Shown here in pieces: positions 1 to 64,000 of a stretch of DNA of 64,000 nt. Position 1 is the stretch's first letter; every line of letters starts with the position of its first letter. Location of the stretch: NCBI RefSeq assembly GCF_007830335.1, contig NZ_VLKU01000003.1, positions 248,001 through 312,000 of the forward strand, given 5' to 3'. The notes below the pieces were generated by a model. That model saw nothing but the letters and a program-made list of their open reading frames with translations. It searched no databases and had not been told where the DNA came from. This stretch comes from Paracoccus sulfuroxidans. GTDB taxonomy: Bacteria; Pseudomonadota; Alphaproteobacteria; Rhodobacterales; Rhodobacteraceae. The position numbers were made by a program, and so were the translations under genes.

Positions 1-826
1 GCCTGTGGACCCCGAGCCGCCCATCGACCCCGAGCCGCCGGTGGAGCCGACGCTCAGCTATTCCGGCGTCTACACCGGCTTTGCGGTCGGCGCGGTCCCC
101 GGACGCCTGTTCGCCGATCGTGGCACGGCGGAAATGAGCTTCAACCCCGACACCGGCGCGTTTCAGGGCAATATCGTGATCCCGTCGCTTCCAGCCGACA
201 ACCTGATCGCCTCGGACCCGCAGGGCTATCGCGCCGATGATGATTTCGGCGCGACCGGCCCGAATCTGACGGTGAGTTCGGGCACCGGGCAGCTTTGCGA
301 ATGCGAGTTCATGCAATGGGGCAGCTGGTCCGCGACCGACCTCGGCGACGGAACTGGCGATCCGATCAACGTCGAGACCGGTTATTGGGTCACGGGTGAC
401 ATCACGCCCGCCGCCGAGCATCCGCTGAGCGGCAGTGCCTCTTACGCGGGCAGCGCGATTGGCACGGTGACGCAGGGCGGGGTCAGTTCGGAAGCGCGGG
501 GCGATCTGGCGGCCTCGGTCGATTTCGGGACCGGGCTGGGCGATATCGCCATCACCAATTTCGACGGCTACAGCTTTGGTGCAAGCCAGGTGCCGATGGG
601 CGCGAACAGCGCCTCGGTCACGCCCGAGGGGACCTTCGGCGGCGGCTTGCAGGGCCTGAATGGCGAGATGCTGGAAGGCCAGTTCGAAGGCGCATTCGTG
701 GCCAATGGCGCTGATCCGGTGGGGGGCGTGATCGGCGGCTTCTCGGCCTATGTCGGGGTGGATGACTGGTATGCCTCGGGTGTCTTTGCGGGCTCGTCCC
801 TGAATCCGACGCCCTCGCCGAATTGA
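1..826 (+). CDS. FecR/TbpB-like surface-associated protein, C-terminal part (5' end outside window)
   Basis: The frame is open from the window edge, so the N-terminus is missing; the GTG at 5 is only the first start-like codon inside the window. What is visible is an acidic proline linker (DPEPPIDPEPPVEP) followed by about 250 residues rich in Gly/Ser/Thr. These carry strand-like repeats such as SGSASYAGSAIGTV and the ending WYASGVFAGS, which resemble the beta-barrel domain of transferrin-binding-protein-like lipoproteins. In related bacteria this module often ends FecR-domain proteins encoded beside a CHASE2 cyclase, but the FecR part would lie upstream and is not seen. The stop overlaps the next start (TGATG), so the two genes are translationally coupled. 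No enzymatic motif is visible. The family call is an inference. Confidence 0.6.
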   Translation, partial: PVDPEPPIDPEPPVEPTLSYSGVYTGFAVGAVPGRLFADRGTAEMSFNPDTGAFQGNIVIPSLPADNLIASDPQGYRADDDFGATGPNLTVSSGTGQLCECEFMQWGSWSATDLGDGTGDPINVETGYWVTGDITPAAEHPLSGSASYAGSAIGTVTQGGVSSEARGDLAASVDFGTGLGDIAITNFDGYSFGASQVPMGANSASVTPEGTFGGGLQGLNGEMLEGQFEGAFVANGADPVGGVIGGFSAYVGVDDWYASGVFAGSSLNPTPSPN

Positions 827-3006
827 TGACCCGGCTGTTCGGCAGGCCCTCGGTCCGCTCAAGCTGGCTTGCCGGGCTGATCGGCCTTGCTGCGATGGCG
901 ACCGTGCTGCTGCTGGTGCTGGTCGCGCGCGCGCCGCTGGACCGGCTGGGGCATCTGGTCTTTGACGCTTACCAGCGCGCCGCGCCGCGTGCGGCCACGC
1001 CTGACCCTGGCGTGGCGCTGGTCGACATTGATGAGGCCTCGATTGCCCGCATCGGGCAATGGCCCTGGCCGCGCGATCTGATGGCGCAGATGGTCGACCG
1101 CCTGACGGATGCGGGCGCGGCGGCCATCGCCTTCGACATGAGCTTTTCCGAAGCCGACCGCAGCTCGCTTGCCGCCATTGCCCGGCGTCTGGAAAGCCGG
1201 GGGATCGCGCTGGACCTGCCGCAGGATCAGGCGGCGGTCGACAATGATCTGGCCTTCGCCGAGGCGATTGCGCGCAGCCCTGTCGTGCTGGGGGTTGCGC
1301 TGTCGAATGAAAACCAACGCGCGCTGACGCCCTCTCCGGCGGGGATGTCTTTCGCGGGAGGCGATCCGCGCGCCTATTTGCAGCAGTTCAGCGGCGGGCT
1401 GGAAAACATCGCGCCGCTGACGCAGGCGGCCAGCGGCATCGGCAGCTTTTCCTTCCCCTCGGGCGATGACACCGTCATTCGCACCATGCCGCTGGTCGCC
1501 GCAGCGGGTGAGGAGCTTTTCCCCGGCCTTGCCATCGAGGCGCTGCGCGTGGCGCAAGGCGCGCGCGGCTTCATCCTGCGATCTGGCGACACAAGGGGCG
1601 GCGAGGGGCTGGATGCGGTCAAGGTTGGCGCGCTGGAGCTGCCGTCCGATCCCGAGGGGCGGTTCTGGCTGCACTACTCGGGCATGCCGAACATGCCGGT
1701 GATCCCGGCGGTCTCGCTGTTGCAGCCGGAAGGCGGCACCCCGCCGGATGTTGAGGGGCGGGTGGTGGTGGTCGGCACCTCGGCCATCGGGCTGCGCGAC
1801 ATCGTGGCGACGCCGCTTCAACCGGGCGTGCCGGGCATGTTTGTCCATGCCGAGCTGATCGATCAGGCGATGACGCAAAGCTTCCTGAACCGGCCCGACT
1901 GGGCGCGGGGGGCCGAGGTGCTGGCGGCGGCTCTGGCCGGGGCGCTGCTGCTGGCCCTGTTGCTGACTGCGGGGCCGGTGCTCAGCGGCGCGGCCTATCT
2001 GGCTTTGGGCGCGGCCTGCATCTATGGCTCATGGCTGGCGTTTCTGCGGCATGGACAGCTGATCGACCCGGTGCTGCCGCTGCTGATGCTGACCGTCGTC
2101 TTCCTGACCGTGCTGCCGATCCTGCTGCTTCTGGGCAATCGAGAGCGGCGCTTCGTGCGCTCGGCCTTTGGGCTTTACCTTTCGCCCGCGCTGGTCGAGC
2201 GGCTGTCGCTTGACCCCGCCTCACTGCGGCTGGGCGGAGAGACGCGGGATGTCACGGTGCTGTTCTCAGATATCCGGGGCTTTACCACGCTGTCTGAAAA
2301 CCTTGGCCCGGATGCGCTGACCGAGCTGCTGAACGGCTTCCTGACGCCGATGACCGATGTGCTGCTGCAGCATGACGCGACCATCGACAAATACATCGGC
2401 GATGCGATCATGGCGTTCTGGAACGCGCCGCTGGATATCGAAGGTCACGCCGCCAAAGCCTGCCACGCTGCATTGGGCATGCAGGCGGCGGTCGCGGCGC
2501 TGAATGCGGCGCGGGGCACGGATCTGCACATCGGCATCGGCCTGCATCGGGGCGAGGCCTGCGTCGGCAATCTGGGCTCCGAGCAGCGGTTTTCCTATTC
2601 CGCCATTGGTGACACGGTGAACCTCTCCTCGCGCGTCGAGGGGCTGACCAAGCAATATGGCCAGACGATTCTGGTGACCGATGCCGTGCTGGCGACAGCG
2701 GGTGAGTTCGCCGTGCTGGAGGTTGACCGCGTGCGCGTGGTCGGTCGCGCGGCACCGGTCACGCTTTACACGCTGCTGGGCGATGCGGCGATGGCGCAGA
2801 CGGCGGAGTTCCAGGTGCTGGCGCAGGGCCATAACGCTTTCCTTCAGGCCTATCGCGCAGGCGATTTCCAGGGCGCTGAGGCGCGTCTGGCGGATGCCGT
2901 GCCACGCCTCGCACCGCTTTATAAGGTCTATCGGCAGCGTCTGGCGGCGCTGATCGCGCACCCTCCGGCAGATTGGGACGGGGTGTTCAGCGCGACGTCG
3001 AAATGA
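826..3006 (+). CDS. CHASE2-domain class III adenylate/guanylate cyclase
   Basis: This is a membrane-bound class III nucleotide cyclase of 726 residues. One N-terminal membrane helix (LAGLIGLAAMATVLLLVLV) is followed by an extracytoplasmic CHASE2 sensor; the motif ALVDIDEASIARIGQWPWPR is typical. Three hydrophobic segments (about residues 360-435) precede a C-terminal cyclase domain. Both metal-binding aspartates are present, in FSDIRGFTTLSE (Asp482) and DKYIGDAIMAFWN (Asp526), and the downstream GDTVNLSSRVEG motif carries the expected Asn and Arg. The enzyme should be active. Whether it prefers ATP or GTP cannot be read from sequence. The ATG at 826 overlaps the upstream stop and is preferred to the TTG at 823. 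The neighbouring convergent gene encodes a cNMP-binding lipase, a possible effector. Confidence 0.88.
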   Translation: MTRLFGRPSVRSSWLAGLIGLAAMATVLLLVLVARAPLDRLGHLVFDAYQRAAPRAATPDPGVALVDIDEASIARIGQWPWPRDLMAQMVDRLTDAGAAAIAFDMSFSEADRSSLAAIARRLESRGIALDLPQDQAAVDNDLAFAEAIARSPVVLGVALSNENQRALTPSPAGMSFAGGDPRAYLQQFSGGLENIAPLTQAASGIGSFSFPSGDDTVIRTMPLVAAAGEELFPGLAIEALRVAQGARGFILRSGDTRGGEGLDAVKVGALELPSDPEGRFWLHYSGMPNMPVIPAVSLLQPEGGTPPDVEGRVVVVGTSAIGLRDIVATPLQPGVPGMFVHAELIDQAMTQSFLNRPDWARGAEVLAAALAGALLLALLLTAGPVLSGAAYLALGAACIYGSWLAFLRHGQLIDPVLPLLMLTVVFLTVLPILLLLGNRERRFVRSAFGLYLSPALVERLSLDPASLRLGGETRDVTVLFSDIRGFTTLSENLGPDALTELLNGFLTPMTDVLLQHDATIDKYIGDAIMAFWNAPLDIEGHAAKACHAALGMQAAVAALNAARGTDLHIGIGLHRGEACVGNLGSEQRFSYSAIGDTVNLSSRVEGLTKQYGQTILVTDAVLATAGEFAVLEVDRVRVVGRAAPVTLYTLLGDAAMAQTAEFQVLAQGHNAFLQAYRAGDFQGAEARLADAVPRLAPLYKVYRQRLAALIAHPPADWDGVFSATSK

Positions 3007-3009
3007 CGC

Positions 3010-4818
3010 TCAGGCCGCGCCCGCGTGCCAGTTCTGCAGCGCCTCGGGGCCGCCCATCTGCTCGATCAGGCGCATGGTATAGTCATAGGCCGCCTGCTCC
3101 TGTGCCCGGCCCAGCCGCCAGCTGAACAGCCCCATGCCGGGGACGGCGGGCGGCTCCAGCAGCATGTCGCTGCCCACGCCCGCCCCCCGGAAGCTGCGCT
3201 TCGAGGTCACCTGCATCGAGCGCGCCACGATCTCTCCGACCTTGGGGAAATCGCTGCCGTCATGGCGGCGCGTCAGCAGCCGCCAGGCCAGCCGCCAGCG
3301 TGAGGGCAGGCCGTCATAGCGCGAGCCCACGCGCCAGTCCGCCCCCGGCGACAGCATGAAGATCAGGTTCGGGCCGCTTTTCAGCCCCCGCATCACGCCG
3401 ATGGGGACGTTGTCCATGATGCCGCCATCGACCAGCACCTCGCCCAGATCGGTGATATAGGGCGGCAGCGCTGCGGGGATCGAGGCCGAGGTCCGCAGCC
3501 CCTGCCAGCAGGGCCCCGAGCGGTGGACGTAAAGCTCATGCGTCGAGAGGTTCGCGGCCACGGTATAGGCGTTCAGCGGCAGATCTTCGAGCCGCTGGTC
3601 GCCGTGCATTTCCTGCAGGCGGCGGTCCAGATGGTGGTGGTCGAAGACGCTGTAAAGCGGCAGGTTCATCTTCCCAAGCGCGCGGTCGCGCAGGAAAAAA
3701 CGCTCAAAATCCTCCATCATGCGGGCGGTGCTGTCGTCGCGCGCGCAGGCCACCGCCACCGATGAGCCGATCGAGGTGCCGCCGAACATGTCGAAGCGAA
3801 TGCCCGCAGCAGCCAGGGCGCGCAGGGCGCCGATATGGCCGGTGCCAAGGGCACCGCCGCCGCCAAAGACCGCGCCAAGCGCGCGCCCGGTCAGGAAGCG
3901 GCTGATGCGTTCCAGATCGGGGGCGCGGTCCAGCGCCACATGGTGATGCAGATGGACCTGACGGCTGGTCAGCCAATGCTCGGTGTCGCGGATCGGCTGG
4001 GCCGCCTGATCGCGCCAGAGGATCAGGCTGATCTGCCGGGGCCGGAACAGCGGCAGGACATAGGTCTCCAAAGGGTGCGCTGCGGGCGGGCCGTGGCGCG
4101 CATCCTCGGCCCGGCCCACCAGCAGAAGCTGGTCGCATTGGCGCAGGGCGGCGCGGTCCCATGCCTCATTCCCGCCGCCGGTGACGACCAGAAGCCGCCC
4201 GCCATCGCGTTCGCGCGCGGCGAACCAGTCGGACAACTGGTCATCGTCGGCAGCGTCCAGCGCATCAGGGAAATCGCCCGCCGTCAGGATCTGGACCCGC
4301 CCGCCCTGCGCGGCCAGCGCCTCGGCCAGACCGTGGACCAGCTTATGAGGGACCGGGCTTGGCCCGGCGGCGCAGAGGCCCACCGCATCGGGCACACGCG
4401 GCTGCAATTCGGGGGCCGAGACGGTCGCCGCCGCCAGCCTGCGGCCAAGGCTGCGCAGCACCGCCTGCGTGAAGGCGGGCAGGCGGGCCGACAGCGCGGC
4501 ATAGGCCTGTTGCGACAGCTCCAGCACGTCGCTGTCGCGGCTGGCCTGCACATCGGCGGTGCGGGGCAGGCCGCCGAAAAAGGCAATCTCGCCCACGGGC
4601 TCACCCGCCATGATCTCGGCCACCAGATGCCGCCCGTCGCGCAGCACGTCGAACTTGCCGCGCAACACGTAATAGACGGTGTCGGCCACTTCTCCCTGCC
4701 GGACCAGCATCTCGCCCCGGCGAAGTTTGCGCAGGCGGGCGAAGTCCAGAATCGTCTGGCGATCCTCGGGTGAGAGGTCGGCGAAGATCTCGTGGTTGAG
4801 GCTGTCGGTCTTGGTCAT
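3010..4818 (-). CDS. Patatin-like phospholipase with N-terminal cNMP-binding domain (NTE/RssA-like)
   Basis: The protein has 602 residues. An N-terminal cyclic-nucleotide-binding domain (about 10-120) has a recognisable phosphate-binding cassette, VGEIAFFGGLPRTADVQA. A middle linker is followed by a patatin domain (about 312-500) with the glycine loop FGGGGALGTGHIGAL, the nucleophile elbow GGTSIGS (Ser349) and the dyad aspartate in VDGGIMDNVP (Asp464). This is the architecture of neuropathy-target-esterase-type lysophospholipases, here with a single cNMP domain. It probably hydrolyses phospholipid acyl esters at the inner membrane under cNMP control, but activation is inferred. Start: the ATG at 4818 was chosen over the in-frame GTG at 4827; neither has a clear Shine-Dalgarno sequence. 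It converges on the cyclase gene with three bases between stops. Confidence 0.87.
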   Translation of the reverse strand: MTKTDSLNHEIFADLSPEDRQTILDFARLRKLRRGEMLVRQGEVADTVYYVLRGKFDVLRDGRHLVAEIMAGEPVGEIAFFGGLPRTADVQASRDSDVLELSQQAYAALSARLPAFTQAVLRSLGRRLAAATVSAPELQPRVPDAVGLCAAGPSPVPHKLVHGLAEALAAQGGRVQILTAGDFPDALDAADDDQLSDWFAARERDGGRLLVVTGGGNEAWDRAALRQCDQLLLVGRAEDARHGPPAAHPLETYVLPLFRPRQISLILWRDQAAQPIRDTEHWLTSRQVHLHHHVALDRAPDLERISRFLTGRALGAVFGGGGALGTGHIGALRALAAAGIRFDMFGGTSIGSSVAVACARDDSTARMMEDFERFFLRDRALGKMNLPLYSVFDHHHLDRRLQEMHGDQRLEDLPLNAYTVAANLSTHELYVHRSGPCWQGLRTSASIPAALPPYITDLGEVLVDGGIMDNVPIGVMRGLKSGPNLIFMLSPGADWRVGSRYDGLPSRWRLAWRLLTRRHDGSDFPKVGEIVARSMQVTSKRSFRGAGVGSDMLLEPPAVPGMGLFSWRLGRAQEQAAYDYTMRLIEQMGGPEALQNWHAGAA

Positions 4819-4940
4819 GCGGCTCACGGGGGAAGGGATCGGGCGTCACGCGCCACGGGCGATCATTTGGCCCTCGACCGGCAAGTGCAAGCTTCAGTTG
4901 TAGCGCTATTGGCGAAAATTGCCTGTTTTCAGGGCAAGGG

Positions 4941-4985
4941 CCCGGCCAACGGCCCCCAAGCGGGCTTGCGCCCCCGCTGGCCGGG
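4941..4985 (+). other. Inverted-repeat structure in the leader of the ABC importer operon
   Basis: CCCGGCCA (4941-4948) and TGGCCGGG (4978-4985) are perfect 8-bp arms. Inside the loop, CAAGC-GG-GCTTG (4957-4968) forms a second short hairpin. The structure lies between the divergent patatin and binding-protein genes, about 40 bases before the binding-protein start. It could be a terminator-like or stability element in the leader transcript; there is no U-run. Confidence 0.35.
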
Positions 4986-5025
4986 GATAATCTGCACCCC
5001 GGCAGCTTGTCAGGGGGAAATGCGC

Positions 5026-6609
5026 ATGAGCCAGTTCACGTTCGGTCGCAGGCAGGTTCTGGGCCTTTGGGCCGCCCTGATGGCCAGCGCGGCCATGCCC
5101 GGCATCGCATGGGCGGCGCAGGGTGGGCGGCTGCTGGTCGCCTCGGACAGCGAACCGCGGTCGCTGAACCCCGCGATTGTCGCCTCGAACGGGGTGTTCT
5201 TCATCGCCTCGAAGGTCATCGAGCCGCTGGCCGAAGCCGCCTATGACGGTCTGCGCCCCCTGCTTGCGACCGGCTGGGAAGGGTCCGAGGACGGGCTTTC
5301 GGTCACCTTCCATCTGCGCGAGGGCGTCAGCTTTCACGACGGAAAGCCACTGACCTCGGCCGATGTGGCCTTTTCGGCGATGAAGGTCTGGCGGGCGTTA
5401 CAGAACATCGGACGCGAGGTGCTGGCGAACCTGCAGGACGTCGAGACCCCGGACCCGCTGACCGCCGTCTTTCGCTTCTCAAAGCCCATGCCGCTGCAAC
5501 TGATCGAGAATGCGCTGCCGGTGATCTCGGCCGTGCTGCCCCGCCATGTCTATGAGGTCGAGGATATCGCCGGAGTCACCGCGCTGGTCGGCACCGGCCC
5601 CTTCACCTTCGCCGAACATCGGCCGGGCGAATATTACCTGCTGAAGCGCAACCCGTCCTATTGGGATGCGGGCAAGCCCCTGCTGGACGAAATCATCTAT
5701 CGCGTCCTGCCCGACCGCGCGGCTGCGGCCTCCTCGCTTGAGGCGGGAGAGGTGCAGCTGGCCTGTTTCTCGGCCGTGCCGCTGACCGATCTGGCCCGGA
5801 TCGCGAAAGTGCCGGGGCTGGAGGTCGTGACCAAGGGCTATGAGGCGCTGACCTATCAGCTGGTGGTCGAGATCAACCACCGCAACGAACATCTGGCGAA
5901 GCTTCCGGTGCGGCAGGCGATTGCCCATGCCATCGACAAGGAGTTCGTCACCCGCACGATCTTCCAGGGCTATGCCACGGCGGCGACCGGCCCGGTGCCC
6001 GCCACGGCTACGCAGTTCTACAGCCCGGACGTCGAGACCTATGCCTTCGACCCCGAGGCCGCGAACCGCCTACTGGACGAGGCGGGCTATGCGCGCGGGG
6101 CCGACGGCACGCGGTTCACGCTGCGGCTGCTGCCCGCGCCCTATTTCACCGAAACCGTGCAGTTCGGCGACTATCTGCGGCAGGCGCTAGCGGCGGTGGG
6201 GATTGACGCGCGGATCGTCGCGAACGACAGCGCGGCGCATCAGAAAGCGGTCTACACCGATCACGATTTCGACCTTGCCGTCGCGCCGCCGGTCTTCCGG
6301 GGCGATCCGGCGATCTCGACCACGATCCTTGTGCGCTCGGGCATCTCGGCGGGCGTCGGCTTCTCGAACCAGGGGGGCTTTGTCGATGAGGGGCTGGACC
6401 AGATCATCGACGAGGCGCTGGTGACGCTGGACCCGGCGGCGCGGGTGGCGCTTTACAACCAGTTCCAGCGTCGGGTGACCGAGGAGCTGCCGCTGATCAA
6501 CGTGGCCGACTGGACCTTCACCTCGGTCGCCGCGACCAGCCTGACAAACATCGCGAACAATCCGCGTTGGGCGGTCTCGGGCTGGGCCGATACGGAGCTG
6601 GACGGCTAG
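5026..6609 (+). CDS. ABC transporter substrate-binding protein, peptide/nickel (SBP family 5), Tat signal
   Basis: This 527-residue solute-binding protein belongs to the DppA/OppA/NikA family. The N-terminus MSQFTFGRRQVLGLWAALMA has a twin-arginine motif and a hydrophobic stretch ending near AWA-AQ, so it is probably exported folded by Tat. Family hallmarks follow: SEPRSLNPAIV, the W(E)xSEDGLSVTFHLREGVSFHDG block, and GTGPFTF. The ATG at 5026 lies eight bases after AGGGGG and is preferred to the ATG at 5020, which is too close. It is first in a five-gene operon with two permeases and two ATPases. The ligand (peptide, opine, nickel chelate or other) cannot be decided from sequence. Confidence 0.87.
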   Translation: MSQFTFGRRQVLGLWAALMASAAMPGIAWAAQGGRLLVASDSEPRSLNPAIVASNGVFFIASKVIEPLAEAAYDGLRPLLATGWEGSEDGLSVTFHLREGVSFHDGKPLTSADVAFSAMKVWRALQNIGREVLANLQDVETPDPLTAVFRFSKPMPLQLIENALPVISAVLPRHVYEVEDIAGVTALVGTGPFTFAEHRPGEYYLLKRNPSYWDAGKPLLDEIIYRVLPDRAAAASSLEAGEVQLACFSAVPLTDLARIAKVPGLEVVTKGYEALTYQLVVEINHRNEHLAKLPVRQAIAHAIDKEFVTRTIFQGYATAATGPVPATATQFYSPDVETYAFDPEAANRLLDEAGYARGADGTRFTLRLLPAPYFTETVQFGDYLRQALAAVGIDARIVANDSAAHQKAVYTDHDFDLAVAPPVFRGDPAISTTILVRSGISAGVGFSNQGGFVDEGLDQIIDEALVTLDPAARVALYNQFQRRVTEELPLINVADWTFTSVAATSLTNIANNPRWAVSGWADTELDG

Positions 6610-6612
6610 CCG

Positions 6613-7587
6613 ATGCCCCGCGTCCTGCGTCTTTTGCGGCGGCGGTTGCTGGCCAGCATCCCGGTGCTGCTGATCGTGGTGCTGGGCACCTTCCTGCTGC
6701 TGAACGCGGCGGGCGGGGATGCGGTCGACGCTTATCTGAGCAGCATCGGCGGCGGCAGCGCCGAACTGGCGCAAGAGCTGCGCCAGCGCTACGGGATCGA
6801 GGGCGGGGCGGTGGCGCGCTTCCTGATCTATGCCTCGGGGCTTTTGCAGGCGGATCTGGGCTGGTCGGTCGCGCTCAATCGTCCGGTGCTGACGGCGATT
6901 GCCGAGCGTCTGCCGAACACGCTGTGGCTGATGGGGGCGGCGACGGCGCTGTCCTTCACGCTGGGATCTGCCCTAGGTGTGATCGCGGGACGACGGCCCG
7001 GCGGACTTTGTGACCGGCTGCTGTCGGGCGTCTCGCTGGCGCTCTATTCGGTCCCCGGTTTCTGGCTGGGGCTGGTCCTGTCGATCCTTTTTGCCGTGCG
7101 GCTGCGCTGGTTCCCGGTCTCGGGGGTTGAGACCATCGCCTCGGGGAAAGAGGGGCTGGCGCGGGCGCTGGACATCGCCTGGCACCTGACGCTGCCGGTC
7201 ACCGCGCTTGGGGTGATTTATCTGGCGCTGTTCCTGCGCGTCATGCGCGCGGGCATGGCCGAGGCATGGCGGCAGGACTGGGCGCTTGGCGCGCGGGCGC
7301 GGGGCCTGTCCGAATGGCGGATCACGCTGAACCATGTGGCGCGCAATGCGCTTTTGCCGGTGGTCACCATGCTGGGCTATCAGATCGCGGGCATGGTCGG
7401 CGGCAGCGTGGTGATCGAAAGCGTCTTCGGCATCCCGGGCTTTGGCCGGCTGGCGCAAGAGGCCGTCAGCGCCCGCGATGCACCGCTGCTGATGGGGGTG
7501 ATCCTCGTCTCGGCGCTGGTGGTCATCGTGACGAATCTGGCGGTCGATCTGCTCTACGGCGTGCTTGATCCGCGGGTCGAGGCATGA
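6613..7587 (+). CDS. ABC transporter permease, DppB/NikB type
   Basis: A 324-residue inner-membrane permease of the binding-protein-dependent transport family, with about six hydrophobic segments. It starts with RRRLLASIPVLLIVVLGTFLLL, as DppB-type permeases do. The EAA cytoplasmic loop (ARGLSEWRITLNHVARNALLPVVTM) and the nearby IESVFGIPGFGRLAQEAV are characteristic. It follows the binding-protein gene by three bases and overlaps the next permease gene in an ATGA arrangement, so it forms the translocation pore with the DppC-type partner. Confidence 0.9.
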   Translation: MPRVLRLLRRRLLASIPVLLIVVLGTFLLLNAAGGDAVDAYLSSIGGGSAELAQELRQRYGIEGGAVARFLIYASGLLQADLGWSVALNRPVLTAIAERLPNTLWLMGAATALSFTLGSALGVIAGRRPGGLCDRLLSGVSLALYSVPGFWLGLVLSILFAVRLRWFPVSGVETIASGKEGLARALDIAWHLTLPVTALGVIYLALFLRVMRAGMAEAWRQDWALGARARGLSEWRITLNHVARNALLPVVTMLGYQIAGMVGGSVVIESVFGIPGFGRLAQEAVSARDAPLLMGVILVSALVVIVTNLAVDLLYGVLDPRVEA

Positions 7588-8401
7588 TGCTGCGCCGCTT
7601 CCTTCAGCGCCCCGAGGGTGTGGCGGGCCTCGTGCTTCTGGCGGCGCTGGTGCTGGCCGCGCTGGCCGCGCCGCTGCTTTTCCCGGGCGATCCCAAGGCC
7701 ATCACCGGCGCGCCGATGATCCCGCCCTTCAGCGATGCGGCCTTTCCGCTGGGCACCGACCGGTTAGGGCGCGACCTGCTGGCGGGGCTGTTTCATGGTG
7801 CGCGCACCTCGCTTCTGGTGGGAGGGGCGGCGGCTCTGGTGGCGATCACCGGGGGGATGCTGGTCGGAACGGCGGCGGGCTTTGCGGGCGGGCTGATCGA
7901 CGAGGCTCTGATGCGCGTTGTCGACGCCTTCCAGATCGTGCCGGGTTTCCTGCTGGCGCTGGCTTTTGTCAGTGTGACCGGGCCCACGCTGACAGCGGTG
8001 GTGATCGCCATTGCGCTAGCCGCCTGGACTGCGCCTGCGCGTCTGGCCCGCGCCGAGGTGCTGCGCCTGCGCCGCGCCGAATTCGTGGCCGCCGCGCGCA
8101 CCATGGGCGAACATCCCTGGCGCATCGCCTTTCGTGACATCCTGCCCTTGGCACTGCCTCCGGTGCTGGCGCTGGCGGCGGTGATCGTGGCGAATGCGGT
8201 GCTGACGGAATCGGCGCTGTCCTTTCTGGGGCTGGGCGATCCGAATGCCGTCACCTGGGGCGGCATGATCGCCGAGGGGCGCAACCAGATCCGCTCGGCC
8301 GCCTATCTTTCGGTCATTCCGGGGCTGGCGCTGGTGACGACGGTGATCTCGATCTATCTCTGCGCCGATGCTTTGGCCGAGGCCATGTCCGGGTCCCGCA
8401 G

Positions 8402-8405
<4 letters not shown>
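7584..8405 (+). CDS. ABC transporter permease, DppC/NikC type
   Basis: A 273-residue partner permease. The N-terminal helix is followed by the periplasmic segment LGTDRLGRDLLAGLFHGARTSL, which marks the DppC/OppC half of these transporters. The EAA loop reads ARTMGEHPWRIAFRDILPLALP and the C-terminal part has ALSFLGLGDPNAVTWGGMI. Start and stop overlap both neighbours by four bases (ATGA), so the genes are translationally coupled. Confidence 0.9.
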
Positions 8406-9174
<769 letters not shown>

Positions 9175-9178
<4 letters not shown>

Positions 9179-9942
9179 GCCCGCTTCTGTCGGTTCAGGG
9201 GCTGGTGAAGACCTGGCCCGGCCCGCGCCGGATGCGGGCGCTCGATGATCTGTCCCTCACGCTGGACGAGGGGCAGACGCTGGGCATCGTCGGGCCATCG
9301 GGCAGCGGCAAGTCGACGCTGGCGCGGGTGCTGGAACGGCTGGAGCCTGCCGATGCCGGGCGCGTCCAGTTCGACGGGCTGGACTGGCTGGCGCTGCGGG
9401 GTGCGGCGCTGCGACGGCAGAGGGGCTGGATGCAGATGGTGTTTCAGGACCCGCTGGCGGCCTTCCATCCGCGCGCCACGGTCTATTCGGCGCTGACCGA
9501 TCCGCTGCGCATCCACGGCCTTGCGCCGCCCCGCGACTGGCCGAGCGAGGTGGCGCGCATGCTGGAGGAGGTGCAACTGTCACCCGAGCTTGCACGGCGG
9601 CCCATCACCGCGATCTCGGGCGGGCAGCGGCAACGGGTGGCGATTGCGCGCGCGCTGGCGCCGCGCCCGAAGCTGCTGATCCTGGATGAGGCGGTCTCGG
9701 CGCTGGATGTCTCGGTCCGCGGGCATGTTCTGGACCTGCTGGTGCGGCTGCAACGCCGTCACGGCACGGGGTTCATCTTCATCTCGCATGATCTGGCGGT
9801 GGTGAAGGCGGTCTCGCACCGGATTGCGGTGATGGACGCAGGCCGCATCATCGAGGAAGGCCCAGCCGAGGCGCTGATCGCCCAGCCGCAGACACCGCTT
9901 CTGCGCGCGCTGATCGCGGCCAGCCCGGCCCTGCCGGCCTAG
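9175..9942 (+). CDS. ABC transporter ATP-binding protein, DppF/NikE type (short)
   Basis: The second nucleotide-binding subunit, 255 residues. Walker A is GPSGSGKST, the signature is ISGGQRQRVAIA, Walker B is LLILDEAVSALD and the H-loop is ISHDLAVV. Like its partner it lacks the C-terminal oligopeptide extension and resembles NikE in size. It ends the operon. Its TAG stop shares bases with the stop of the convergent small membrane protein gene (CTAG at 9939-9942). Confidence 0.9.
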
Positions 9943-10124
9943 TCGTCGCTTTTGCGCTGGATGAACAGGGCGACGAACAGATAGACCCCTGCCGCCCCGA
10001 ACAGCACGCCCCAGAAGGGGGCGTCATTGCGAAACTCGACCCCCGCCCAAAGCAGCGGCAGCAGGACGCAGAGGATGCGGACCCAGAGCGGGCGGAAGAA
10101 CGGGTTTTGCGGATCGATCAACAT
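9939..10124 (-). CDS. Small membrane protein (DUF3329-like)
   Basis: The 61-residue product starts MLIDPQNPFFRPLWVRILCV and holds two hydrophobic helices (VLLPLLWAGVEF and FWGVLFGAAGVYLFVALFI), ending in a charged tail. Short proteins beginning with this IDPxNPFFRPLWVR pattern are common, uncharacterised, in Rhodobacterales; I associate them with DUF3329, from memory. The ATG at 10124 is used because an earlier in-frame start would add a non-conserved leader. It is convergent with the ABC operon and divergent from pabB. Function unknown. Confidence 0.7.
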   Translation of the reverse strand: MLIDPQNPFFRPLWVRILCVLLPLLWAGVEFRNDAPFWGVLFGAAGVYLFVALFIQRKSDD

Positions 10125-10254
10125 GGCGCGACCATAGCGGTGACAGGTGGGTCGCGACAACGGGCTTGCACCTTTTTGCGGGGGGTGGCGCGACCAAATC
10201 CTCTCGAACAGGGGCAGGGGCCTGTGCTATCGGGGGCGGAACACGGAGAACGAC

Positions 10255-11379
10255 TTGATCTTTTGCGAATTTGGCCCCTTGGGCGAACCGGTCCGCTTCG
10301 GCACACCGCGCGCGCTTGTGACAGCAGAGCGCGTCGAAGAGGTGCTGCCTGCGCTGGCGCGGCTGGAGCAGGCGCGCCGTGACGGGGCTTGGGTCGCGGG
10401 GGTCATCGCCTATGAGGCGGGCTTCGCCTTCGAGCCGCGCCTTGCGCCGCTGACCCCCCGGATGGACCAGCCGCTGCTGGCCTTTGGCATCTATGACTCG
10501 CCTCCCGAACCGGCGCAGATGCCGCCCCCCGGCAAGGCGGCGCTGGAGCCGATCCGGCCGCTGATCTCGAAAGACGACTATCAGGCGGCCTTTGCCCGCA
10601 CGCAGGACTATATCGCGGCGGGCGATTGCTATCAGATCAACCTGACCTTCCCGCTGGAAACCCGGCTGACGGAAGGCACGCCGCTGGAGCTTTACGGGGC
10701 GCTGGCCGCGCGCCAGCCGGTGGGCTTTGGCGCCTTTGTCGATCTGGGCGTGGGGCCGGTGATCGTCAGCCGCTCGCCCGAGCTGTTCGTGCGCCTTGAC
10801 GCCCATGGCGCGATCGAGACGCGGCCGATGAAGGGCACCGCCCCGCGCGACCCTGACCCCAAGCGGGACGCGGAACTGGCCGCTGCCCTTTCGCGGTCGG
10901 AAAAGGACCGGGCCGAGAACCTGATGATCGTCGATCTGCTGCGCAATGACATTGCCCGGATCTCGACCGTGGGGTCGGTGCGGGTGCCCGAGCTGTTTGC
11001 CGTCGACAGTTTCGCCACCGTCCACCAGATGAGCTCGCGCGTGGTGGGCCAGCTGGCCGAGCCCGCGAACCTGCCCGATCTGATGCGGGCGCTGTTCCCC
11101 TGCGGCTCGATCACCGGCGCGCCCAAGATCCGCGCCATGCAGATCATCCACGAGGTCGAGCCCTTCGCACGCGGCATCTATTGCGGCAGCATCGGCTGGA
11201 TGGCCCCCGATGGCGCGGCGGCCTTCTCGGTGGCGATCCGGACGCTGGCGATCTGGGACGATGGCCGGGTGAGGCTGAACGTGGGCGGCGGGGTCGTGCA
11301 GGATTCGACCGCCGCCGGCGAGTGGGAGGAAGCCCTATGGAAAGCGCGCTACGTGCAGGATCTGACGACCCCGCTCTGA
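10255..11379 (+). CDS. pabB: Aminodeoxychorismate synthase component I
   Basis: The 374-residue chorismate-binding enzyme makes 4-amino-4-deoxychorismate for folate synthesis. The chorismate-binding domain shows TRPMKGTAPRDPDP, AENLMIVDLLRNDIARIS, the P-C-G-SITGAPK motif (FPCGSITGAPKIRAM) and the GSIGWMAPDG and NVGGGVV blocks. The Lys in PMKGT, at the position of the nucleophile lysine, separates this enzyme from anthranilate synthase TrpE. The likely start is the TTG at 10255, seven bases after GGAG (10244-10247); no ATG lies near. It overlaps pabC by 43 bases, which supports the folate role. Confidence 0.88.
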   Translation: MIFCEFGPLGEPVRFGTPRALVTAERVEEVLPALARLEQARRDGAWVAGVIAYEAGFAFEPRLAPLTPRMDQPLLAFGIYDSPPEPAQMPPPGKAALEPIRPLISKDDYQAAFARTQDYIAAGDCYQINLTFPLETRLTEGTPLELYGALAARQPVGFGAFVDLGVGPVIVSRSPELFVRLDAHGAIETRPMKGTAPRDPDPKRDAELAAALSRSEKDRAENLMIVDLLRNDIARISTVGSVRVPELFAVDSFATVHQMSSRVVGQLAEPANLPDLMRALFPCGSITGAPKIRAMQIIHEVEPFARGIYCGSIGWMAPDGAAAFSVAIRTLAIWDDGRVRLNVGGGVVQDSTAAGEWEEALWKARYVQDLTTPL

Positions 11380-11972
11380 GGCTGATCGAGACGGCGCTTT
11401 GGGACGGCGCGGCCTGTCCGCGCATCGAGGGGCATCTGGCGCGGCTGACCCGCAGCGCCGCGCGGCTGGGCTGGCCCTGCGATGCGCAGGCCGCGCGCCT
11501 CGCGCTGGCCGGCCCTGCGGGGCAGCCCGCGCGGCTGCGGCTGACGTTGGACCGGCAGGGCGGGCTTGAGGTCACGCAAGCGGCCTTGCCCGCCTCGCGC
11601 CCCGAATGGCGGCTGGCGCTGGCCCCTACACGGCTCGACGCCGCCGACCCCTGGCTGAGCGTGAAATCAACCCGCCGCGCGATCTATGATGACGCCCGTG
11701 CCGCTTTGCCCGACGGCATCGAGGAACTGCTGTTCCTGAACCAGCGGGGCGAGGTCTGCGACGGCACCATCACCTCGGTCTTTTTCGACCGGGGGCAGGG
11801 GATGCGCACGCCGCCGCTCTCCAGCGGGCTGCTGCCCGGCGTCCTGCGGGCCGAGTTGATCGCGCAAGGCCGCTGCCACGAGGAGGTGCTGCTGGCCGCC
11901 GACCTGCCGCAGGTGCGGCTATGGGTCGGCAATGCGCTACGCGGGCTGATGCCGGCGATCTGGCTGGGCTGA
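11337..11972 (+). CDS. pabC: Aminotransferase class IV, probable aminodeoxychorismate lyase
   Basis: A 211-residue fold-type IV PLP enzyme. The PLP lysine is in WLSVKSTRRAIYDDARA, and GIEELLFLNQRGEVCDGTITSVFF plus SSGLLPGVLRAELI are the family's substrate- and cofactor-binding blocks. It is shorter than E. coli PabC (about 270 residues). The ATG at 11337 has GGAGGA six bases upstream and lies inside the end of pabB, so it should be translationally coupled. It would release pyruvate from aminodeoxychorismate to give p-aminobenzoate. Its 3' end overlaps the convergent reductase gene by 36 bases. Confidence 0.85.
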   Translation: MESALRAGSDDPALRLIETALWDGAACPRIEGHLARLTRSAARLGWPCDAQAARLALAGPAGQPARLRLTLDRQGGLEVTQAALPASRPEWRLALAPTRLDAADPWLSVKSTRRAIYDDARAALPDGIEELLFLNQRGEVCDGTITSVFFDRGQGMRTPPLSSGLLPGVLRAELIAQGRCHEEVLLAADLPQVRLWVGNALRGLMPAIWLG

Positions 11973-12953
11973 GCGCAGCCGGTCCCGACCGTGCGGCGCG
12001 TCCCAGTCGATGACCGGGTTGATCGGGATGATCCGGTTCGGGTTGATGGTCGCGTGGCTGTAGTGATAGTGCCGCACGATATGCCCGAAATCGACCGTCT
12101 CGGCGACGCCCGGCCATTGGTAAAGCTCGCGCGTCCAGCCCCAGAGATTGGGGTATTCGCGCAGCCAGGCGCGGTTGCATTTGAAATGCGTGTGATAGAC
12201 CGGATCGAAGCGGACAAGCGTGGTGAAGAGCCGCCAATCCGCTTCGGTCAGGCGGTCGCCCGTCAGATAGCGGTTGCGCGACAGCAGATCCTCCAGCCAG
12301 TCCAGACTGTCGAAGAGCGGCCCGATCGCCTCATCATAGGCGGCCTGCGTTGTGGCAAACCCGGCCTTGTAGACGCCGTTGTTGACCGTGTCGTAGATGC
12401 GGCTGTTCAGCGCGTCGATCTTGGCCCGCAGATCCTGCGGCCAGTAGTCGTCGCGGTTGCCGGTCAGCCCGTCGAAGGCGCTGTTCAGCATGCGGATGAT
12501 CTCGGACGATTCGTTCGAGACGATGGTCTGCTGTTCCTTGTCCCACAGGATCGGCACGGTCACCCGCCCCGAAGCCTTGGGATCGGCCCGCAGATAGATG
12601 TCGCGCAGATAGGGCAGACCATAGAGCCGGTCTCCGGTCGCGCCCGGGAAATCGGTCCGGAACTCCCAGCCGTCCGCCAGCATGTCGGGATGCACGGTTG
12701 AGACGTCGATATGCGCATCCAGCCCCTTGATCCGGCGATAGATCAGCGCCCGATGCGCCCAGGGGCAGGCGAGGCTGACGTAAAGATGATAGCGTCCGCT
12801 GACGGCGGGAAAGCCGCCCCTGCCGCTGGGGCCGGGGCTGCCGTCTGGCGTGATCCAGTTGCGCCAGCTGGTCTCGGACCGCTGGAACCGTCCGCCCGAG
12901 GCGTCGGTGTCATACCATTGGTCGTGCCAGACCCCGTCGACAAGCAGTCCCAT
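11937..12953 (-). CDS. Glutathionyl-hydroquinone reductase (xi-class GST, YqjG/ECM4-like)
   Basis: This 338-residue enzyme reduces glutathionyl-hydroquinones. The N-terminal thioredoxin-fold half has the active site YVSLACPWAHRALI with Cys63. Other xi-class hallmarks are VPILWDKEQQTIVSNESSEIIRMLN, DRLTEADWRLFTTLVRFD and a C-terminal HYHYSHATINPNRIIP. The start at 12953 sits five bases after AGGAGG; the frame stays open upstream, but that extension runs antiparallel through the acetyltransferase gene and is rejected. It lies 10 bases after that gene, probably in one operon. Confidence 0.9.
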   Translation of the reverse strand: MGLLVDGVWHDQWYDTDASGGRFQRSETSWRNWITPDGSPGPSGRGGFPAVSGRYHLYVSLACPWAHRALIYRRIKGLDAHIDVSTVHPDMLADGWEFRTDFPGATGDRLYGLPYLRDIYLRADPKASGRVTVPILWDKEQQTIVSNESSEIIRMLNSAFDGLTGNRDDYWPQDLRAKIDALNSRIYDTVNNGVYKAGFATTQAAYDEAIGPLFDSLDWLEDLLSRNRYLTGDRLTEADWRLFTTLVRFDPVYHTHFKCNRAWLREYPNLWGWTRELYQWPGVAETVDFGHIVRHYHYSHATINPNRIIPINPVIDWDAPHGRDRLRSAQPDRRHQPA

Positions 12954-12963
12954 GCCGACCTCC

Positions 12964-13287
12964 TCAGACGCTGGGGTCTTCGCCGGGGGCGGTCGTGAAC
13001 AGGTCCGACCACTCCGGATGGCGCGCATATTGCGCCCGGACATAGGGGCAGAGCGGGATGATGCGGAAGCCGCGCGTGCGGGCATCGTCCAGCATGAAAC
13101 GCAGAAGCGCCGGGGCCACGCCCTTGCCGGACATGCTTTCGGGCACGCCCGTATGATCGGCGCTGATCTGGTCGGGGCCGCGCTGGGTGAAGGTGATCTC
13201 ACCCTCGCCGTCGATGCCCTCCAGCCGGGCGACATAGCGACCGTGGCGGTTGTCGGTCTGTTCGCGGGTGATGGTGATCTCGCTCAT
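12964..13287 (-). CDS. YjdJ-type GNAT N-acetyltransferase
   Basis: The product is a 107-residue minimal acetyltransferase of the YjdJ type. GRYVARLEGIDGEGEITF and ISADHTGVPESMSGKGVAPAL are typical, the latter holding the acetyl-CoA pyrophosphate loop (MSGKGVAPAL). RGFRIIPLCPYVRAQYARHPEW is the conserved C-terminal block. The substrate is unknown. It is followed by the hydroquinone reductase gene 10 bases on, an arrangement that suggests a shared operon. Confidence 0.88.
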   Translation of the reverse strand: MSEITITREQTDNRHGRYVARLEGIDGEGEITFTQRGPDQISADHTGVPESMSGKGVAPALLRFMLDDARTRGFRIIPLCPYVRAQYARHPEWSDLFTTAPGEDPSV

Positions 13288-13329
13288 CCTGTCCTCCGTA
13301 AGGGGAAACGCGGCGGAAATGCCTTCGCA

Positions 13330-13977
13330 TCAACATGGCCGCGAAACGGCGGTTGCGGAAGGGCGGGAATGCCTGACAGAGTGTTCGGCCTGACCGAACG
13401 CGTCGGCGGTGGGCGGGTTGATCGACGCGAAGAGCCCATAGCGGACGGTTGAGCGTTCGTATAAATAGCGTGCGACCATACGTCTGAACACATCATTGAG
13501 GTAGGCTTGGTCATGGATACGGAAGTGCGTGGTCCCGACCTTTTCGAAGCCCTGTTTCAAGTAGAACGCTATTGCTGGCGTGTTCTCGGAATTGGTCGTC
13601 AACCAGACCGATGGGGCCTCAACAGACTTTGCATAGAGTAGGCCCTGCTCAAGCAGCCCCCTTCCTAATCCTCTGCCATGATGGCGCGGCTGAACGTAAA
13701 GGGTCGAGATCTCCAATGTAGAACAGCCCGTTACTGGGGCTACCTTGCCTTGGGTAATACGAATGAATCCATCTAGCCCGTCCTCGTTCTCGGATACGAT
13801 GACATGCTCGCGCGGATCTTCGAGAATGGCGGTCAGCTTGGGCGCTGTGAACTCGTTTAGGGCGAATTCTGCGAAAAATGTATCTACGCCCCGCCTGATA
13901 TAGGTTCCTAGCCAAACCTCGATTGAAATTGCGGCAAGGATCGGCGCGTCAGATGGGCGCGCTAGGCGAAAGCTCAT
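13330..13977 (-). CDS. GNAT family N-acetyltransferase with unusual C-terminal tail
   Basis: The protein has 215 residues. A complete GNAT core occupies about residues 1-165: LEISTLYVQPRHHGRGLGRGLLEQ is the acetyl-CoA-binding motif A, and SENTPAIAFYLKQGFEKVGTTHFRI is motif B. Residues after about 165 (RSTVRYGLFASINPPTADAF to the end) look like random read-through rather than a fold, as if the original stop were lost. The gene is clearly more AT-rich than its neighbours and uses many rarer codons, which points to recent transfer. The substrate cannot be named. Confidence 0.75.
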   Translation of the reverse strand: MSFRLARPSDAPILAAISIEVWLGTYIRRGVDTFFAEFALNEFTAPKLTAILEDPREHVIVSENEDGLDGFIRITQGKVAPVTGCSTLEISTLYVQPRHHGRGLGRGLLEQGLLYAKSVEAPSVWLTTNSENTPAIAFYLKQGFEKVGTTHFRIHDQAYLNDVFRRMVARYLYERSTVRYGLFASINPPTADAFGQAEHSVRHSRPSATAVSRPC

Positions 13978-14227
13978 GCTTCTTGTCCGACATCATTGAT
14001 GTTTCCCGGAGTTTAGGGCTGTTGGCCAGCGGCAGCAATGTCGCGCATAGCGGACGCTCGGCACCTGGCACAGTGGGTCAGTTTTGGCGGGCAGATGGGA
14101 TGGAGGTGCCTGACGACGCTGCACGGCAGGCACAGAAATAGTAAGTCAAGGAACCCTGAAATCTGCCAGTACTACTGCCGTGCTGTTCCGTCTAGGCGAA
14201 CGCGAAAGGCGCGGCTAAGCTTCCGGC

Positions 14228-15145
14228 ATGCATTACACGCTTGAAGAAATAACGACATTCCTGACCGTCATGGAGCTTGGCACCGTCACGGCGGCTGCGG
14301 CGCGTCTCAACCTGTCGAAATCGGTGGTCAGCAAGCGCATCTCGGATTTCGAGCTGACGCTGGGTGCCGCGCTGTTTCGCCGCAATGCCGGGCGGATCAC
14401 CCCGACCGAGGCGGCGCTGCGGCTGGCCAATCGCCTGCGCCCGGCGCTGGCCGAGCTGAACGCCGCCGCCGAAAGCGCGGCCTGGGGCGGCGATTCGCCC
14501 GAGACCCTGCGGGGCCGCCTGTCGATTGCCGCGCCGATGACCTTCGGCACCATGTATTTGTCGGGGATCATTGCGCGTTTTGCCCTTCAGCACCCCGAGC
14601 TGGAGCTGCGCATCGACTACGACGACCGCGCCCGCGACCTGCAGCGCGACGGCTTCGACCTTGGCATCCGCATCGGACGGACCCGCGACACCGCGCTGAT
14701 GCAGCGCAAGCTGTGTGACGACATCTCGATCCCCTGCGCCAGCCCGGCGTTTCTGGACCGCTATGGCCGCCCCTCCGAGCCTGCAGATCTGGGGGGCATG
14801 CCGGTGATCGGCTATTCCTATGTCTCGAACAGCGACACTTGGCAGTTCCGGCAGGGCGAGGAGGTGATCACGCCCGCCGTGCGCGAAACCGTCAGCGTCA
14901 ACAATGGCGAGGCCATGCGCGATCTGGCCATCGCGGGGATCGGACTGGCCTATCTGCCACGCTTTATCGTGGCGGCCGCGCTGGCCGATGACCGGTTGGA
15001 GCGGGTGCTGCCCGACACCGAGCCGCAGGTGATTCCGATTGTCGCCGTCTGGCCTCCGGTCCAGCCGATGCCCACCAAACTGCGCCGGTTGATCGATCAT
15101 CTGGCCGCCGAGTTTGCCAGCGGCGCGCCCTGGTCGCAGGACTAG
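14228..15145 (+). CDS. LysR-family transcriptional regulator
   Basis: A 305-residue LysR regulator. The N-terminal winged helix is MHYTLEEITTFLTVMELGTV with TAAAARLNLSKSVVSKRISD and LGAALFRRNAGRITPTEAA. A type 2 periplasmic-binding effector domain follows (GRLSIAAPMTFGTMYLSGII). It lies upstream of paaX in the same direction, 195 bases away. Whether it controls paa genes is not shown by sequence; the 250-base gap upstream (13978-14227) contains no gene I can support. Confidence 0.88.
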   Translation: MHYTLEEITTFLTVMELGTVTAAAARLNLSKSVVSKRISDFELTLGAALFRRNAGRITPTEAALRLANRLRPALAELNAAAESAAWGGDSPETLRGRLSIAAPMTFGTMYLSGIIARFALQHPELELRIDYDDRARDLQRDGFDLGIRIGRTRDTALMQRKLCDDISIPCASPAFLDRYGRPSEPADLGGMPVIGYSYVSNSDTWQFRQGEEVITPAVRETVSVNNGEAMRDLAIAGIGLAYLPRFIVAAALADDRLERVLPDTEPQVIPIVAVWPPVQPMPTKLRRLIDHLAAEFASGAPWSQD

Positions 15146-15340
15146 GATCGGGGCGGGCGTCCTGACCCGTTACGCTTTGAGCCTATACACCTGATCTGCG
15201 TCAGGGAATGGGGCTGTATCCGCAGCCTCGTGATGCTGCTTGTGCTGTCTATGCGACAATTTTCGCCGAAGGCATCACGTAATTCTAGAAAATTTCCACA
15301 CTTCGTGTCACATAGGATCTGCGCACAGGAGGGTTGTCAC

Positions 15341-16234
15341 ATGCAGGTTCGCGATTCGCTGGGAAATGGGTTGGGCATTCTGACTCAGGTGGATCAGATT
15401 CTGACAGGATCGGCGCCCCGCGCGACACGGTTCATCGTCACTGTTTACGGTGATGTGGTGGAACCTCGGGGCGGCACGCTATGGATGGGCACGCTGATCG
15501 AAACCTGCGCCAAGCAGGGCATCAGTGAAAGCCTGGCGCGTACCGCTGTTTCCCGTCTGGTTTCGGCTGGACAGCTTGTCGGAGAGCGTGACGGACGGCG
15601 CAGCTTCTACCGCCTGACGGCCCTTGCGCGGCGCGAATTCGTGGATGCCGCGCGCGTTCTTTTCGCCCCTCCGCCACATGCGAAGGGCTGGCTGATTGCG
15701 CAAAGCGACGGGGCTGTTACATCTGGCAATGGATGGGCGAAATTGAGTGATGCTTTGTCCATCGCGCCGGACCGGATGGACCTGCCGCAACCCGAGGGGC
15801 TGGTCATGCGGGCCGAGGCTGTGGCCGGTGCCGGGCATCTGCCTGATCTTGCCGCGAGTTATTGGGATATTGCAGCGATTGCAGATGGATACGCGCAGGT
15901 GAACCTGCGCTATCAGCCGCTTTGTGATGCGGTCGATGCGGGATACAGCCCGGATGGCGCGCAGGCGCTGGCGCTGCGGCTGCGGCTGGTCGACGATTAC
16001 CGCGCGGTCGCGCTGCGCGATCCTCGCTTGCCGCTGGCGGCTCTGGGTGAGGCCTGGCCGGGGCTGGCCTGCCGCAAGCTGTTCGTGAAGCTTTATCGTG
16101 CGCTTTCCCCGGCGGCGGATGCTTTCGTGGGTGAGAGTTTTCTGGATTCGACTGGACCGCTGCTGGCCGTCTCGGAAGGGTCGGGCCTGCGGCTGGAGCG
16201 TCTGGGGGTCGAGGCGCAGCGCCTGTCGAACTGA
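15341..16234 (+). CDS. paaX: PaaX-family transcriptional regulator
   Basis: A 297-residue GntR-like repressor of the PaaX family. Near the N-terminus, TRFIVTVYGDVVEPRGGTLWMGTL and the winged helix GISESLARTAVSRLVSAGQLVGERDGRR match the family, as do the middle and C-terminal PaaX domains (LVDDYRAVALRDPRLPLAAL). In E. coli, PaaX represses paa promoters and is released by phenylacetyl-CoA. It sits directly upstream of paaJABCDE. The ATG at 15341 follows AGGAGGG (15327-15333) by seven bases; the longer frame from 15230 has no such signal. The window also encodes a TetR-family PaaR. Confidence 0.87.
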   Translation: MQVRDSLGNGLGILTQVDQILTGSAPRATRFIVTVYGDVVEPRGGTLWMGTLIETCAKQGISESLARTAVSRLVSAGQLVGERDGRRSFYRLTALARREFVDAARVLFAPPPHAKGWLIAQSDGAVTSGNGWAKLSDALSIAPDRMDLPQPEGLVMRAEAVAGAGHLPDLAASYWDIAAIADGYAQVNLRYQPLCDAVDAGYSPDGAQALALRLRLVDDYRAVALRDPRLPLAALGEAWPGLACRKLFVKLYRALSPAADAFVGESFLDSTGPLLAVSEGSGLRLERLGVEAQRLSN

Positions 16235-16281
16235 TCGGCGTGGTCTAGATCAATAGATTACACATAGTGGCAATAATTTAT

Positions 16282-16310
16282 TTGACTGTAATGTTTCGGC
16301 GGAGTATACA
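16282..16310 (+). promoter_or_regulatory. Sigma-70-type promoter of the paaJABCDE operon
   Basis: TTGACT (16282-16287) and TATACA (16305-16310) are separated by 17 bases, a near-consensus promoter in an unusually AT-rich patch. It fires toward paaJ (start 16379). The expected transcription start, about 16317, falls inside the inverted repeat that follows. Confidence 0.7.
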
Positions 16311-16325
16311 TTGACCAATCGGTCA
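16310..16325. promoter_or_regulatory. Candidate PaaR operator upstream of paaJ
   Basis: ATTGACCAATCGGTCA holds the inverted repeat TGACC-N4-GGTCA (16312-16325), directly after the -10 hexamer, a position typical of a repressor site. It matches the site between paaG and paaN at 12 of 16 positions when that site is read on the minus strand (ATTGACC-N3-CGGTC). Assignment to PaaR rather than PaaX is inferred from the TetR-like palindrome. Confidence 0.6.
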
Positions 16326-16378
16326 CCGAATTGAGTGGAGCAATCGGAGACCTTCCAGATATCAGTAGGGAGTTTGGC

Positions 16379-17584
16379 ATGACCGAAGCCTATATCTGTG
16401 ACGCGGTGCGCACACCCATCGGCCGTTATGGTGGGGCGCTGGCCTCGGTCCGTGCGGATGATCTGGCCGCTTTGCCCCTGAAAGCCCTGATGGAACGCAA
16501 TCCCGGCGTGGATTGGTCGGCTGTCGACGATCTGATCTTCGGCTGCGCCAACCAGGCGGGTGAGGACAATCGCAACGTCGGTCGCATGGCGATCCTGCTG
16601 GCAGGCATGCCGGTTTCGGTGCCGGGCACGACGGTGAACCGTCTTTGCGGCTCGGGCATGGATGCCATTGGCATGGCGGCCCGCGCGATCCGGGGTGGCG
16701 ATTGCGATTTCGTCATCGCAGGCGGCGTCGAAAGCATGACGCGGGCGCCCTTCGTGATGCCCAAGGCGGAAACCGCCTTCTCACGCGCCAATGCGGTCTA
16801 TGACACCACCATCGGCTGGCGTTTCCCGAACCCGGCGCTGCACAAGGCTTTCGGCACCCATTCGATGCCCGAAACCGCCGATAACGTGGCCGCCGATTAC
16901 AACATCAGCCGTGCCGATCAAGACGCATTCGCGATCCTCAGCCAGCAACGCTGGGCCGCGGCGCAAGCGGCGGGCGTCTTCGCGGATGAGATCGTCCCGG
17001 TGACGATCCCGCAGCGCAAGGGCGACCCGATCGTCTTCACCACCGACGAACATCCGCGCCCGCAGACGACGGTCGAGGCGCTGGCCAAGCTGAAGGGCGT
17101 GAACGGTCCCGACCTGACCGTGACGGCCGGGAACGCCTCGGGCGTGAACGACGGCGCGGCGGCTTTGGCGATCCTCTCGGCAGAGGCCGCGAAGGCGCAG
17201 GGCCTGACGCCCAAAGCGCGCGTAGTTGCCATGGCTGCGGCGGGTGTCGAGCCTCGGGTCATGGGCATCGGGCCGGTTCCGGCGGTGCGCAAGGTTCTGG
17301 CGCGTGCCGGGCTTAGCCTTGCCGATATGGATGTGATAGAATTGAACGAGGCCTTCGCCGCGCAGGGTCTTGCCGTGCTGCGCGAACTGGGCCTGCCCGA
17401 TGATGCCGGGCACGTGAATGCGAATGGTGGGGCGATTGCCATTGGCCATCCTCTGGGCATGTCGGGTGCCCGGCTGGTCACGACGGCGATGTATCAGCTT
17501 CACCGGACCGGCGGACGCTATGCCCTTTGCACCATGTGCATCGGCGTGGGGCAGGGCATCGCCATCATCATTGAACGCGTCTGA
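16379..17584 (+). CDS. paaJ: 3-oxoadipyl-CoA / 3-oxo-5,6-dehydrosuberyl-CoA thiolase
   Basis: A 401-residue thiolase acting at the last steps of phenylacetate degradation, releasing acetyl-CoA and succinyl-CoA. The nucleophile cysteine is in [13 protein letters not shown], the general-base histidine in [15 protein letters not shown], and the second cysteine in [10 protein letters not shown]. The N-terminus [19 protein letters not shown] matches PaaJ/PcaF closely. The ATG at 16379 lies six bases after AGGGAG (16367-16372); the earlier frame from 16331 overlaps the operator region and is rejected. First gene of the paaJABCDE operon. PcaF, its protocatechuate-pathway twin, is ruled less likely by context only. 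Confidence 0.87.
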
Positions 17585-17601
17585 AAGCGGAGGACCGAAC
17601 C

Positions 17602-18600
17602 ATGTATGCACAGTTGGTCAAGACCGAGGGGATGAAGTCGCCCGAGGACATGACGCCGGAAGAGCGCGCCTTCCAGGATCGCATCGACCGCAATGAAAAG
17701 ATCGAGCCCAAGGAATGGATGCCGGACGGCTATCGCAAGACGCTGATCCGCCAGATGGGCCAGCACGCGCATTCCGAAATCGTCGGTCAGCTGCCCGAGG
17801 GCAACTGGATCACCCGCGCCCCAACGCTGGAGCGCAAGGCGATCCTGCTGGCGAAGGTGCAGGATGAGGCTGGTCACGGCCTTTACCTCTACTCGGCCGC
17901 CGAAACGTTGGGCGTCAGCCGCGACGAACTGCTGGAGATGCTGCATTCCGGCAAGATGAAATATTCGTCGATCTTCAACTATCCGACGCTGACCTGGGCC
18001 GATATCGGCGCCGTGGGCTGGCTGGTCGATGGCGCGGCGATCATGAACCAGGTGCCGCTGCAGCGGACGTCCTATGGTCCCTACAGCCGCGCGATGATCC
18101 GCATCTGCAAGGAAGAAAGCTTCCACCAGCGTCAGGGCTACGACATCCTGATGAAGATGTGTTCGGGCACGCCCGAGCAGAAGGCGATGGCGCAGGATGC
18201 GCTGAACCGCTTCTGGTATCCCTCGCTGATGATGTTCGGGCCTTCGGACAAGGACTCGGTCCATTCGGCGCAGTCGATGGCCTGGAAGGTCAAGATGAAC
18301 ACCAATGACGAGCTGCGCCAGAAGTTCGTCGACCAGACCGTCCCGCAGGCCGAATATCTGGGCCTGACCGTTCCGGATGAACATCTGAAATGGAACGAGG
18401 AAAAGGGCGGCTATGATTTCTCGGAGCCCGATTGGGACGAGTTCTTCGCCGTCATCGCCGGCAACGGCCCCTGCAACGCCGAGCGTCTTCAGGCGCGGGT
18501 TGATGCCTGGGACAATGGCGCGTGGTTCCGCGACGGGCTGATGGCCCATGCCGAAAAGGCCGAGGCGCGCCGCGCCAGCGCCCGCATCGCGGCCGAGTAA
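17602..18600 (+). CDS. paaA: 1,2-phenylacetyl-CoA epoxidase, catalytic subunit PaaA
   Basis: The 332-residue ferritin-like diiron subunit of the ring epoxidase. The diiron ligands lie in [19 protein letters not shown] (ExxH) and [16 protein letters not shown] (ExxH), with [20 protein letters not shown] as a typical C-terminal block. It converts phenylacetyl-CoA to the ring-1,2-epoxide with PaaB, PaaC, PaaD and the reductase PaaE. It lies 17 bases after paaJ with a GGAGGA site. A GC-rich hairpin separates it from paaB. Confidence 0.95.
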
Positions 18601-18605
18601 GATTG

Positions 18606-18626
18606 CGGGCGCGTCCCTCGCGCCCG
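18606..18626 (+). other. Intercistronic hairpin between paaA and paaB
   Basis: CGGGCGCG (18606-18613) and CGCGCCCG (18619-18626) form a perfect 8-bp stem around TCCCT. A C-run, not a T-run, follows. It could act as an RNA-processing or stability element in the operon mRNA rather than a terminator. Confidence 0.45.
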
Positions 18627-18668
18627 ATCCCCCCCTAGCCAAATAACCCAAGCCTTGGGAGACACATC

Positions 18669-18953
18669 ATGTCGAATGAATGGCCCCTCTGGGAGGTCTT
18701 TATCCGCGGTCAGCATGGCCTGAACCACCGCCATGTGGGCAGCCTGCATGCGCCGGACGCCGAAATGGCGATCCGCAATGCCCGCGACGTCTATACCCGC
18801 CGCAATGAGGGCGTCTCGATCTGGGTCGTGCGCTCGAACGACATCACGGCCTCGTCGCCCTCGGACAAGGGTCCGCTGTTCGAGCCGTCGAATTCGAAGG
18901 TCTATCGTCACCCGACCTTCTTCGATATCCCCGAAGAAATCGGACATATGTGA
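18669..18953 (+). CDS. paaB: 1,2-phenylacetyl-CoA epoxidase subunit PaaB
   Basis: The 94-residue small subunit. SNEWPLWEVFIRGQHGLNHR and VGSLHAPDAEMAIRNARDVYTRRNEG are family-typical, as is the C-terminal RHPTFFDIPEEIGHM. PaaB bridges PaaAC heterodimers in the epoxidase complex and has no catalytic site. A GGGAGA site precedes the ATG at 18669. Its TGA overlaps the paaC start (TGATG), so PaaB and PaaC are translated together. Confidence 0.95.
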   Translation: MSNEWPLWEVFIRGQHGLNHRHVGSLHAPDAEMAIRNARDVYTRRNEGVSIWVVRSNDITASSPSDKGPLFEPSNSKVYRHPTFFDIPEEIGHM

Positions 18954-19729
18954 TGGCTGCCGCAGCACCTGCGACCGGGACGGTCGCGCAGGCCGAATGG
19001 CTGCAGCGGGTCGGTGACAACTGCCTGATCCTGGGACATCGCGTGTCGGAATGGTGCGGGCATTCCCCCGCGCTTGAGGAGGACATCGCGCTGGCCAATA
19101 CCGCGCTGGACCTGATCGGCCAGTGCCAGCTGTGGCTGGGCCTTGCCGCCGAGGTCGAGGGCAAGGGCCGCAGCGCCGATGACCTGGCCTTCCTGCGCGA
19201 CGCGGGCGCTTTCCGCAACGTCCTGCTGGTCGAGCGTCCGAACGGCGATTTCGGTCAGACCCTGATGCGGCAGTTCCTGTTCGACGCCTGGCACCATGAG
19301 TTCCTGAAGGCGCTGAGCGACTCCTCGGACCCCCGCGTGGCCGAGATTGCCGCCAAGGCTTCGAAGGAAGTGGCCTATCACCTTGAGCGTTCGGCCGATC
19401 TGGTCGTGCGTCTGGGCGACGGGACCGAGGAAAGCCACGAGCGCATGCAGAAGGCGCTGGACGCGCTCTGGCCCTATACGGGCGAGCTCTTCATGGCCGA
19501 TGCGGTCGACGCCGAGATTGCGGCGGCAGGCATCGCCCCCAGCCCCGACAGCCTGAAGGACGGCTGGCTGCGCACGGTCAAAGCTGTGCTCGACGAGGCG
19601 ACGCTGGCCGTGCCCGCGGAAGGCTGGCAGCACAAGGGTGGCAAGAAGGGCGTTCACACCGAACACCTGGGCTATATCCTGGCCGAGATGCAGTTCCTGC
19701 AGCGCGCCTATCCCGGCGCCACCTGGTAA
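18953..19729 (+). CDS. paaC: 1,2-phenylacetyl-CoA epoxidase structural subunit PaaC
   Basis: The 258-residue structural ferritin-like subunit that pairs with PaaA. GDNCLILGHRVSEWCGHSPA, LEEDIALANTALDLIGQCQ and KEVAYHLERSADLVVRLGDG are diagnostic. The family is not the catalytic diiron subunit but is needed to hold PaaA. The ATG at 18953, which overlaps the paaB stop, is preferred to the in-frame GTG at 18950. It is followed five bases later by paaD. Confidence 0.95.
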   Translation: MAAAAPATGTVAQAEWLQRVGDNCLILGHRVSEWCGHSPALEEDIALANTALDLIGQCQLWLGLAAEVEGKGRSADDLAFLRDAGAFRNVLLVERPNGDFGQTLMRQFLFDAWHHEFLKALSDSSDPRVAEIAAKASKEVAYHLERSADLVVRLGDGTEESHERMQKALDALWPYTGELFMADAVDAEIAAAGIAPSPDSLKDGWLRTVKAVLDEATLAVPAEGWQHKGGKKGVHTEHLGYILAEMQFLQRAYPGATW

Positions 19730-19734
19730 GCGCC

Positions 19735-20259
19735 ATGCAGGCTCCGGCTCATCCCGATACGGATCAGGTCTGGCGCTGGCTTTCCGAAGTGCCCGACCCC
19801 GAGATCCCGGTTATCAGCCTGACCGATCTGGGCATCATCCGCGATGTCCAATGGCAGGATGACACGCTGGTCGTGACGGTGACGCCCACCTATTCGGGCT
19901 GCCCCGCCACCTCGATCATCAACCTTGATATCGAGACGGCCCTGCGTGAACGCGGCATCGACAAGCTTCGGCTGGAGCGGCAATTGTCGCCGCCCTGGAC
20001 CACCGACTGGCTGACCGAGGAGGGGCGCGAGAAACTGCGCGCCTACGGCATCGCGCCGCCCATCGACGGCACGGCGGCGGACGGGGTTCTGGCGGGGCGC
20101 ATCGCGCGGCTTGCGGGCACCTCGAACCTGACGGTCGCCTGTCCGCGCTGCGGCTCGACCCATACCGAGAAGCTCAGCCAGTTCGGCTCGACGCCCTGCA
20201 AGGCCAGCTATCGCTGCAAGGACTGTCTGGAACCCTTCGACTATTTCAAATGCATCTGA
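19735..20259 (+). CDS. paaD: Phenylacetate epoxidase maturation factor PaaD (MIP18/DUF59 family)
   Basis: A 174-residue protein with an N-terminal DUF59/MIP18 domain (VPDPEIPVISLTDLGIIRDV, TYSGCPATSIINLDI) and a C-terminal zinc-ribbon-like segment with four cysteines (CPRCGSTHTEKLS and YRCKDCLEPFDYFKC). DUF59 proteins act in iron-sulfur or metal-centre assembly. PaaD is required for a working epoxidase in other bacteria, probably by maturing PaaE or the diiron centre. It lies between paaC and paaE in the standard order. Confidence 0.93.
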   Translation: MQAPAHPDTDQVWRWLSEVPDPEIPVISLTDLGIIRDVQWQDDTLVVTVTPTYSGCPATSIINLDIETALRERGIDKLRLERQLSPPWTTDWLTEEGREKLRAYGIAPPIDGTAADGVLAGRIARLAGTSNLTVACPRCGSTHTEKLSQFGSTPCKASYRCKDCLEPFDYFKCI

Positions 20260-20293
20260 GGATGCCACCGACCCATTAGGCAGGAGCCCATCC

Positions 20294-21370
20294 ATGGCAC
20301 GCTTCCATCCGCTGAAGGTCACCGATGTGCGGCGCGAAACGCGCGACGCGGTCGTCGTGACGCTGACCCCCCGGGACGAGGACCGGGCGCTGTTCGACTT
20401 CACCCAAGGCCAGTACCTGACCTTCCGCCGCAGCTTCGACGGCGAGGAATTGCGCCGGTCCTATTCGATTTGTGCGGGCAAGGACGAAGGCGTCCTGAAG
20501 GTCGGCATCAAGCGCGTCGATGGCGGCGCCTTCTCGACCTGGGTGAACGAGAACCTGAATGCCGGGGACGAGATTGAGGCGATGCCCCCGATGGGCAAGT
20601 TCTTCACCGCGCTCGAGCCGGACACCGAAAAGCACTATCTGGGCTTTGCGGGCGGATCGGGGATCACGCCGGTCCTGTCGATCATCAAGACCGTGCTGAC
20701 GCGTGAGCCGAAGTCGCGCTTCACGCTGGTCTATGCGAACCGCCAGATCAGTTCGATCATGTTCCGCGAAGAACTTGAGGACCTGAAGAACACTTATCTG
20801 GGGCGGCTTTCGGTCATCCATATCCTCGACAGCGAGGCACAGGACATCGACCTGTTCACCGGTCGCGTGGACGCCGAAAAGATGAAGGCGCTGTTTGAAC
20901 ACTGGATCGACGCGGGCTCGGTCACGACCGCCTTCATCTGCGGCCCCGAGCCGATGATGCTGGCCATCGCCCAGTCGCTGCGCGATCACGGGCTGGACGA
21001 CAGCCAGATCAAGTTCGAGCTTTTCGCCTCAAGCCAGCCGGGCCGCGCCAAGGCGCGCGCCGTGTCGCAGGCCCAGGCCGACAGCGGCAATGCCATCGAG
21101 GCGACGGTGACGCTGGACGGCTCGACCCGCAGCTTCACCATGGCGCGTAACGGCCAGACCGTGCTGGACGCCGCCATCGCCAACCACATTGACGCGCCCT
21201 ATTCCTGCAAGGCGGGCGTCTGCTCGACCTGCCGCTGCAAGGTGCTGGAGGGCGAGGTCGAGATGGAAGTGAACCACGCGCTGGAAGATTACGAGGTCCG
21301 TGCCGGTTACGTCCTGAGCTGTCAGGCCGTGCCGCTGAGCGACCGCGTCATCGTCACCTACGACGAATAA
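20294..21370 (+). CDS. paaE: Phenylacetyl-CoA epoxidase reductase PaaE
   Basis: The 358-residue electron-transfer subunit moves electrons from NAD(P)H to the diiron subunit. Domain order: FAD-binding barrel with RRSYSICAG, NAD-binding domain with GFAGGSGITPVLSII and FICGPEPMM, then a plant-type [2Fe-2S] ferredoxin domain. The ferredoxin cysteines are in APYSCKAGVCSTCRCKVLEG, with the fourth in VLSCQAVP. It follows paaD by 34 bases with an AGGAG site. Confidence 0.95.
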   Translation: MARFHPLKVTDVRRETRDAVVVTLTPRDEDRALFDFTQGQYLTFRRSFDGEELRRSYSICAGKDEGVLKVGIKRVDGGAFSTWVNENLNAGDEIEAMPPMGKFFTALEPDTEKHYLGFAGGSGITPVLSIIKTVLTREPKSRFTLVYANRQISSIMFREELEDLKNTYLGRLSVIHILDSEAQDIDLFTGRVDAEKMKALFEHWIDAGSVTTAFICGPEPMMLAIAQSLRDHGLDDSQIKFELFASSQPGRAKARAVSQAQADSGNAIEATVTLDGSTRSFTMARNGQTVLDAAIANHIDAPYSCKAGVCSTCRCKVLEGEVEMEVNHALEDYEVRAGYVLSCQAVPLSDRVIVTYDE

Positions 21371-21381
21371 GTGAGGTTATC

Positions 21382-22131
21382 ATGGATACGATGAATATCG
21401 ACGACTACCTTGCTCAGGGCGGGGTGCTGACCTCTCCGGACAACGTGCCCGCGCGCTATCGGGGCGAGTTGCTGCGGCTGATGGCGTCCTTCGTGGACAG
21501 CGAACTGGCGGCTTCGGCCGGGTTCGCGGCCTCGATCAACTTCGCGCCCGGCATCAAGGAGCGCATCGCCGCCAGCCGCATCACGCTGGAAAAGGCCGAT
21601 CACGCCGAGCGGGTGCTGAACGTCATGGCCGATTTCGGCACCGACACCGACCGCTATCAGGCGATGCACGACTGGGCCTCGCGCGTGGAACGCGACGCGA
21701 GCCTAGATGCCGCGCGCCGCGACGGCGACATGCGCCTGTCGGTCTTTCACTATCCGCTGTCCAGCTGGGACGACGCGGTGGTGATGAACGTGCTGATGGG
21801 GCTGGCCACGCAGGTGCAGCTGACCGAGCTGACGCGGCTGTCCTATGCGCCGCTGGCCGAGGTCTTCCGCGAGATCGCGCCCCGCGAACGCCGCCATATG
21901 GAGCTGGGTATCGAAGGGATCGAGAAGCTGGCGACCGGTGGCGACAAGGCTCGTCTACGGGAACTCATCGCCTATTGGCGTCCGCGCGTCGCCGCGACCT
22001 TCGGCAGCCTGAACTCCAGCCGCTTCGAGACGCTGTCGCGGTTCGGCCTGCGCCGCACCCCGAATGAAACCCTGCTGTCACGCTGGCAGCAGGACCTGGA
22101 TGCCTTGCTGGACCGGCTTGGCCTCAATTGA
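21382..22131 (+). CDS. Extra ferritin-like protein in the paa operon (Phenylacetic acid catabolic family)
   Basis: A 249-residue, mainly helical protein 11 bases after paaE. It resembles PaaA/PaaC (Pfam Phenylacetic acid catabolic family): LEKADHAERVL aligns with PaaA's DEAGHG helix and IAPRERRHMELGIEG with its [13 protein letters not shown] helix. The second ExxH is intact (Glu169, His172). In the first, the Glu position is Lys71 while His74 is kept, so a normal diiron centre is doubtful. It is not PaaA, B, C, D or E, all of which are present. A PaaC-like structural, assembly or protective role is possible. An in-frame ATG at 21391 is an alternative start. Confidence 0.7.
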   Translation: MDTMNIDDYLAQGGVLTSPDNVPARYRGELLRLMASFVDSELAASAGFAASINFAPGIKERIAASRITLEKADHAERVLNVMADFGTDTDRYQAMHDWASRVERDASLDAARRDGDMRLSVFHYPLSSWDDAVVMNVLMGLATQVQLTELTRLSYAPLAEVFREIAPRERRHMELGIEGIEKLATGGDKARLRELIAYWRPRVAATFGSLNSSRFETLSRFGLRRTPNETLLSRWQQDLDALLDRLGLN

Positions 22132-22135
22132 CCCG

Positions 22136-22190
22136 GCCGGAGCGGTGCCGCGCGGGCGCGCCTGACTGGCGCGCGCCGGCACCGACCGGC
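22136..22190 (+). other. Long GC-rich hairpin before paaZ
   Basis: CGGTGCCG (22143-22150) pairs with CGGCACCG (22177-22184), and GCGCGCC (22156-22162) with GGCGCGC (22168-22174), around TGACT. GCCGG and CCGGC extend the stem outward past small bulges. There is no following T-run, so this is better read as an mRNA stability or processing element than as a terminator. Confidence 0.5.
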
Positions 22191-22210
22191 AGATGAAAAA
22201 GGAAACGCCC

Positions 22211-24274
22211 ATGAACGCGACGATCCGCCCTGCGCGCCGTCTTGAAAGCTATGTCTGCGGCCAGTGGACCCCCGGCGCAAAAGAGGGCCAGCCGCTGCTG
22301 GACGCCTCGACCGGAGAGCTGGTGGCGCATATCGATTCCTCGGGCCTGAACTTTGCCGAGGTTCTGGAGTTTGGCCGCAGCGTGGCCAGCCCCAAACTGC
22401 GCGCCATGTCCTTCCACGAACGCGCCGCCATGCTGAAGGCCCTGGGCCTGAAGCTGATGGAGCAGAAGGAAGAGTTCTACACCGAAAGCCTGCGCACGGG
22501 GGCCACGCGCTCGGACGGGTGGGTCGATATCGAAGGGGGCATCGGGACGATGCTGACCTTCGCCTCGAAAGGGCGGCGCGAGCTGCCGAATACCCGCGTG
22601 CTGGTCGATGGCGATGTCGAGCCGCTGTCGAAGGACAACAGCTTTTCGGCCCAGCACATCCTGACGCCGCTTCAGGGCGTGGCCGTCCACATCAACGCCT
22701 TCAACTTCCCCGTTTGGGGCATGCTGGAAAAGATCGCGCCGACCCTGCTGGCCGGGGTGCCCTGCGTGGTGAAGCCCGCCAGCCAGACCGCCTATCTGAC
22801 CGAGCTGGTGGTGCGCCGCATCATTGAAACCGGCATCCTGCCCGAAGGTGCGCTGCAGCTGATCTGCGGCTCGGTCGGGGATCTGCTGGACCATGTCACG
22901 GGGCAGGACGCGGTGACCTTCACCGGCTCGGCCTGGACGGGGCAGAAGCTGAAGCAGCATCCGGCGATCATCCAGAATTCGGTCCGCTTCACCATGGAGG
23001 CCGACAGCCTGAACTCCTCGATCCTTGGCCCTGATGCGGTGCCGGGCACGCCCGAGTTTGACCTGTTCGTCAAGGAAGTCGCGCGCGAGATGACCGCGAA
23101 GGCCGGGCAGAAATGCACCGCCATCCGCCGCGTCATCGCGCCGCGTGCGCTGACCGAGGCGCTGGTTGCCGCCATTGGCGAGCGTCTGGCCAAGACCGCC
23201 GTCGGCCTGCCGGGCGATGAGGGCACGCGCATGGGCCCGCTGGCCTCGATGGATCAGCGCGACGAGGTGCGCCAGCGCATCCGCGATCTGCAGGCCGATG
23301 CCGAGATCGTGGCGGGCGACCCCGATGCGGTCAACGTCGCCTCGGGCGATGCCGAGAAGGGCGCGTTCCTGAACCCGGTGCTGCTTTATTGTGACAAGCC
23401 CTTCGCGGCCACTGCGGTCCATGATGTCGAGGCCTTCGGGCCGGTGTCGACGGTCATGCCCTATGACAGCCTTGATGAGGCGGTCGAGCTGTCGCGCAAG
23501 GGCAAGGGCTCGCTGGTCAGCTCGCTTTTCACCGATGATCCGAAGGTCGCCGAAGAGGTGGTGCTGGGCATCGCCCCCTATCACGGGCGGGTGCTGATCG
23601 GGAACCGGGCCTCGGCCAAGACCTCGACCGGGCATGGCTCGCCTCTGGCGGGGCTGGTCCATGGCGGGCCGGGTCGCGCGGGCGGCGGCGAAGAGATGGG
23701 CGGCATGCGGGGCGTCAAGCATTACATGCAGCGCACCGCCGTGCAGGGCACGCCGCGCCTTCTGTCGGCTGTCACCGGTCGCTGGATCGAGGGGGCCGAT
23801 GCCACGCAGGGCGAGCATCCCTTCCGCAAATCGCTGGCCGAACTGAAGATCGGAGACCAGCTGGTCACCGCCAAGCGCACCATCACGCTGGAGGATGTCG
23901 AGCATTTCGCCCATTTCACCGGCGACACCTTCTATGCGCATATGGACAGCGAGGCTGCCAAGGCGAACCCGTTCTTCGACGACCGCGTGGCGCATGGCTA
24001 TCTGATCGCGTCCTTTGCGGCAGGTCTGTTCGTGGAGCCGAACCCCGGCCCGGTGCTGGCGAACTTTGGCGTCGACCACCTGCGCTTCCTGACGCCGGTC
24101 TATTTCGGCGACACGCTGCAGGTGCGGCTGACCTGTAAAGAGATCAACCCGCGCGCCACCGCCGAACATGGTGAGGTGCGTTGGGACTGTCAGGTCACCA
24201 ATCAGGACGGGGCGGTCGTCGCGCAATATGACGTGCTGACCATGGTCGCGAAAAGCTGGCCGCCTGCCGCCTGA
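22211..24274 (+). CDS. paaZ: Bifunctional oxepin-CoA hydrolase / semialdehyde dehydrogenase PaaZ
   Basis: A 687-residue fusion enzyme. The N-terminal aldehyde dehydrogenase domain (about 1-520) has the catalytic Glu in [12 protein letters not shown] and Cys in [14 protein letters not shown]. The C-terminal MaoC-type (R)-hydratase domain (about 540-687) has [20 protein letters not shown] and [18 protein letters not shown]. It opens oxepin-CoA and oxidises the aldehyde to 3-oxo-5,6-dehydrosuberyl-CoA. The ATG at 22211 was chosen because AAGGAA lies eight bases before it; the ATG at 22193 is upstream of that site. It ends the rightward operon. Confidence 0.94.
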
Positions 24275-24302
24275 ACGCCTTCCAAATGCAAGTGATTGCG
24301 CC

Positions 24303-24322
24303 GGGCCCTGACCTCAGGGCTC
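24303..24322. terminator. Candidate transcription-end hairpin between paaZ and the AI-2E-family gene
   Basis: GGGCCCTGA (24303-24311) and TCAGGGCTC (24314-24322) are near-complementary arms with one G-U pair. The repeat covers the end of the convergent permease gene and its stop. No T-run is present on either side, so termination is uncertain. Confidence 0.35.
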
Positions 24323-25402
24323 GGCGGTTTCGTCTGCGGGAAGGGGCAGGGTAGGGGCATCGGCCTTGGCCTCGATGTAGAGCCGCCAGACGGCCAGGAA
24401 CAGCGCCGCGACCAGCGGGCCCACGACGAAACCGTTGACCCCCAGCACCGCCAGCCCGCCCAGCGTCGAGACCAGCACCAGATAGTCGGGCATGTTGATC
24501 TGCCCGCCGACCAGTCGCGGCCGCAACAGGTTGTCGACCAGGCTGATGACGAAGGTGCCGACCAGCAGCAGGATGATGCCCTTACCGACTGCACCGGTCA
24601 TCAGCAGATAGATCCCGATGGGTGCCCAGATCAGCCCTGCGCCCACCGCCGGGATCAGCGACAGCACCGCCATCACCACGCCCCACAGGATCGGCGCGCC
24701 AATGCCCAGAAACCACAGCGTGACGCCGCCGATGGCACCCTGAATGGCGGCGATGATGATATTGCCCTTCACCGTGGCCGTCACCACCGAGGCGAAGGTG
24801 TTCAGCAGCACATCGGTCTGGCGCGGCGTCAGCGGGCTTGCGATCCGCAGCGTCTGCGACAGCTGCACCCCGTCGCGGAACATGAAGAACAGCAGGTACA
24901 GGGCCACGCCGAAGGCGATGGTGAAGCCAATGGCTCCCTGGCTGAAGGAATAGAAGCCTTTGCCCATGAATTGCAGCACGTTCTCCAGCACGGTGCTGAA
25001 GCGGGCCGCGACCTCGGAGGCGGTGGGCAGGTTCAGCCGGTCCAGAAGGTTGTGAACGCTGTCGGGCAATGCGGTCCAGGCGCGGTCCAGCATCGAGGCG
25101 ATGTCGGGCGGTGCGCTGGTCAGCATCTGATAGGCCCGGGCGGCCTCGGCCGCCAGCAGGCTGACCAGCATGATGAAGGGGATGACGACCAGCAGAATAC
25201 AGATCATCACGCTGATGAAGGCCGCAAATCCGGGCCTGCCCCGGGTCCATCCAAGCGCGCGCAGATACAGCGGATGGAACAGGATCGCCAGGATCACCGC
25301 CCAAAGGACCGCGCCATAATAGGGCCGGATGACGGCAATCAGCATGACGCTGGCAATGACCATCACCGTGATGAAGGCGGTCGAGATGCGGTAGGACGCC
25401 AT
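24314..25402 (-). CDS. AI-2E family transporter (PerM/TqsA-like membrane protein)
   Basis: A 362-residue integral membrane protein with about seven to eight hydrophobic helices. The family pattern is seen in ISTAFITVMVIASVMLIAVI, the central loop and ALYLLFFMFRDGVQLSQTL, and the C-terminal GVVMAVLSLIPAVGAGLIWAP with LVDNLLRPRLVGGQINMPDYLVL. Members are exporters or ion/solute transporters of varied function. It lies between two paa operons but has no known link to phenylacetate. A CAGGAGAT site precedes the ATG at 25402. Confidence 0.88.
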   Translation of the reverse strand: MASYRISTAFITVMVIASVMLIAVIRPYYGAVLWAVILAILFHPLYLRALGWTRGRPGFAAFISVMICILLVVIPFIMLVSLLAAEAARAYQMLTSAPPDIASMLDRAWTALPDSVHNLLDRLNLPTASEVAARFSTVLENVLQFMGKGFYSFSQGAIGFTIAFGVALYLLFFMFRDGVQLSQTLRIASPLTPRQTDVLLNTFASVVTATVKGNIIIAAIQGAIGGVTLWFLGIGAPILWGVVMAVLSLIPAVGAGLIWAPIGIYLLMTGAVGKGIILLLVGTFVISLVDNLLRPRLVGGQINMPDYLVLVSTLGGLAVLGVNGFVVGPLVAALFLAVWRLYIEAKADAPTLPLPADETAEP

Positions 25403-25537
25403 GGCGATCTCCTGCTGAGGGGATGCGGCGGGGCCGCAGACCTTGGGGCAGGCTAGCCCGATTGGCGGGCCATGTCAGCCGCTTGCAGCGTATGGTGGCG
25501 GCAGGGCGCCCAGATCGCTGCGGCAGGCGTGGCGGAT

Positions 25538-26137
25538 TTAGCGCACGGCCTTGATGCCTTCGAGGATCAGCGTGGTCGCCACGTCGGCATAATCCTCGCG
25601 GCTGATGCGGCCGCCGTCGCGGAACCACATATAGACCCAGTTCATCATGCCAAACAGCGACATGGTCACCGGCATCAACAGCGGGCGCTGCTTCTGGTCC
25701 AGATCGGGGTTCAGGTCATGCAGCACGGTCGAGAAATGGCGCACGATCCGCCGCTCGATCTTGGTGATCTCGGCGCGCTGTTCGTCGCTCAGCGCGGCGG
25801 TGGCGTTCAGCTGGACCTTGTGTTCATTGTCCGCGCCCCGATAGCACTCCAGCACCGTGCCGACCAGCTTGCGCAGGCGCTGCTCGGGCTGCAGGCTGGG
25901 GTCGTCGGCGGCCGAAATCTCGGCGTCGAGCTCCTCCAGATGGCCGGTGATGATCGCGAAAATCAGCGCGTCCTTGCTGGGGTAGTAATGATAAAGCAGC
26001 GCCTTCGACACCTGAGCATGTGCGGCGATCTGCGACATCGAGGCCTTGTCCATGCCCTGTTCGGCAAAGACCGTGGCGGCATTCTGTAAGATGCCGCGCT
26101 GCTTTTCTTCGAAGTCGTTTGCCCGTGTTCGAGCCAT
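25538..26137 (-). CDS. paaR: TetR-family repressor of phenylacetate genes
   Basis: A 199-residue TetR regulator. The N-terminal helix-turn-helix is QNAATVFAEQGMDKASMSQI with AHAQVSKALLYHYYPSKDALI. The C-terminal ligand domain includes a long stretch typical of PaaR (MPVTMSLFGMMNWVYMWFRD). The ATG at 26137 (MARTRANDFEEKQRG) is preferred; the frame continues upstream to 26203 through a hairpin. It is the last gene of the leftward paaG-I-K-R operon. Two matching palindromes at paaJ and paaG/paaN are its likely operators, and phenylacetyl-CoA is the likely inducer by analogy. Confidence 0.82.
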   Translation of the reverse strand: MARTRANDFEEKQRGILQNAATVFAEQGMDKASMSQIAAHAQVSKALLYHYYPSKDALIFAIITGHLEELDAEISAADDPSLQPEQRLRKLVGTVLECYRGADNEHKVQLNATAALSDEQRAEITKIERRIVRHFSTVLHDLNPDLDQKQRPLLMPVTMSLFGMMNWVYMWFRDGGRISREDYADVATTLILEGIKAVR

Positions 26138-26171
26138 TTTGCTGTTCGTCCCGAGGTCTGAGGCGCAGAAA

Positions 26172-26194
26172 TCACGGGCGGCAGGCGCCCGTGA
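26172..26194 (-). terminator. Hairpin between paaK and paaR
   Basis: TCACGGGCG (26172-26180) and CGCCCGTGA (26186-26194) form a perfect 9-bp stem with a five-base loop. It lies in the gap between paaK and paaR on the leftward transcript, about 35 bases before the paaR start. No U-run follows, so it may attenuate or stabilise rather than stop transcription. Confidence 0.4.
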
Positions 26195-26244
26195 CGGCTT
26201 CATCTAGCGGTCAATGGCCGAAAAGTCACGGCCGACGTGCCCGA

Positions 26245-27555
26245 TTACTCTTTTGGGCGGTTGTCGACGACGCGCTTGGCCTTGCCTTCCGAGCGCTGAA
26301 GCGCGTTCGGATCATGCACTTCGACCTTGGTCGAGACGCCGACGACGCCCTTGATGCGGTGGATCAGATCCTTCGCGGATTTCACGCGGGCGTCGCTGTC
26401 GGTGCCGTCGGGCGAGCATTCGACATGGACGATCATCCCGTCCATGCGACCGCTGCGGACCAGTTCGATGTGGAAATGCGGCGCGAGCTGCGGGCATTTC
26501 AGGATCTGTTCCTCGATCTGGGTCGGGAAGACGTTGACGCCGCGCAGGATGATCATGTCATCCGAACGCCCGGTGATCTTCTCGATCCGGCGCATCGAGC
26601 GCGCCGTACCGGGCAGAAGCCGGGTCAGGTCGCGGGTGCGGTAGCGCACCATCGGCAGACCTTCCTTGGTCAGCGTCGTGATGACCAGCTCGCCCATCTC
26701 GCCATCCGGCAGCGGCTCGCCCGTCACCGGGTCAATGATCTCGGGGTAGAAATGGTCTTCCCAGAAATGCAGCCCGTCCTTGGTCTCGACACATTCCATC
26801 GCGACGCCGGGGCCCATGATCTCGGAGAGGCCATAGATGTCGACGGCATGCATGTCGAAGGCCTGCTCGATTTCCTCGCGCATCGAGTTCGTCCAGGGCT
26901 CTGCCCCGAAGATGCCGACCTGCAGCGAGGATTTGCGCGGGTCGAGGCCCTGACGATGGAATTCATCCAGAATCGACAGCATGTAGCTGGGCGTCACCAT
27001 GATGACGCGCGGCTTGAAATCGTTGATCAGCGTCACCTGACGCTCGGTCCCGCCGCCCGAGATCGGAACGACAGTGCAGCCCAGACGCTCGGCGCCGTAA
27101 TGCGCGCCAAGACCGCCGGTGAAAAGGCCGTAGCCATAGGCGTTGTGCAGGATGTCGCCCGGACGCCCGCCGCCCGCGCGGATCGAGCGCGCGATCAGGT
27201 TGGCCCAGGTGTCGATGTCATTCTTGGTATAGCCCACCACGGTCGGCTTGCCGGTCGTCCCCGAGGAACCATGGATGCGCGAGAGCTGCTTCTGCGGCAC
27301 GGCGAACATCCCGAAGGGATAGGTGTCGCGCAGGTCCTGCTTGTAGGTGAAGGGGAATTTCGCGATGTCTTTCAGCGATTTCAGCTCTTCAGGGTGGACA
27401 TCGGCCTCGATGAAGCGTTTGCGGAAGAAGGGCGAATTCTCATAGGCATGTTTCAGCGAGCGCTTCATGCGGTGGAATTGCAGTGCCTCGATCTCATCGC
27501 GCGAGGCGGTTTCGATCGGATCGAGGTCTTTTTGGTTCGGCGTCAGGTCTTCCAT
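26245..27555 (-). CDS. paaK: Phenylacetate-CoA ligase
   Basis: A 436-residue AMP-forming acyl-CoA ligase that activates phenylacetate with ATP and CoA in the cytoplasm. The P-loop-like motif is IHGSSGTTGKPTVVGYT, followed by IYGLSEIMGPGVAMEC (aromatic-binding and AMP-binding), YRTRDLTRLLPG (adenine/ribose Asp) and the C-terminal KITGRSDDMIILRGVNVFPTQ. All are standard for PaaK. It is third in the leftward paaG-paaI-paaK-paaR operon, 27 bases after paaI. Confidence 0.95.
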   Translation of the reverse strand: MEDLTPNQKDLDPIETASRDEIEALQFHRMKRSLKHAYENSPFFRKRFIEADVHPEELKSLKDIAKFPFTYKQDLRDTYPFGMFAVPQKQLSRIHGSSGTTGKPTVVGYTKNDIDTWANLIARSIRAGGGRPGDILHNAYGYGLFTGGLGAHYGAERLGCTVVPISGGGTERQVTLINDFKPRVIMVTPSYMLSILDEFHRQGLDPRKSSLQVGIFGAEPWTNSMREEIEQAFDMHAVDIYGLSEIMGPGVAMECVETKDGLHFWEDHFYPEIIDPVTGEPLPDGEMGELVITTLTKEGLPMVRYRTRDLTRLLPGTARSMRRIEKITGRSDDMIILRGVNVFPTQIEEQILKCPQLAPHFHIELVRSGRMDGMIVHVECSPDGTDSDARVKSAKDLIHRIKGVVGVSTKVEVHDPNALQRSEGKAKRVVDNRPKE

Positions 27556-27582
27556 GGCTTCCTCCCTCAGAAACGCCCGGGT

Positions 27583-28023
27583 TCAATTCTGCTGTGGTAG
27601 ATGCGTGCCCTTCACGCTGCGTGAATGGCCGCGAAATTCGGCGATATGCTCACCCTGCTGGTTGGTGATGCGGACATCGTAGATCCCCGAGCGCCCGCGC
27701 AGCGAGACCTCGCGTGCGGTCGCCGTCAGGCGGTCACCGATGCGGCCGGGGTTGATGTAGGTGATCGAGTTCTGCTGCGCGACCGTGATCTGGTTGCGGC
27801 TGTTGCAGGCGAAGGCGAAGGCGCTGTCGGCCAGCGTGAAGATATAGCCGCCGTGGCAGTTGCCATGGCCGTTCGACATCTCGGCGGTGATGTCCATGCT
27901 GAGCGTCGCCTCGCCCGGGGCGATATTGTCAAGGCTCATGCCAAGGCGCTGGCTGGCGCTGTCGTCGTTCCACATGGCCTTGGCGCAAGCCTCGGCCAGT
28001 TCCTGTTCGGTCATGCTGCTCAT
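27583..28023 (-). CDS. paaI: Hydroxyphenylacetyl-CoA thioesterase
   Basis: A 146-residue hotdog-fold thioesterase. The motif NGHGNCHGGYIFTLADSAFAFACNS carries the conserved HGG and the helix with the catalytic Asp. PaaI hydrolyses dead-end CoA esters such as ring-hydroxylated phenylacetyl-CoA, freeing CoA. The start at 28023 overlaps the paaG stop (ATGA), indicating coupling; an in-frame ATG at 28014 is an alternative. Confidence 0.93.
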   Translation of the reverse strand: MSSMTEQELAEACAKAMWNDDSASQRLGMSLDNIAPGEATLSMDITAEMSNGHGNCHGGYIFTLADSAFAFACNSRNQITVAQQNSITYINPGRIGDRLTATAREVSLRGRSGIYDVRITNQQGEHIAEFRGHSRSVKGTHLPQQN

Positions 28024-28814
28024 TTGCCGGTGAACTCCGCCTTGCGTTTTTCCAGGAAGGCCGTGACGCCCTCGGCATAGTCGGCCGAGCGTCCGGCGGT
28101 CTGCTGGCAGTCGCGTTCCATGTCGAGCTGCTGGTCCAGCGACTGCGAGGCGGCGGCCTGAATGAGCTGCTTGGTCAGGCCAAGGCCCAGCGTCGGACCT
28201 GCGGCCAGCCGCTGGGCCAGCGCGGTCGCCTCGGTCATTAGCTGGTCGTCGGGAAGGGCCTTCCAGATCAGCCCCCAGTCGGCGGCGGTCGTGGCAGGCA
28301 GCGGCTCGGCGGTCAGGGCCAGCGCCTTGGCGCGCGGCTCTCCGATGATGCGGGGCAGTGACCAGCTTCCGCCCGCGTCGGGGACAAGGCCAATCTTCGA
28401 AAACGCCTGAATGAATTTCGCCGATTCGGCGGCCAGTACGATGTCGCAGGCAAAGGCGATATTGGCGCCCGCACCCGCCGCCACGCCGTTCACCGCGCAG
28501 ACCACCGGCTTCGGCAGGTTGCGGATCAGCCGCAGCGTCGGGTTATAGAAAGTGTCGAGCGTATGGCCCAGATCGGGCGCAGGTCCGCCCTTGCGTGGAT
28601 CGCGGTCGCCCAGATCCTGCCCGGCGCAGAACCCGCGCCCGGATCCGGTCAGCAGGACCGCGCGAATTTCAGGCTCGTCATGGGCGCGCTGGATTGCGGC
28701 GCGCAGCGCCATGTGCATCTCTTCGTTGAAGGAATTCAGCTTGTCGGGACGGTTGAGGGTGATCTGCAGGACGCCGTTTTCCAGCGTGGCAAGAATCGAT
28801 TCGGACTGCGTCAT
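28020..28814 (-). CDS. paaG: 1,2-epoxyphenylacetyl-CoA isomerase (enoyl-CoA hydratase family)
   Basis: A 264-residue crotonase-fold enzyme that isomerises ring-1,2-epoxyphenylacetyl-CoA to oxepin-CoA. LLTGSGRGFCAGQDLGDRD and PKPVVCAVNGVAAGAGANIAFACD form the CoA-binding and oxyanion-hole segments, and FIQAFSKIGLVPDAGGSW carries the catalytic aspartate of the PaaG/isomerase type (PDAG) instead of hydratase Glu. The ATG at 28814 (MTQSESILATLENG) has a GGGGAGA site; the longer frame to 28886 has no family match. First gene of the leftward operon, divergent from paaN. Confidence 0.92.
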   Translation of the reverse strand: MTQSESILATLENGVLQITLNRPDKLNSFNEEMHMALRAAIQRAHDEPEIRAVLLTGSGRGFCAGQDLGDRDPRKGGPAPDLGHTLDTFYNPTLRLIRNLPKPVVCAVNGVAAGAGANIAFACDIVLAAESAKFIQAFSKIGLVPDAGGSWSLPRIIGEPRAKALALTAEPLPATTAADWGLIWKALPDDQLMTEATALAQRLAAGPTLGLGLTKQLIQAAASQSLDQQLDMERDCQQTAGRSADYAEGVTAFLEKRKAEFTGK

Positions 28815-28889
28815 GAAGTTGTCTCCCCCTTGGCGGCGCGACCTCCTCGTCGCGTCCTGACATGGTGCTGTAAAAAACTGTTGCATAAA

Positions 28890-28905
28890 CCGACCGGCCG
28901 GTCAA
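28890..28905. promoter_or_regulatory. Candidate PaaR operator shared by divergent paaG and paaN
   Basis: GACCGGCCGGTC (28892-28903) is a perfect 12-bp palindrome. Read on the minus strand, the site is ATTGACCGGCCGGTCG and matches the paaJ site at 12 of 16 positions. It lies between the two divergent starts, 77 bases from paaG and 33 from paaN, so one bound dimer could repress both. TTGACC within it could serve as a -35 for paaG. Confidence 0.62.
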
Positions 28906-28936
28906 TGATAATCCTCAGCCATGGGAGGGGGATGCC

Positions 28937-30589
28937 ATGACCGACAATTTCCGACGTCACGAAGCCATGCTGGCGGATGCGCTGGCGGCATTGCAGTCGC
29001 GTGCATTCTGGACGCCATTCCCCGAAACGCCCAGCGGAAAGATCTATGGAGAATCCGCGCGCAGCGACGGTGAGGCCGCGTTTCAGGCGCTGCTGGGGGC
29101 GGCCTTCGATCTGCCCGGCCATCCCGAAGAACGCCGTCTGGGCGCCGAGGTTTCGCCCTGGGGGCTGGATCTGCGAATCACCTATCCGTCAGCAGGGGCA
29201 GGGGCGCTGATTGCGGCCTCGGGCCGTGCCGCCGCGGGTTGGACTGCAGCCACGCCTGCTGAGCGGGCAGGCGTCTGCCTTGAGATCCTGCACCGGCTGA
29301 ACCGCCAAAGCTTCCTCATGGGTCACGCGACCATGCACACGACCGGGCAGGCCTTTCCGATGGCCTTTCAGGCGGGCGGGCCGCATGCGCAGGATCGCGG
29401 GCTGGAGGCCGTCGCCGTCGCCTGGCAGGAAATGATGCGGACGCCCGCGACCGCCGTCTGGGAAAAGCCGCAGGGCAAGGCCGCGCCCATCGTGCTGGAG
29501 AAACAGTGGCGGGCGGTGCCGCGCGGGATCTCGCTGGCGATTGGCTGCAACACCTTCCCGACCTGGAATTCCTATCCCGGCATGTTCGCCAGCCTCGTGA
29601 CCGGGAACACGCTGATCGTGAAGCCGCATCCCGCCGCGATTCTGCCGCTGGCCCTGACCGTGCGCATCGCACGTGAGGTGCTGGCCGAGGCGGGTTTTTC
29701 GCCCGATGTCGTCCTGCTGGCGGTGGATGAGGCGGGGGCCGAGATCACCGGCGATCTGATCGCCGCGCCCGAGGTGGCGATCATCGACTACACCGGCTCG
29801 AACGCCTTCGGCGATCATGTGCGGGCAAATGCGGGTGGCGCACTGGTCTTTACCGAAGAGGCCGGGGTCAACTCGATCACCATCGCGGGCACCGATGATT
29901 TTCGCGGAATGTGCAGCAATATCGCGTTTTCGCTGTCGCTTTACAGCGGCCAGATGTGCACCGCGCCGCAGAATATCTATGTCCCGAAGGGCGGCATCCA
30001 GACCGACGAGGGGCCAAAGACGCTGGATGAGGTCGCGGCAGGCATTGCCGGGGCGATTGACGCGCTGCTGGCCGATCCGGCGCGCGCCTCGGGCGTCTGC
30101 GGCACCATCGCCAATCCGGCGACGCTGGCGCGGGTGGCCTCGGCGCGCGGCATGGGCGGGGTCCTGCGCGACAGCGCGCCGCTGGCCGAGGGGCGCAGCG
30201 CAAGCCCGCTGATCCTGCAGGTCGAGGATGCGCCGGACGGCCCGCACCGCCACGAATGCTTCGGCCCGATCTCGTTCATCGTCGCGGTCGAGGATGCCGA
30301 TGCGGGCATCCAGGCCGCCGCCGATTTGGCGCGCAGCAAGGGGGCGATCACCGCCGCGCTTTACGACACCGATGAGGCGCGCATTGCGCGTGCCATCGAT
30401 GCCTTCGCCTGGGCGGGGGTGAATCTGTCGATCAACCTGACGGGCGGCATTTATGTCAATCAAAGCGCCGCCTTCAGCGATTATCATGTGACGGGTGCGA
30501 ATCCGGCGGGCAATGCCAGCCTGACGGACAGCGCCTTCATTGCCGGGCGCTTCCGCGTGGTAATGTCCAGAAGACCAAAGGCGGCCTGA
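28937..30589 (+). CDS. paaN: Phenylacetate degradation protein PaaN (aldehyde dehydrogenase family)
   Basis: A 550-residue aldehyde-dehydrogenase-fold protein of the PaaN family. The catalytic Cys is in SLYSGQMCTAPQNIYVP and the Glu in VFTEEAGVNSI; IGCNTFPTWNSYPGMFASLV and CFGPISFIVAVEDADA are typical. Its exact step is unsettled in the literature I know; it resembles the dehydrogenase half of PaaZ without the hydratase domain, so both may act on ring-opening aldehydes. It begins the rightward operon that continues with the LIV-type transporter. Confidence 0.88.
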   Translation: MTDNFRRHEAMLADALAALQSRAFWTPFPETPSGKIYGESARSDGEAAFQALLGAAFDLPGHPEERRLGAEVSPWGLDLRITYPSAGAGALIAASGRAAAGWTAATPAERAGVCLEILHRLNRQSFLMGHATMHTTGQAFPMAFQAGGPHAQDRGLEAVAVAWQEMMRTPATAVWEKPQGKAAPIVLEKQWRAVPRGISLAIGCNTFPTWNSYPGMFASLVTGNTLIVKPHPAAILPLALTVRIAREVLAEAGFSPDVVLLAVDEAGAEITGDLIAAPEVAIIDYTGSNAFGDHVRANAGGALVFTEEAGVNSITIAGTDDFRGMCSNIAFSLSLYSGQMCTAPQNIYVPKGGIQTDEGPKTLDEVAAGIAGAIDALLADPARASGVCGTIANPATLARVASARGMGGVLRDSAPLAEGRSASPLILQVEDAPDGPHRHECFGPISFIVAVEDADAGIQAAADLARSKGAITAALYDTDEARIARAIDAFAWAGVNLSINLTGGIYVNQSAAFSDYHVTGANPAGNASLTDSAFIAGRFRVVMSRRPKAA

Positions 30590-30626
30590 GAAACCGCCAG
30601 ATCAAGACCCAATGGGAGGGGAATAC

Positions 30627-31772
30627 ATGAACTATCTGAACACAACCGCGCTTTGCGTGGCCTTTGCCGCAGGTCTTGCGGCGGCTCCGGCACTGGCCGA
30701 GATCAAGCTGGGCGCCTCGATCTCCGAGACCGGCCCCGCCGCCTATCTGGGCGACCCCGAGGCGAAGACGCTGAAGATGATGGTCGATGAGATCAACGCC
30801 GCAGGCGGGTTGAACGGCGAACAGATCTCGCTCGTGCTCTATGACGATGGCGGCGATGCCAACAAGGCCCGCACCTTCGCCACCCGCCTGATCGAGGATG
30901 ACGAGGTTCAGGCGATCATCGGCGGCACCACCACCGGCACCTCGATGTCGATCATCCCGGTGGCCGAAGACGCCGAGATCCCCTTCATCTCGCTGGCCGG
31001 TGCCATCGAGATCATCAGCCCGGTCAAGCCCTGGGCCTTCAAGACCCCGCACACCGACCGCATGGCCTGCGAGAAAATCTTCGAGGACATGAAGAAGCAG
31101 GGTTACACCAAGATCGGCATGATCTCGGGCACGGACGGCTTTGGCGCCTCGATGCGCAAGCAATGCCTTGAGGTCGTGGGCAATTACGGCATCGAGGTGA
31201 TGGGCGACGAAAGCTATGGCCCGCAGGACGCCGACATGACCCCGCAGCTGACGAACCTGAAGGGCAAGGACGGCGTACAGGCCATCCTGAACGCGGGCTT
31301 TGGTCAGGGGCCGTCGGTGGTGACGCGGAACTACAAGCAGCTGGGCATCACCCTGCCGCTTTACCAGTCGCATGGCGTGGCCTCGGAAGGCTTCATCGAG
31401 CTTGCGGGCAAGGACGCGGCCGAAGGCGTGCGCCTGCCGGGCACCGCGCTGCTGGTCGGCGATCTCTTGGCCGAGGGTGACGCCCAGAAGCCGGTCGTCG
31501 CCGCCTATACCGCCAGCTATCAGGCCAAATACGGCGAGAAGCCTTCGACCTTCGCGGGCTATGCCCATGACGCGCTGAACATCTATGCCGACGCGGTCAA
31601 GCGCGCAGGCTCGGCTGATCCCGAGGCCGTGCGCGACGCCATCGAACAGACCTCGGGTCTGGTCGGCACCACCGGCGTCGTCACGATGACCCCCGAAGAT
31701 CACCTGGGCCTCGACCTTTCGGCATTCCGCATGCTGGAAATCCGCGACGGCGCCTGGACGATCGTCGAGTGA
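30627..31772 (+). CDS. LIV-type ABC transporter substrate-binding protein, candidate aryl-acid binder
   Basis: A 381-residue periplasmic binding protein of the branched-chain amino acid (LivK) family. The signal peptide MNYLNTTALCVAFAAGLAAA-PALA is cleaved before EIKLGASISETGPAAYLGDPEA. FATRLIEDDEVQAIIGGTTTG and VKPWAFKTPHTDRM are family-typical. The ATG at 30627 follows GGGAGGGG. It is 37 bases after paaN in the same direction, inside the paa regulon, which suggests phenylacetate or a related aromatic acid as ligand rather than leucine. That is inference from context. Confidence 0.85.
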   Translation: MNYLNTTALCVAFAAGLAAAPALAEIKLGASISETGPAAYLGDPEAKTLKMMVDEINAAGGLNGEQISLVLYDDGGDANKARTFATRLIEDDEVQAIIGGTTTGTSMSIIPVAEDAEIPFISLAGAIEIISPVKPWAFKTPHTDRMACEKIFEDMKKQGYTKIGMISGTDGFGASMRKQCLEVVGNYGIEVMGDESYGPQDADMTPQLTNLKGKDGVQAILNAGFGQGPSVVTRNYKQLGITLPLYQSHGVASEGFIELAGKDAAEGVRLPGTALLVGDLLAEGDAQKPVVAAYTASYQAKYGEKPSTFAGYAHDALNIYADAVKRAGSADPEAVRDAIEQTSGLVGTTGVVTMTPEDHLGLDLSAFRMLEIRDGAWTIVE

Positions 31773-31778
31773 TCCGTG

Positions 31779-31800
31779 GGACCGGGGTGACACCCGGTCC
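31779..31800 (+). terminator. Intercistronic hairpin after the binding-protein gene
   Basis: GGACCGGG (31779-31786) and CCCGGTCC (31793-31800) form a perfect 8-bp stem with a six-base loop, followed by a pyrimidine-rich TTCCCCCTCCCTT tract. It probably attenuates or protects, giving more binding protein than permease, as in many ABC operons. Confidence 0.55.
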
Positions 31801-31831
31801 TTCCCCCTCCCTTATCGGAGCTTGAGCGGAC

Positions 31832-32704
31832 ATGTCCGAACTGATGCAATTCCTTCTGTCCGGGGTGACGGTCGGCGCAGTCTATGCGCTGGTCGCGCTC
31901 GGGTTCACGATCATCTACAACGCCTCGGACGTGGTGAACTTCGCGCAAGGCGAGTTTGTCATGCTGGGCGGCATGATCACGGTCTTCACCTATGCCGCCG
32001 GACTGCCCTTGCCGCTGGCCGCGCTGATCGCGGTCGCGGTCACGGCCTGCGTGGGGGTGGCGCTGAACAAGCTGGCGATCGAGCCTGCGCGCGGCGCGCC
32101 GGTCGTGTCGCTGATCATCATCACCATCGGCGCGTCGATCTTTATTCGCGGCGCGACGCAGCTGATCTTCGGCAAGCAGATCCACCGCTTCCCGGCCTTC
32201 TCGGGTGACACGCCGATCCATATTCTGGGCGCGACGATCCTGCCGCAAAGCCTGTGGGTGATCGGCGGCGCCATCGCGGTCTTCGTGGGTCTGTGGTTCT
32301 TCTTCAGCAAGACGCTGACCGGACGTGCGGTCATGGCGACGCAGAACAACCGGCTGGCCGCGCAGCTTGTCGGCATCAACACCAAATGGGTGATGACGCT
32401 GTCCTTCGCGCTGTCGGCGGCCATTGGCGCGCTGGCGGGCGTGCTGGTCACGCCGATCACCAATATCTCGTATGACGTGGGCATCGCGCTGGCCCTGAAG
32501 GGCTTTGCCGCTGCCATGCTGGGCGGCATGGGCAATCCCAAGGGCGCGCTGGTGGGGGGCATCCTGCTGGGCATCCTCGAGCAGCTGACGGCGGGCTATC
32601 TGAGTTCGCAATACAAGGACGCCGCCGCCTTCATCGTGATCCTGCTGGTGCTGTTTGCCATGCCGCAGGGCCTGTTTGGCAAGAAATCCACGGATCGGGT
32701 GTAA
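31832..32704 (+). CDS. LIV-type ABC transporter permease (LivH-like)
   Basis: A 290-residue inner-membrane permease with about eight hydrophobic helices. LLSGVTVGAVYALVALGFTIIYNASDVVNFAQGEFVMLGG is the N-terminal signature region of LivH proteins (abbreviated here: VTVGAVYALVALGFTII), and the C-terminal GGMGNPKGALVGGILLGILE is conserved. It pairs with the LivM-like permease encoded two bases downstream. Part of the paaN-linked transporter operon. Confidence 0.91.
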   Translation: MSELMQFLLSGVTVGAVYALVALGFTIIYNASDVVNFAQGEFVMLGGMITVFTYAAGLPLPLAALIAVAVTACVGVALNKLAIEPARGAPVVSLIIITIGASIFIRGATQLIFGKQIHRFPAFSGDTPIHILGATILPQSLWVIGGAIAVFVGLWFFFSKTLTGRAVMATQNNRLAAQLVGINTKWVMTLSFALSAAIGALAGVLVTPITNISYDVGIALALKGFAAAMLGGMGNPKGALVGGILLGILEQLTAGYLSSQYKDAAAFIVILLVLFAMPQGLFGKKSTDRV

Positions 32705-32706
32705 TC

Positions 32707-33663
32707 ATGCGTCTGGGTGAAAAATACTGGACGCTTCTGGTCCTGCTGGCGGTGGTCGCGATCTCTCCGGCCTTCTTTCCATCGAACTATTACTACCGCG
32801 TGGCCTCGCTGATCTTCATCAACGGGCTGGCGGTCACGGGCATGGTGATCCTGATCGGCTATGCCGGGCAGATCAGCCTGGGGCACGCGGGCTTTGCCGG
32901 GATCGGCGCCTATGCCTGCGCGCTGGCGCCGGTGCATCTGGGCCTGCATCCTGCGCTGGCGGTGGTGCTGGGGGCGGCGATCTCGGCGCTGATGGCCTAT
33001 CTGGTCGGGCGGCCGATCCTGCGCCTCAAGGGCTATTATCTGGGCGTGGCTACGCTGGGCTTCGGCATTCTGGTGTCGATGGTGCTGGCCAATGAGGGGC
33101 AGCTGACCGGCGGCCCGGACGGCATGGAAGTGCCGGATCTGGGCCTGCGCGGGCTGCTGAAGGACATCGGCATCGACCTGTCGAACGGCCAGTTCTGGTA
33201 TGGGCTGACCGGGATTTTCCTGATCCTTGGCGCTTGGCTGGCGCTGAACCTCAACAACAGCCCCACGGGCCGGGCGTTGCGCGCGCTGCACGGGTCCGAG
33301 ATTGCCGCCCGCACGGTCGGCATCGACGTGGCACGGGCGAAGCTGACGGCCTTCGTGATCTCGGCGGTCTATGCCTCGGTCGCGGGATCGCTGCTGGCGC
33401 TGCAGAACAAGTTCATCACCCCCGATGTCGCGGGCTATATGCACTCGATCGAGATGGTGACCATGGCGGTTCTGGGCGGCGCGGGCTCGGTTCTGGGCGC
33501 GATCTTCGGTGCGGCCATCCTGACCACGCTGCCGCAGGTGCTGACGGTGTTTGCCGAATATGAGCAGATCCTGCTGGGGCTGGTGATGATGCTGGTGATG
33601 ATCTTCATGCGCGAGGGGCTTCTGCCCTCGATCCTGCGCCTGATCCGGGGGAAGGGTGAATGA
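32707..33663 (+). CDS. LIV-type ABC transporter permease (LivM-like)
   Basis: A 318-residue permease. GMVILIGYAGQISLGHAGFAG is the LivM hallmark; GRALRALHGSEIAARTVGIDVAR is the cytoplasmic loop that contacts the ATPases, and MVTMAVLGGAGSVLGAIFG is the C-terminal signature. About eight to nine transmembrane segments. Its stop overlaps the LivG-like start (ATGA). Confidence 0.91.
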   Translation: MRLGEKYWTLLVLLAVVAISPAFFPSNYYYRVASLIFINGLAVTGMVILIGYAGQISLGHAGFAGIGAYACALAPVHLGLHPALAVVLGAAISALMAYLVGRPILRLKGYYLGVATLGFGILVSMVLANEGQLTGGPDGMEVPDLGLRGLLKDIGIDLSNGQFWYGLTGIFLILGAWLALNLNNSPTGRALRALHGSEIAARTVGIDVARAKLTAFVISAVYASVAGSLLALQNKFITPDVAGYMHSIEMVTMAVLGGAGSVLGAIFGAAILTTLPQVLTVFAEYEQILLGLVMMLVMIFMREGLLPSILRLIRGKGE

Positions 33664-34439
33664 CGACACTTCTGGAAATCGAAGGGCTGGGCATCACCTT
33701 TGGCGGGCTCCGCGCCGTCAACGATGTTAGCTTCAGCGTGAACCCCGGCGAGATCGTCTCGGTCATCGGGCCGAACGGGGCGGGGAAGACGACGCTCTTC
33801 AACATGATCTCGGGCGTCTACATGCCCGGCGCGGGCAAGGTGCGCCTGAATGGTGAAGATGTGACCGGCATGTCGCCGCATCTTCTGGCGCGGCGCGGCA
33901 TGTCGCGGACCTTCCAGAACCTGCAGATCTTCCAGCAGATGAGCGTGCTGGAAAACGCCATCGCCGGCTATCATCTGCAGGAAAGCGGCTCGGTTCTGGC
34001 GGATCTGCTGAACCTGCCCTCATCGCGCCGCCGGGCGGCCGAGGCGCGCGAAGGCGCGATGAAGCTGCTGGCCCGCGTCGATCTGGACCGCGCGGCCGAG
34101 CGCGAGGCGGGGAACCTCTCTTACGGCTCGCTCAAGCGGCTGGAGATCGCGCGTGCGCTGGCCTTGAGCCCCAAGGTCCTGCTGCTGGATGAACCCGCGG
34201 CAGGCTGCAACGCGGTCGAGACCGAGGAAATCGACCATCTGATCGCCGAGGTCGCGGCCTCGGGCGTGGCGATCCTGCTGGTCGAACATGACATGAAGAT
34301 GGTCATGCGGATCTCGAACAATATCGTCGTGCTGGATCACGGCGAGAAAATCGCGCAGGGCGACCCGGCCACGGTCAGCCGCAATTCGGCGGTCATCGCC
34401 GCCTATCTGGGAACGGAGGCTGCCCATGCTGACGGTTGA
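33660..34439 (+). CDS. LIV-type ABC transporter ATP-binding protein (LivG-like)
   Basis: A 259-residue ATPase. Walker A is GPNGAGKTT, the signature is LSYGSLKRLEIARAL (YGSLK in place of SGGQ, as in LivG), Walker B is VLLLDEPAAGCN, and the H-loop is LLVEHDMKMV. It energises the transporter with the following subunit, whose gene starts 14 bases before this one ends. Confidence 0.92.
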   Translation: MTTLLEIEGLGITFGGLRAVNDVSFSVNPGEIVSVIGPNGAGKTTLFNMISGVYMPGAGKVRLNGEDVTGMSPHLLARRGMSRTFQNLQIFQQMSVLENAIAGYHLQESGSVLADLLNLPSSRRRAAEAREGAMKLLARVDLDRAAEREAGNLSYGSLKRLEIARALALSPKVLLLDEPAAGCNAVETEEIDHLIAEVAASGVAILLVEHDMKMVMRISNNIVVLDHGEKIAQGDPATVSRNSAVIAAYLGTEAAHADG

Positions 34440-35127
34440 GGGCTTGCGGTCGCGCTATGGCCGCATCGAGGTGCTGCACGGCATCGACCTGACGGTCGAC
34501 TCGGGCGAGATCGTGACGGTCGTCGGGGCCAATGGTGCGGGCAAGACCACGCTCTTGCGCTGCCTGTCGGGCGTGCAGCCGGTCTCGGCCGGGACGATCA
34601 CCTTCAGGGGCGAGCCGCTGACGACGGTCCCGGCCTTCCGGCGGCTGTCGCGGGGCCTGTCGCAATCGCCCGAGGGGCGGCAGATCTTCACCAATCTGAC
34701 GGTCGAGGAAAACCTGCGTCTGGGCGCGTTCCTTTACAGTGACGACCGCGTCCAGAAGGACATGGACGATGCCTTCCAGATGTTCCCGATCCTGCGCGAA
34801 AAGCGCAATCTGGCGGCGGGCGGCCTGTCGGGCGGGCAGCAGCAGATGCTGGCCATCGCACGCGCGCTGATGGGGCGGCCCTCGTGCCTGCTGCTGGATG
34901 AACCCTCGATGGGCCTTGCGCCCATTCTGGTCCAGCAGATCTTCGATGTGGTCAAGAACCTCAAGGCGCTGAACGTCACCGTTCTGCTGGTCGAGCAGAA
35001 CGCCTTCGGCGCCCTGAAGATTGCCGACCGCGGCTATGTCATGGAGACTGGCCGCATCACCATGGAAGGAACGGCGGCCGATCTGATCGCCGATCCGCGC
35101 ATCCGCGAAGCCTATCTGGGGATCTGA
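34426..35127 (+). CDS. LIV-type ABC transporter ATP-binding protein (LivF-like)
   Basis: A 233-residue ATPase. Walker A is GANGAGKTT, the signature LSGGQQQMLAIARALM, Walker B LLLDEPSMGLAP and the H-loop LLVEQNAF with Gln/Glu pattern typical of LivF. VEGLRSRYGRIEVLHGIDL is the family N-terminus. It overlaps the LivG-like gene by 14 bases and is followed three bases later by the beta-oxidation fusion, keeping transport and catabolism on one transcript. Confidence 0.92.
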   Translation: MLTVEGLRSRYGRIEVLHGIDLTVDSGEIVTVVGANGAGKTTLLRCLSGVQPVSAGTITFRGEPLTTVPAFRRLSRGLSQSPEGRQIFTNLTVEENLRLGAFLYSDDRVQKDMDDAFQMFPILREKRNLAAGGLSGGQQQMLAIARALMGRPSCLLLDEPSMGLAPILVQQIFDVVKNLKALNVTVLLVEQNAFGALKIADRGYVMETGRITMEGTAADLIADPRIREAYLGI

Positions 35128-35130
35128 GAC

Positions 35131-37074
35131 ATGAGCGTCACCACCATTTCCAAGCAGGGCGACATTGCCGTCGTCACCGTCGACAACCCTCCGGTCAATG
35201 CGCTGGGGCGGGATCTGAGGCAGGCGCTGTGGGATGCGGTGGCGACGCTGGATGCGGACCCCGAGGTCCGCGCAGTCGTGCTGATCTGCGCGGGCCGGAC
35301 CTTCATCGCGGGCGCGGATGTGCGCGAATTCGGCAAGCCGCCCGAGCCGCCGCATCTGCCCGATCTGGTCGACCGGATCGAGGGCGCGCAGAAACCCTGG
35401 GTCGCGGCCATCCATGGCTCGGCCCTTGGCGGCGGGTTCGAGGTGGCGCTGGGCTGTCGCTTCCGCGTGGCGCTGGAAAGCGCCAGCGTCGGCCTGCCCG
35501 AGGTCAGCCTTGGCATCATCCCCGGTGCCAGCGGCACCGTGCGCACGCCGCGCGTCGCGGGCGTGGCTGCGGCGGTGGAGCTTGTGACCTCGGGTCGTCC
35601 TGTGCGCGCGAAAAAGGCACTGGAGATGGGGCTGATCGACGATGTGATCGCGGGCGATCTGCTGGCGGGCGCGGTCGAATTCGCGCGCGCGTCACTCGGC
35701 GAGCCGCTGCCCCTGCCAGTCTCGCAGCGCCCGGTGGCCGATCCGGGCGACGACTTCTGGACCGCGCAAGAGGCCGCGGTTGGCAAGGCCGCGAAGGGCG
35801 CAGCCGCGCCCCTGCGCGCGCTGGCCTCGGTCCGCAAGGCCGCCACCGCGCCCTTCGCCGAGGCGATGGCCTACGAGCGGCAGACCTTCCTTGACCTGCG
35901 CGGCACCGATCAGGCGGCGGCGCTGCGTGCGGTGTTCTTTGCCGAACGCGGCGCGCCGCGTCCCGCTCATCTGGGCGATGCCAAGGCTGCGGCGCTGAAA
36001 TCGGTCGCCGTCATTGGCGGCGGCACCATGGGCGCGGGCATCATCGCCGCGCTGCGCGACGCGGGCCTGCCCGTCACCCTGATCGAACGCGATGATGAGG
36101 CCGTGGCGCGCGGTCTTGCGAACCTGCGCAAGATCGTCGACGGCGGCGTCAAGCGCGGCAAGCTGACCGAGGCGCAGGCCGAGGCCCGCATGCAAGGCGT
36201 GACCGGCACCACCGATTACGCGGCGCTGGCCGATGTGGACATGGTGATCGAGGCCGTCTTCGAAGAGATTGGCGTCAAGCGCGAGGTCTTTGCCGCGCTG
36301 GACCGCCATTGCCGCGCCGATGCGATTCTGGCGACGAACACCTCGTATCTGGACCCGCGCGACATTGCGGAGGGCGTCTCGAACCCCGGGCGTTTCATCG
36401 GGCTGCATTTCTTCAGTCCGGCCAATGTGATGAAGCTTCTGGAAATCGTGCCGGTGCCGGAGACCTCGGCCCAAACGCTGGCGACCGGTTTCGCGCTGGC
36501 CAAGACGCTGGGCAAGATCCCGGTGCAGGCGGGCATCTGCGAAGGATTCATCGGCAACCGCATCCTCAAGCGCTATCGCGCGGCGGCCGAGGATCTGGTC
36601 CGCAAGGGTGTGGCGATTGCCGATGTGGACGCGGCGATGCGCGGCTTCGGCATGGCGATGGGCCCGTTCGAGGCGCAGGATCTGGGCGGGCTCGACATCG
36701 CTTGGCTGCAGCGCGAAGGCGCGCGTGCCGCAGGGCAGGACGTCCCCGAGACGCTGGGCGATGTACTGGTCACCGCAGGCCGCAAGGGCCAGAAGACCGG
36801 CGGCGGCTGGTATGACTATGCCGAGGGCGACCGCAAGCCGCGCCCCTCTGCCACGGTGACGGGCCTCTTGGGCGAGCGCATCGGCACGGGCGCCGCCATG
36901 TCGCTGGAGGAGATCGCCGATCATCTGGTCGCGCAGATGGCCGCCGAGGGGCAGGCCATTCTGGACGAGGGCATCGCGCATCAGCCTTCGGACATCGATC
37001 TGGTCGAGATCCACGGCTATGGCTTCCCGCGCTGGCGCGGCGGCCCGATGTTCATCGCCAGCCGCAAGGGCTGA
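35131..37074 (+). CDS. Fused enoyl-CoA hydratase / 3-hydroxyacyl-CoA dehydrogenase, C-terminally short
   Basis: A 647-residue bifunctional enzyme. The N-terminal crotonase domain (about 1-200) keeps both catalytic glutamates, in GSALGGGFEVALGCR and GLPEVSLGIIPGA. The NAD-binding domain (about 290-470) has VAVIGGGTMGAGI and the catalytic His in GLHFFSPANVMKLLEIV. Two C-terminal helical domains follow, but the second stops just after YGFPRWRGGPMFIASRKG; family members normally continue for some 60-80 residues. No separate paaF or paaH lies in the window, so this fusion probably hydrates 2,3-dehydroadipyl-CoA and oxidises 3-hydroxyadipyl-CoA. Last gene of the paaN operon; a hairpin follows. Confidence 0.87.
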   Translation: MSVTTISKQGDIAVVTVDNPPVNALGRDLRQALWDAVATLDADPEVRAVVLICAGRTFIAGADVREFGKPPEPPHLPDLVDRIEGAQKPWVAAIHGSALGGGFEVALGCRFRVALESASVGLPEVSLGIIPGASGTVRTPRVAGVAAAVELVTSGRPVRAKKALEMGLIDDVIAGDLLAGAVEFARASLGEPLPLPVSQRPVADPGDDFWTAQEAAVGKAAKGAAAPLRALASVRKAATAPFAEAMAYERQTFLDLRGTDQAAALRAVFFAERGAPRPAHLGDAKAAALKSVAVIGGGTMGAGIIAALRDAGLPVTLIERDDEAVARGLANLRKIVDGGVKRGKLTEAQAEARMQGVTGTTDYAALADVDMVIEAVFEEIGVKREVFAALDRHCRADAILATNTSYLDPRDIAEGVSNPGRFIGLHFFSPANVMKLLEIVPVPETSAQTLATGFALAKTLGKIPVQAGICEGFIGNRILKRYRAAAEDLVRKGVAIADVDAAMRGFGMAMGPFEAQDLGGLDIAWLQREGARAAGQDVPETLGDVLVTAGRKGQKTGGGWYDYAEGDRKPRPSATVTGLLGERIGTGAAMSLEEIADHLVAQMAAEGQAILDEGIAHQPSDIDLVEIHGYGFPRWRGGPMFIASRKG

Positions 37075-37080
37075 CGGCCA

Positions 37081-37105
37081 GCGCAGCGCCTTCGCGGCGC
37101 TGCGC
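37081..37105. terminator. Terminator-like hairpin after the paaN operon
   Basis: GCGCAGCGCC (37081-37090) and GGCGCTGCGC (37096-37105) form a perfect 10-bp stem with loop TTCGC. It sits seven bases after the fusion gene's stop and just before the stop of the convergent RTX gene. The downstream run is weak (CCTTC), so it may be an mRNA end or a bidirectional barrier. Confidence 0.6.
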
Positions 37106-37116
37106 CCTTCACCGCA

Positions 37117-40100
37117 TCAGAAGACGACCAGATCGTCGATCAGTATGTTCAGGCTGTTGACGCCGTTGACGGTCAGCACATTGCCATGGCCGAAATCCAG
37201 CACGGCGCGACCATTCTGGATCTCTCCGAACTGCGCCAGAACCTGCTGCGGGGTCAGCGCGCGACCGCCCCACAGGTCATTGTTGATGTGCAGCGTGTCG
37301 ATGTTGTTCTGGAAATCCGCGACCAGCGTACGCCCCGCGCCGAAGACGAAGTGATCGGCCCCCGCGCCGCCCCGCAGCGTGTCATTTCCCCCCAGACCGT
37401 TCAGCCAGTTGTTCCCCGAGTTCCCGGCGATGAAATTGCTCATCGCATTGCCGGTGGCTGTGGTGTTTGCGGCCCCGGTCAGGATCAGGTTCTCGACATG
37501 CGCAGGCAGGCGGAAGCTGCCCGAGCTGCGCACCGTGTCGAAGCCGCCGCCTGCGCCCTCGATGATGATGTCATTGCCGTCGGTCAGATAGGTGTCATTG
37601 CCGCGCCCGCCGATCATCGTGTCGCGCCCGCCGCCTCCGGTCAGCCAGTTGTTGCCCGCGTTCCCGGTGATGCGGTTGTCCATCGCATTGCCGGTGGCGC
37701 TGATATTGGCGGTGCCCAGCAGCACGATGTTTTCGATGTTGCGGGGCAGGTTGAGGCTGGCCCAGCTTTGCACGGTGTCGATGCCTTCCCCGACCTTCTC
37801 GACGATCAGGTCGCGGCCATCGGTGATATAGATGTCATTGCCGAGGCCGCCCACCATGGTGTCGCGGCCCGCACGCCCGATCAGCGTGTCATGGCCCGCG
37901 CCGCCGTGCAGGGCGTTGTTGCCGGCATTGCCCTCCAGCACCTCGCTGCGGGCGGTGCCGTAAAGCGCCCAGTTGCCCGCGCCCACCATCTTGACGATCT
38001 CGACCGGGCCCTGAATGCGACCCAGCGAGAAGTTCGTGCCGATGAAGACCGCGTCACGGCCATGGCCCGCACGCTCGATCACCTGATCCATGGAATGGCT
38101 GACGTAATAGGTGTCATTGCCGCGCCCGCCCTCCATCCTCGTGCCATGCGTCCCGGCCGAGTGCAGGCGGTCATGCCCGTCGCTGGCGATCAGCGTGCTG
38201 ATGCGCGTCGCCGCCCCCAGCGAATAAAGCCGCGCGCCGTCCGCCGTCGAGGTCGAGCCACCCCGCGCATGCAGGACCAGCGTCTCATCCCCCATGGCCG
38301 AGGCGTTGACGATATTGTCGCCCTGCCAGTCGCGGATCACCCGGTCATTGCCCAGATTGATGGTGCCGTCTGCGCCGCGATTGGTGCGGCGGAAATCGTC
38401 GTTGAAGACATAGGTGTCGGCCGAGGTCTCGCCCGCGCCATGGACGGTCAGGCGCAGCGCCTGCACCAGAATATCCATCAGGCCCGGCTGTTCGGCGCGG
38501 CTGCGCAGCTCGATCTGCCACTGACCCTGCGCGCTTTCCCCGGCAAAGCGGCGGGTCGACCAGCTACCGTCGAAATCGCCCCAATAGGCGTTGAGCTGCG
38601 CCTGTGTGGCATTCGGACCGGGGGGCGTGCCATGGACGATGTCGGTCGCGTCCGAGCCGCCGCCCTGCCGCACATGCCAGCGCGTCCCGTCGGGAGAAAT
38701 CAGCGTGACGTCGATGGCGGCAGCCAGCCCGCCCCAGAAGGTGCCCCAGACCTCTTCGACGCGCTGCAGGACATGCAGGTCCAGCCGCAGGTCCAGCGAC
38801 TCGATGTCGATGTCGCGGGCGATGTTGAGGTTCAGCCGCGCCACCACCGGCTCGGGTCCGGTCAGCGCGCCATTGTCATGCACCTGAATGCGGCGGCCGA
38901 TATTGGTCCCGCCGCCGACGCTGAGGTTGACCTCGTTCTGGCTGCTCTGGGTGCCGCGCCAGGTCTCGGCCAGACGCACGGCCTGGAAGGCGTCCAGCGT
39001 GCCAAAGCCCAGATCGCGCGAGAAGGCGAAGCCGCCGCCGTTATGGGTGGTGGCGTTGTTGACCGACTGCCGCTCGATATAGTCCAGCGCGCCGGTCAGG
39101 TCGGGCGCGATGCCGCGTCCCTTGTGCCAGACCGAGGCATGCGACAGGATCGTCTGCACATCGCGCCAGCCAAGGTTCGGGTTCGCCTCAAGCATCAGGG
39201 CCACGACGCCCGCGACGATGGCCGATTCCTGACCGCTGTTGAAGGTGGTGGTCATCGCCCCGCTGTTCAGATCGGTGATGGGCGTGCCGTAAAGCCGGTT
39301 GATCAGCGGCGGAAGCAGCCCGAAAGATCCGCTGTTCGCCCCGACCCGCCCGATGGCGCCCAGATCGTCCAGCACCAGCGTCGCGATGGCGTCATTCGCA
39401 TTCGACCAGATCGAGGGGTCGAATTGCCATTTGTTCGGATCCCACGGATCGGTGATCACCCCGGTCGAGCCATGGATATAGCTGGCCGTATCGGCCAGCA
39501 CCGAGGTCAGCGTCATCTCGTTTTCCATGCTGCCATAGCCGATCACCCCCTCGACCGAGAGCGCGTTCACCACCACCGCATGGCGCGAGCCCGCGTTGCC
39601 GAACTGGCTGCCGTCAAGGTTGATCGAGATGCTGTTGCCGGGCGCGTTCTCCAGCACCACGACGCTGCCCTTGCCGTCGCGTCCGGCGGTCACGGCCGCC
39701 GCGTCCAGATGCGTCGCACCGAAGCGCACAGTGTCGGTGCGCGCGACGACCACATCGGCATCCAAGAGCCGGATGCCGTTCCCCATGAACTGGCCATAGC
39801 CCGCGACGCGGGAATCGGGGGCGACGCCCACCAGACCGCGGCCATTGTCATCGGCGGCGATGGTGCCCGCCAGAGCGGTCGCAAGGCCGTTTGACGACAG
39901 ATGCGCATTCGGCGGGTTCAGCGTCGGGCGACCGGCGAAGTTGTAATTCGCGCGCAGGTCCCAGTGATCGGCATCGGGATAGCCGAAGACGGCGACATTG
40001 ACGCCGCGCCCCCGGTAATCATCCCAGACATCCTGCACGTTCAGCCAGGGCGTCATGCCGTTGGGGCTGTGGGGGCCAAGGTCATAGCGACCCGAAAGAT

Positions 40101-40143
40101 AGGTCTGGAAACGGAAATATGTATCTCGGGGAGTATAGGGCAT
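37117..40143 (-). CDS. RTX exoprotein with a catalytically dead subtilase domain and P-domain
   Basis: A 1008-residue protein with no Sec signal. Residues about 35-345 match kexin-like S8 peptidases of this order (VNVAV, LAGTIAADDNGRGLVGVAPD, IVAGVVALMLEANPNLGWRD), but the triad is gone: Asp is Gly54 (VNVAVFGYP), His is Leu87 (SSNGLATALAG), and Ser is Gly304 (FNSGQESAIVAG). A proprotein-convertase P-domain follows (about 400-565), then RTX calcium-binding repeats such as GGRGNDTY and GNAGNNWLTGGGGRDT. The C-terminus ends in an aliphatic stretch (LNILIDDLVVF), as in type I secretion substrates. Probably secreted; binding or structural role rather than proteolysis. No transporter gene is adjacent. 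The Shine-Dalgarno sequence is weak. Confidence 0.88.
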   Translation of the reverse strand: MPYTPRDTYFRFQTYLSGRYDLGPHSPNGMTPWLNVQDVWDDYRGRGVNVAVFGYPDADHWDLRANYNFAGRPTLNPPNAHLSSNGLATALAGTIAADDNGRGLVGVAPDSRVAGYGQFMGNGIRLLDADVVVARTDTVRFGATHLDAAAVTAGRDGKGSVVVLENAPGNSISINLDGSQFGNAGSRHAVVVNALSVEGVIGYGSMENEMTLTSVLADTASYIHGSTGVITDPWDPNKWQFDPSIWSNANDAIATLVLDDLGAIGRVGANSGSFGLLPPLINRLYGTPITDLNSGAMTTTFNSGQESAIVAGVVALMLEANPNLGWRDVQTILSHASVWHKGRGIAPDLTGALDYIERQSVNNATTHNGGGFAFSRDLGFGTLDAFQAVRLAETWRGTQSSQNEVNLSVGGGTNIGRRIQVHDNGALTGPEPVVARLNLNIARDIDIESLDLRLDLHVLQRVEEVWGTFWGGLAAAIDVTLISPDGTRWHVRQGGGSDATDIVHGTPPGPNATQAQLNAYWGDFDGSWSTRRFAGESAQGQWQIELRSRAEQPGLMDILVQALRLTVHGAGETSADTYVFNDDFRRTNRGADGTINLGNDRVIRDWQGDNIVNASAMGDETLVLHARGGSTSTADGARLYSLGAATRISTLIASDGHDRLHSAGTHGTRMEGGRGNDTYYVSHSMDQVIERAGHGRDAVFIGTNFSLGRIQGPVEIVKMVGAGNWALYGTARSEVLEGNAGNNALHGGAGHDTLIGRAGRDTMVGGLGNDIYITDGRDLIVEKVGEGIDTVQSWASLNLPRNIENIVLLGTANISATGNAMDNRITGNAGNNWLTGGGGRDTMIGGRGNDTYLTDGNDIIIEGAGGGFDTVRSSGSFRLPAHVENLILTGAANTTATGNAMSNFIAGNSGNNWLNGLGGNDTLRGGAGADHFVFGAGRTLVADFQNNIDTLHINNDLWGGRALTPQQVLAQFGEIQNGRAVLDFGHGNVLTVNGVNSLNILIDDLVVF

Positions 40144-40424
40144 GGCAAGAAACTCGTTTGATGATCGATAACGAAATCACACACCGCCTGCCTTCCCGGG
40201 GGCGGCGCTACCTGAATACCCCGGCGCAGGCCGATGCGACACGGGGGCCGGGCGCGTTAGGCGAAGCCTTGCCGGTAGGGCGATCGCAGGGCGGGCGGCC
40301 GCACGCGCGTGACCGGCAATCCGCCGGTTGCGGCGGCGGTCCTTGCACGGGGGCTGGCGGCAGATTGCCAAAACGGTTTAGAGGATTGACAACACAAGCC
40401 TGAAATCAGGATCGGAGCCCGCAG

Positions 40425-41039
40425 ATGAGCATCCATCTTTACCAAAATGACCTGCCCGACGATCTGGATCTGGGCCCCGTCGTCGCCATCGACACCGAAA
40501 CCATGGGCCTTGACCCGCGCCGCGACCGGCTGTGCCTGGTGCAGCTGTCCTCGGGCGATGGCTCGGCGCATCTGGTCCAGATCGCCAAGGACCAGCGCAG
40601 CGCGCCCAATCTGACGCGCATGCTGACCGATCCGGCGGTGCTGAAGCTCTTCCACTTTGGCCGCTTTGACATTGCGGCGCTGGAATCGGCCTTTGGCGTG
40701 GTCACGGCGCCGGTCTGGTGCACCAAGATCGCCTCGAAGATGGTGCGCACCTTCACCGACCGGCATGGGCTGAAATATCTGCTCTCGGAACTGGTTGGCG
40801 TCGATATCTCGAAACAGCAGCAGACCAGCGACTGGGGCACCCCGGTCCTGTCGGATGCGCAGCTGGAATATGCCGCCTCGGACGTTTTGCACCTGCATGC
40901 GCTGAAGGCCCAGCTTGAGGAGCGTCTGCAGCGCGAGGGCCGCATGGGCCTTGCGCAGGCCTGCTTTGACTTCCTGCCCGCCCGCGCCCATCTGGACCTG
41001 ATGGGCTGGGGGGATGAAAACGATATCTTCAGGCACTAG
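40425..41039 (+). CDS. rnd: Ribonuclease D, short form
   Basis: A 204-residue DEDDy 3'-5' exonuclease. Motif I is VVAIDTETMGLDP, motif II FHFGRFDIAALE, and motif III YAASDVLHLHAL with the Tyr and Asp. It matches only the catalytic domain; the HRDC domains of E. coli RNase D are absent, as is usual in related bacteria. It trims structured RNA 3' ends. It begins the run rnd-kdsD-lptC-lptA-lptB. The 281 bases before it (40144-40424) contain no gene I can support; a TTGACA at 40386-40391 may be part of its promoter. Confidence 0.87.
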   Translation: MSIHLYQNDLPDDLDLGPVVAIDTETMGLDPRRDRLCLVQLSSGDGSAHLVQIAKDQRSAPNLTRMLTDPAVLKLFHFGRFDIAALESAFGVVTAPVWCTKIASKMVRTFTDRHGLKYLLSELVGVDISKQQQTSDWGTPVLSDAQLEYAASDVLHLHALKAQLEERLQREGRMGLAQACFDFLPARAHLDLMGWGDENDIFRH

Positions 41040-41048
41040 ATACCCGAC

Positions 41049-41996
41049 ATGAGCGAATATCTGAACACCGCGCGCCGCGTGATCGAGACCGAGATGGCGG
41101 GTCTGCAACAGCTTGCAGGCTCTCTGGGAGAGAATTTCGACCGTGCGGTCGAGATCATGCTGGCCGTGAAGGGCCGGGTGATCGTCTCGGGCATGGGCAA
41201 GTCGGGCCATGTGGGGCGCAAGATTGCGGCGACACTCGCCTCGACCGGGACGCCCGCGCAATTCGTCCACCCCGCAGAGGCCAGCCATGGCGATCTGGGC
41301 ATGGTGACGAAAAGCGATGCGGTGCTGGTGCTGTCGAACTCGGGTGAGACGCCCGAGATCGCCGATATCGTGGCCCACACGCGCCGCTTCGCCATCCCGC
41401 TGATCGGCGTGGCGAGCCGCGCCGAGTCGACCCTGCTGCGCCAGTCGGACGTGGCGCTGGTGCTGCCCGCCGCCGCCGAGGCCTGCGGCAATGGCATCGT
41501 GCCCACCACCTCGACCACCATGACCATGGCGCTTGGCGATGCGCTGGCGATTGCGCTGATGGAGCACCGCCAGTTCACGCCCGAACATTTCCGCACCTTC
41601 CACCCCGGCGGCAAGCTGGGCGCGAAACTGTCGCGGGTCGGCGATCTGATGCATGCCGACATGCCGCTGGTCAGCGAGGCGACGCCGATGACCGACGCGC
41701 TTCTGACGATCAGCCAGAAGGGCTTTGGCGTCACCGGCGTCCTGGATCCGCGCGGCCATCTGAGCGGGATCATCACCGACGGCGACCTGCGGCGTCACAT
41801 GCAGGGGCTGCTGGATCTGGACGCGGCCTCGGTGATGACGCGCGCGCCGCGCACCATCTCGCCCGATGCACTGGCCGAGGCCGCGCTGGAGCAGATGCAG
41901 GGCAGCAAGATCACCAGCCTCTTTGCCGTCGACAAGAACGCGCGTCCGGTGGGCATCATCCATATCCACGACTGCCTTCGCGCAGGTATGGTCTAA
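41049..41996 (+). CDS. kdsD: Arabinose-5-phosphate isomerase (KpsF/GutQ family)
   Basis: A 315-residue enzyme that converts ribulose-5-phosphate to arabinose-5-phosphate, the first step to Kdo for LPS. The SIS domain (about 35-170) has VIVSGMGKSGHVGRKIAATLASTGTPA and VLVLSNSGETPEI. The linker EHFRTFHPGGKLGAKL is diagnostic, followed by two CBS domains (DLMHADMPLVSEATPM; GIITDGDLRRHMQ). Neighbouring lptC-A-B support the LPS role. Confidence 0.92.
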   Translation: MSEYLNTARRVIETEMAGLQQLAGSLGENFDRAVEIMLAVKGRVIVSGMGKSGHVGRKIAATLASTGTPAQFVHPAEASHGDLGMVTKSDAVLVLSNSGETPEIADIVAHTRRFAIPLIGVASRAESTLLRQSDVALVLPAAAEACGNGIVPTTSTTMTMALGDALAIALMEHRQFTPEHFRTFHPGGKLGAKLSRVGDLMHADMPLVSEATPMTDALLTISQKGFGVTGVLDPRGHLSGIITDGDLRRHMQGLLDLDAASVMTRAPRTISPDALAEAALEQMQGSKITSLFAVDKNARPVGIIHIHDCLRAGMV

Positions 41997-41999
41997 GCC

Positions 42000-42575
42000 A
42001 TGGTGACACGCTCGCGCATCGTGGCCTGGTTGCGCGTGGTGATGCCGCTTGCGGCGCTGGTGCTTCTGTCGGTCCTGTTCCTGCTGGGCCGCAAGCCCGA
42101 GCCGGGCAGCACCATCCCCTATGCCGATGTCGATCCGCAGGAACTGGCGCAGAACTCGGCCGTGACCGCGCCGAATTACGCCGGGGTGACGCCGAACGGG
42201 TCCGAGGTGACGCTGACGGCCGAACGCGCCAAGCCGAACGCCTCCGGCGCGCTGGAAAGCATCGATGCGGTGCGGATGACGCTGACCAGCCCTGAAGGCC
42301 GCAAGGCCAATCTGGATGCCGGAAAGGCGCAGATGCAGGGCGATGACGTCCGCCTGACCGGCGATGTCCGCCTGACCACCGAGGATGGCTGGACCGTCAC
42401 CGCGCCCGAATTTCTGGCCGGGCTGCGCGAAGGCACCCTTTCCGCCGATCAGGAAGTGAACGTGACCGCCCCCTTTGGCGAGCTGACCGCCGGTCGCATG
42501 GATCTGCGCCCGACCGAAGGCGGCAATCACGTTCTTGATTTGAATGGCGGAGTTCGTCTGATATATCGCCCATGA
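42000..42575 (+). CDS. lptC: LPS export periplasmic protein LptC
   Basis: A 191-residue single-pass membrane protein with an N-terminal anchor (VVMPLAALVLLSVLFLLG) and a periplasmic beta-jellyroll part (VTAPNYAGVTPNGSEVTLTA, RMTLTSPEGRKANLDAGKA). LptC links the LptBFG transporter to the periplasmic LptA bridge. It follows kdsD by three bases. LptC sequences diverge strongly, so the order kdsD-lptC-lptA-lptB gives much of the confidence. Confidence 0.85.
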   Translation: MVTRSRIVAWLRVVMPLAALVLLSVLFLLGRKPEPGSTIPYADVDPQELAQNSAVTAPNYAGVTPNGSEVTLTAERAKPNASGALESIDAVRMTLTSPEGRKANLDAGKAQMQGDDVRLTGDVRLTTEDGWTVTAPEFLAGLREGTLSADQEVNVTAPFGELTAGRMDLRPTEGGNHVLDLNGGVRLIYRP

Positions 42576-42639
42576 TGCCCACCCCAATCGCCCCATCCGC
42601 CGGCGTTGCCGGGGCCGTCGCCGCTGTACAGGAGTCACG

Positions 42640-43131
42640 ATGAAACGCATTGAACGGTTGTGTTCGACGGGTCTTCTGGTCGCGTTTCTTGCGGCGGGCC
42701 TTGCCCATGCGCAGGAACGGGGCTTCGGCAATGCTCAGGACGTGAAACTGCCGGTCGAGGTGACCGCCGACAACCTGTCGGTTGATCAGGCGACGGGGAA
42801 GGCCATTTTCTCGGGCAAGGTGCTGGTGGGGCAGGGGACGATGCGTCTGGCGGCCGACAAGGTTGCTGTCGTCTATGGCGGCGCGGATGCGCGCCGGATC
42901 ACCGCGCTGGAGGCCACGGGCAATGTGACGCTTGCCGCAGGCGATGACGCGGCCGAGGCCGAGAAAGCCGATTATGACGTTGCGTCCGGAAATGTGGTCC
43001 TGACCGGCAATGTGCTGCTGACCCAGGGGCAGAATGTCATGTCCGGCGAACGCGTCGAGGTGAACCTTGCGACCGGGACGGCCAATGTCTCGGGCCGGGT
43101 GCGCAGCGTCCTGCAGCCCGGGGGCCAATGA
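42640..43131 (+). CDS. lptA: LPS transport periplasmic protein LptA
   Basis: A 163-residue exported protein. The signal peptide MKRIERLCSTGLLVAFLAAG-LAHA precedes a beta-jellyroll OstA-like domain (PVEVTADNLSVDQATGKAIF, GNVVLTGNVLLTQGQNVMSG). LptA forms the periplasmic bridge that carries LPS from LptC to the outer membrane. GGAG precedes the ATG at 42640, and its TGA overlaps the lptB start (ATGA). Confidence 0.9.
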   Translation: MKRIERLCSTGLLVAFLAAGLAHAQERGFGNAQDVKLPVEVTADNLSVDQATGKAIFSGKVLVGQGTMRLAADKVAVVYGGADARRITALEATGNVTLAAGDDAAEAEKADYDVASGNVVLTGNVLLTQGQNVMSGERVEVNLATGTANVSGRVRSVLQPGGQ

Positions 43132-43901
43132 TGGACGGCCCGTTGGAGCAGCCGGAAAGCGCCAGCCCGGCCGAGACCGGGGGGCTGCGCGTCCGGGGCC
43201 TGCGCAAATCCTATCGCAACCGCCCGATCATCCACGACGTCTCGGTCGATCTGGGCCGGGGAGAGGTCGTGGCGCTGCTGGGGCCGAACGGTTCGGGCAA
43301 AACCACCTGTTTTTACTGCATCGCGGGCCTGGTGAACGCGGATGCGGGTCTGGTGTCGATCGACGGGCAGGACGCGACCTCGTTGCCGATGTTTCAGCGC
43401 GCCCGCATGGGCATCGGCTATCTGCCGCAAGAGATGTCGATCTTTCGCGGCCTGACGGTCGAACAGAACATCATGGCTGTGCTGGAACTGGTCTGCCGTG
43501 ACAGCCATCACCGGCGCGAACGGCTGGAAGAACTGCTGGGCGATTTCTCGATCGGGCATATTCGGCACGCCTCGGCCATGGCGCTGTCGGGCGGTGAGCG
43601 GCGCCGGGCCGAAATCGCCCGCTGCCTTGCGTCAAATCCGTCCTATCTTCTGCTGGACGAACCTTTCGCGGGTGTCGATCCCATCGCCGTCAACGAAATT
43701 CGCGGCCTTGTCCATGACCTCAAATCACGCGGCATCGGTGTCCTCATCACCGACCATAACGTACGGGAAACGCTGGAAATCGTGGACCGCGCCTATATTT
43801 TGCACGATGGCCGCGTGCTCAAGTCCGGCTCGACCGCCGATATCGTTGCCGACCCGCAGGTCCGGCAGGTGTATCTGGGCGAAGGTTTCCGCATGAACTG
43901 A
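43128..43901 (+). CDS. lptB: LPS export ABC transporter ATP-binding protein LptB
   Basis: A 257-residue ATPase that drives LPS extraction. Walker A is GPNGSGKTT, the signature LSGGERRRAEIARCL, Walker B LLLDEPFAGVDPIAV and the switch histidine lies in ITDHNVRETLEI, all characteristic of LptB. LptF and LptG are not in the window. In E. coli rpoN follows lptB; here the next gene is hpf and rpoN is absent. Confidence 0.94.
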   Translation: MMDGPLEQPESASPAETGGLRVRGLRKSYRNRPIIHDVSVDLGRGEVVALLGPNGSGKTTCFYCIAGLVNADAGLVSIDGQDATSLPMFQRARMGIGYLPQEMSIFRGLTVEQNIMAVLELVCRDSHHRRERLEELLGDFSIGHIRHASAMALSGGERRRAEIARCLASNPSYLLLDEPFAGVDPIAVNEIRGLVHDLKSRGIGVLITDHNVRETLEIVDRAYILHDGRVLKSGSTADIVADPQVRQVYLGEGFRMN

Positions 43902-44047
43902 TTGGCCGCAGGGCCTTCGCCCCCGTTGACAGAAGCGTCCGGCTGTCACCAAATTGGGGTATGGCGGTTCGTTATGCCGCTGGAATGAACCGGACGTTGC
44001 GGCCGGAATGGCGCGACGAGACCGGACAACCGAAAGGACGGTTCAAC

Positions 44048-44623
44048 ATGCGCTATCAGATCAGTGGAAAACAGATCGACGTCGGTGACGCTCTTTCCAC
44101 GCATGTCAAAGACCATCTTGGCGAGACAGTGGAAAAGTACTCTCAGCGCCCGACCGACGCGACGGTGATTTTTTCCCGCAATGCGCATGAATTCATCTGT
44201 GACTCGGTGGTGCATCTTTCGACCGGGCTGACCGTGCAGGCCAAGGGGGCCTCGACCGAGATCTATGCCGCGTTCGAACAGTGCCGCGAGCGGATGGACA
44301 AACAGCTGCGCCGCTACAAGCGCCGCCTGAAAGACCATTACAAGGACCGGGCCGAACCTGTTGCGTTCGAGCAAGCCGACATGTATGTGCTGGCCGCAGA
44401 TGAGGATGAGTGGGAAACGCAGGCCAACGGTCCGCAGCCCATGATCATCGCCGAAATGGAGACACGAGTGCCCACCGTATCGGTCGGTGAGGCGGTGATG
44501 CAGATGGAACTGGCCGGCAGCCCGATGCTGGTGTTCCGCAATGAAAAGCATGGGGGCGTGAACGTGGTCTATCGCCGCGAGGACGGCAATGTAGGCTGGA
44601 TCGATCCGCGCAATTTGAACTAG
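44048..44623 (+). CDS. hpf: Ribosome hibernation-promoting factor, long form
   Basis: A 191-residue protein. The N-terminal S30AE domain (MRYQISGKQIDVGDALSTHV to about residue 105) binds the ribosomal decoding region, and a C-terminal dimerisation domain (about 130-191; VSVGEAVMQMELAGSPMLVF, GNVGWIDPRNLN) lets it form 100S ribosome dimers. The ATG at 44048 follows AAAGGA and begins at the conserved N-terminus; the frame is open further upstream without homology. Followed by ptsN, the usual order. Confidence 0.92.
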   Translation: MRYQISGKQIDVGDALSTHVKDHLGETVEKYSQRPTDATVIFSRNAHEFICDSVVHLSTGLTVQAKGASTEIYAAFEQCRERMDKQLRRYKRRLKDHYKDRAEPVAFEQADMYVLAADEDEWETQANGPQPMIIAEMETRVPTVSVGEAVMQMELAGSPMLVFRNEKHGGVNVVYRREDGNVGWIDPRNLN

Positions 44624-44699
44624 GCCCGGCCAACCTTTAAGGCCATGCTCTTGAAAGTCCCGGTCGCCCCGCGGCCGGGACAAGGACAATTCAGAAGAT

Positions 44700-45164
44700 A
44701 TGCAGATCAGCGATATTCTTTCTCCCGCCGCAGTGAGAACCGTGGCGCAGACGACCAGCAAGAAGCGATTGTTCCAGGACATCGCCGAGCAGGCCCGGCA
44801 GATCTATGGCGTCGATGCCGCCCAGACGCTGGACGCCCTGCAAGAGCGGGAAAGCCTTGGTCCGACGGGCGTGGGGCATGGCGTGGCGCTGCCGCATGCG
44901 CGGCTTCACGGGCTCGACAAGGTCGTGGGGCTGTTTCTGCGGCTGGAAAAACCGCTGGACTTCGATGCCGTCGACCGGCAACCTGTTGACCTGATCTTTG
45001 CTTTGCTGGCGCCCAAGAACTCGGGGGTCGATCACCTCAAGGCCTTGGCGCTGGTGTCGCGGACGCTGCGCGATCAGGATCTGCGCAGCAAGCTTCGCGC
45101 CAATGACGATCCGGCGGCCCTGCATGCGATGCTGGCGGCGTCGCCGGGAATCAAGGCTGCCTAG
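44700..45164 (+). CDS. ptsN: PTS IIA-like nitrogen-regulatory protein (EIIA-Ntr)
   Basis: A 154-residue EIIA domain. The phosphorylated histidine is in GVGHGVALPHARLHGLDKV, and LGPTGVGHG and LKALALVSRTLRD match PtsN. It regulates potassium, carbon/nitrogen and envelope responses through its phosphorylation state and has no sugar transporter here. It follows hpf by 76 bases and precedes a 64-residue gene by 10. Confidence 0.93.
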   Translation: MQISDILSPAAVRTVAQTTSKKRLFQDIAEQARQIYGVDAAQTLDALQERESLGPTGVGHGVALPHARLHGLDKVVGLFLRLEKPLDFDAVDRQPVDLIFALLAPKNSGVDHLKALALVSRTLRDQDLRSKLRANDDPAALHAMLAASPGIKAA

Positions 45165-45174
45165 GGAGGTCGCG

Positions 45175-45369
45175 ATGACCAGACATCTTTCGGACAAACC
45201 GCGCACGACCGCTGCCGGTCGCCTGCGCCACTTCCTGCAACATGAACGCGAATCCGGCGACATTCACCCGGCGATCGCCGCGCTGCACGCCCGCAGCACG
45301 AAGACCACGCCCGAGGCTGACCGCCGCGTCGCCGAATACACACGGATCGAGCGTGGCCACCGCGCCTGA
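45175..45369 (+). CDS. Small basic hypothetical protein after ptsN
   Basis: The product has 64 residues, starting MTRHLSDKPRTTAAGRLRHF, rich in Arg, His, Ala and Thr. A strong GGGAGGT lies four bases before the ATG and codon use is like that of its neighbours, so it is likely translated. No membrane segment or known motif is visible. It is the last gene before a strong bidirectional terminator, co-transcribed with hpf-ptsN. Function unknown. Confidence 0.62.
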   Translation: MTRHLSDKPRTTAAGRLRHFLQHERESGDIHPAIAALHARSTKTTPEADRRVAEYTRIERGHRA

Positions 45370-45397
45370 TCCTCCGCTAAGGCGGAACCTGACCGCT

Positions 45398-45427
45398 AAA
45401 AAGGCCGCGCAATCTGCGCGGCCTTTT
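45398..45427. terminator. Bidirectional intrinsic terminator between ptsN operon and ilvE
   Basis: GGCCGCGC (45403-45410) and GCGCGGCC (45416-45423) form a perfect 8-bp stem around AATCT, flanked by five A (45398-45402) and four T (45424-45427). Both strands therefore read stem plus U-run, ending the rightward ptsN transcript and the leftward ilvE transcript. Confidence 0.88.
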
Positions 45428-45449
45428 CGTTGGCGATAGACTGGGCCGC

Positions 45450-46322
45450 TTATTCGCGGACCAGCTTTTCATAGACTTCGGCGATCTGGCGCGTGACCGG
45501 ACCGACCTGGAAATGCCAGTCGTCACCGATCTGCGCGACCGGGGTCACCTCGGCCGCCGTGCCGGTCAGGAAGCATTCCTGGAAGCCCGAGACCTCTTCC
45601 GGCATGATGTGACGCTCATGCACGACCGTGCCCTGATCCTTCAGAAGCTGGATGATCGTCTGGCGGGTGATGCCGTTCAGGAAGGCGTCGGCCAGCGGCG
45701 TGTGGACTTCGCCATCCTTGATGAAGAAGACGTTCGCGCCGGTCGCCTCGGCGACATAGCCGCGATAATCCATGAACAGCGCATCCGAGCAACCCTTTTC
45801 CTCGGCCGCATGCTTGGACATGGTGCAGATCATGTAAAGACCGGCAGCCTTGGCGGCGACGGGAATGGTCTCGGGGCTGGGACGCTTCCATTTCGCGATA
45901 TCCAGCTTCGCGCCCTGCCATTTGGCATCGCCGTAATAGCTGCCCCATTCCCAGGCGGCGACGGCCATGCGGACCGGGTTCTTGCGGGCCGAAACGCCCA
46001 TGTCATCGCCCGAGCCGCGCCACATCACCGCGCGGACATAGGCGTCCTTGAAGCCGTTCGCGTCCAGAACCTGGCGCTTCGCCTCGTCGATCTGCTCGGC
46101 GGTATAGGGCGATTTCATGTCCAGCAGGCGCGCCGACTCGATCAGGCGCAGCGAATGCTCATGGCCCTTGAAGATCTTGCCGCTATAGCAGCGCTCGCCT
46201 TCAAAGACCGAGCTGGCGTAATGCAGGGCATGCGTCAGAATGTGTACCTTGGCGTCGCGCCAGTCCAGCAGCTCGCCATCCATCCAGATCTTGCCGTCAC
46301 GATCGTCGTATGAGCCTGCCAT
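45450..46322 (-). CDS. ilvE: Branched-chain amino acid aminotransferase
   Basis: A 290-residue fold-type IV PLP aminotransferase for the last step of valine, leucine and isoleucine synthesis. ALHYASSVFEGERCYSG, the PLP lysine region YVRAVMWRGSGDDMGVSARKN, and MDYRGYVAEATGANVFFI with ITRQTIIQLLKDQG match IlvE. The ATG at 46322 lies four to five bases after GGAGGG and is preferred to the ATG at 46325. Divergent from petP, with a shared regulatory region. Confidence 0.91.
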   Translation of the reverse strand: MAGSYDDRDGKIWMDGELLDWRDAKVHILTHALHYASSVFEGERCYSGKIFKGHEHSLRLIESARLLDMKSPYTAEQIDEAKRQVLDANGFKDAYVRAVMWRGSGDDMGVSARKNPVRMAVAAWEWGSYYGDAKWQGAKLDIAKWKRPSPETIPVAAKAAGLYMICTMSKHAAEEKGCSDALFMDYRGYVAEATGANVFFIKDGEVHTPLADAFLNGITRQTIIQLLKDQGTVVHERHIMPEEVSGFQECFLTGTAAEVTPVAQIGDDWHFQVGPVTRQIAEVYEKLVRE

Positions 46323-46384
46323 CATTCCCTCCAGCCGGTCCCGAATTTCATAAAGTTGCGCCGTCCTGACAAGTATCGAATAGA

Positions 46385-46398
46385 AAGTTGCGCAACTT
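46385..46398. promoter_or_regulatory. Perfect palindrome between ilvE and petP, candidate MarR-type operator
   Basis: AAGTTGCGCAACTT is a perfect 14-bp palindrome. A second AAAGTTGCGC lies at 46352-46361, 32 bases before the same ten bases at 46384-46393. The core TTGCGCAA is the sort of site MarR-family dimers bind, and the adjacent petP gene encodes a MarR regulator, so autoregulation is plausible. Confidence 0.55.
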
Positions 46399-46488
46399 GG
46401 GGTCAGCGCTATCTTTTGATGATTGGAAAGTCAACACACCTGACGTAATAAGTCCTATGCAATAGAAGAAAGGCATGAGTGGTCAGGC

Positions 46489-47007
46489 ATGCAGGACAAG
46501 ATTGCAATGACGGCCCCCGGCGGCGAGGCGCTTCTGTTTCTCACCGACGACCAGATCCGTCGCGGGATCGAGGCGATGTATTTCGCCTATCGGGCCTTCA
46601 CCTCGGACCCCGATCTGATTCTGGCCGAAATGGATTATGGCCGGGCGCATCACCGCGCGCTGCATTTCATCCACCGCGATCCGGGGCTGACGGTCACGGC
46701 GCTGCTGGATGTGCTGGGGGTGACGAAACAGTCGCTCAACCGCGTGCTGCGCACCCTGATCGAGGACGGGCTGGTCGACAGCCGCGTCGGCCGCCGCGAC
46801 CGGCGCGAGCGGCAGCTCTACCTGACCGACAGCGGTACCGCGCTTGAGCGCAAGCTCTCCGAGACTCAGCGCGCCCGCCTCAGGACCGCCTTCCGCACCG
46901 CCGGGCCGCAGGCGGTCGCAGGCTTCCGGCAGGTGCTGGAGGCGATGATGGACCGTGACATGCTGCGCCAGTACCGCGCCTTCCGCGACCTGCCCGACAC
47001 ACCATGA
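46489..47007 (+). CDS. petP: MarR-family regulator, PetP-like
   Basis: A 172-residue winged-helix regulator. The DNA-binding part spans LHFIHRDPGLTVTALLDVLG, VTKQSLNRVLRTLIEDGLVD and GRRDRRERQLYLTDSG, the usual MarR wing. It overlaps the next gene, an OmpR-type response regulator, by four bases. This pair matches petP-petR of Rhodobacter capsulatus, where both are needed for cytochrome bc1 and c2 production. The symbol rests on that arrangement; the petABC genes are not in the window. Confidence 0.72.
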   Translation: MQDKIAMTAPGGEALLFLTDDQIRRGIEAMYFAYRAFTSDPDLILAEMDYGRAHHRALHFIHRDPGLTVTALLDVLGVTKQSLNRVLRTLIEDGLVDSRVGRRDRRERQLYLTDSGTALERKLSETQRARLRTAFRTAGPQAVAGFRQVLEAMMDRDMLRQYRAFRDLPDTP

Positions 47008-47720
47008 GCGCCAACAGCCAGCCCGCCGCCCATATCCTTGTCGTGGATGATGACGAACGCATCCGCAGCCTGCTGCGCCGCTTCCTCATGCGCAACGACT
47101 ATCTGGTGACCACCGCGCGCGACGCCGCGCATGCCCGCCGCCTGCTGGGTGGGCTCGACTTTGACCTGATCGTCCTCGACATCATGATGCCGGGCGAAGA
47201 CGGCATCTCGCTGACCCGGGACCTGCGCGGCCAGATGACGACGCCGATCCTGCTGCTGACCGCCAAGGGCGAAATCGAGGATCGCATCAGCGGCCTTGAA
47301 AGCGGGGCCGACGACTACCTTGCCAAACCCTTCGAGCCGCGTGAACTCCTGCTCCGGATCGCCGCGATCCTGCGCCGCATGCCAAGTGCCGAAGCGCGCG
47401 CGACCAAGATCCTGACCTTCGGCCCGATGCGCTATGACGCGGGCAAAAGCGAGCTTTGGCAGGGCGAAAACCAGATCCGCCTGACCGGGACCGAGCAGGC
47501 GCTGATCAAACGCCTGGCCGATTCCGCCGGCCAACCCGTCAGCCGCACCGAGCTGATCGAGGATCTGGGCCGCTCGCCCGCCGAGGACGGCGGCGAAAAC
47601 TCCGAACGCGCCATCGACGTCCAGATCACGCGCCTGCGCCGCAAGATCGAGCCCGATCCGCGCGAACCCCGCTACCTGCAAACCGTGCGCGGCACCGGCT
47701 ACAAGCTGGTCCCCGACTAG
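47004..47720 (+). CDS. petR: OmpR-family response regulator, PetR-like
   Basis: A 238-residue response regulator. The receiver domain has the acidic pair VVDDDERI, the phosphoacceptor Asp in LIVLDIMMPGEDG and the conserved Lys in LLTAKGE. The C-terminal winged helix (about 140-238; AIDVQITRLRRKIEPDPREP and YLQTVRGTGYKL) is OmpR type. No histidine kinase gene is adjacent, consistent with PetR. Translationally coupled to petP. Target genes are not visible here. Confidence 0.75.
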   Translation: MSANSQPAAHILVVDDDERIRSLLRRFLMRNDYLVTTARDAAHARRLLGGLDFDLIVLDIMMPGEDGISLTRDLRGQMTTPILLLTAKGEIEDRISGLESGADDYLAKPFEPRELLLRIAAILRRMPSAEARATKILTFGPMRYDAGKSELWQGENQIRLTGTEQALIKRLADSAGQPVSRTELIEDLGRSPAEDGGENSERAIDVQITRLRRKIEPDPREPRYLQTVRGTGYKLVPD

Positions 47721-47737
47721 GACCTGCCCCCGGCAAT

Positions 47738-47759
47738 TTCTCCGTTGCCCAAATACCCA
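47738..47759 (+). repeat. 22-bp intergenic repeat, copy 1 (after petR)
   Basis: The motif TTCTCCGTTGCCCAAATACC followed by CA starts 17 bases after the petR stop. It recurs with one mismatch at 61306-61327, again just after a stop codon. It resembles a motif I recall scattered in Rhodobacterales intergenic DNA. Function unknown. Confidence 0.7.
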
Positions 47760-47801
47760 TAAAACAGCGCGGCGAGTCGCAACCCCCGCCCGTCAGGCAC
47801 G

Positions 47802-47822
47802 AAAAAGGGGGCCGCAGCCCCC
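47802..47822 (-). terminator. Intrinsic terminator of secA
   Basis: On the leftward strand GGGGGC-TGCG-GCCCCC (47822-47807) forms a 6-bp GC stem followed by TTTTT (47806-47802). It lies 28 bases past the secA stop. Confidence 0.85.
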
Positions 47823-47849
47823 TGATTCAAACCCATTCAGAACCGAAGC

Positions 47850-50555
47850 TCAGGCCAGTCGCCCATGGCAGTGCTTGAACTTCTCGCCCGAGCCGCAGGG
47901 GCAGGGGTCGTTGCGCGACGGGTTGCCCCAGGTCGAGGGATCGTTCTCGTCAAAGCCCGGCGCGCGCGAGGTCGCCTCGCCGCCATCGGCTTCCTCATGC
48001 TCGGGCTGCATGGCGCGCTCGGTCTGGGCCTGCTGCGCCTGATAGTCGCGGATCATCTGCTCGCGCTCTTCATCGGTCAGCGGACGGATGCGAGCCAGCT
48101 GCTGGGTCACGTCGACGCGCAGACCGTCCAGCATGTTCTCGAACAGCTGGAAGCCCTCGGTCTTGTATTCCGACAGCGGGTCGCGTTGCGCATAGCCACG
48201 GAAGCCCACGACGCTGCGCAGATGCTCCAGCGTCACCAGATGCTCGCGCCATTTGCCGTCGATCTGCTGCAGCAGGATCTGCTTTTCGATCTGACGCATG
48301 TTTTCCGGGCCGAATTGCTCGGCCTTCTGGTCCATATAGGCGTCGACGGCCTGTTCGATGCGCTCTTTCATCGTCTCGTGGTCGACGCCGTCCTCTGCCG
48401 CCCAGTCGGCGACGGGCAGGTCCATGTTCAGCTTCTCGATCAGCTGCGCCTTCAGGCCCGCAGTGTTCCACTGCTCCGCATAGCTGCGCGGCGGCAGATG
48501 CTCGTCGATCAGATCCTCGATCACCTGATCGCGCATGTCGCGGGTGATCTCGCCCACTTCCTCGGTCTGCATGATCTCAAGGCGCTGGCTGAAGATCGCC
48601 TTGCGCTGGTCGTTCATCACGTCATCGAATTTCAGCAGTTGCTTGCGGATGTCGAAGTTGCGGCCCTCGACCTTCGCCTGCGCGCGCTCCAGCGACTTGT
48701 TGACCCAGGGGTGAACAATGGCCTCGCCTTCCTTCATGCCCAGCGTCGACAGGACCTTGTCGAGACGTTCCGAGCCGAAGATGCGCATCAGGTCGTCTTC
48801 CAGCGACAGGAAGAACAGCGAGCGGCCGGGGTCGCCCTGACGGCCCGAGCGGCCGCGCAGCTGGTTGTCGATGCGGCGGCTTTCGTGACGCTCGGTGGCC
48901 AGAACGAAGAGGCCACCCGCCGCCTGAACTTTTTTCTTGGCGGCTTCGACCTCGGCCTCGACCTGGGCGCGCACCTCGTCGGGATGCGCCTCGGGGTTCT
49001 TGGCGAGTTCCTCCATCACCTTCATCTCGACGTTGCCGCCCAGCTGAATGTCGGTGCCGCGACCGGCCATGTTGGTCGCAATCGTCACCGCGCCCATCTT
49101 GCCCGCATCGGCGACGATCTGGGCTTCCCGCTCATGCTCGCGCGCGTTCAGCACGTTATGGGGGATGCCCGCCTGCTTCAGCATCTGCGACAGCATCTCG
49201 GATTTCTCGATCGAGGTGGTGCCGACCAGCAGCGGCTGGCCGCGCTCCTGCGCCTCTTTGATCGCCTCGATGACGGCGGTGTATTTCTCGGCGGCGGTGC
49301 GATAGACGCGGTCGTGTTCGTCGATCCGCTGCACGGGGCGGTTGGTCGGAACCTCGACCACGCCCAGCTTGTAGATTTCGGCGAATTCCTCGGCCTCGGT
49401 CGCGGCGGTGCCGGTCATGCCCGACAGTTTCGCGTAAAGGCGGAAATAGTTCTGGAAGGTGACCGAGGCCAGCGTCACGTTCTCGGGCTGGATCTTCACG
49501 CCTTCCTTGGCCTCGATGGCCTGATGCAGACCGTCCGACAGGCGGCGCCCAGCCATCATCCGGCCGGTAAATTCGTCGATCAGGACGATCTCGTCATCGC
49601 GCACGATGTAATGCTGGTCGCGCTGGAACAGCTTGTGCGCCCGCAGCGCCTGGTTGACATGGTGGACGATGGTCGTCGATTCCGGGTCATAAAGCGTCTG
49701 GCCTTCCGGCAGCACGCCCGCCTTCTGCAGGATCTGTTCAAGGAATTCGTTGCCATCCTCGGTGAAGGTGGCGTTGCGGGACTTTTCGTCCAGCTTGTAA
49801 TGCTCTTCCGACAGCTGCGGGATATAGTGATCCAGTGCCTTGTAAAGCTCGGACCGGTCCTGCGAGGGGCCCGAGATGATCAGCGGCGTCCGCGCCTCGT
49901 CGATGAGGATACTGTCGACCTCGTCCACGATGGCAAAGAAATGCCCGCGCTGGACCATCTGGTCGATCGAGCCTTTCATATTGTCGCGCAGATAGTCGAA
50001 GCCCAGCTCGTTGTTGGTCGCATAGGTGACGTCGGCCCGATAGGCGGCGTGCTTTTCGGCATCATCCTGGAACGGATAGACGACGCCCGTGGTCATGCCC
50101 AGCTGCGCAAAGACCTTGCCCATCCAATGCGCGTCGCGCTTGGCCAGATAGTCGTTGACGGTGACGACATGGACGCCCTTGCCCGCCAGCGCGTTCAGAT
50201 AGGCCGGGAAGGTCGCGACAAGGGTCTTGCCCTCACCGGTCTTCATTTCGGCAATATTGCCCTGATGCAGGAAGATGCCGCCCAGTAGCTGGGTGTCGAA
50301 GGCGCGCAGGCCAAGGGCGCGGCGCGCAGCCTCGCGGCAGTTGGCGAAGGCTTCGGGCAGAAGCGTGTCCAGGTTCTCGCCGGACTGGGCGCGGCCCTGC
50401 AGCTCGCGCGTCTTGCCAATCAGATCGGCGTCGGACATGTCCTTGAACTTCGGCTCAAGCGCATTGACCTGCGCAACGATGGGACGAGCCGCTTTCACTT
50501 TACGGTCATTGGGCGTGCCAAAGACCAGTTTAGCCAAATTTCCGATGCCGAGCAT
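47850..50555 (-). CDS. secA: Preprotein translocase ATPase SecA
   Basis: A 901-residue motor for protein export through Sec[22 protein letters not shown] is the standard N-terminus. Walker A is [12 protein letters not shown], the DEAD-box Asp lies in [18 protein letters not shown], and [13 protein letters not shown] and [18 protein letters not shown] are second-motor-domain motifs. The C-terminus has the zinc-binding SEC-C motif [17 protein letters not shown]. The ATG at 50555 matches the family start; a TTG at 50567 would add four residues. Divergent from the parvulin gene. Confidence 0.97.
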
Positions 50556-50761
50556 GTGAACCTTCAAAATCGCGTATCTGGTGATGCGCCGGGTATAGGC
50601 CCACTTGCCGGAACCATTCGCCTTGCCCTATCAACGGGCCAGAAAAACGGCGACGGGCGCGCATTTTCGGTTGTGCCGGATGTATGCCCCGTATGCTGCG
50701 CTGTCAACGCTTGCGCCCGTTCACCGATGCGTGGACCGTGCGTATCAACGGGGGATAACCT

Positions 50762-51604
50762 ATGCTGAAACCGCTTCTTGCCGCATCGGCCATTCTGGCT
50801 GGCGGGCTGACCCCCTGGGCCGTGATGGCGCAGGATGCCGATACCGTGGTCGCAACCGTCAACGGCGATACCATCACTTTGGGTCAGATGATCGCGATGA
50901 AAGAGGCGATGGGCCATGACGCCGCCGCCAATCTGCCCGCCAGCGCGCTGTGGGATCTGATGCTGGACCAGATGATCCGCCAGACCGCCGTGTCGCAGGT
51001 GGTCAAGGACGATCTGAAGCCGCGCGATGCCGCCGCCCTTGAAAACGAACGCCGTGGCTTCCTGGCCGGTGTCGCGCTGGAGCGGGTCGCCGCCGCCGAT
51101 CCGACCGAAGAGGAAATGCGCGCGCTTTACGACAAGACCTTCAACGGCGAGGCCGGACCCAAGACCGAATATAATGCCGCCCATATCCTTGTGAAAACCA
51201 AGGAAGAGGCTGATGAGATCGCCAAGCAGCTGAAAGAGGGCGCTGATTTCGGCACTCTGGCGACCGAGAAATCGACCGACAACTCGGGCCCCAACAAGGG
51301 CGATCTGGGCTGGTTCCAGGCCGAACAGATGGTCCCGCCCTTCGCCGAGGCGGTAAAGACGCTGAAGAAGGACGAGATCTCGGCCCCGGTCGAGACGCAG
51401 TTCGGCTGGCATGTCATCAAGCTGATCGACAGCCGTGACGTGCAGGCTCCGGGCTTTGACGAAGTGAAAGAACAGATTGCGCTTCAACTGCGTCGTGAGA
51501 AAGTACAGGCCGAGATCGACAAGCAGGTCGAAGCGGCCAAGATTGAAAAGACCGAGGGGCTGAACCCCGATCTGCTGAACGACACCAAGATCTTTGGGGA
51601 ATGA
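50762..51604 (+). CDS. Parvulin-type peptidyl-prolyl cis-trans isomerase
   Basis: A 280-residue periplasmic folding factor. A signal peptide (MLKPLLAASAILAGGLTPWA, cleaved near VMA-QDAD) precedes a SurA-like N-terminal helical region and a rotamase domain (about 130-245; YNAAHILVKTKEEADEIAKQ, GDLGWFQAEQMVPPF, ETQFGWHVIKLID). It should help fold exported or outer-membrane proteins, fitting its place divergent from secA. Its stop overlaps the argJ start. Confidence 0.9.
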   Translation: MLKPLLAASAILAGGLTPWAVMAQDADTVVATVNGDTITLGQMIAMKEAMGHDAAANLPASALWDLMLDQMIRQTAVSQVVKDDLKPRDAAALENERRGFLAGVALERVAAADPTEEEMRALYDKTFNGEAGPKTEYNAAHILVKTKEEADEIAKQLKEGADFGTLATEKSTDNSGPNKGDLGWFQAEQMVPPFAEAVKTLKKDEISAPVETQFGWHVIKLIDSRDVQAPGFDEVKEQIALQLRREKVQAEIDKQVEAAKIEKTEGLNPDLLNDTKIFGE

Positions 51605-53040
51605 ACATGGCCAAGGACAAAAGCAAGGCTGCCGAGAAGGCCAAAGCTGCCGACAAGGGCAAGGGCGACAAGCTGAAGGCGCTGCGCAAGAAGGTGAAGA
51701 AGCTGAAGGCGGCCGTTGAAACCGCCGCCAGCACCGCCGTCGAGGCGGTGATCGAGACGCCTGCCGCTGCCGTTGCGGCGGTCTCGGCCAAGGTGTCGGG
51801 CAAGCAGGTCTCGCCTCTGGCACCGGCGTCTTTCCCGCGACTGCCCGATATTGCCGGCGTTGAATTTGCCGCTGGCGCGGCTGGCGTGAAGTATCAGAAC
51901 CGCACCGATGTGATGCTGGCCCGTCTGGCGCCCGGCACGGCGGTGGCGGGGGCCTTCACCCGGTCCTCGACCCGGGCGGCCTGCGTGCTGGACTGTCAGG
52001 CCAAGCTTGCGGGCAAACCCGACCAGACCAAGGGCGCGGCGATCATCGTGAACTCGGGCAACGCCAACGCCTTCACCGGCGCCAAGGGGCAAGAGGCTGT
52101 CGACGCGGTGACCGGCGCGGTGGCGAAAAGCCTTGGCGTGCCGCGTGAGCGGGTCTTCTCTTCCTCGACCGGCGTGATTGGCGAGCCGCTGCCTGCCGAC
52201 CGCATCGTCGCGGCCATCGGCGGGCTGGTCGGCAAGCTTAGCGTTGGTGGGGCGGCCGAGGCCGCAAAGGCCATCATGACCACCGACACCTTCCCGAAAG
52301 GGGCGGCAGCCGAGATCGAGGCCGAAGGCGGCACCATCCGCATCGCCGGGATCGCCAAGGGTTCGGGCATGATCGCGCCCGATATGGCGACGATGCTGGT
52401 CTATATCTTCACCGACGCGAAGATCTCGCCCGAGATGCTGCAGAAGATCCTGTCCTCGCATATGGACGCGACCTTTAACGCGATCACCGTCGACAGCGAC
52501 ACCTCGACCTCGGACGCGCTGATCCTGGCGGCGACCGGCAAATCCGAGGCGCAGCCCATCACCGATTTGCGCTCGCGCACCGCGCGCGCCTTCAGCAAGG
52601 CGCTGAAAGAGGTGATGCTGGATCTGGCGCAGCAGGTCGTCAAGGACGGCGAAGGCGCGACCAAATTCGTCGAGATTCAGGTCACCGGTGCCGCGACGGC
52701 GGGCGATGCCTCGCGCGTGGCCATGGCGATTGCGAATTCGCCGCTGGTCAAGACGGCCATCGCAGGCGAAGACGCGAACTGGGGCAGGGTGGTGATGGCC
52801 GTCGGCAAATCCGGCGCCAATGCCGACCGCGATAAGCTGACCATCCGCTTCGGCGACATCACTGTGGCCGAGAACGGCTGGCGCGCCCCCAGCTACAGCG
52901 AGGCCGCGACCAGCGCCTATATGAAGCGCGACAATCTGGTCATCGGCGTCGATCTGGGGCTCGGCAAGGGCAAGCGGACCGTCTGGACCTGCGACCTGAC
53001 GCATCGCTATATCGACATCAACGCCGATTACCGGTCCTGA
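51601..53040 (+). CDS. argJ: Glutamate N-acetyltransferase / amino-acid acetyltransferase with Lys/Ala-rich N-terminal extension
   Basis: A 479-residue protein. From about residue 70 it is ArgJ, which recycles acetyl groups between ornithine and glutamate in arginine synthesis. IIVNSGNANAFTGAKG and the self-cleavage site IAPDMATMLVYIFTD (Thr nucleophile in ATML) are diagnostic, as is the C-terminal CDLTHRYIDINADYRS. The first 69 residues are an unusual Lys/Ala-rich helix (MAKDKSKAAEKAKAADKGK, then KALRKKVKKLKAAVETAAS). The ATG at 51601 overlaps the upstream stop; the ATG at 51607 is an alternative. It is coupled to the isomerase gene. Confidence 0.9.
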   Translation: MNMAKDKSKAAEKAKAADKGKGDKLKALRKKVKKLKAAVETAASTAVEAVIETPAAAVAAVSAKVSGKQVSPLAPASFPRLPDIAGVEFAAGAAGVKYQNRTDVMLARLAPGTAVAGAFTRSSTRAACVLDCQAKLAGKPDQTKGAAIIVNSGNANAFTGAKGQEAVDAVTGAVAKSLGVPRERVFSSSTGVIGEPLPADRIVAAIGGLVGKLSVGGAAEAAKAIMTTDTFPKGAAAEIEAEGGTIRIAGIAKGSGMIAPDMATMLVYIFTDAKISPEMLQKILSSHMDATFNAITVDSDTSTSDALILAATGKSEAQPITDLRSRTARAFSKALKEVMLDLAQQVVKDGEGATKFVEIQVTGAATAGDASRVAMAIANSPLVKTAIAGEDANWGRVVMAVGKSGANADRDKLTIRFGDITVAENGWRAPSYSEAATSAYMKRDNLVIGVDLGLGKGKRTVWTCDLTHRYIDINADYRS

Positions 53041-53044
53041 TCCG

Positions 53045-53443
53045 GTGAAGGTTCTGCTTGTTGCAGCGGTCGCCCTGATCGACAAGGACGGCCGCGTCCT
53101 TCTGGCGCAGCGCCCCGAGGGCAAGTCCCTCGCGGGCCTGTGGGAGTTTCCCGGCGGCAAGGTCGAGCCCGGAGAGACGCCCGAGGCCGCGCTGATCCGC
53201 GAATTGCATGAGGAGCTGGGGATCAACACCTGGTCCTCATGCCTCGCGCCCCTGACCTTCGCCAGCCACAGCTATGATGATTTCCATCTGCTGATGCCGC
53301 TTTTCGCCTGCCGCAAGTGGGAGGGCATCCCCCACCCGCGCGAGGGGCAGGTGCTGGCCTGGGCGCATCCGCGCGATTTCGGCAACTATCCGATGCCGCC
53401 CGCCGACCTGCCGCTGGTGCCGATCCTGCGGGACTGGCTGTGA
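53045..53443 (+). CDS. mutT: Nudix hydrolase, MutT-like 8-oxo-dGTP diphosphatase
   Basis: A 132-residue Nudix protein. The Nudix box runs GGKVEPGETPEAALIRELHE-ELGI with all required Glu and Arg residues. RPEGKSLAGLWEFPGGK is typical of MutT, which clears oxidised dGTP. The start is GTG at 53045, five bases after the argJ stop, so it is co-transcribed with argJ. Confidence 0.88.
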   Translation: MKVLLVAAVALIDKDGRVLLAQRPEGKSLAGLWEFPGGKVEPGETPEAALIRELHEELGINTWSSCLAPLTFASHSYDDFHLLMPLFACRKWEGIPHPREGQVLAWAHPRDFGNYPMPPADLPLVPILRDWL

Positions 53444-53461
53444 CCGGCCGAGGCCCCAGGG

Positions 53462-53475
53462 TTGCAATCATGCAA
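53462..53475. promoter_or_regulatory. Inverted repeat upstream of the 43-residue gene (first)
   Basis: TTGCA-ATCA-TGCAA is a perfect 5-bp-arm palindrome in the 114-base gap between mutT and the small gene. It could be a regulator site; the arms loosely recall iron/manganese-type TGCAA boxes of alphaproteobacteria, but the match is too short to name one. Confidence 0.35.
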
Positions 53476-53510
53476 TAGTCTGCCCCTCAAGAGAAATATC
53501 TGGTTAACAG

Positions 53511-53528
53511 ATTACACATTTGTGTAAT
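53511..53528. promoter_or_regulatory. Palindrome upstream of the 43-residue gene (second)
   Basis: ATTACACA-TT-TGTGTAAT is a perfect palindrome with 8-bp arms, 30 bases before the small gene's ATG. It may be a repressor site over the promoter or a leader hairpin. The 11 bases AGATTACACAT at its left (53509-53519) also occur at 16255-16265 upstream of the paaJ promoter. Confidence 0.5.
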
Positions 53529-53557
53529 TCTTAATCTGCACAGGAGGAGAATTGGGC

Positions 53558-53689
53558 ATGATTCGCACGATCACGATCGGTAGCTGTATTTCTGTCCAGG
53601 GTGTCTTTGAGCGTCAGGTTTCCAACGGCAACATTATCGTGCGCGTCGGCAACAAGACCTATGAAGGCAAGCCGGTCGGGCTGCACTAA
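53558..53689 (+). CDS. Small conserved-looking protein, 43 residues
   Basis: Starts MIRTITIGSCISVQGVFERQ and ends GNKTYEGKPVGLH. A very strong AGGAGGAGA site lies eight bases before the ATG, and an intrinsic terminator follows 45 bases after the stop, so the gene forms its own transcription unit. The pattern of short beta strands (TITIGSCISVQG, NIIVRVGNKTYEG) suggests a compact beta fold. I recall similar short proteins in Rhodobacterales without known function. It is convergent with infB. Confidence 0.68.
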   Translation: MIRTITIGSCISVQGVFERQVSNGNIIVRVGNKTYEGKPVGLH

Positions 53690-53730
53690 GCCAAGCCGGA
53701 ACAGACAGACCATACACCACAAAAGATTAC

Positions 53731-53760
53731 GAGGCTCCTTTCGGAGCCCCGTTCTTTTTG
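53731..53760 (+). terminator. Intrinsic terminator after the 43-residue gene
   Basis: GGCTCC (53734-53739) and GGAGCC (53744-53749) pair around TTTC, with further CG pairs past one mismatch, followed by TTCTTTTT. A short A-run on the other side (CAAAAG) may also help end the convergent infB transcript. Confidence 0.82.
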
Positions 53761-53785
53761 GGTGGGATGGGGAGGTGGCACCAGC

Positions 53786-56398
53786 TTAAAGCTGGCGCTG
53801 CACTTCCTCGCGCTCGAAGATCTCGATGACATCGCCCTTGCGGATGTCGTCGTAATTCTCGAAGGCCATGCCGCATTCCTGACCGGACTGGACTTCCTTG
53901 ACCTCGTCCTTGAAGCGCTTGAGCGTCTTCAGCGTGCCCTCATGGATCACCACGTTGTCGCGTAGCAGACGGACGCCAGCCGAGCGGCGAGCGACGCCTT
54001 CGGTGACCAGACAGCCTGCGACGTTGCCCACGCCCGAGACACGGAAGACTTCGCGGATCTCGGCATAGCCGATGAAGTGTTCCTTGACTTCGGCCGACAG
54101 CAGGCCCGACGCAGCGGCTTTGATGTCATCCACCAGATCATAGATGATCGAGTAATAGCGGATCTCGACACCCTTCTGGTTCGCGCTGGCGCGCGCCGGG
54201 GCATTGGCACGGACGTTGAAGCCGATGACCGGGGCCTGGCTGGCTTCGGCCAGACCGATATCGGATTCGGTGATCGCGCCGACGCCATAGTGCAGCACGC
54301 GCACGCGGACCTCGTCGTTGCCGACTTTTTCCAGCGCCTGAACGATCGCTTCGGCCGAGCCCTGCACGTCCGCCTTCACCACCACCGGCAGTTCGGCGAC
54401 CGACTGGTCGGCTTTCGCCTTGGCCAGCATCTGGTCCAGTGTGATCGCGGCACCGGCTGCGGCACGTTTGTCCTTGGCGGCGTTGATGCGGTAATCCGCA
54501 ATCTCGCGCGCCTGCGCTTCGGTCTCGACCACGTTCAGCACGTCACCCGCTTCGGGCGTGCCGTTCAGGCCCAGAACCTCGACCGGGACCGAGGGACCCG
54601 CTTCGTCGACGCGGTCGCCCTTGTCGTTGATCAGCGCGCGGACCTTGCCCCACTGTTCGCCGACGACGAAGATGTCGCCGCGCTTCAGCGTGCCGTTCTG
54701 CACCAGAACCGTCGCCACGGGGCCACGGCCCACGTCAAGCTGTGCCTCGATCACCGCGCCCTGAGCCGGGCGTTCGGGGTTCGCGGTCAGTTCAAGGATT
54801 TCCGACTGCAGCGCGATGGCTTCCAGCAGTTGATCCAGACCCTGACCGGTCTTGGCCGAGATCTCGACGTCCTGCACATCGCCCGACATCGCCTCGACGA
54901 CGACTTCGTGCTGCAGCAGGTCCGTGCGGACTTTCTGCGGGTTCGCGGTCGGCTTGTCGATCTTGTTGATCGCGACGATCATCGGAACCTTGGCCGCCTT
55001 GGCGTGATTGATCGCCTCGACCGTCTGCGGCATCACGGCGTCATCGGCCGCAACCACCAGCACGACGATATCGGTCACCTGCGCACCACGGGCACGCATC
55101 GAGGTGAACGCGGCGTGGCCGGGGGTGTCGAGGAAGGTCAGCAGCGAGCCGTTCTTCGCCTTCACCTGATAGGCACCGATGTGCTGGGTGATCCCGCCCG
55201 CTTCGCCGGAAACGACGTTCGCGTTGCGGATCGCATCCAGAAGCGAGGTCTTGCCGTGGTCGACGTGGCCCATGATGGTCACGACCGGAGGCCGCGACTG
55301 CAGATCCTCGGGCTTGTCGACGACGGTGTCGATGACCTGTTCCACGTCCGAATCCGACACGCGGATCGTCTTGTGGCCGAATTCCTCGATCACCAGTTCG
55401 GCGGTGTCGGCGTCGATTGCCTGGTTCGCCGTGACCATCATGCCCATGCGCATCAGCGACTTGATGACGTCAGGCGTACGCTCGGCCATGCGGTTGGCCA
55501 GTTCCGAGACCACGATGGATTCGGGCAACTGGACGTCGCGGGCCTGTTTTTCGGCGCGCATATTGCCGCCCATCGCCTTTTGACGGGCTTTTTCCTGCTT
55601 GCGCTTCATCGCCGCGATCGAGCGCTGGCGGCCGCCTTCGCCGTCGCCAAGCGCCTGGTTGATCGACAGCTTGCCGGTCGTGCGGCGGTTGTCGTCACGT
55701 GCCTTGTTACGGCTGTCGCGGTCATCGCCGGCGCCACGACCGTCGCGGTCACGCTCGGTCTTGCGCGGAGCTGCGGTGCTGACGCCCTTGGTCTCGGCGC
55801 GAGCGGCAGCAGCCTCGACAGCGGCGCGGTCCGGAACAGCGGGCTTTTCGCCCGGAGCCGCGGGCTTCGCGCGTGCATCGGTCTTGGCGCGTGCGGCAGG
55901 CTGGGCGGCGGCGCGCTGTTCGCTTTCGCGGGCGCGCTGCTGAGCCTCGGCCGCTTCACGGACGCGACGCTCTTCTTCTTCGGCCTTTAGGCGAAGGGCC
56001 TCTTCACGCTCACGCTCTTCGCGCTCGCGGGCCTCAAGCTCGGCCCGGCGGCGTTCGCGTTCTTCCTCGCGTGCCTTTTCGTCGGCCTCGCGCTGTGCGG
56101 CCTCATCGGCCTCGCGGGCCTTGGCGGCGCGCAGGGCGGCCATACGGCGTTCCATCTCGGCGTCCGAGATGCCAGCCGGGCGTTTGGAAGGATCGCCGGA
56201 AACCGCCGAGGGTGACCCCGAACGGCCGCCGCCCGCACCGGTCTTGCCCGGCACGACGACGCGCTTGCGCTTGGTCTCGACGACCACATTATGGGTCCGG
56301 CCGTGGCTGAAGCTTTGCTTCACACTGCCCGAACGGCCAGAGCCGCCACCAAGACCCAAGGGTTTCTTACCGTCGTTATCGCTCATTCCGATCTTCAT
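53786..56398 (-). CDS. infB: Translation initiation factor IF-2
   Basis: An 870-residue GTPase that brings initiator tRNA to the ribosome. A long charged N-terminal region, including a Glu/Arg-rich coiled coil (about 80-170), precedes the G domain: [29 protein letters not shown] and AINKIDKP. Domains II-IV follow with [19 protein letters not shown] and [20 protein letters not shown]. The ATG at 56398 overlaps the ylxR stop (ATGA); an in-frame ATG at 56386 ([14 protein letters not shown]) fits the usual N-terminus and may be the true start. Last gene of the rimP-nusA operon. Confidence 0.97.
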
Positions 56399-57012
56399 TC
56401 CTTCCCGGCGGAAACATCGCCGTCATGCCCGCGCAGACCATTCAGTCTGCTCGCGTCCCTGATCAGTTTGTCAGTCAGGCCCCCCGGCGCAAGCGCGCTG
56501 TGTATGACATGATCGCGCCCAAAGGACAAACCCAATTCTGATGCGGTCAGACAACCGAACCACCGCCCACCGGGCGGCGTCCACAGCTTGCCTTTTCCGC
56601 GTTCCGAGCCATCGCTCGCCTGCAACAGGACTTTGGCCTTTCCGTTGGCCAGCCAGTCCTTGACCTTCTCGAAGCCTGCCACCGCAAGCCCGGCCTTCCG
56701 GGCCAGCGATAATGTGTCGGTGACACGTCGCGCAAGCCCTGCTTCTATCATCGCCAGCAACTCGGGCGGGGCCTTGACCTGAGCCTTGGCCCCGCGCGAG
56801 AAAAGTCCCTTGCCCGCCGCCTTGTCCAGCGCAGCACGGTCCGAGATCACCCAAAAGCCGCGACCAGGCAGCTTTTCGGCAAGGTCGGGGACGACCTCGC
56901 CTTCGGGGCTGGCCACGAAACGGATCAGCCCAGCCCTTGGCTGGACCTCACCCGTGACGATGCAGCGCCGTTCAGACGTCTCGCGGTCCTTGGTCAGTCC
57001 CCCGCGTGTCAT
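56395..57012 (-). CDS. YlxR-type RNA-binding protein with L7Ae-like domain
   Basis: A 205-residue fusion. The N-terminal YlxR/DUF448 domain has [20 protein letters not shown] and [16 protein letters not shown]. The C-terminal part (about 100-165; [32 protein letters not shown]) resembles the L7Ae/L30e fold. YlxR lies between nusA and infB in most bacteria and binds RNA or nucleoid DNA. It is coupled to infB by an ATGA overlap. Confidence 0.88.
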
Positions 57013-57027
57013 GCTTCTCCCGGGGCG

Positions 57028-58725
57028 TTACACCCCGGCCTCCTGACCTTCGTCCTCGTCACCGGCTTCGCCATCGGCATCTTCCTCGGCAGCCTTCTCC
57101 AGCTCGCTCGGGTCGACCCAGCCCAGCATGACGCGTGCGGTCATGATCATGGTCTGGGCGTCTTCCAGGCTGACAGAGTAAGGCTCAAGCAGCCCTTCGT
57201 CCTTCTTGCGCTGACCGTTTTCGGTGGTCCAGCCGCCGGCCAGTTCCCAGTCGGCGCAGGTCGCGAAATCTTCCAGCGTCTTCACGCCGTCCTTGGCCAA
57301 AGCCTCGACCATCTGCGGGGTCAGCCCTTCGAATTCGATCAGGCTGTCTTCCGCACCAAGGGCACGGGCGTTTTCCAGAGCGGCACGATTGACCGCCTCC
57401 AGATGCTCGCGTGCACGGGTCTGCAGTTCTTCGGCAGTGCCTTCATCGACGCCTTCGATGGACAGCAGTTCGTCCAGATCGACGTAGGCGACTTCTTCAA
57501 GGTTGGTAAAGCCTTCTGCCACCAGAAGTTGGGCAAAGAACTCGTCCAGATCAAGAGCGTCGACAAAGAGTTTTGTCCGCGCGTTGAATTCAACCTGACG
57601 ACGCTTCGATTCCTCTTCCTCGGTCAGGATGTCGATATCAAGGCCGGTCAGCTGCGAGGCAAGGCGCACGTTCTGGCCGCGACGGCCAATGGCCAGCGAC
57701 AGCTGTTCGTCGGGCACCACGACCTCGATCTTGTTGGCCTCTTCGTCGAAGACGACCTTGGCGACCTCGGCAGGCTGCAGCGCGTTCACCAGGAACGTCG
57801 CCTGATCGTCCGACCACGGAATGATGTCGATCTTTTCGCCCTGAAGCTCACCCACGACCGCCTGCACGCGCGAGCCGCGCATACCGACGCAGGCGCCGAC
57901 CGGGTCGATCGAGTTGTCATAGCTGATGACCGCGATCTTGGCGCGCGACCCCGGATCGCGGGCGCAGGCCTTGATCTCGATGACGCCGTCATAGATCTCC
58001 GGCACTTCCATCTTGAAGAGCTCGGCCATGAACTGCGGATCGGTGCGCGACAGGAAGATCTGCGGGCCACGGGTCTCGCGGCGGACGTCCTTCACATAGG
58101 CGCGGATGCGGTCGTTCGGGCGATAGCTCTCGCGGCCGATCTTTTCATTGCGGCGCAGGATGGCTTCGCCACGGCCCACATCGACGATGATGTTGCCATA
58201 TTCCTCGCGCTTGACGACGCCGTTGATGATGGTACCGGCGCGGTCCTTGAATTCTTCATACTGGCGGTCACGCTCGGCCTCGCGGACGCGCTGCAGGATG
58301 ACCTGCTTGGCCGATTGCGCGGCGATGCGGCCCAGCTCGACCGGGGGCACCTGCTCCTGGAAGACGTCGCCGATCTGCGGGCCGCCCACGAAGCTTTCGA
58401 CCTTCGCGCCGTCGCGGGTCCAGTAGCTGTCGGATTTCTTGCTGGCTTCGAAATAGGGCTTCGCCTGATCGATGGTCAGCTGCGCCTGATAGTTCTCGAC
58501 CTCTTCATCGGCGACGACGGTGCGGACGCGGGTGAAGGTGGCGTTGCCATTCTTGCGGTCGATCTGGACGCGAATGTCCATTTCCGAGCCATAGCGCGAC
58601 TTCGCAGCGCGCGCGAGGCTGTCTTCCATGGCCTCGATCACCAGATCGGGATCGATCATCTTCTCGCGTGCGACAGCTTCGGCGGTCTGCAGCAGCTCAA
58701 GCTGGTTGGCAGAGGTGATGGCCAT
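57028..58725 (-). CDS. nusA: Transcription termination/antitermination factor NusA
   Basis: A 565-residue RNA polymerase-binding factor. N-terminal domain ([20 protein letters not shown]), S1 domain ([20 protein letters not shown]) and two KH domains ([38 protein letters not shown]) are in order, followed by two C-terminal helix-hairpin repeats and an acidic tail. It promotes pausing and termination and can feed back on its own leader. The gene starts three bases after rimP ends. Confidence 0.96.
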
Positions 58726-58728
58726 TGG

Positions 58729-59322
58729 TCACTCCTTCAGGTCGGCGGCGTCGCCGTCTTCGGTTTCGATTTCGTCAAAGATGGTTTCATCCAGATTGTC
58801 GATCTGGACGCCCGAATCCTTCTTCTGCTTCAGCATCTCGGCGATCAGCTCATCGGTCAGGACAAGCTTCGCATCCGAGAGCAGGTCGAAGTTCAGCCCG
58901 ATGGTGCCTTCTTCGATGTTCAGCAGCACTTCCTCACCCTCGACACCGGCCAGAACGCCCTTGAAGCGCTTGCGCCCGTCGATGGGCTGGTTGGTTTCCA
59001 GACGGACCTCATAGCCCTCGAAGGTCTCGAAGTCCTTGAGGCGCGTCAGCGGCCGGTCGATGCCGGGGCTGGAGACCTCAAGATGATAATTGTCCTCGAT
59101 CGGGTCTTCGACATCCAGAACGGCCGAAACGGCGGTCGAGATATCGGCACAATCATCGACATTGATCCCGCCCTCGGGACGGTCGGCCATGATCTGCAGC
59201 GTGGCGGTCTTGCCGCCCTGCAGGCGCACGCGCACCAGTTCGAACCCAAGGTCTTCGATGACCGGGCCGATGATCTCGGCCAGACGCCGGTCGATGGCGG
59301 TCTTGGCAATGAGTTCGGTCAT
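58729..59322 (-). CDS. rimP: Ribosome maturation factor RimP
   Basis: A 197-residue 30S assembly factor. The N-terminal half has [20 protein letters not shown] and [39 protein letters not shown] is diagnostic of RimP, followed by the Sm-like C-terminal domain. The ATG at 59322 ([17 protein letters not shown]) has GGAG seven bases before it; the longer frame crosses the leader terminator and is rejected. First gene of the operon. Confidence 0.93.
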
Positions 59323-59337
59323 GGTGACTCCAAATAC

Positions 59338-59361
59338 AAAAAACGGGCCCTTGCGGCCCGT
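59338..59361 (-). terminator. Intrinsic terminator in the rimP-nusA-infB leader
   Basis: Read leftward, ACGGGCC-GCAAG-GGCCCGT (59361-59343) is a perfect 7-bp GC stem followed by TTTTTT (to 59338). It ends 16 bases before the rimP ATG, between the promoter and the ribosome binding site. It is well formed and likely attenuates the operon. Confidence 0.78.
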
Positions 59362-59410
59362 GCGACTTACCGGTGGGCAGGTTGTGGAAGCCTGCGCCGC
59401 TGTTGAGTGG

Positions 59411-59439
59411 CATATAGGGGCGAATCTGCGCGAATGCAA
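59411..59439 (-). promoter_or_regulatory. Promoter of the rimP-nusA-ylxR-infB operon
   Basis: On the leftward strand TTGCAT (59439-59434) and TATATG (59416-59411) are spaced by 17 bases. Transcription would start near 59404, giving a leader of about 80 bases that contains the terminator and an upstream GCAGG/CCUGC hairpin. Confidence 0.55.
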
Positions 59440-59498
59440 GGAAAAGCCGCATGCGGTCGGAATCGCCTTGCCGGGTCACCGGTCGGGGGCGGCGATGC

Positions 59499-60491
59499 CT
59501 AGCGCAGGACGCCTGCATCATCGTCGCGCATCCCGTCCATCACACGCACCAGTTCCAGCGCGATTCGCGGCTCGCTGAGCGCATGACCCGAGGCTGCGAC
59601 CATGCGCAGCTGCGCCCGTTGCCAACCCTCGGCCAGCTCCCATGCGGTCTGCGGCGGGCAGACCATGTCATAGCGCCCCTGCACGATCACCGCCGGAATA
59701 TGCTCGATCATATGGCGGTCGCGCAGCAACTGCCCTTCCTCAAGGAAGCAGTTGTTGACGAAGTAATGGTTCTCCAGCCGGGCGAAGGCGCGGGCGTAAT
59801 CGGGCGGGGCATTGCTGCCCCCGGCAATCTCGAGCCCCGCCAGCGAGTTTTCCCAGCTGAGCCAGGGCAGCGAGAAGCGCACCTCTTCCGAACGGTCGCC
59901 GCTGAACAGCCGCCGGTGATAGGCGCCGATCAGATCGCCGCGCTCATCCTCGGGGATCAGGCGAGTGAACTCGGCCCAGCGGTCGGGGAAGAAGCGGGCC
60001 ACGCCGCCGCCATAGAACCAGTCCAGCTCGCGCTTGCGTGCCAGAAAGACGCCGCGCAGCACCAGCGCGGTCACCGCATCCGGCGCGGCCTCGGCCGCCG
60101 CAATCGCCAGCGTCGCCCCCCAGCTGCCGCCGAACAGGATCGAGCGCTCGATCCCCAGCTCGCGCCGGATCAGGGCGATGTCGTCCAGCAAATGCTGGGT
60201 GGTATTCGCCTCGATCGAGGCATGCGGCCGCGACCGCCCGCAGCCGCGCTGGTCAAACAGCACGACGCGATAGGCCGAAGGGTCGAAAAAGCGGCGCATA
60301 TAGGGGCTGCACCCGCCGCCCGGGCCGCCATGCAGGACGATGACGGGAGTGCCCAGGGGATTGCCGCTCTGCTCCAGATAGATCTGGTGACCATCGCCCA
60401 CATCGATCATGCGCTGGTCGAAAGGCTCGACCATCGGATGAAGTTTGCCCTGCGACGGACCCCCGCCGATTTGCCCTGCCAATCTGTCCAT
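59499..60491 (-). CDS. pip: Proline iminopeptidase
   Basis: A 330-residue alpha/beta hydrolase that removes N-terminal proline from peptides. The oxyanion motif is VIVLHGGPGGGCSPYMRRFF, with VVLFDQRGCGRSRPHA, the nucleophile Ser in ILFGGSWGATLAIA, the Asp in VQGRYDMVCPP and the His in AASGHALSEP. The ATG at 60491 was chosen by length and family N-terminus; no clear Shine-Dalgarno sequence is seen, and the ATG at 60434 is possible. Divergent from ubiG. Confidence 0.88.
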   Translation of the reverse strand: MDRLAGQIGGGPSQGKLHPMVEPFDQRMIDVGDGHQIYLEQSGNPLGTPVIVLHGGPGGGCSPYMRRFFDPSAYRVVLFDQRGCGRSRPHASIEANTTQHLLDDIALIRRELGIERSILFGGSWGATLAIAAAEAAPDAVTALVLRGVFLARKRELDWFYGGGVARFFPDRWAEFTRLIPEDERGDLIGAYHRRLFSGDRSEEVRFSLPWLSWENSLAGLEIAGGSNAPPDYARAFARLENHYFVNNCFLEEGQLLRDRHMIEHIPAVIVQGRYDMVCPPQTAWELAEGWQRAQLRMVAASGHALSEPRIALELVRVMDGMRDDDAGVLR

Positions 60492-60541
60492 GACATCACT
60501 ATACAGCGCCGCGCACGCGCCCGCCACATGAAGGACGGCAC

Positions 60542-61294
60542 ATGACCGAAACGACAGCACAAAGCAGCATCGATCCCGCCGAGGTCGCCAAGTTTCAGGC
60601 AATGGCCCGGGAATGGTGGGACCCGAACGGCAAATTCAAGCCGCTCCACATGCTGAACCCGACGCGGCTGGACTATGTCACCGCCCAGATCGCCGCGCGT
60701 TTCGGTCGCGACCTGAAACAGCCCCGCCCGTTCGAGGGGCTGAGCCTCCTCGACATCGGCTGCGGCGGCGGCCTCATGGCTGAACCGATGGCCCGACTTG
60801 GGGCAAAGGTCACCGGCGCGGATGCGGCCGAACTCAACATTTCGGTTGCAAGCCTTCATGCCGCCGAACAGGGGCTCGACATCGACTACCGCGCCACCAC
60901 CGCCGAAACGCTTCTGGCGGAAGGGGCCGGTTACGACGTCGTCCTCGCCCTCGAAATTGTCGAGCATGTTGCGGTCCCGGCCGAATTCATCGCCACCTGC
61001 CAGGCATTGACGCGACCCGGAGGCATGCTGATCGCCTCGACCCTGAACCGCACCGCCCGCAGCTTCGCAGCCGCCATTGTCGGCGCCGAATGGATCATGC
61101 GCTGGCTGCCGAAGGGCACACATGACTGGCAGCGTTTCATCACGCCCGCCGAACTCTCGCAAATGATAAGCGCCACTGGCCTCCAGCCCGTCGACAGCTG
61201 CGGCATGGTCTTCAACCCGCTGGGCTGGAGCTGGTCGCTCTCACACCGCGACCTCTCGGTAAACTACCTCATCACCGCCCTGCGCGACGCCTGA
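60542..61294 (+). CDS. ubiG: Ubiquinone biosynthesis O-methyltransferase
   Basis: A 250-residue SAM-dependent methyltransferase for both O-methylation steps of ubiquinone. [20 protein letters not shown] is the UbiG N-terminal signature, [20 protein letters not shown] the SAM-binding motif I, and [19 protein letters not shown] motif [21 protein letters not shown] is a typical C-terminal block. It stands alone; 28 bases after its stop, about, begins the 22-bp intergenic repeat. Confidence 0.95.
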
Positions 61295-61305
61295 GGCTCG
61301 CAAAC

Positions 61306-61327
61306 TTCTCTGTTGCCCAAATACCCA
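61306..61327 (+). repeat. 22-bp intergenic repeat, copy 2 (after ubiG)
   Basis: TTCTCTGTTGCCCAAATACC followed by CA, one mismatch from the copy at 47738-47759. It lies 12 bases after the ubiG stop, between converging ubiG and marR genes. Function unknown. Confidence 0.7.
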
Positions 61328-61354
61328 AAAAGACGCCAGCCCGACGCCGACGCC

Positions 61355-61849
61355 TCAGCGCGGCGTCTGGCGCAGCGTCTCTTCCAGCTGCTTGCGCAGC
61401 ATCCGCAGCACGGGCAGGGCGGCGCGCACCCGGTCCGCGCCCACATCCCGCACCACATCGGCGATTCGCGGCATGAATGAGGCCAGCGCCGCATCCCGCG
61501 CCGCGCGGCCCGCCGGGCTGATCGCCACGAACTTGCGCCGCGCGTCGTCCCAGTCGGGGCGGATATGGACATGCCCGGCCCATTCCAGCCGCGATAGCGT
61601 GTTGGTCATCGCGCCACGCGTCACATGGAACGCCTCGGCCAGTTCGGCGGGGCTGCGCTCGACATTCAGATGCGCCAGCAGGTTCAGGACCGAGAAATGC
61701 GAAATCTGCATCCCCTTCGGCAGCGATTTCCCGATCAGGTCACGCGCCAGCTGCTCCGAGATGAACACCTCCGAGATCAGGCTGGCCGCCAGCGCATCGG
61801 CCGGCTCATCCGCCTGCGGGGGCGGACTGGAAATCTGCTTTTCAGTCAT
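61355..61849 (-). CDS. MarR-family transcriptional regulator
   Basis: A 164-residue winged-helix regulator. MQISHFSVLNLLAHLNVERS, AELAEAFHVTRGAMTNTLSR and WAGHVHIRPDWDDARRKFV are the helix-turn-helix and wing. The ligand and targets are unknown. Its start overlaps the stop of the nitrilase-family gene by four bases, so it ends the comF-grxC-nitrilase operon and may regulate it. Confidence 0.88.
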   Translation of the reverse strand: MTEKQISSPPPQADEPADALAASLISEVFISEQLARDLIGKSLPKGMQISHFSVLNLLAHLNVERSPAELAEAFHVTRGAMTNTLSRLEWAGHVHIRPDWDDARRKFVAISPAGRAARDAALASFMPRIADVVRDVGADRVRAALPVLRMLRKQLEETLRQTPR

Positions 61850-62703
61850 GGGCCTAGAAAATCGCGATCATGCGTCAGGGATGGGATGCGGGACCGTGCC
61901 TCAAGGACGGCCCTGGGGTCAAGCTCGACGATGGCGATGCCGGGCTCTTCCCCTGCGTCGACCAGCACTTTGCCCCAGGGGTCAACGGCCAGGGAATGGC
62001 CATGGCTGCGCCGCGGCCTGCCGCCCTTGGACAGCCGGCGCGGATGGGTCCCGCATTGGGCGGGGGCCAGCACATAGCTGCCATTCTCGATGGCGCGGGC
62101 GCGCAGCAGCACCTCCCAATGGGCCGCGCCGGTGGTGTCGTTGAAGGCGGCGGGCACGGTCAGCACCTCGGCCCCGGCCTGCGCCAGCGCACGGTAGAGG
62201 GCGGGAAAGCGCACATCGTAACAGATGGTCATGCCCAAAGGCGCGGGGCCCTCGGCCAGCACCGCCCGCTCACCCGGGCGGAACGCGGCCGACTCGCGAT
62301 AGCTCTCGGTCTCCGAAATCACCACGTCGAACATATGCAGCTTGTCATAGCGCGCGACGATCTCGCCCTTGGGCGAGATCAGGAAGCTGCGGTTGACATG
62401 GCGGGCCTCATCCTCAGCCTCGCTTTTCAGCGAAAGCGAGCCGATCAGCAGCCAGATCCCCAACTCGGCCGCATCGGCGCGCAGGGCGGCAAGGGTCGGG
62501 TCCTCGGCCTCGGTGCGCAGGACGCGGGCCTGCGTTGCGCGGTTCGCGCCCAGAAGGTTCGTGGCCTCGGGCGTCAGCACGAAGCCTGCGCCCGCCGCTG
62601 CGGCCTCACGGATCAGCGCGCGCGTCACCGGCAGGTTCGCCGCCGGATCGTCCGAGACGTTCAGCTGGACCAGCCCGGCCTTGACGGGCTGCCAGTCGCT
62701 CAT
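61846..62703 (-). CDS. Carbon-nitrogen hydrolase, Nit2/omega-amidase-like
   Basis: A 285-residue nitrilase-superfamily amidase. The Glu-Lys-Cys triad lies in GFVLTPEATNLLG, RYDKLHMFDVVI and GMTICYDVRFPALYR. The closest group by motif is Nit1/Nit2, which hydrolyse deaminated glutathione or omega-amides. It overlaps grxC by four bases, which fits a glutathione-repair role, though substrate is inferred. Confidence 0.86.
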   Translation of the reverse strand: MSDWQPVKAGLVQLNVSDDPAANLPVTRALIREAAAAGAGFVLTPEATNLLGANRATQARVLRTEAEDPTLAALRADAAELGIWLLIGSLSLKSEAEDEARHVNRSFLISPKGEIVARYDKLHMFDVVISETESYRESAAFRPGERAVLAEGPAPLGMTICYDVRFPALYRALAQAGAEVLTVPAAFNDTTGAAHWEVLLRARAIENGSYVLAPAQCGTHPRRLSKGGRPRRSHGHSLAVDPWGKVLVDAGEEPGIAIVELDPRAVLEARSRIPSLTHDRDFLGP

Positions 62704-62963
62704 GCCGCAAGCCCCAGCAGACCGTCGAGCTTGCCCTCGCGCTCCAGCGCATGCAGATCGTCACTGCCGCCCACATGTTGCCCGTCGATGAAGATCTGCG
62801 GCACCGAGCGTCGCCCGCCCGCGCGTTCCATCATGGCAATGCGCAGGGACGGATCGGCACCGACATCGGTTTCCTCGAAGGCGACGCCCTTGCGGGTCAG
62901 CAGGGCCTTCGCCGCAAGGCAATAGGGGCAGGTGCGTGTGGTATAGATTTCGACCTTGGCCAT
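62700..62963 (-). CDS. grxC: Glutaredoxin 3
   Basis: An 87-residue dithiol glutaredoxin. MAKVEIYTTRTCPYCLAAKA has the CPYC active site, and RRSVPQIFIDGQHVGGSDDL holds the cis-Pro and the glutathione-binding GG. It reduces protein disulfides with glutathione. It lies 40 bases after comF and overlaps the nitrilase-family gene. Confidence 0.94.
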   Translation of the reverse strand: MAKVEIYTTRTCPYCLAAKALLTRKGVAFEETDVGADPSLRIAMMERAGGRRSVPQIFIDGQHVGGSDDLHALEREGKLDGLLGLAA

Positions 62964-63003
62964 GATCGTTCGGCTCCGTGGGTGGATATATGTTTCCCCT
63001 TAT

Positions 63004-63720
63004 CTAGGTGTCCTTGACCGCGCGCGCCAGCACCAGCACCGAGACCTGCCCCGCACCTGCGGCCACCAGCGCCTCGGTCGCCACAGCCAGCGTCGCGCCC
63101 GAGGCCATGACGTCATCGACCAGCAGCACGGGCTTTCCCGCAATTGCCTGCAGCGCGCCCGCGCGCAGGGTGATCGAGCCCTGCTGGTTCAGCGCCCGCG
63201 CCGCGAAATCAGCCTGACCCTGCGATGGAGTATAGCGGGCGCGGCGCAAAAGATCGGGCGCATGCACCAGCCCATGCGTCAAAGCGACGCGCCGCGACAG
63301 CATCGCCGCCTGATTGAACTTGCGCATCATCAGACGACGCGGATGGATCGGCACCGGCGTCACCACCATTCCCGGCTTGATGAGCGACTCCCCCACCCGC
63401 GCCAGCCAGACCCCAAGCGCCGGGACCAGATCCAGCCGGTCGCCATGCTTCAGCATCATCGCAAGCTTGCGCCCCGTGCCGCGATAGACCAGCACCGCCC
63501 GCCCGTCCTGCCAGGGTCGGGGGATTGCCAGGCAATCGTCGCAATGCACTGGACCCGCATCCTCACCCGGAGGCAGGGGCACGCCGCATTGCGCGCAGGA
63601 ATGCGCGTTGATGAATTCCGTGTCTTGCCAGCAGGTGCCACACAGCGCCCCTTCCTCGACCACCGGCTCGGCGCAGCCAAGGCATTGCGGCGGAAAGAAC
63701 AACCGCAATGCGCCTTTCAT
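63004..63720 (-). CDS. comF: ComF family protein (double zinc ribbon plus phosphoribosyltransferase)
   Basis: A 238-residue protein. The N-terminal zinc ribbons have CLGC, CGTC, CAQC and CDDC pairs (about residues 12-65). The PRTase domain has the PRPP loop VLLVDDVMASGATL and the PIHPRRLMMRKFNQAAML segment. ComF proteins support DNA uptake or replication restart in some bacteria; here the role is unknown. The ATG at 63720 (MKGALRLFFPPQCLGC) matches the family; the longer frame to 63939 overlaps the divergent methyltransferase gene. Confidence 0.9.
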   Translation of the reverse strand: MKGALRLFFPPQCLGCAEPVVEEGALCGTCWQDTEFINAHSCAQCGVPLPPGEDAGPVHCDDCLAIPRPWQDGRAVLVYRGTGRKLAMMLKHGDRLDLVPALGVWLARVGESLIKPGMVVTPVPIHPRRLMMRKFNQAAMLSRRVALTHGLVHAPDLLRRARYTPSQGQADFAARALNQQGSITLRAGALQAIAGKPVLLVDDVMASGATLAVATEALVAAGAGQVSVLVLARAVKDT

Positions 63721-63738
63721 CAGGGCCTGAACCACCCT

Positions 63739-64000
63739 ATGTTCCCCTCCAACATGCAGACCGTCCCATCCTCTCAGAGCCCGAAGCTGACAGATCGCCC
63801 CGCACTTGAGCGGAACCGCGTCCGGTCCCGTAAACTGGGGACGGTCGATTTCCTGCATCGAATCGCCGCCGATGAGATCGAGGATAGGCTCTCCGAGATT
63901 AACAGATCGTTTAACGACGTGGCGATTGTCACCGGCCACCCCGAGCTCTGGCAGGACTTCCGCCCCGGTGCCCGGATCGTGCCCGACACGCCGGTGCTGG
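63739..64000 (+). CDS. SAM-dependent methyltransferase, N-terminal part (continues past window)
   Basis: Only 87 residues are inside the window. KLTDRPALERNRVRSRKLGT and VDFLHRIAADEIEDRLSEIN followed by FNDVAIVTGHPELW match the N-terminus of BioC/NDUFAF5-like methyltransferases often found beside comF in Rhodobacterales. The SAM-binding motif lies beyond the edge. An ATG at 63754 is an alternative start. Confidence 0.65.
   Translation, partial: MFPSNMQTVPSSQSPKLTDRPALERNRVRSRKLGTVDFLHRIAADEIEDRLSEINRSFNDVAIVTGHPELWQDFRPGARIVPDTPVL

Follow-up and report, generated by a model that had tools for sequence, protein, structure and literature searches.

A conserved PF05138 protein with lysine at a di-iron ligand position, encoded directly after paaE in alphaproteobacterial phenylacetate operons

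In PaaABCE, the phenylacetyl-CoA epoxidase of E. coli, the catalytic subunit PaaA (TIGR02156; PDB 3PW8/3PW1) carries a di-iron centre liganded by Glu42, Glu72, His75, Asp126, Glu155 and His158 (PMC4498308). Helices B and C form its interface with the structural subunit PaaC (TIGR02158; PDB 1OTK, 3PVT) (PMC9493321), and a maturation role has been proposed for PaaD (PMC4498308, PMC7497051). PaaABCE of E. coli is active in vitro without any third PF05138 protein of the type considered here (PMC4498308, PMC9493321), and such a protein is not mentioned in the available part of a 2026 pathway survey (PMC13186573). Database records label the protein, below called X, "Phenylacetic acid catabolic protein" and no more, and a search of the open-access literature returned no functional description.

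The window, a 64,000-nucleotide stretch of Paracoccus sulfuroxidans DNA, contains the plus-strand gene order paaX-paaJ-paaA-paaB-paaC-paaD-paaE-X-paaZ (Table 1). Beyond this operon, a TetR regulator, paaK, paaI and paaG lie on the minus strand. The equivalog models for PaaA, PaaB, PaaC, PaaD, PaaE and PaaZ all score above their cut-offs. The PaaX-like regulator (15230-16234) scores 184.7 bits with TIGR02277 and so does not reach that model's cut-off of 264.55; together with the TetR-like regulator (25538-26203) it flanks the paa cluster. The X reading frame opens with ATG, with a GAGG ribosome-binding-like stretch just 5′ of it, and the first ATG of paaZ lies 61 bp past its end. Because of the hairpin between the two genes, X may end a paaABCDE-X transcript segment. 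A structured X-paaZ spacer is seen in many relatives too. The nearest named relatives of the X gene are from Paracoccus, Gemmobacter and Pseudochelatococcus, and the paa operon is common to genomes of the same genus. X also occurs in Paracoccus denitrificans PD1222.

Table 1. Features of the paa operon and of the X ligand site (positions in the window)
Feature	Position	Strand	Evidence or conservation
paaA, catalytic epoxidase subunit, all six ligands	17602..18600	+	TIGR02156, 521.5 bits
paaB	18669..18953	+	TIGR02157, 144 bits
paaC, start codon uncertain	18950..19729	+	TIGR02158, 297.6 bits
paaD	19735..20259	+	TIGR02159, 196.2 bits
paaE, reductase, ends 11 bp before X	20294..21370	+	TIGR02160, 431.2 bits
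X, 249-aa PF05138 protein	21382..22131 (stop codon included)	+	ORF, PF05138 score, AF2 model
Glu41 codon, PaaA Glu42 position	21502..21504	+	Glu in 118/128 orthologues
Glu70-Lys71 codons, Lys71 at PaaA Glu72 ligand position	21589..21594	+	both 128/128
His74 codon, PaaA His75 position	21601..21603	+	His 117/128, Asn 11/128
Asp131 codon, PaaA Asp126 position	21772..21774	+	128/128
Second ExxH, Glu169-x-x-His172	21886..21897	+	128/128
X-paaZ spacer with strong hairpin, -45.4 kcal/mol	22129..22195	+	
paaZ, bifunctional ALDH-MaoC, start codon uncertain	22193..24274	+	TIGR02278, 1015.6 bits

We used profile searches and an AF2 model to place X among known families. Against PF05138 it scored 66.4 bits (3e-18, residues 18-248), where a gathering score of 28.5 bits is the threshold for membership. 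The initial annotation, which had described a ferritin-like Paa-family protein after paaE in an operon already encoding PaaA and PaaC and had proposed this search, is thus borne out. Its count of a "sixth ferritin-like protein" has to be amended: X comes third among the ferritin-like proteins of the operon, and the number six applies only when the genes of paaABCDE-X are counted. Scores against the PaaA and PaaC equivalogs (46.9 bits with TIGR02156 and 28.6 bits with TIGR02158) stay below the respective cut-offs of 280 and 133.35. The model (pLDDT 88.5) has the ferritin-like fold of PaaA and PaaC, and structure comparison gave Z-scores of 25.5 for PaaA (231 residues, 2.1 Å), 25.0 for SSO1313, 20.6 for PaaC and 19.9 for BoxB. 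SSO1313 of Sulfolobus (PDB 4MUD), an uncharacterised PaaA/PaaC-like protein, is similar to X in size and fold but carries a Glu in its first motif (DELNH), is archaeal and does not occur in this type of operon.

Alignment identified E41, K71, H74, D131, E169 and H172 of X as counterparts of the six PaaA ligands. Five of these positions are kept in the X protein of the window, the Glu72 position alone being changed. Lys71 aligns with Glu72 of E. coli PaaA, and Glu169/His172 with Glu155/His158, without gaps relative to the nearest family; this agrees with the earlier proposal that Lys71 replaces the Glu of the first ExxH while the second ExxH is kept. A gapped hhalign alignment that sets Lys71 opposite PaaA Lys68 was rejected, as it requires a helix slide of one turn and contradicts the gap-free alignment. 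The lysine-bridge residue Lys68 of PaaA corresponds to Ile in X. Across 128 X orthologues no substitution is seen at E70, K71, D131, E169 or H172, unlike at E41 and H74. X therefore lacks the six-ligand set of a di-iron monooxygenase catalytic subunit, and orthologues with both ExxH motifs intact, the case that would have made X an ordinary catalytic paralogue, did not turn up (Glu at position 71 in 0 of 128). In the PaaA comparison set all six ligands are kept in 90 of 90 proteins. X and PaaA are about 23% identical. Phe108 orients the substrate ring in PaaA; its counterpart in X, F122, is kept in 116 of the 128 orthologues. Loss of the bridging ligand suggests that X most likely cannot assemble a canonical di-iron centre and is probably unable to perform di-iron chemistry.

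PaaC, like X, is a PF05138 protein of the same operon without a canonical di-iron site, but its ligand positions have nearly all been lost (T/L/Q/Q/V, with His retained). A purely structural subunit is not what X resembles, since a single replacement has been fixed there and the remaining half-site is strictly constrained, whereas in PaaC the site has decayed. The idea that X is an alternative structural partner consequently keeps little of its force. An assembly factor and a guard against epoxide or peroxide damage, also suggested at first, are both candidate roles.

The nearest profile to X is that of a PF05138 family of about 240 residues, here labelled "thr" (hhalign probability 99.87%, E 1e-31), which aligns with X over the motif without gaps. 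Unlike X, nearly all its members have all six ligand positions intact, and they are encoded outside the paa operon. The family looks like an uncharacterised two-component monooxygenase present in many Alphaproteobacteria. Its genes (loci L194, L195, L197, L199, L202 and L231-L234) usually lie near a gene for a PaaE-like reductase.

Phylogenetic analysis with PaaA and PaaC, one of the checks first proposed, joined X to its divergent relatives in a fully supported clade (100/100) apart from both. PaaC forms a single branch (100/100) with which X does not group; the deeper branching order is unsure, and long branches meet. The tree excludes a recent PaaA or PaaC duplicate. One-genome-per-species data yielded X relatives at 554 places, the best 80 of the 554 being mostly from Alphaproteobacteria (Rhodobacterales, Rhizobiales) and rarely from elsewhere (Spiribacter). 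A neighbourhood survey, also proposed earlier, found X directly 3′ of paaE in all 80 genome loci kept and in 71 of 72 further loci, the remaining one having a larger gap; the median paaE-X gap is 10.5 bp. A record titled Bacillus subtilis SK6B4 (L085) contains a complete alphaproteobacterial paa cluster and is probably contaminated or mislabelled. A second X copy (L251:9120-9806, 42% identical), located in another genome and outside any paa operon, adjoins an ABC transporter and a thiamine-diphosphate-type enzyme; it keeps E70, K71, D131, E169 and H172 and has Ala at 74.

X is not universal. A PF05138-type match was present in 143 of the 296 Rhodobacteraceae genomes covered, and X in about 60 of these 143. 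X is missing from the paaABCDE operons of a deep marine PaaA clade (six of six sampled) and of several lineages nested among X carriers, and well-supported branches of the PaaA tree force at least three changes in X presence. Because many working-looking paaABCDE operons do without it, X is optional to the pathway rather than essential to epoxidation, and any help it gives is conditional.

Co-evolution was assessed at 42 loci with all genes present, after subtraction of the mean distance of the other genes from X distances. The correlation was highest with PaaE (0.56) and PaaA (0.51; Mantel p 0.0005 for both), followed by PaaC (0.32), PaaB and PaaD (0.27 each). At the same 42 loci X distances showed no correlation with PaaZ, PaaK, PaaG or PaaJ, the values being -0.35 for the adjacent PaaZ and -0.32 for PaaJ. 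Linkage alone fails to explain this pattern, since PaaZ and PaaJ flank the block and yet do not track X; co-transfer of a paaABCDE-X block is a possible source of the signal. The strict place after paaE and the co-evolution with PaaA and PaaE support the earlier suggestion of a role linked to the epoxidase. A PaaZ-side function of X in oxepin hydrolysis was considered and is weakened by the tracking of PaaA/PaaE rather than PaaZ, by the bifunctional PaaZ alongside and by five loci without an adjacent PaaZ.

Conservation, position and co-evolution together place X in the epoxidase module and indicate that its site matters. With its invariant lysine and its travel with the epoxidase in hundreds of alphaproteobacteria, X looks like a conserved helper, not a spare copy. 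The reading that we tentatively prefer, at a little short of an even chance, is that X is a conserved accessory component of the PaaABCE epoxidase module whose site has been rebuilt around a lysine and which lacks di-iron chemistry. The ancestor of X would be a PaaA-like protein that bound iron, and one fixed replacement, Lys71 for the iron-bridging Glu, would have rebuilt the site, with Lys71 presumably pairing with Asp131/Glu169. X would keep a fold like that of PaaA and some of the aryl-CoA pocket, including F122. Working with the PaaA/PaaE pair, it could bind the complex or its aryl-CoA/epoxide ligand without oxidizing it, and might support epoxidation by handing over the ligand or by protecting against uncoupled turnover or the epoxide.

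Divergent X proteins (45-50% identity, Lys kept) occur in five alphaproteobacterial genomes of four families (G462, G470, G505, G566 and G750). Their clusters consist of a divergently oriented flavodoxin gene and X-paaG-paaI-paaK; paaH, paaJ and a PaaN-type dehydrogenase are present in some of them. The flavodoxin is present in all five (71-77% identity); no homologue of it was found at E≤0.001 in the X-carrying Rhodobacteraceae searched. Long open frames at L174 and L175 had suggested an X-flavodoxin fusion, which was discarded, the upstream frame being the antisense of the separate flavodoxin gene. No PaaA or PaaC above cut-off was found in these five genomes, two of which are from one genus and whose draft assemblies could hide genes. 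All five, and only those among 385 sampled, encode a PaaA-like protein, labelled "sec", with all six ligands. Its gene has a PaaX-family regulator as neighbour in three of the five and is invariably followed by a conserved reading frame of about 140 residues; the "sec" structure model, being of poor quality (pLDDT 51.8), was left out of the structure comparison. X is thus accompanied by a PaaA-like protein in 5 of 5 of these genomes as well, which favours the accessory reading.

Among other readings, a redox-active X, with one metal on Asp131/Glu169/His172 or a metal-free lysine site, and supplied with electrons or a reduced oxygen species by PaaE or, in the divergent clusters, by flavodoxin, is rather unlikely in our estimate. 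The strict conservation of K71, D131, E169 and H172, extending to the second copy outside the paa operon, fits a working site, and a redox gene is always alongside, either paaE or the divergent flavodoxin, although adjacency to paaE may reflect gene order only. A precedent is offered by class Ie ribonucleotide reductase R2 proteins (QSK/VPK variants), in which a lysine occupies the former metal site and the flavoprotein NrdI serves the protein (PMC11846895). In common with X these have a ferritin-like metal site with a ligand changed to Lys and a small flavoprotein partner, but three ligands are changed rather than one and they belong to the R2 family, so that the likeness is one of analogy only.

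The divergent clusters and the "sec" genes (loci L171-L175 and L228-L230) may together provide another phenylacetate route, with an alternative epoxidase involving X. We regard as unlikely the broader reading in which X is a lysine-rebuilt PF05138 subfamily, redox-active or ligand-binding, that would be an essential partner in a second epoxidase (PaaA-like protein, the protein of about 140 residues, X and flavodoxin, replacing PaaABCE) and a later add-on in canonical operons.

A structural role in some PaaA complexes, either as a further subunit of the PaaC kind or in place of PaaC, is doubtful for X. Its fold matches PaaC as well, helices B and C are the most conserved of its helices, and the divergent-X genomes have no PaaC above cut-off but do encode a PaaA-like protein of intact ligands; however, canonical operons carry PaaC too, X retains the ligand positions that PaaC has lost, and it is closer to PaaA than to PaaC in both profile and fold. 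X might also act on PaaA itself, in its assembly or iron loading or by stabilising it, since PaaA is insoluble unless PaaC is present. Such a role would suit a final cistron after paaE that is dispensable in some species and co-evolves with PaaA, but the maturation role already proposed for PaaD and the lack of any X feature suggesting iron transfer make it improbable. The five retained ligand positions might suggest a catalytic paralogue of the usual kind or a PaaA duplicate in decay, but this is very improbable given the invariant Lys at the bridging position, the old separate clade and strong conservation over hundreds of species.

Epoxidation of phenylacetyl-CoA is a central step of aerobic aromatic degradation and the source of tropone antibiotics, and the protein inventory of the epoxidase is usually taken to be complete with PaaABCE and PaaD. 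If X is indeed a conserved extra component, reconstitution and engineering work in Alphaproteobacteria would change, and X would provide a clear test of how a lysine acts in what was once a di-iron site. The alternative cluster of the five genomes suggests a phenylacetate route that is missed by the current markers, PaaA and PaaC.
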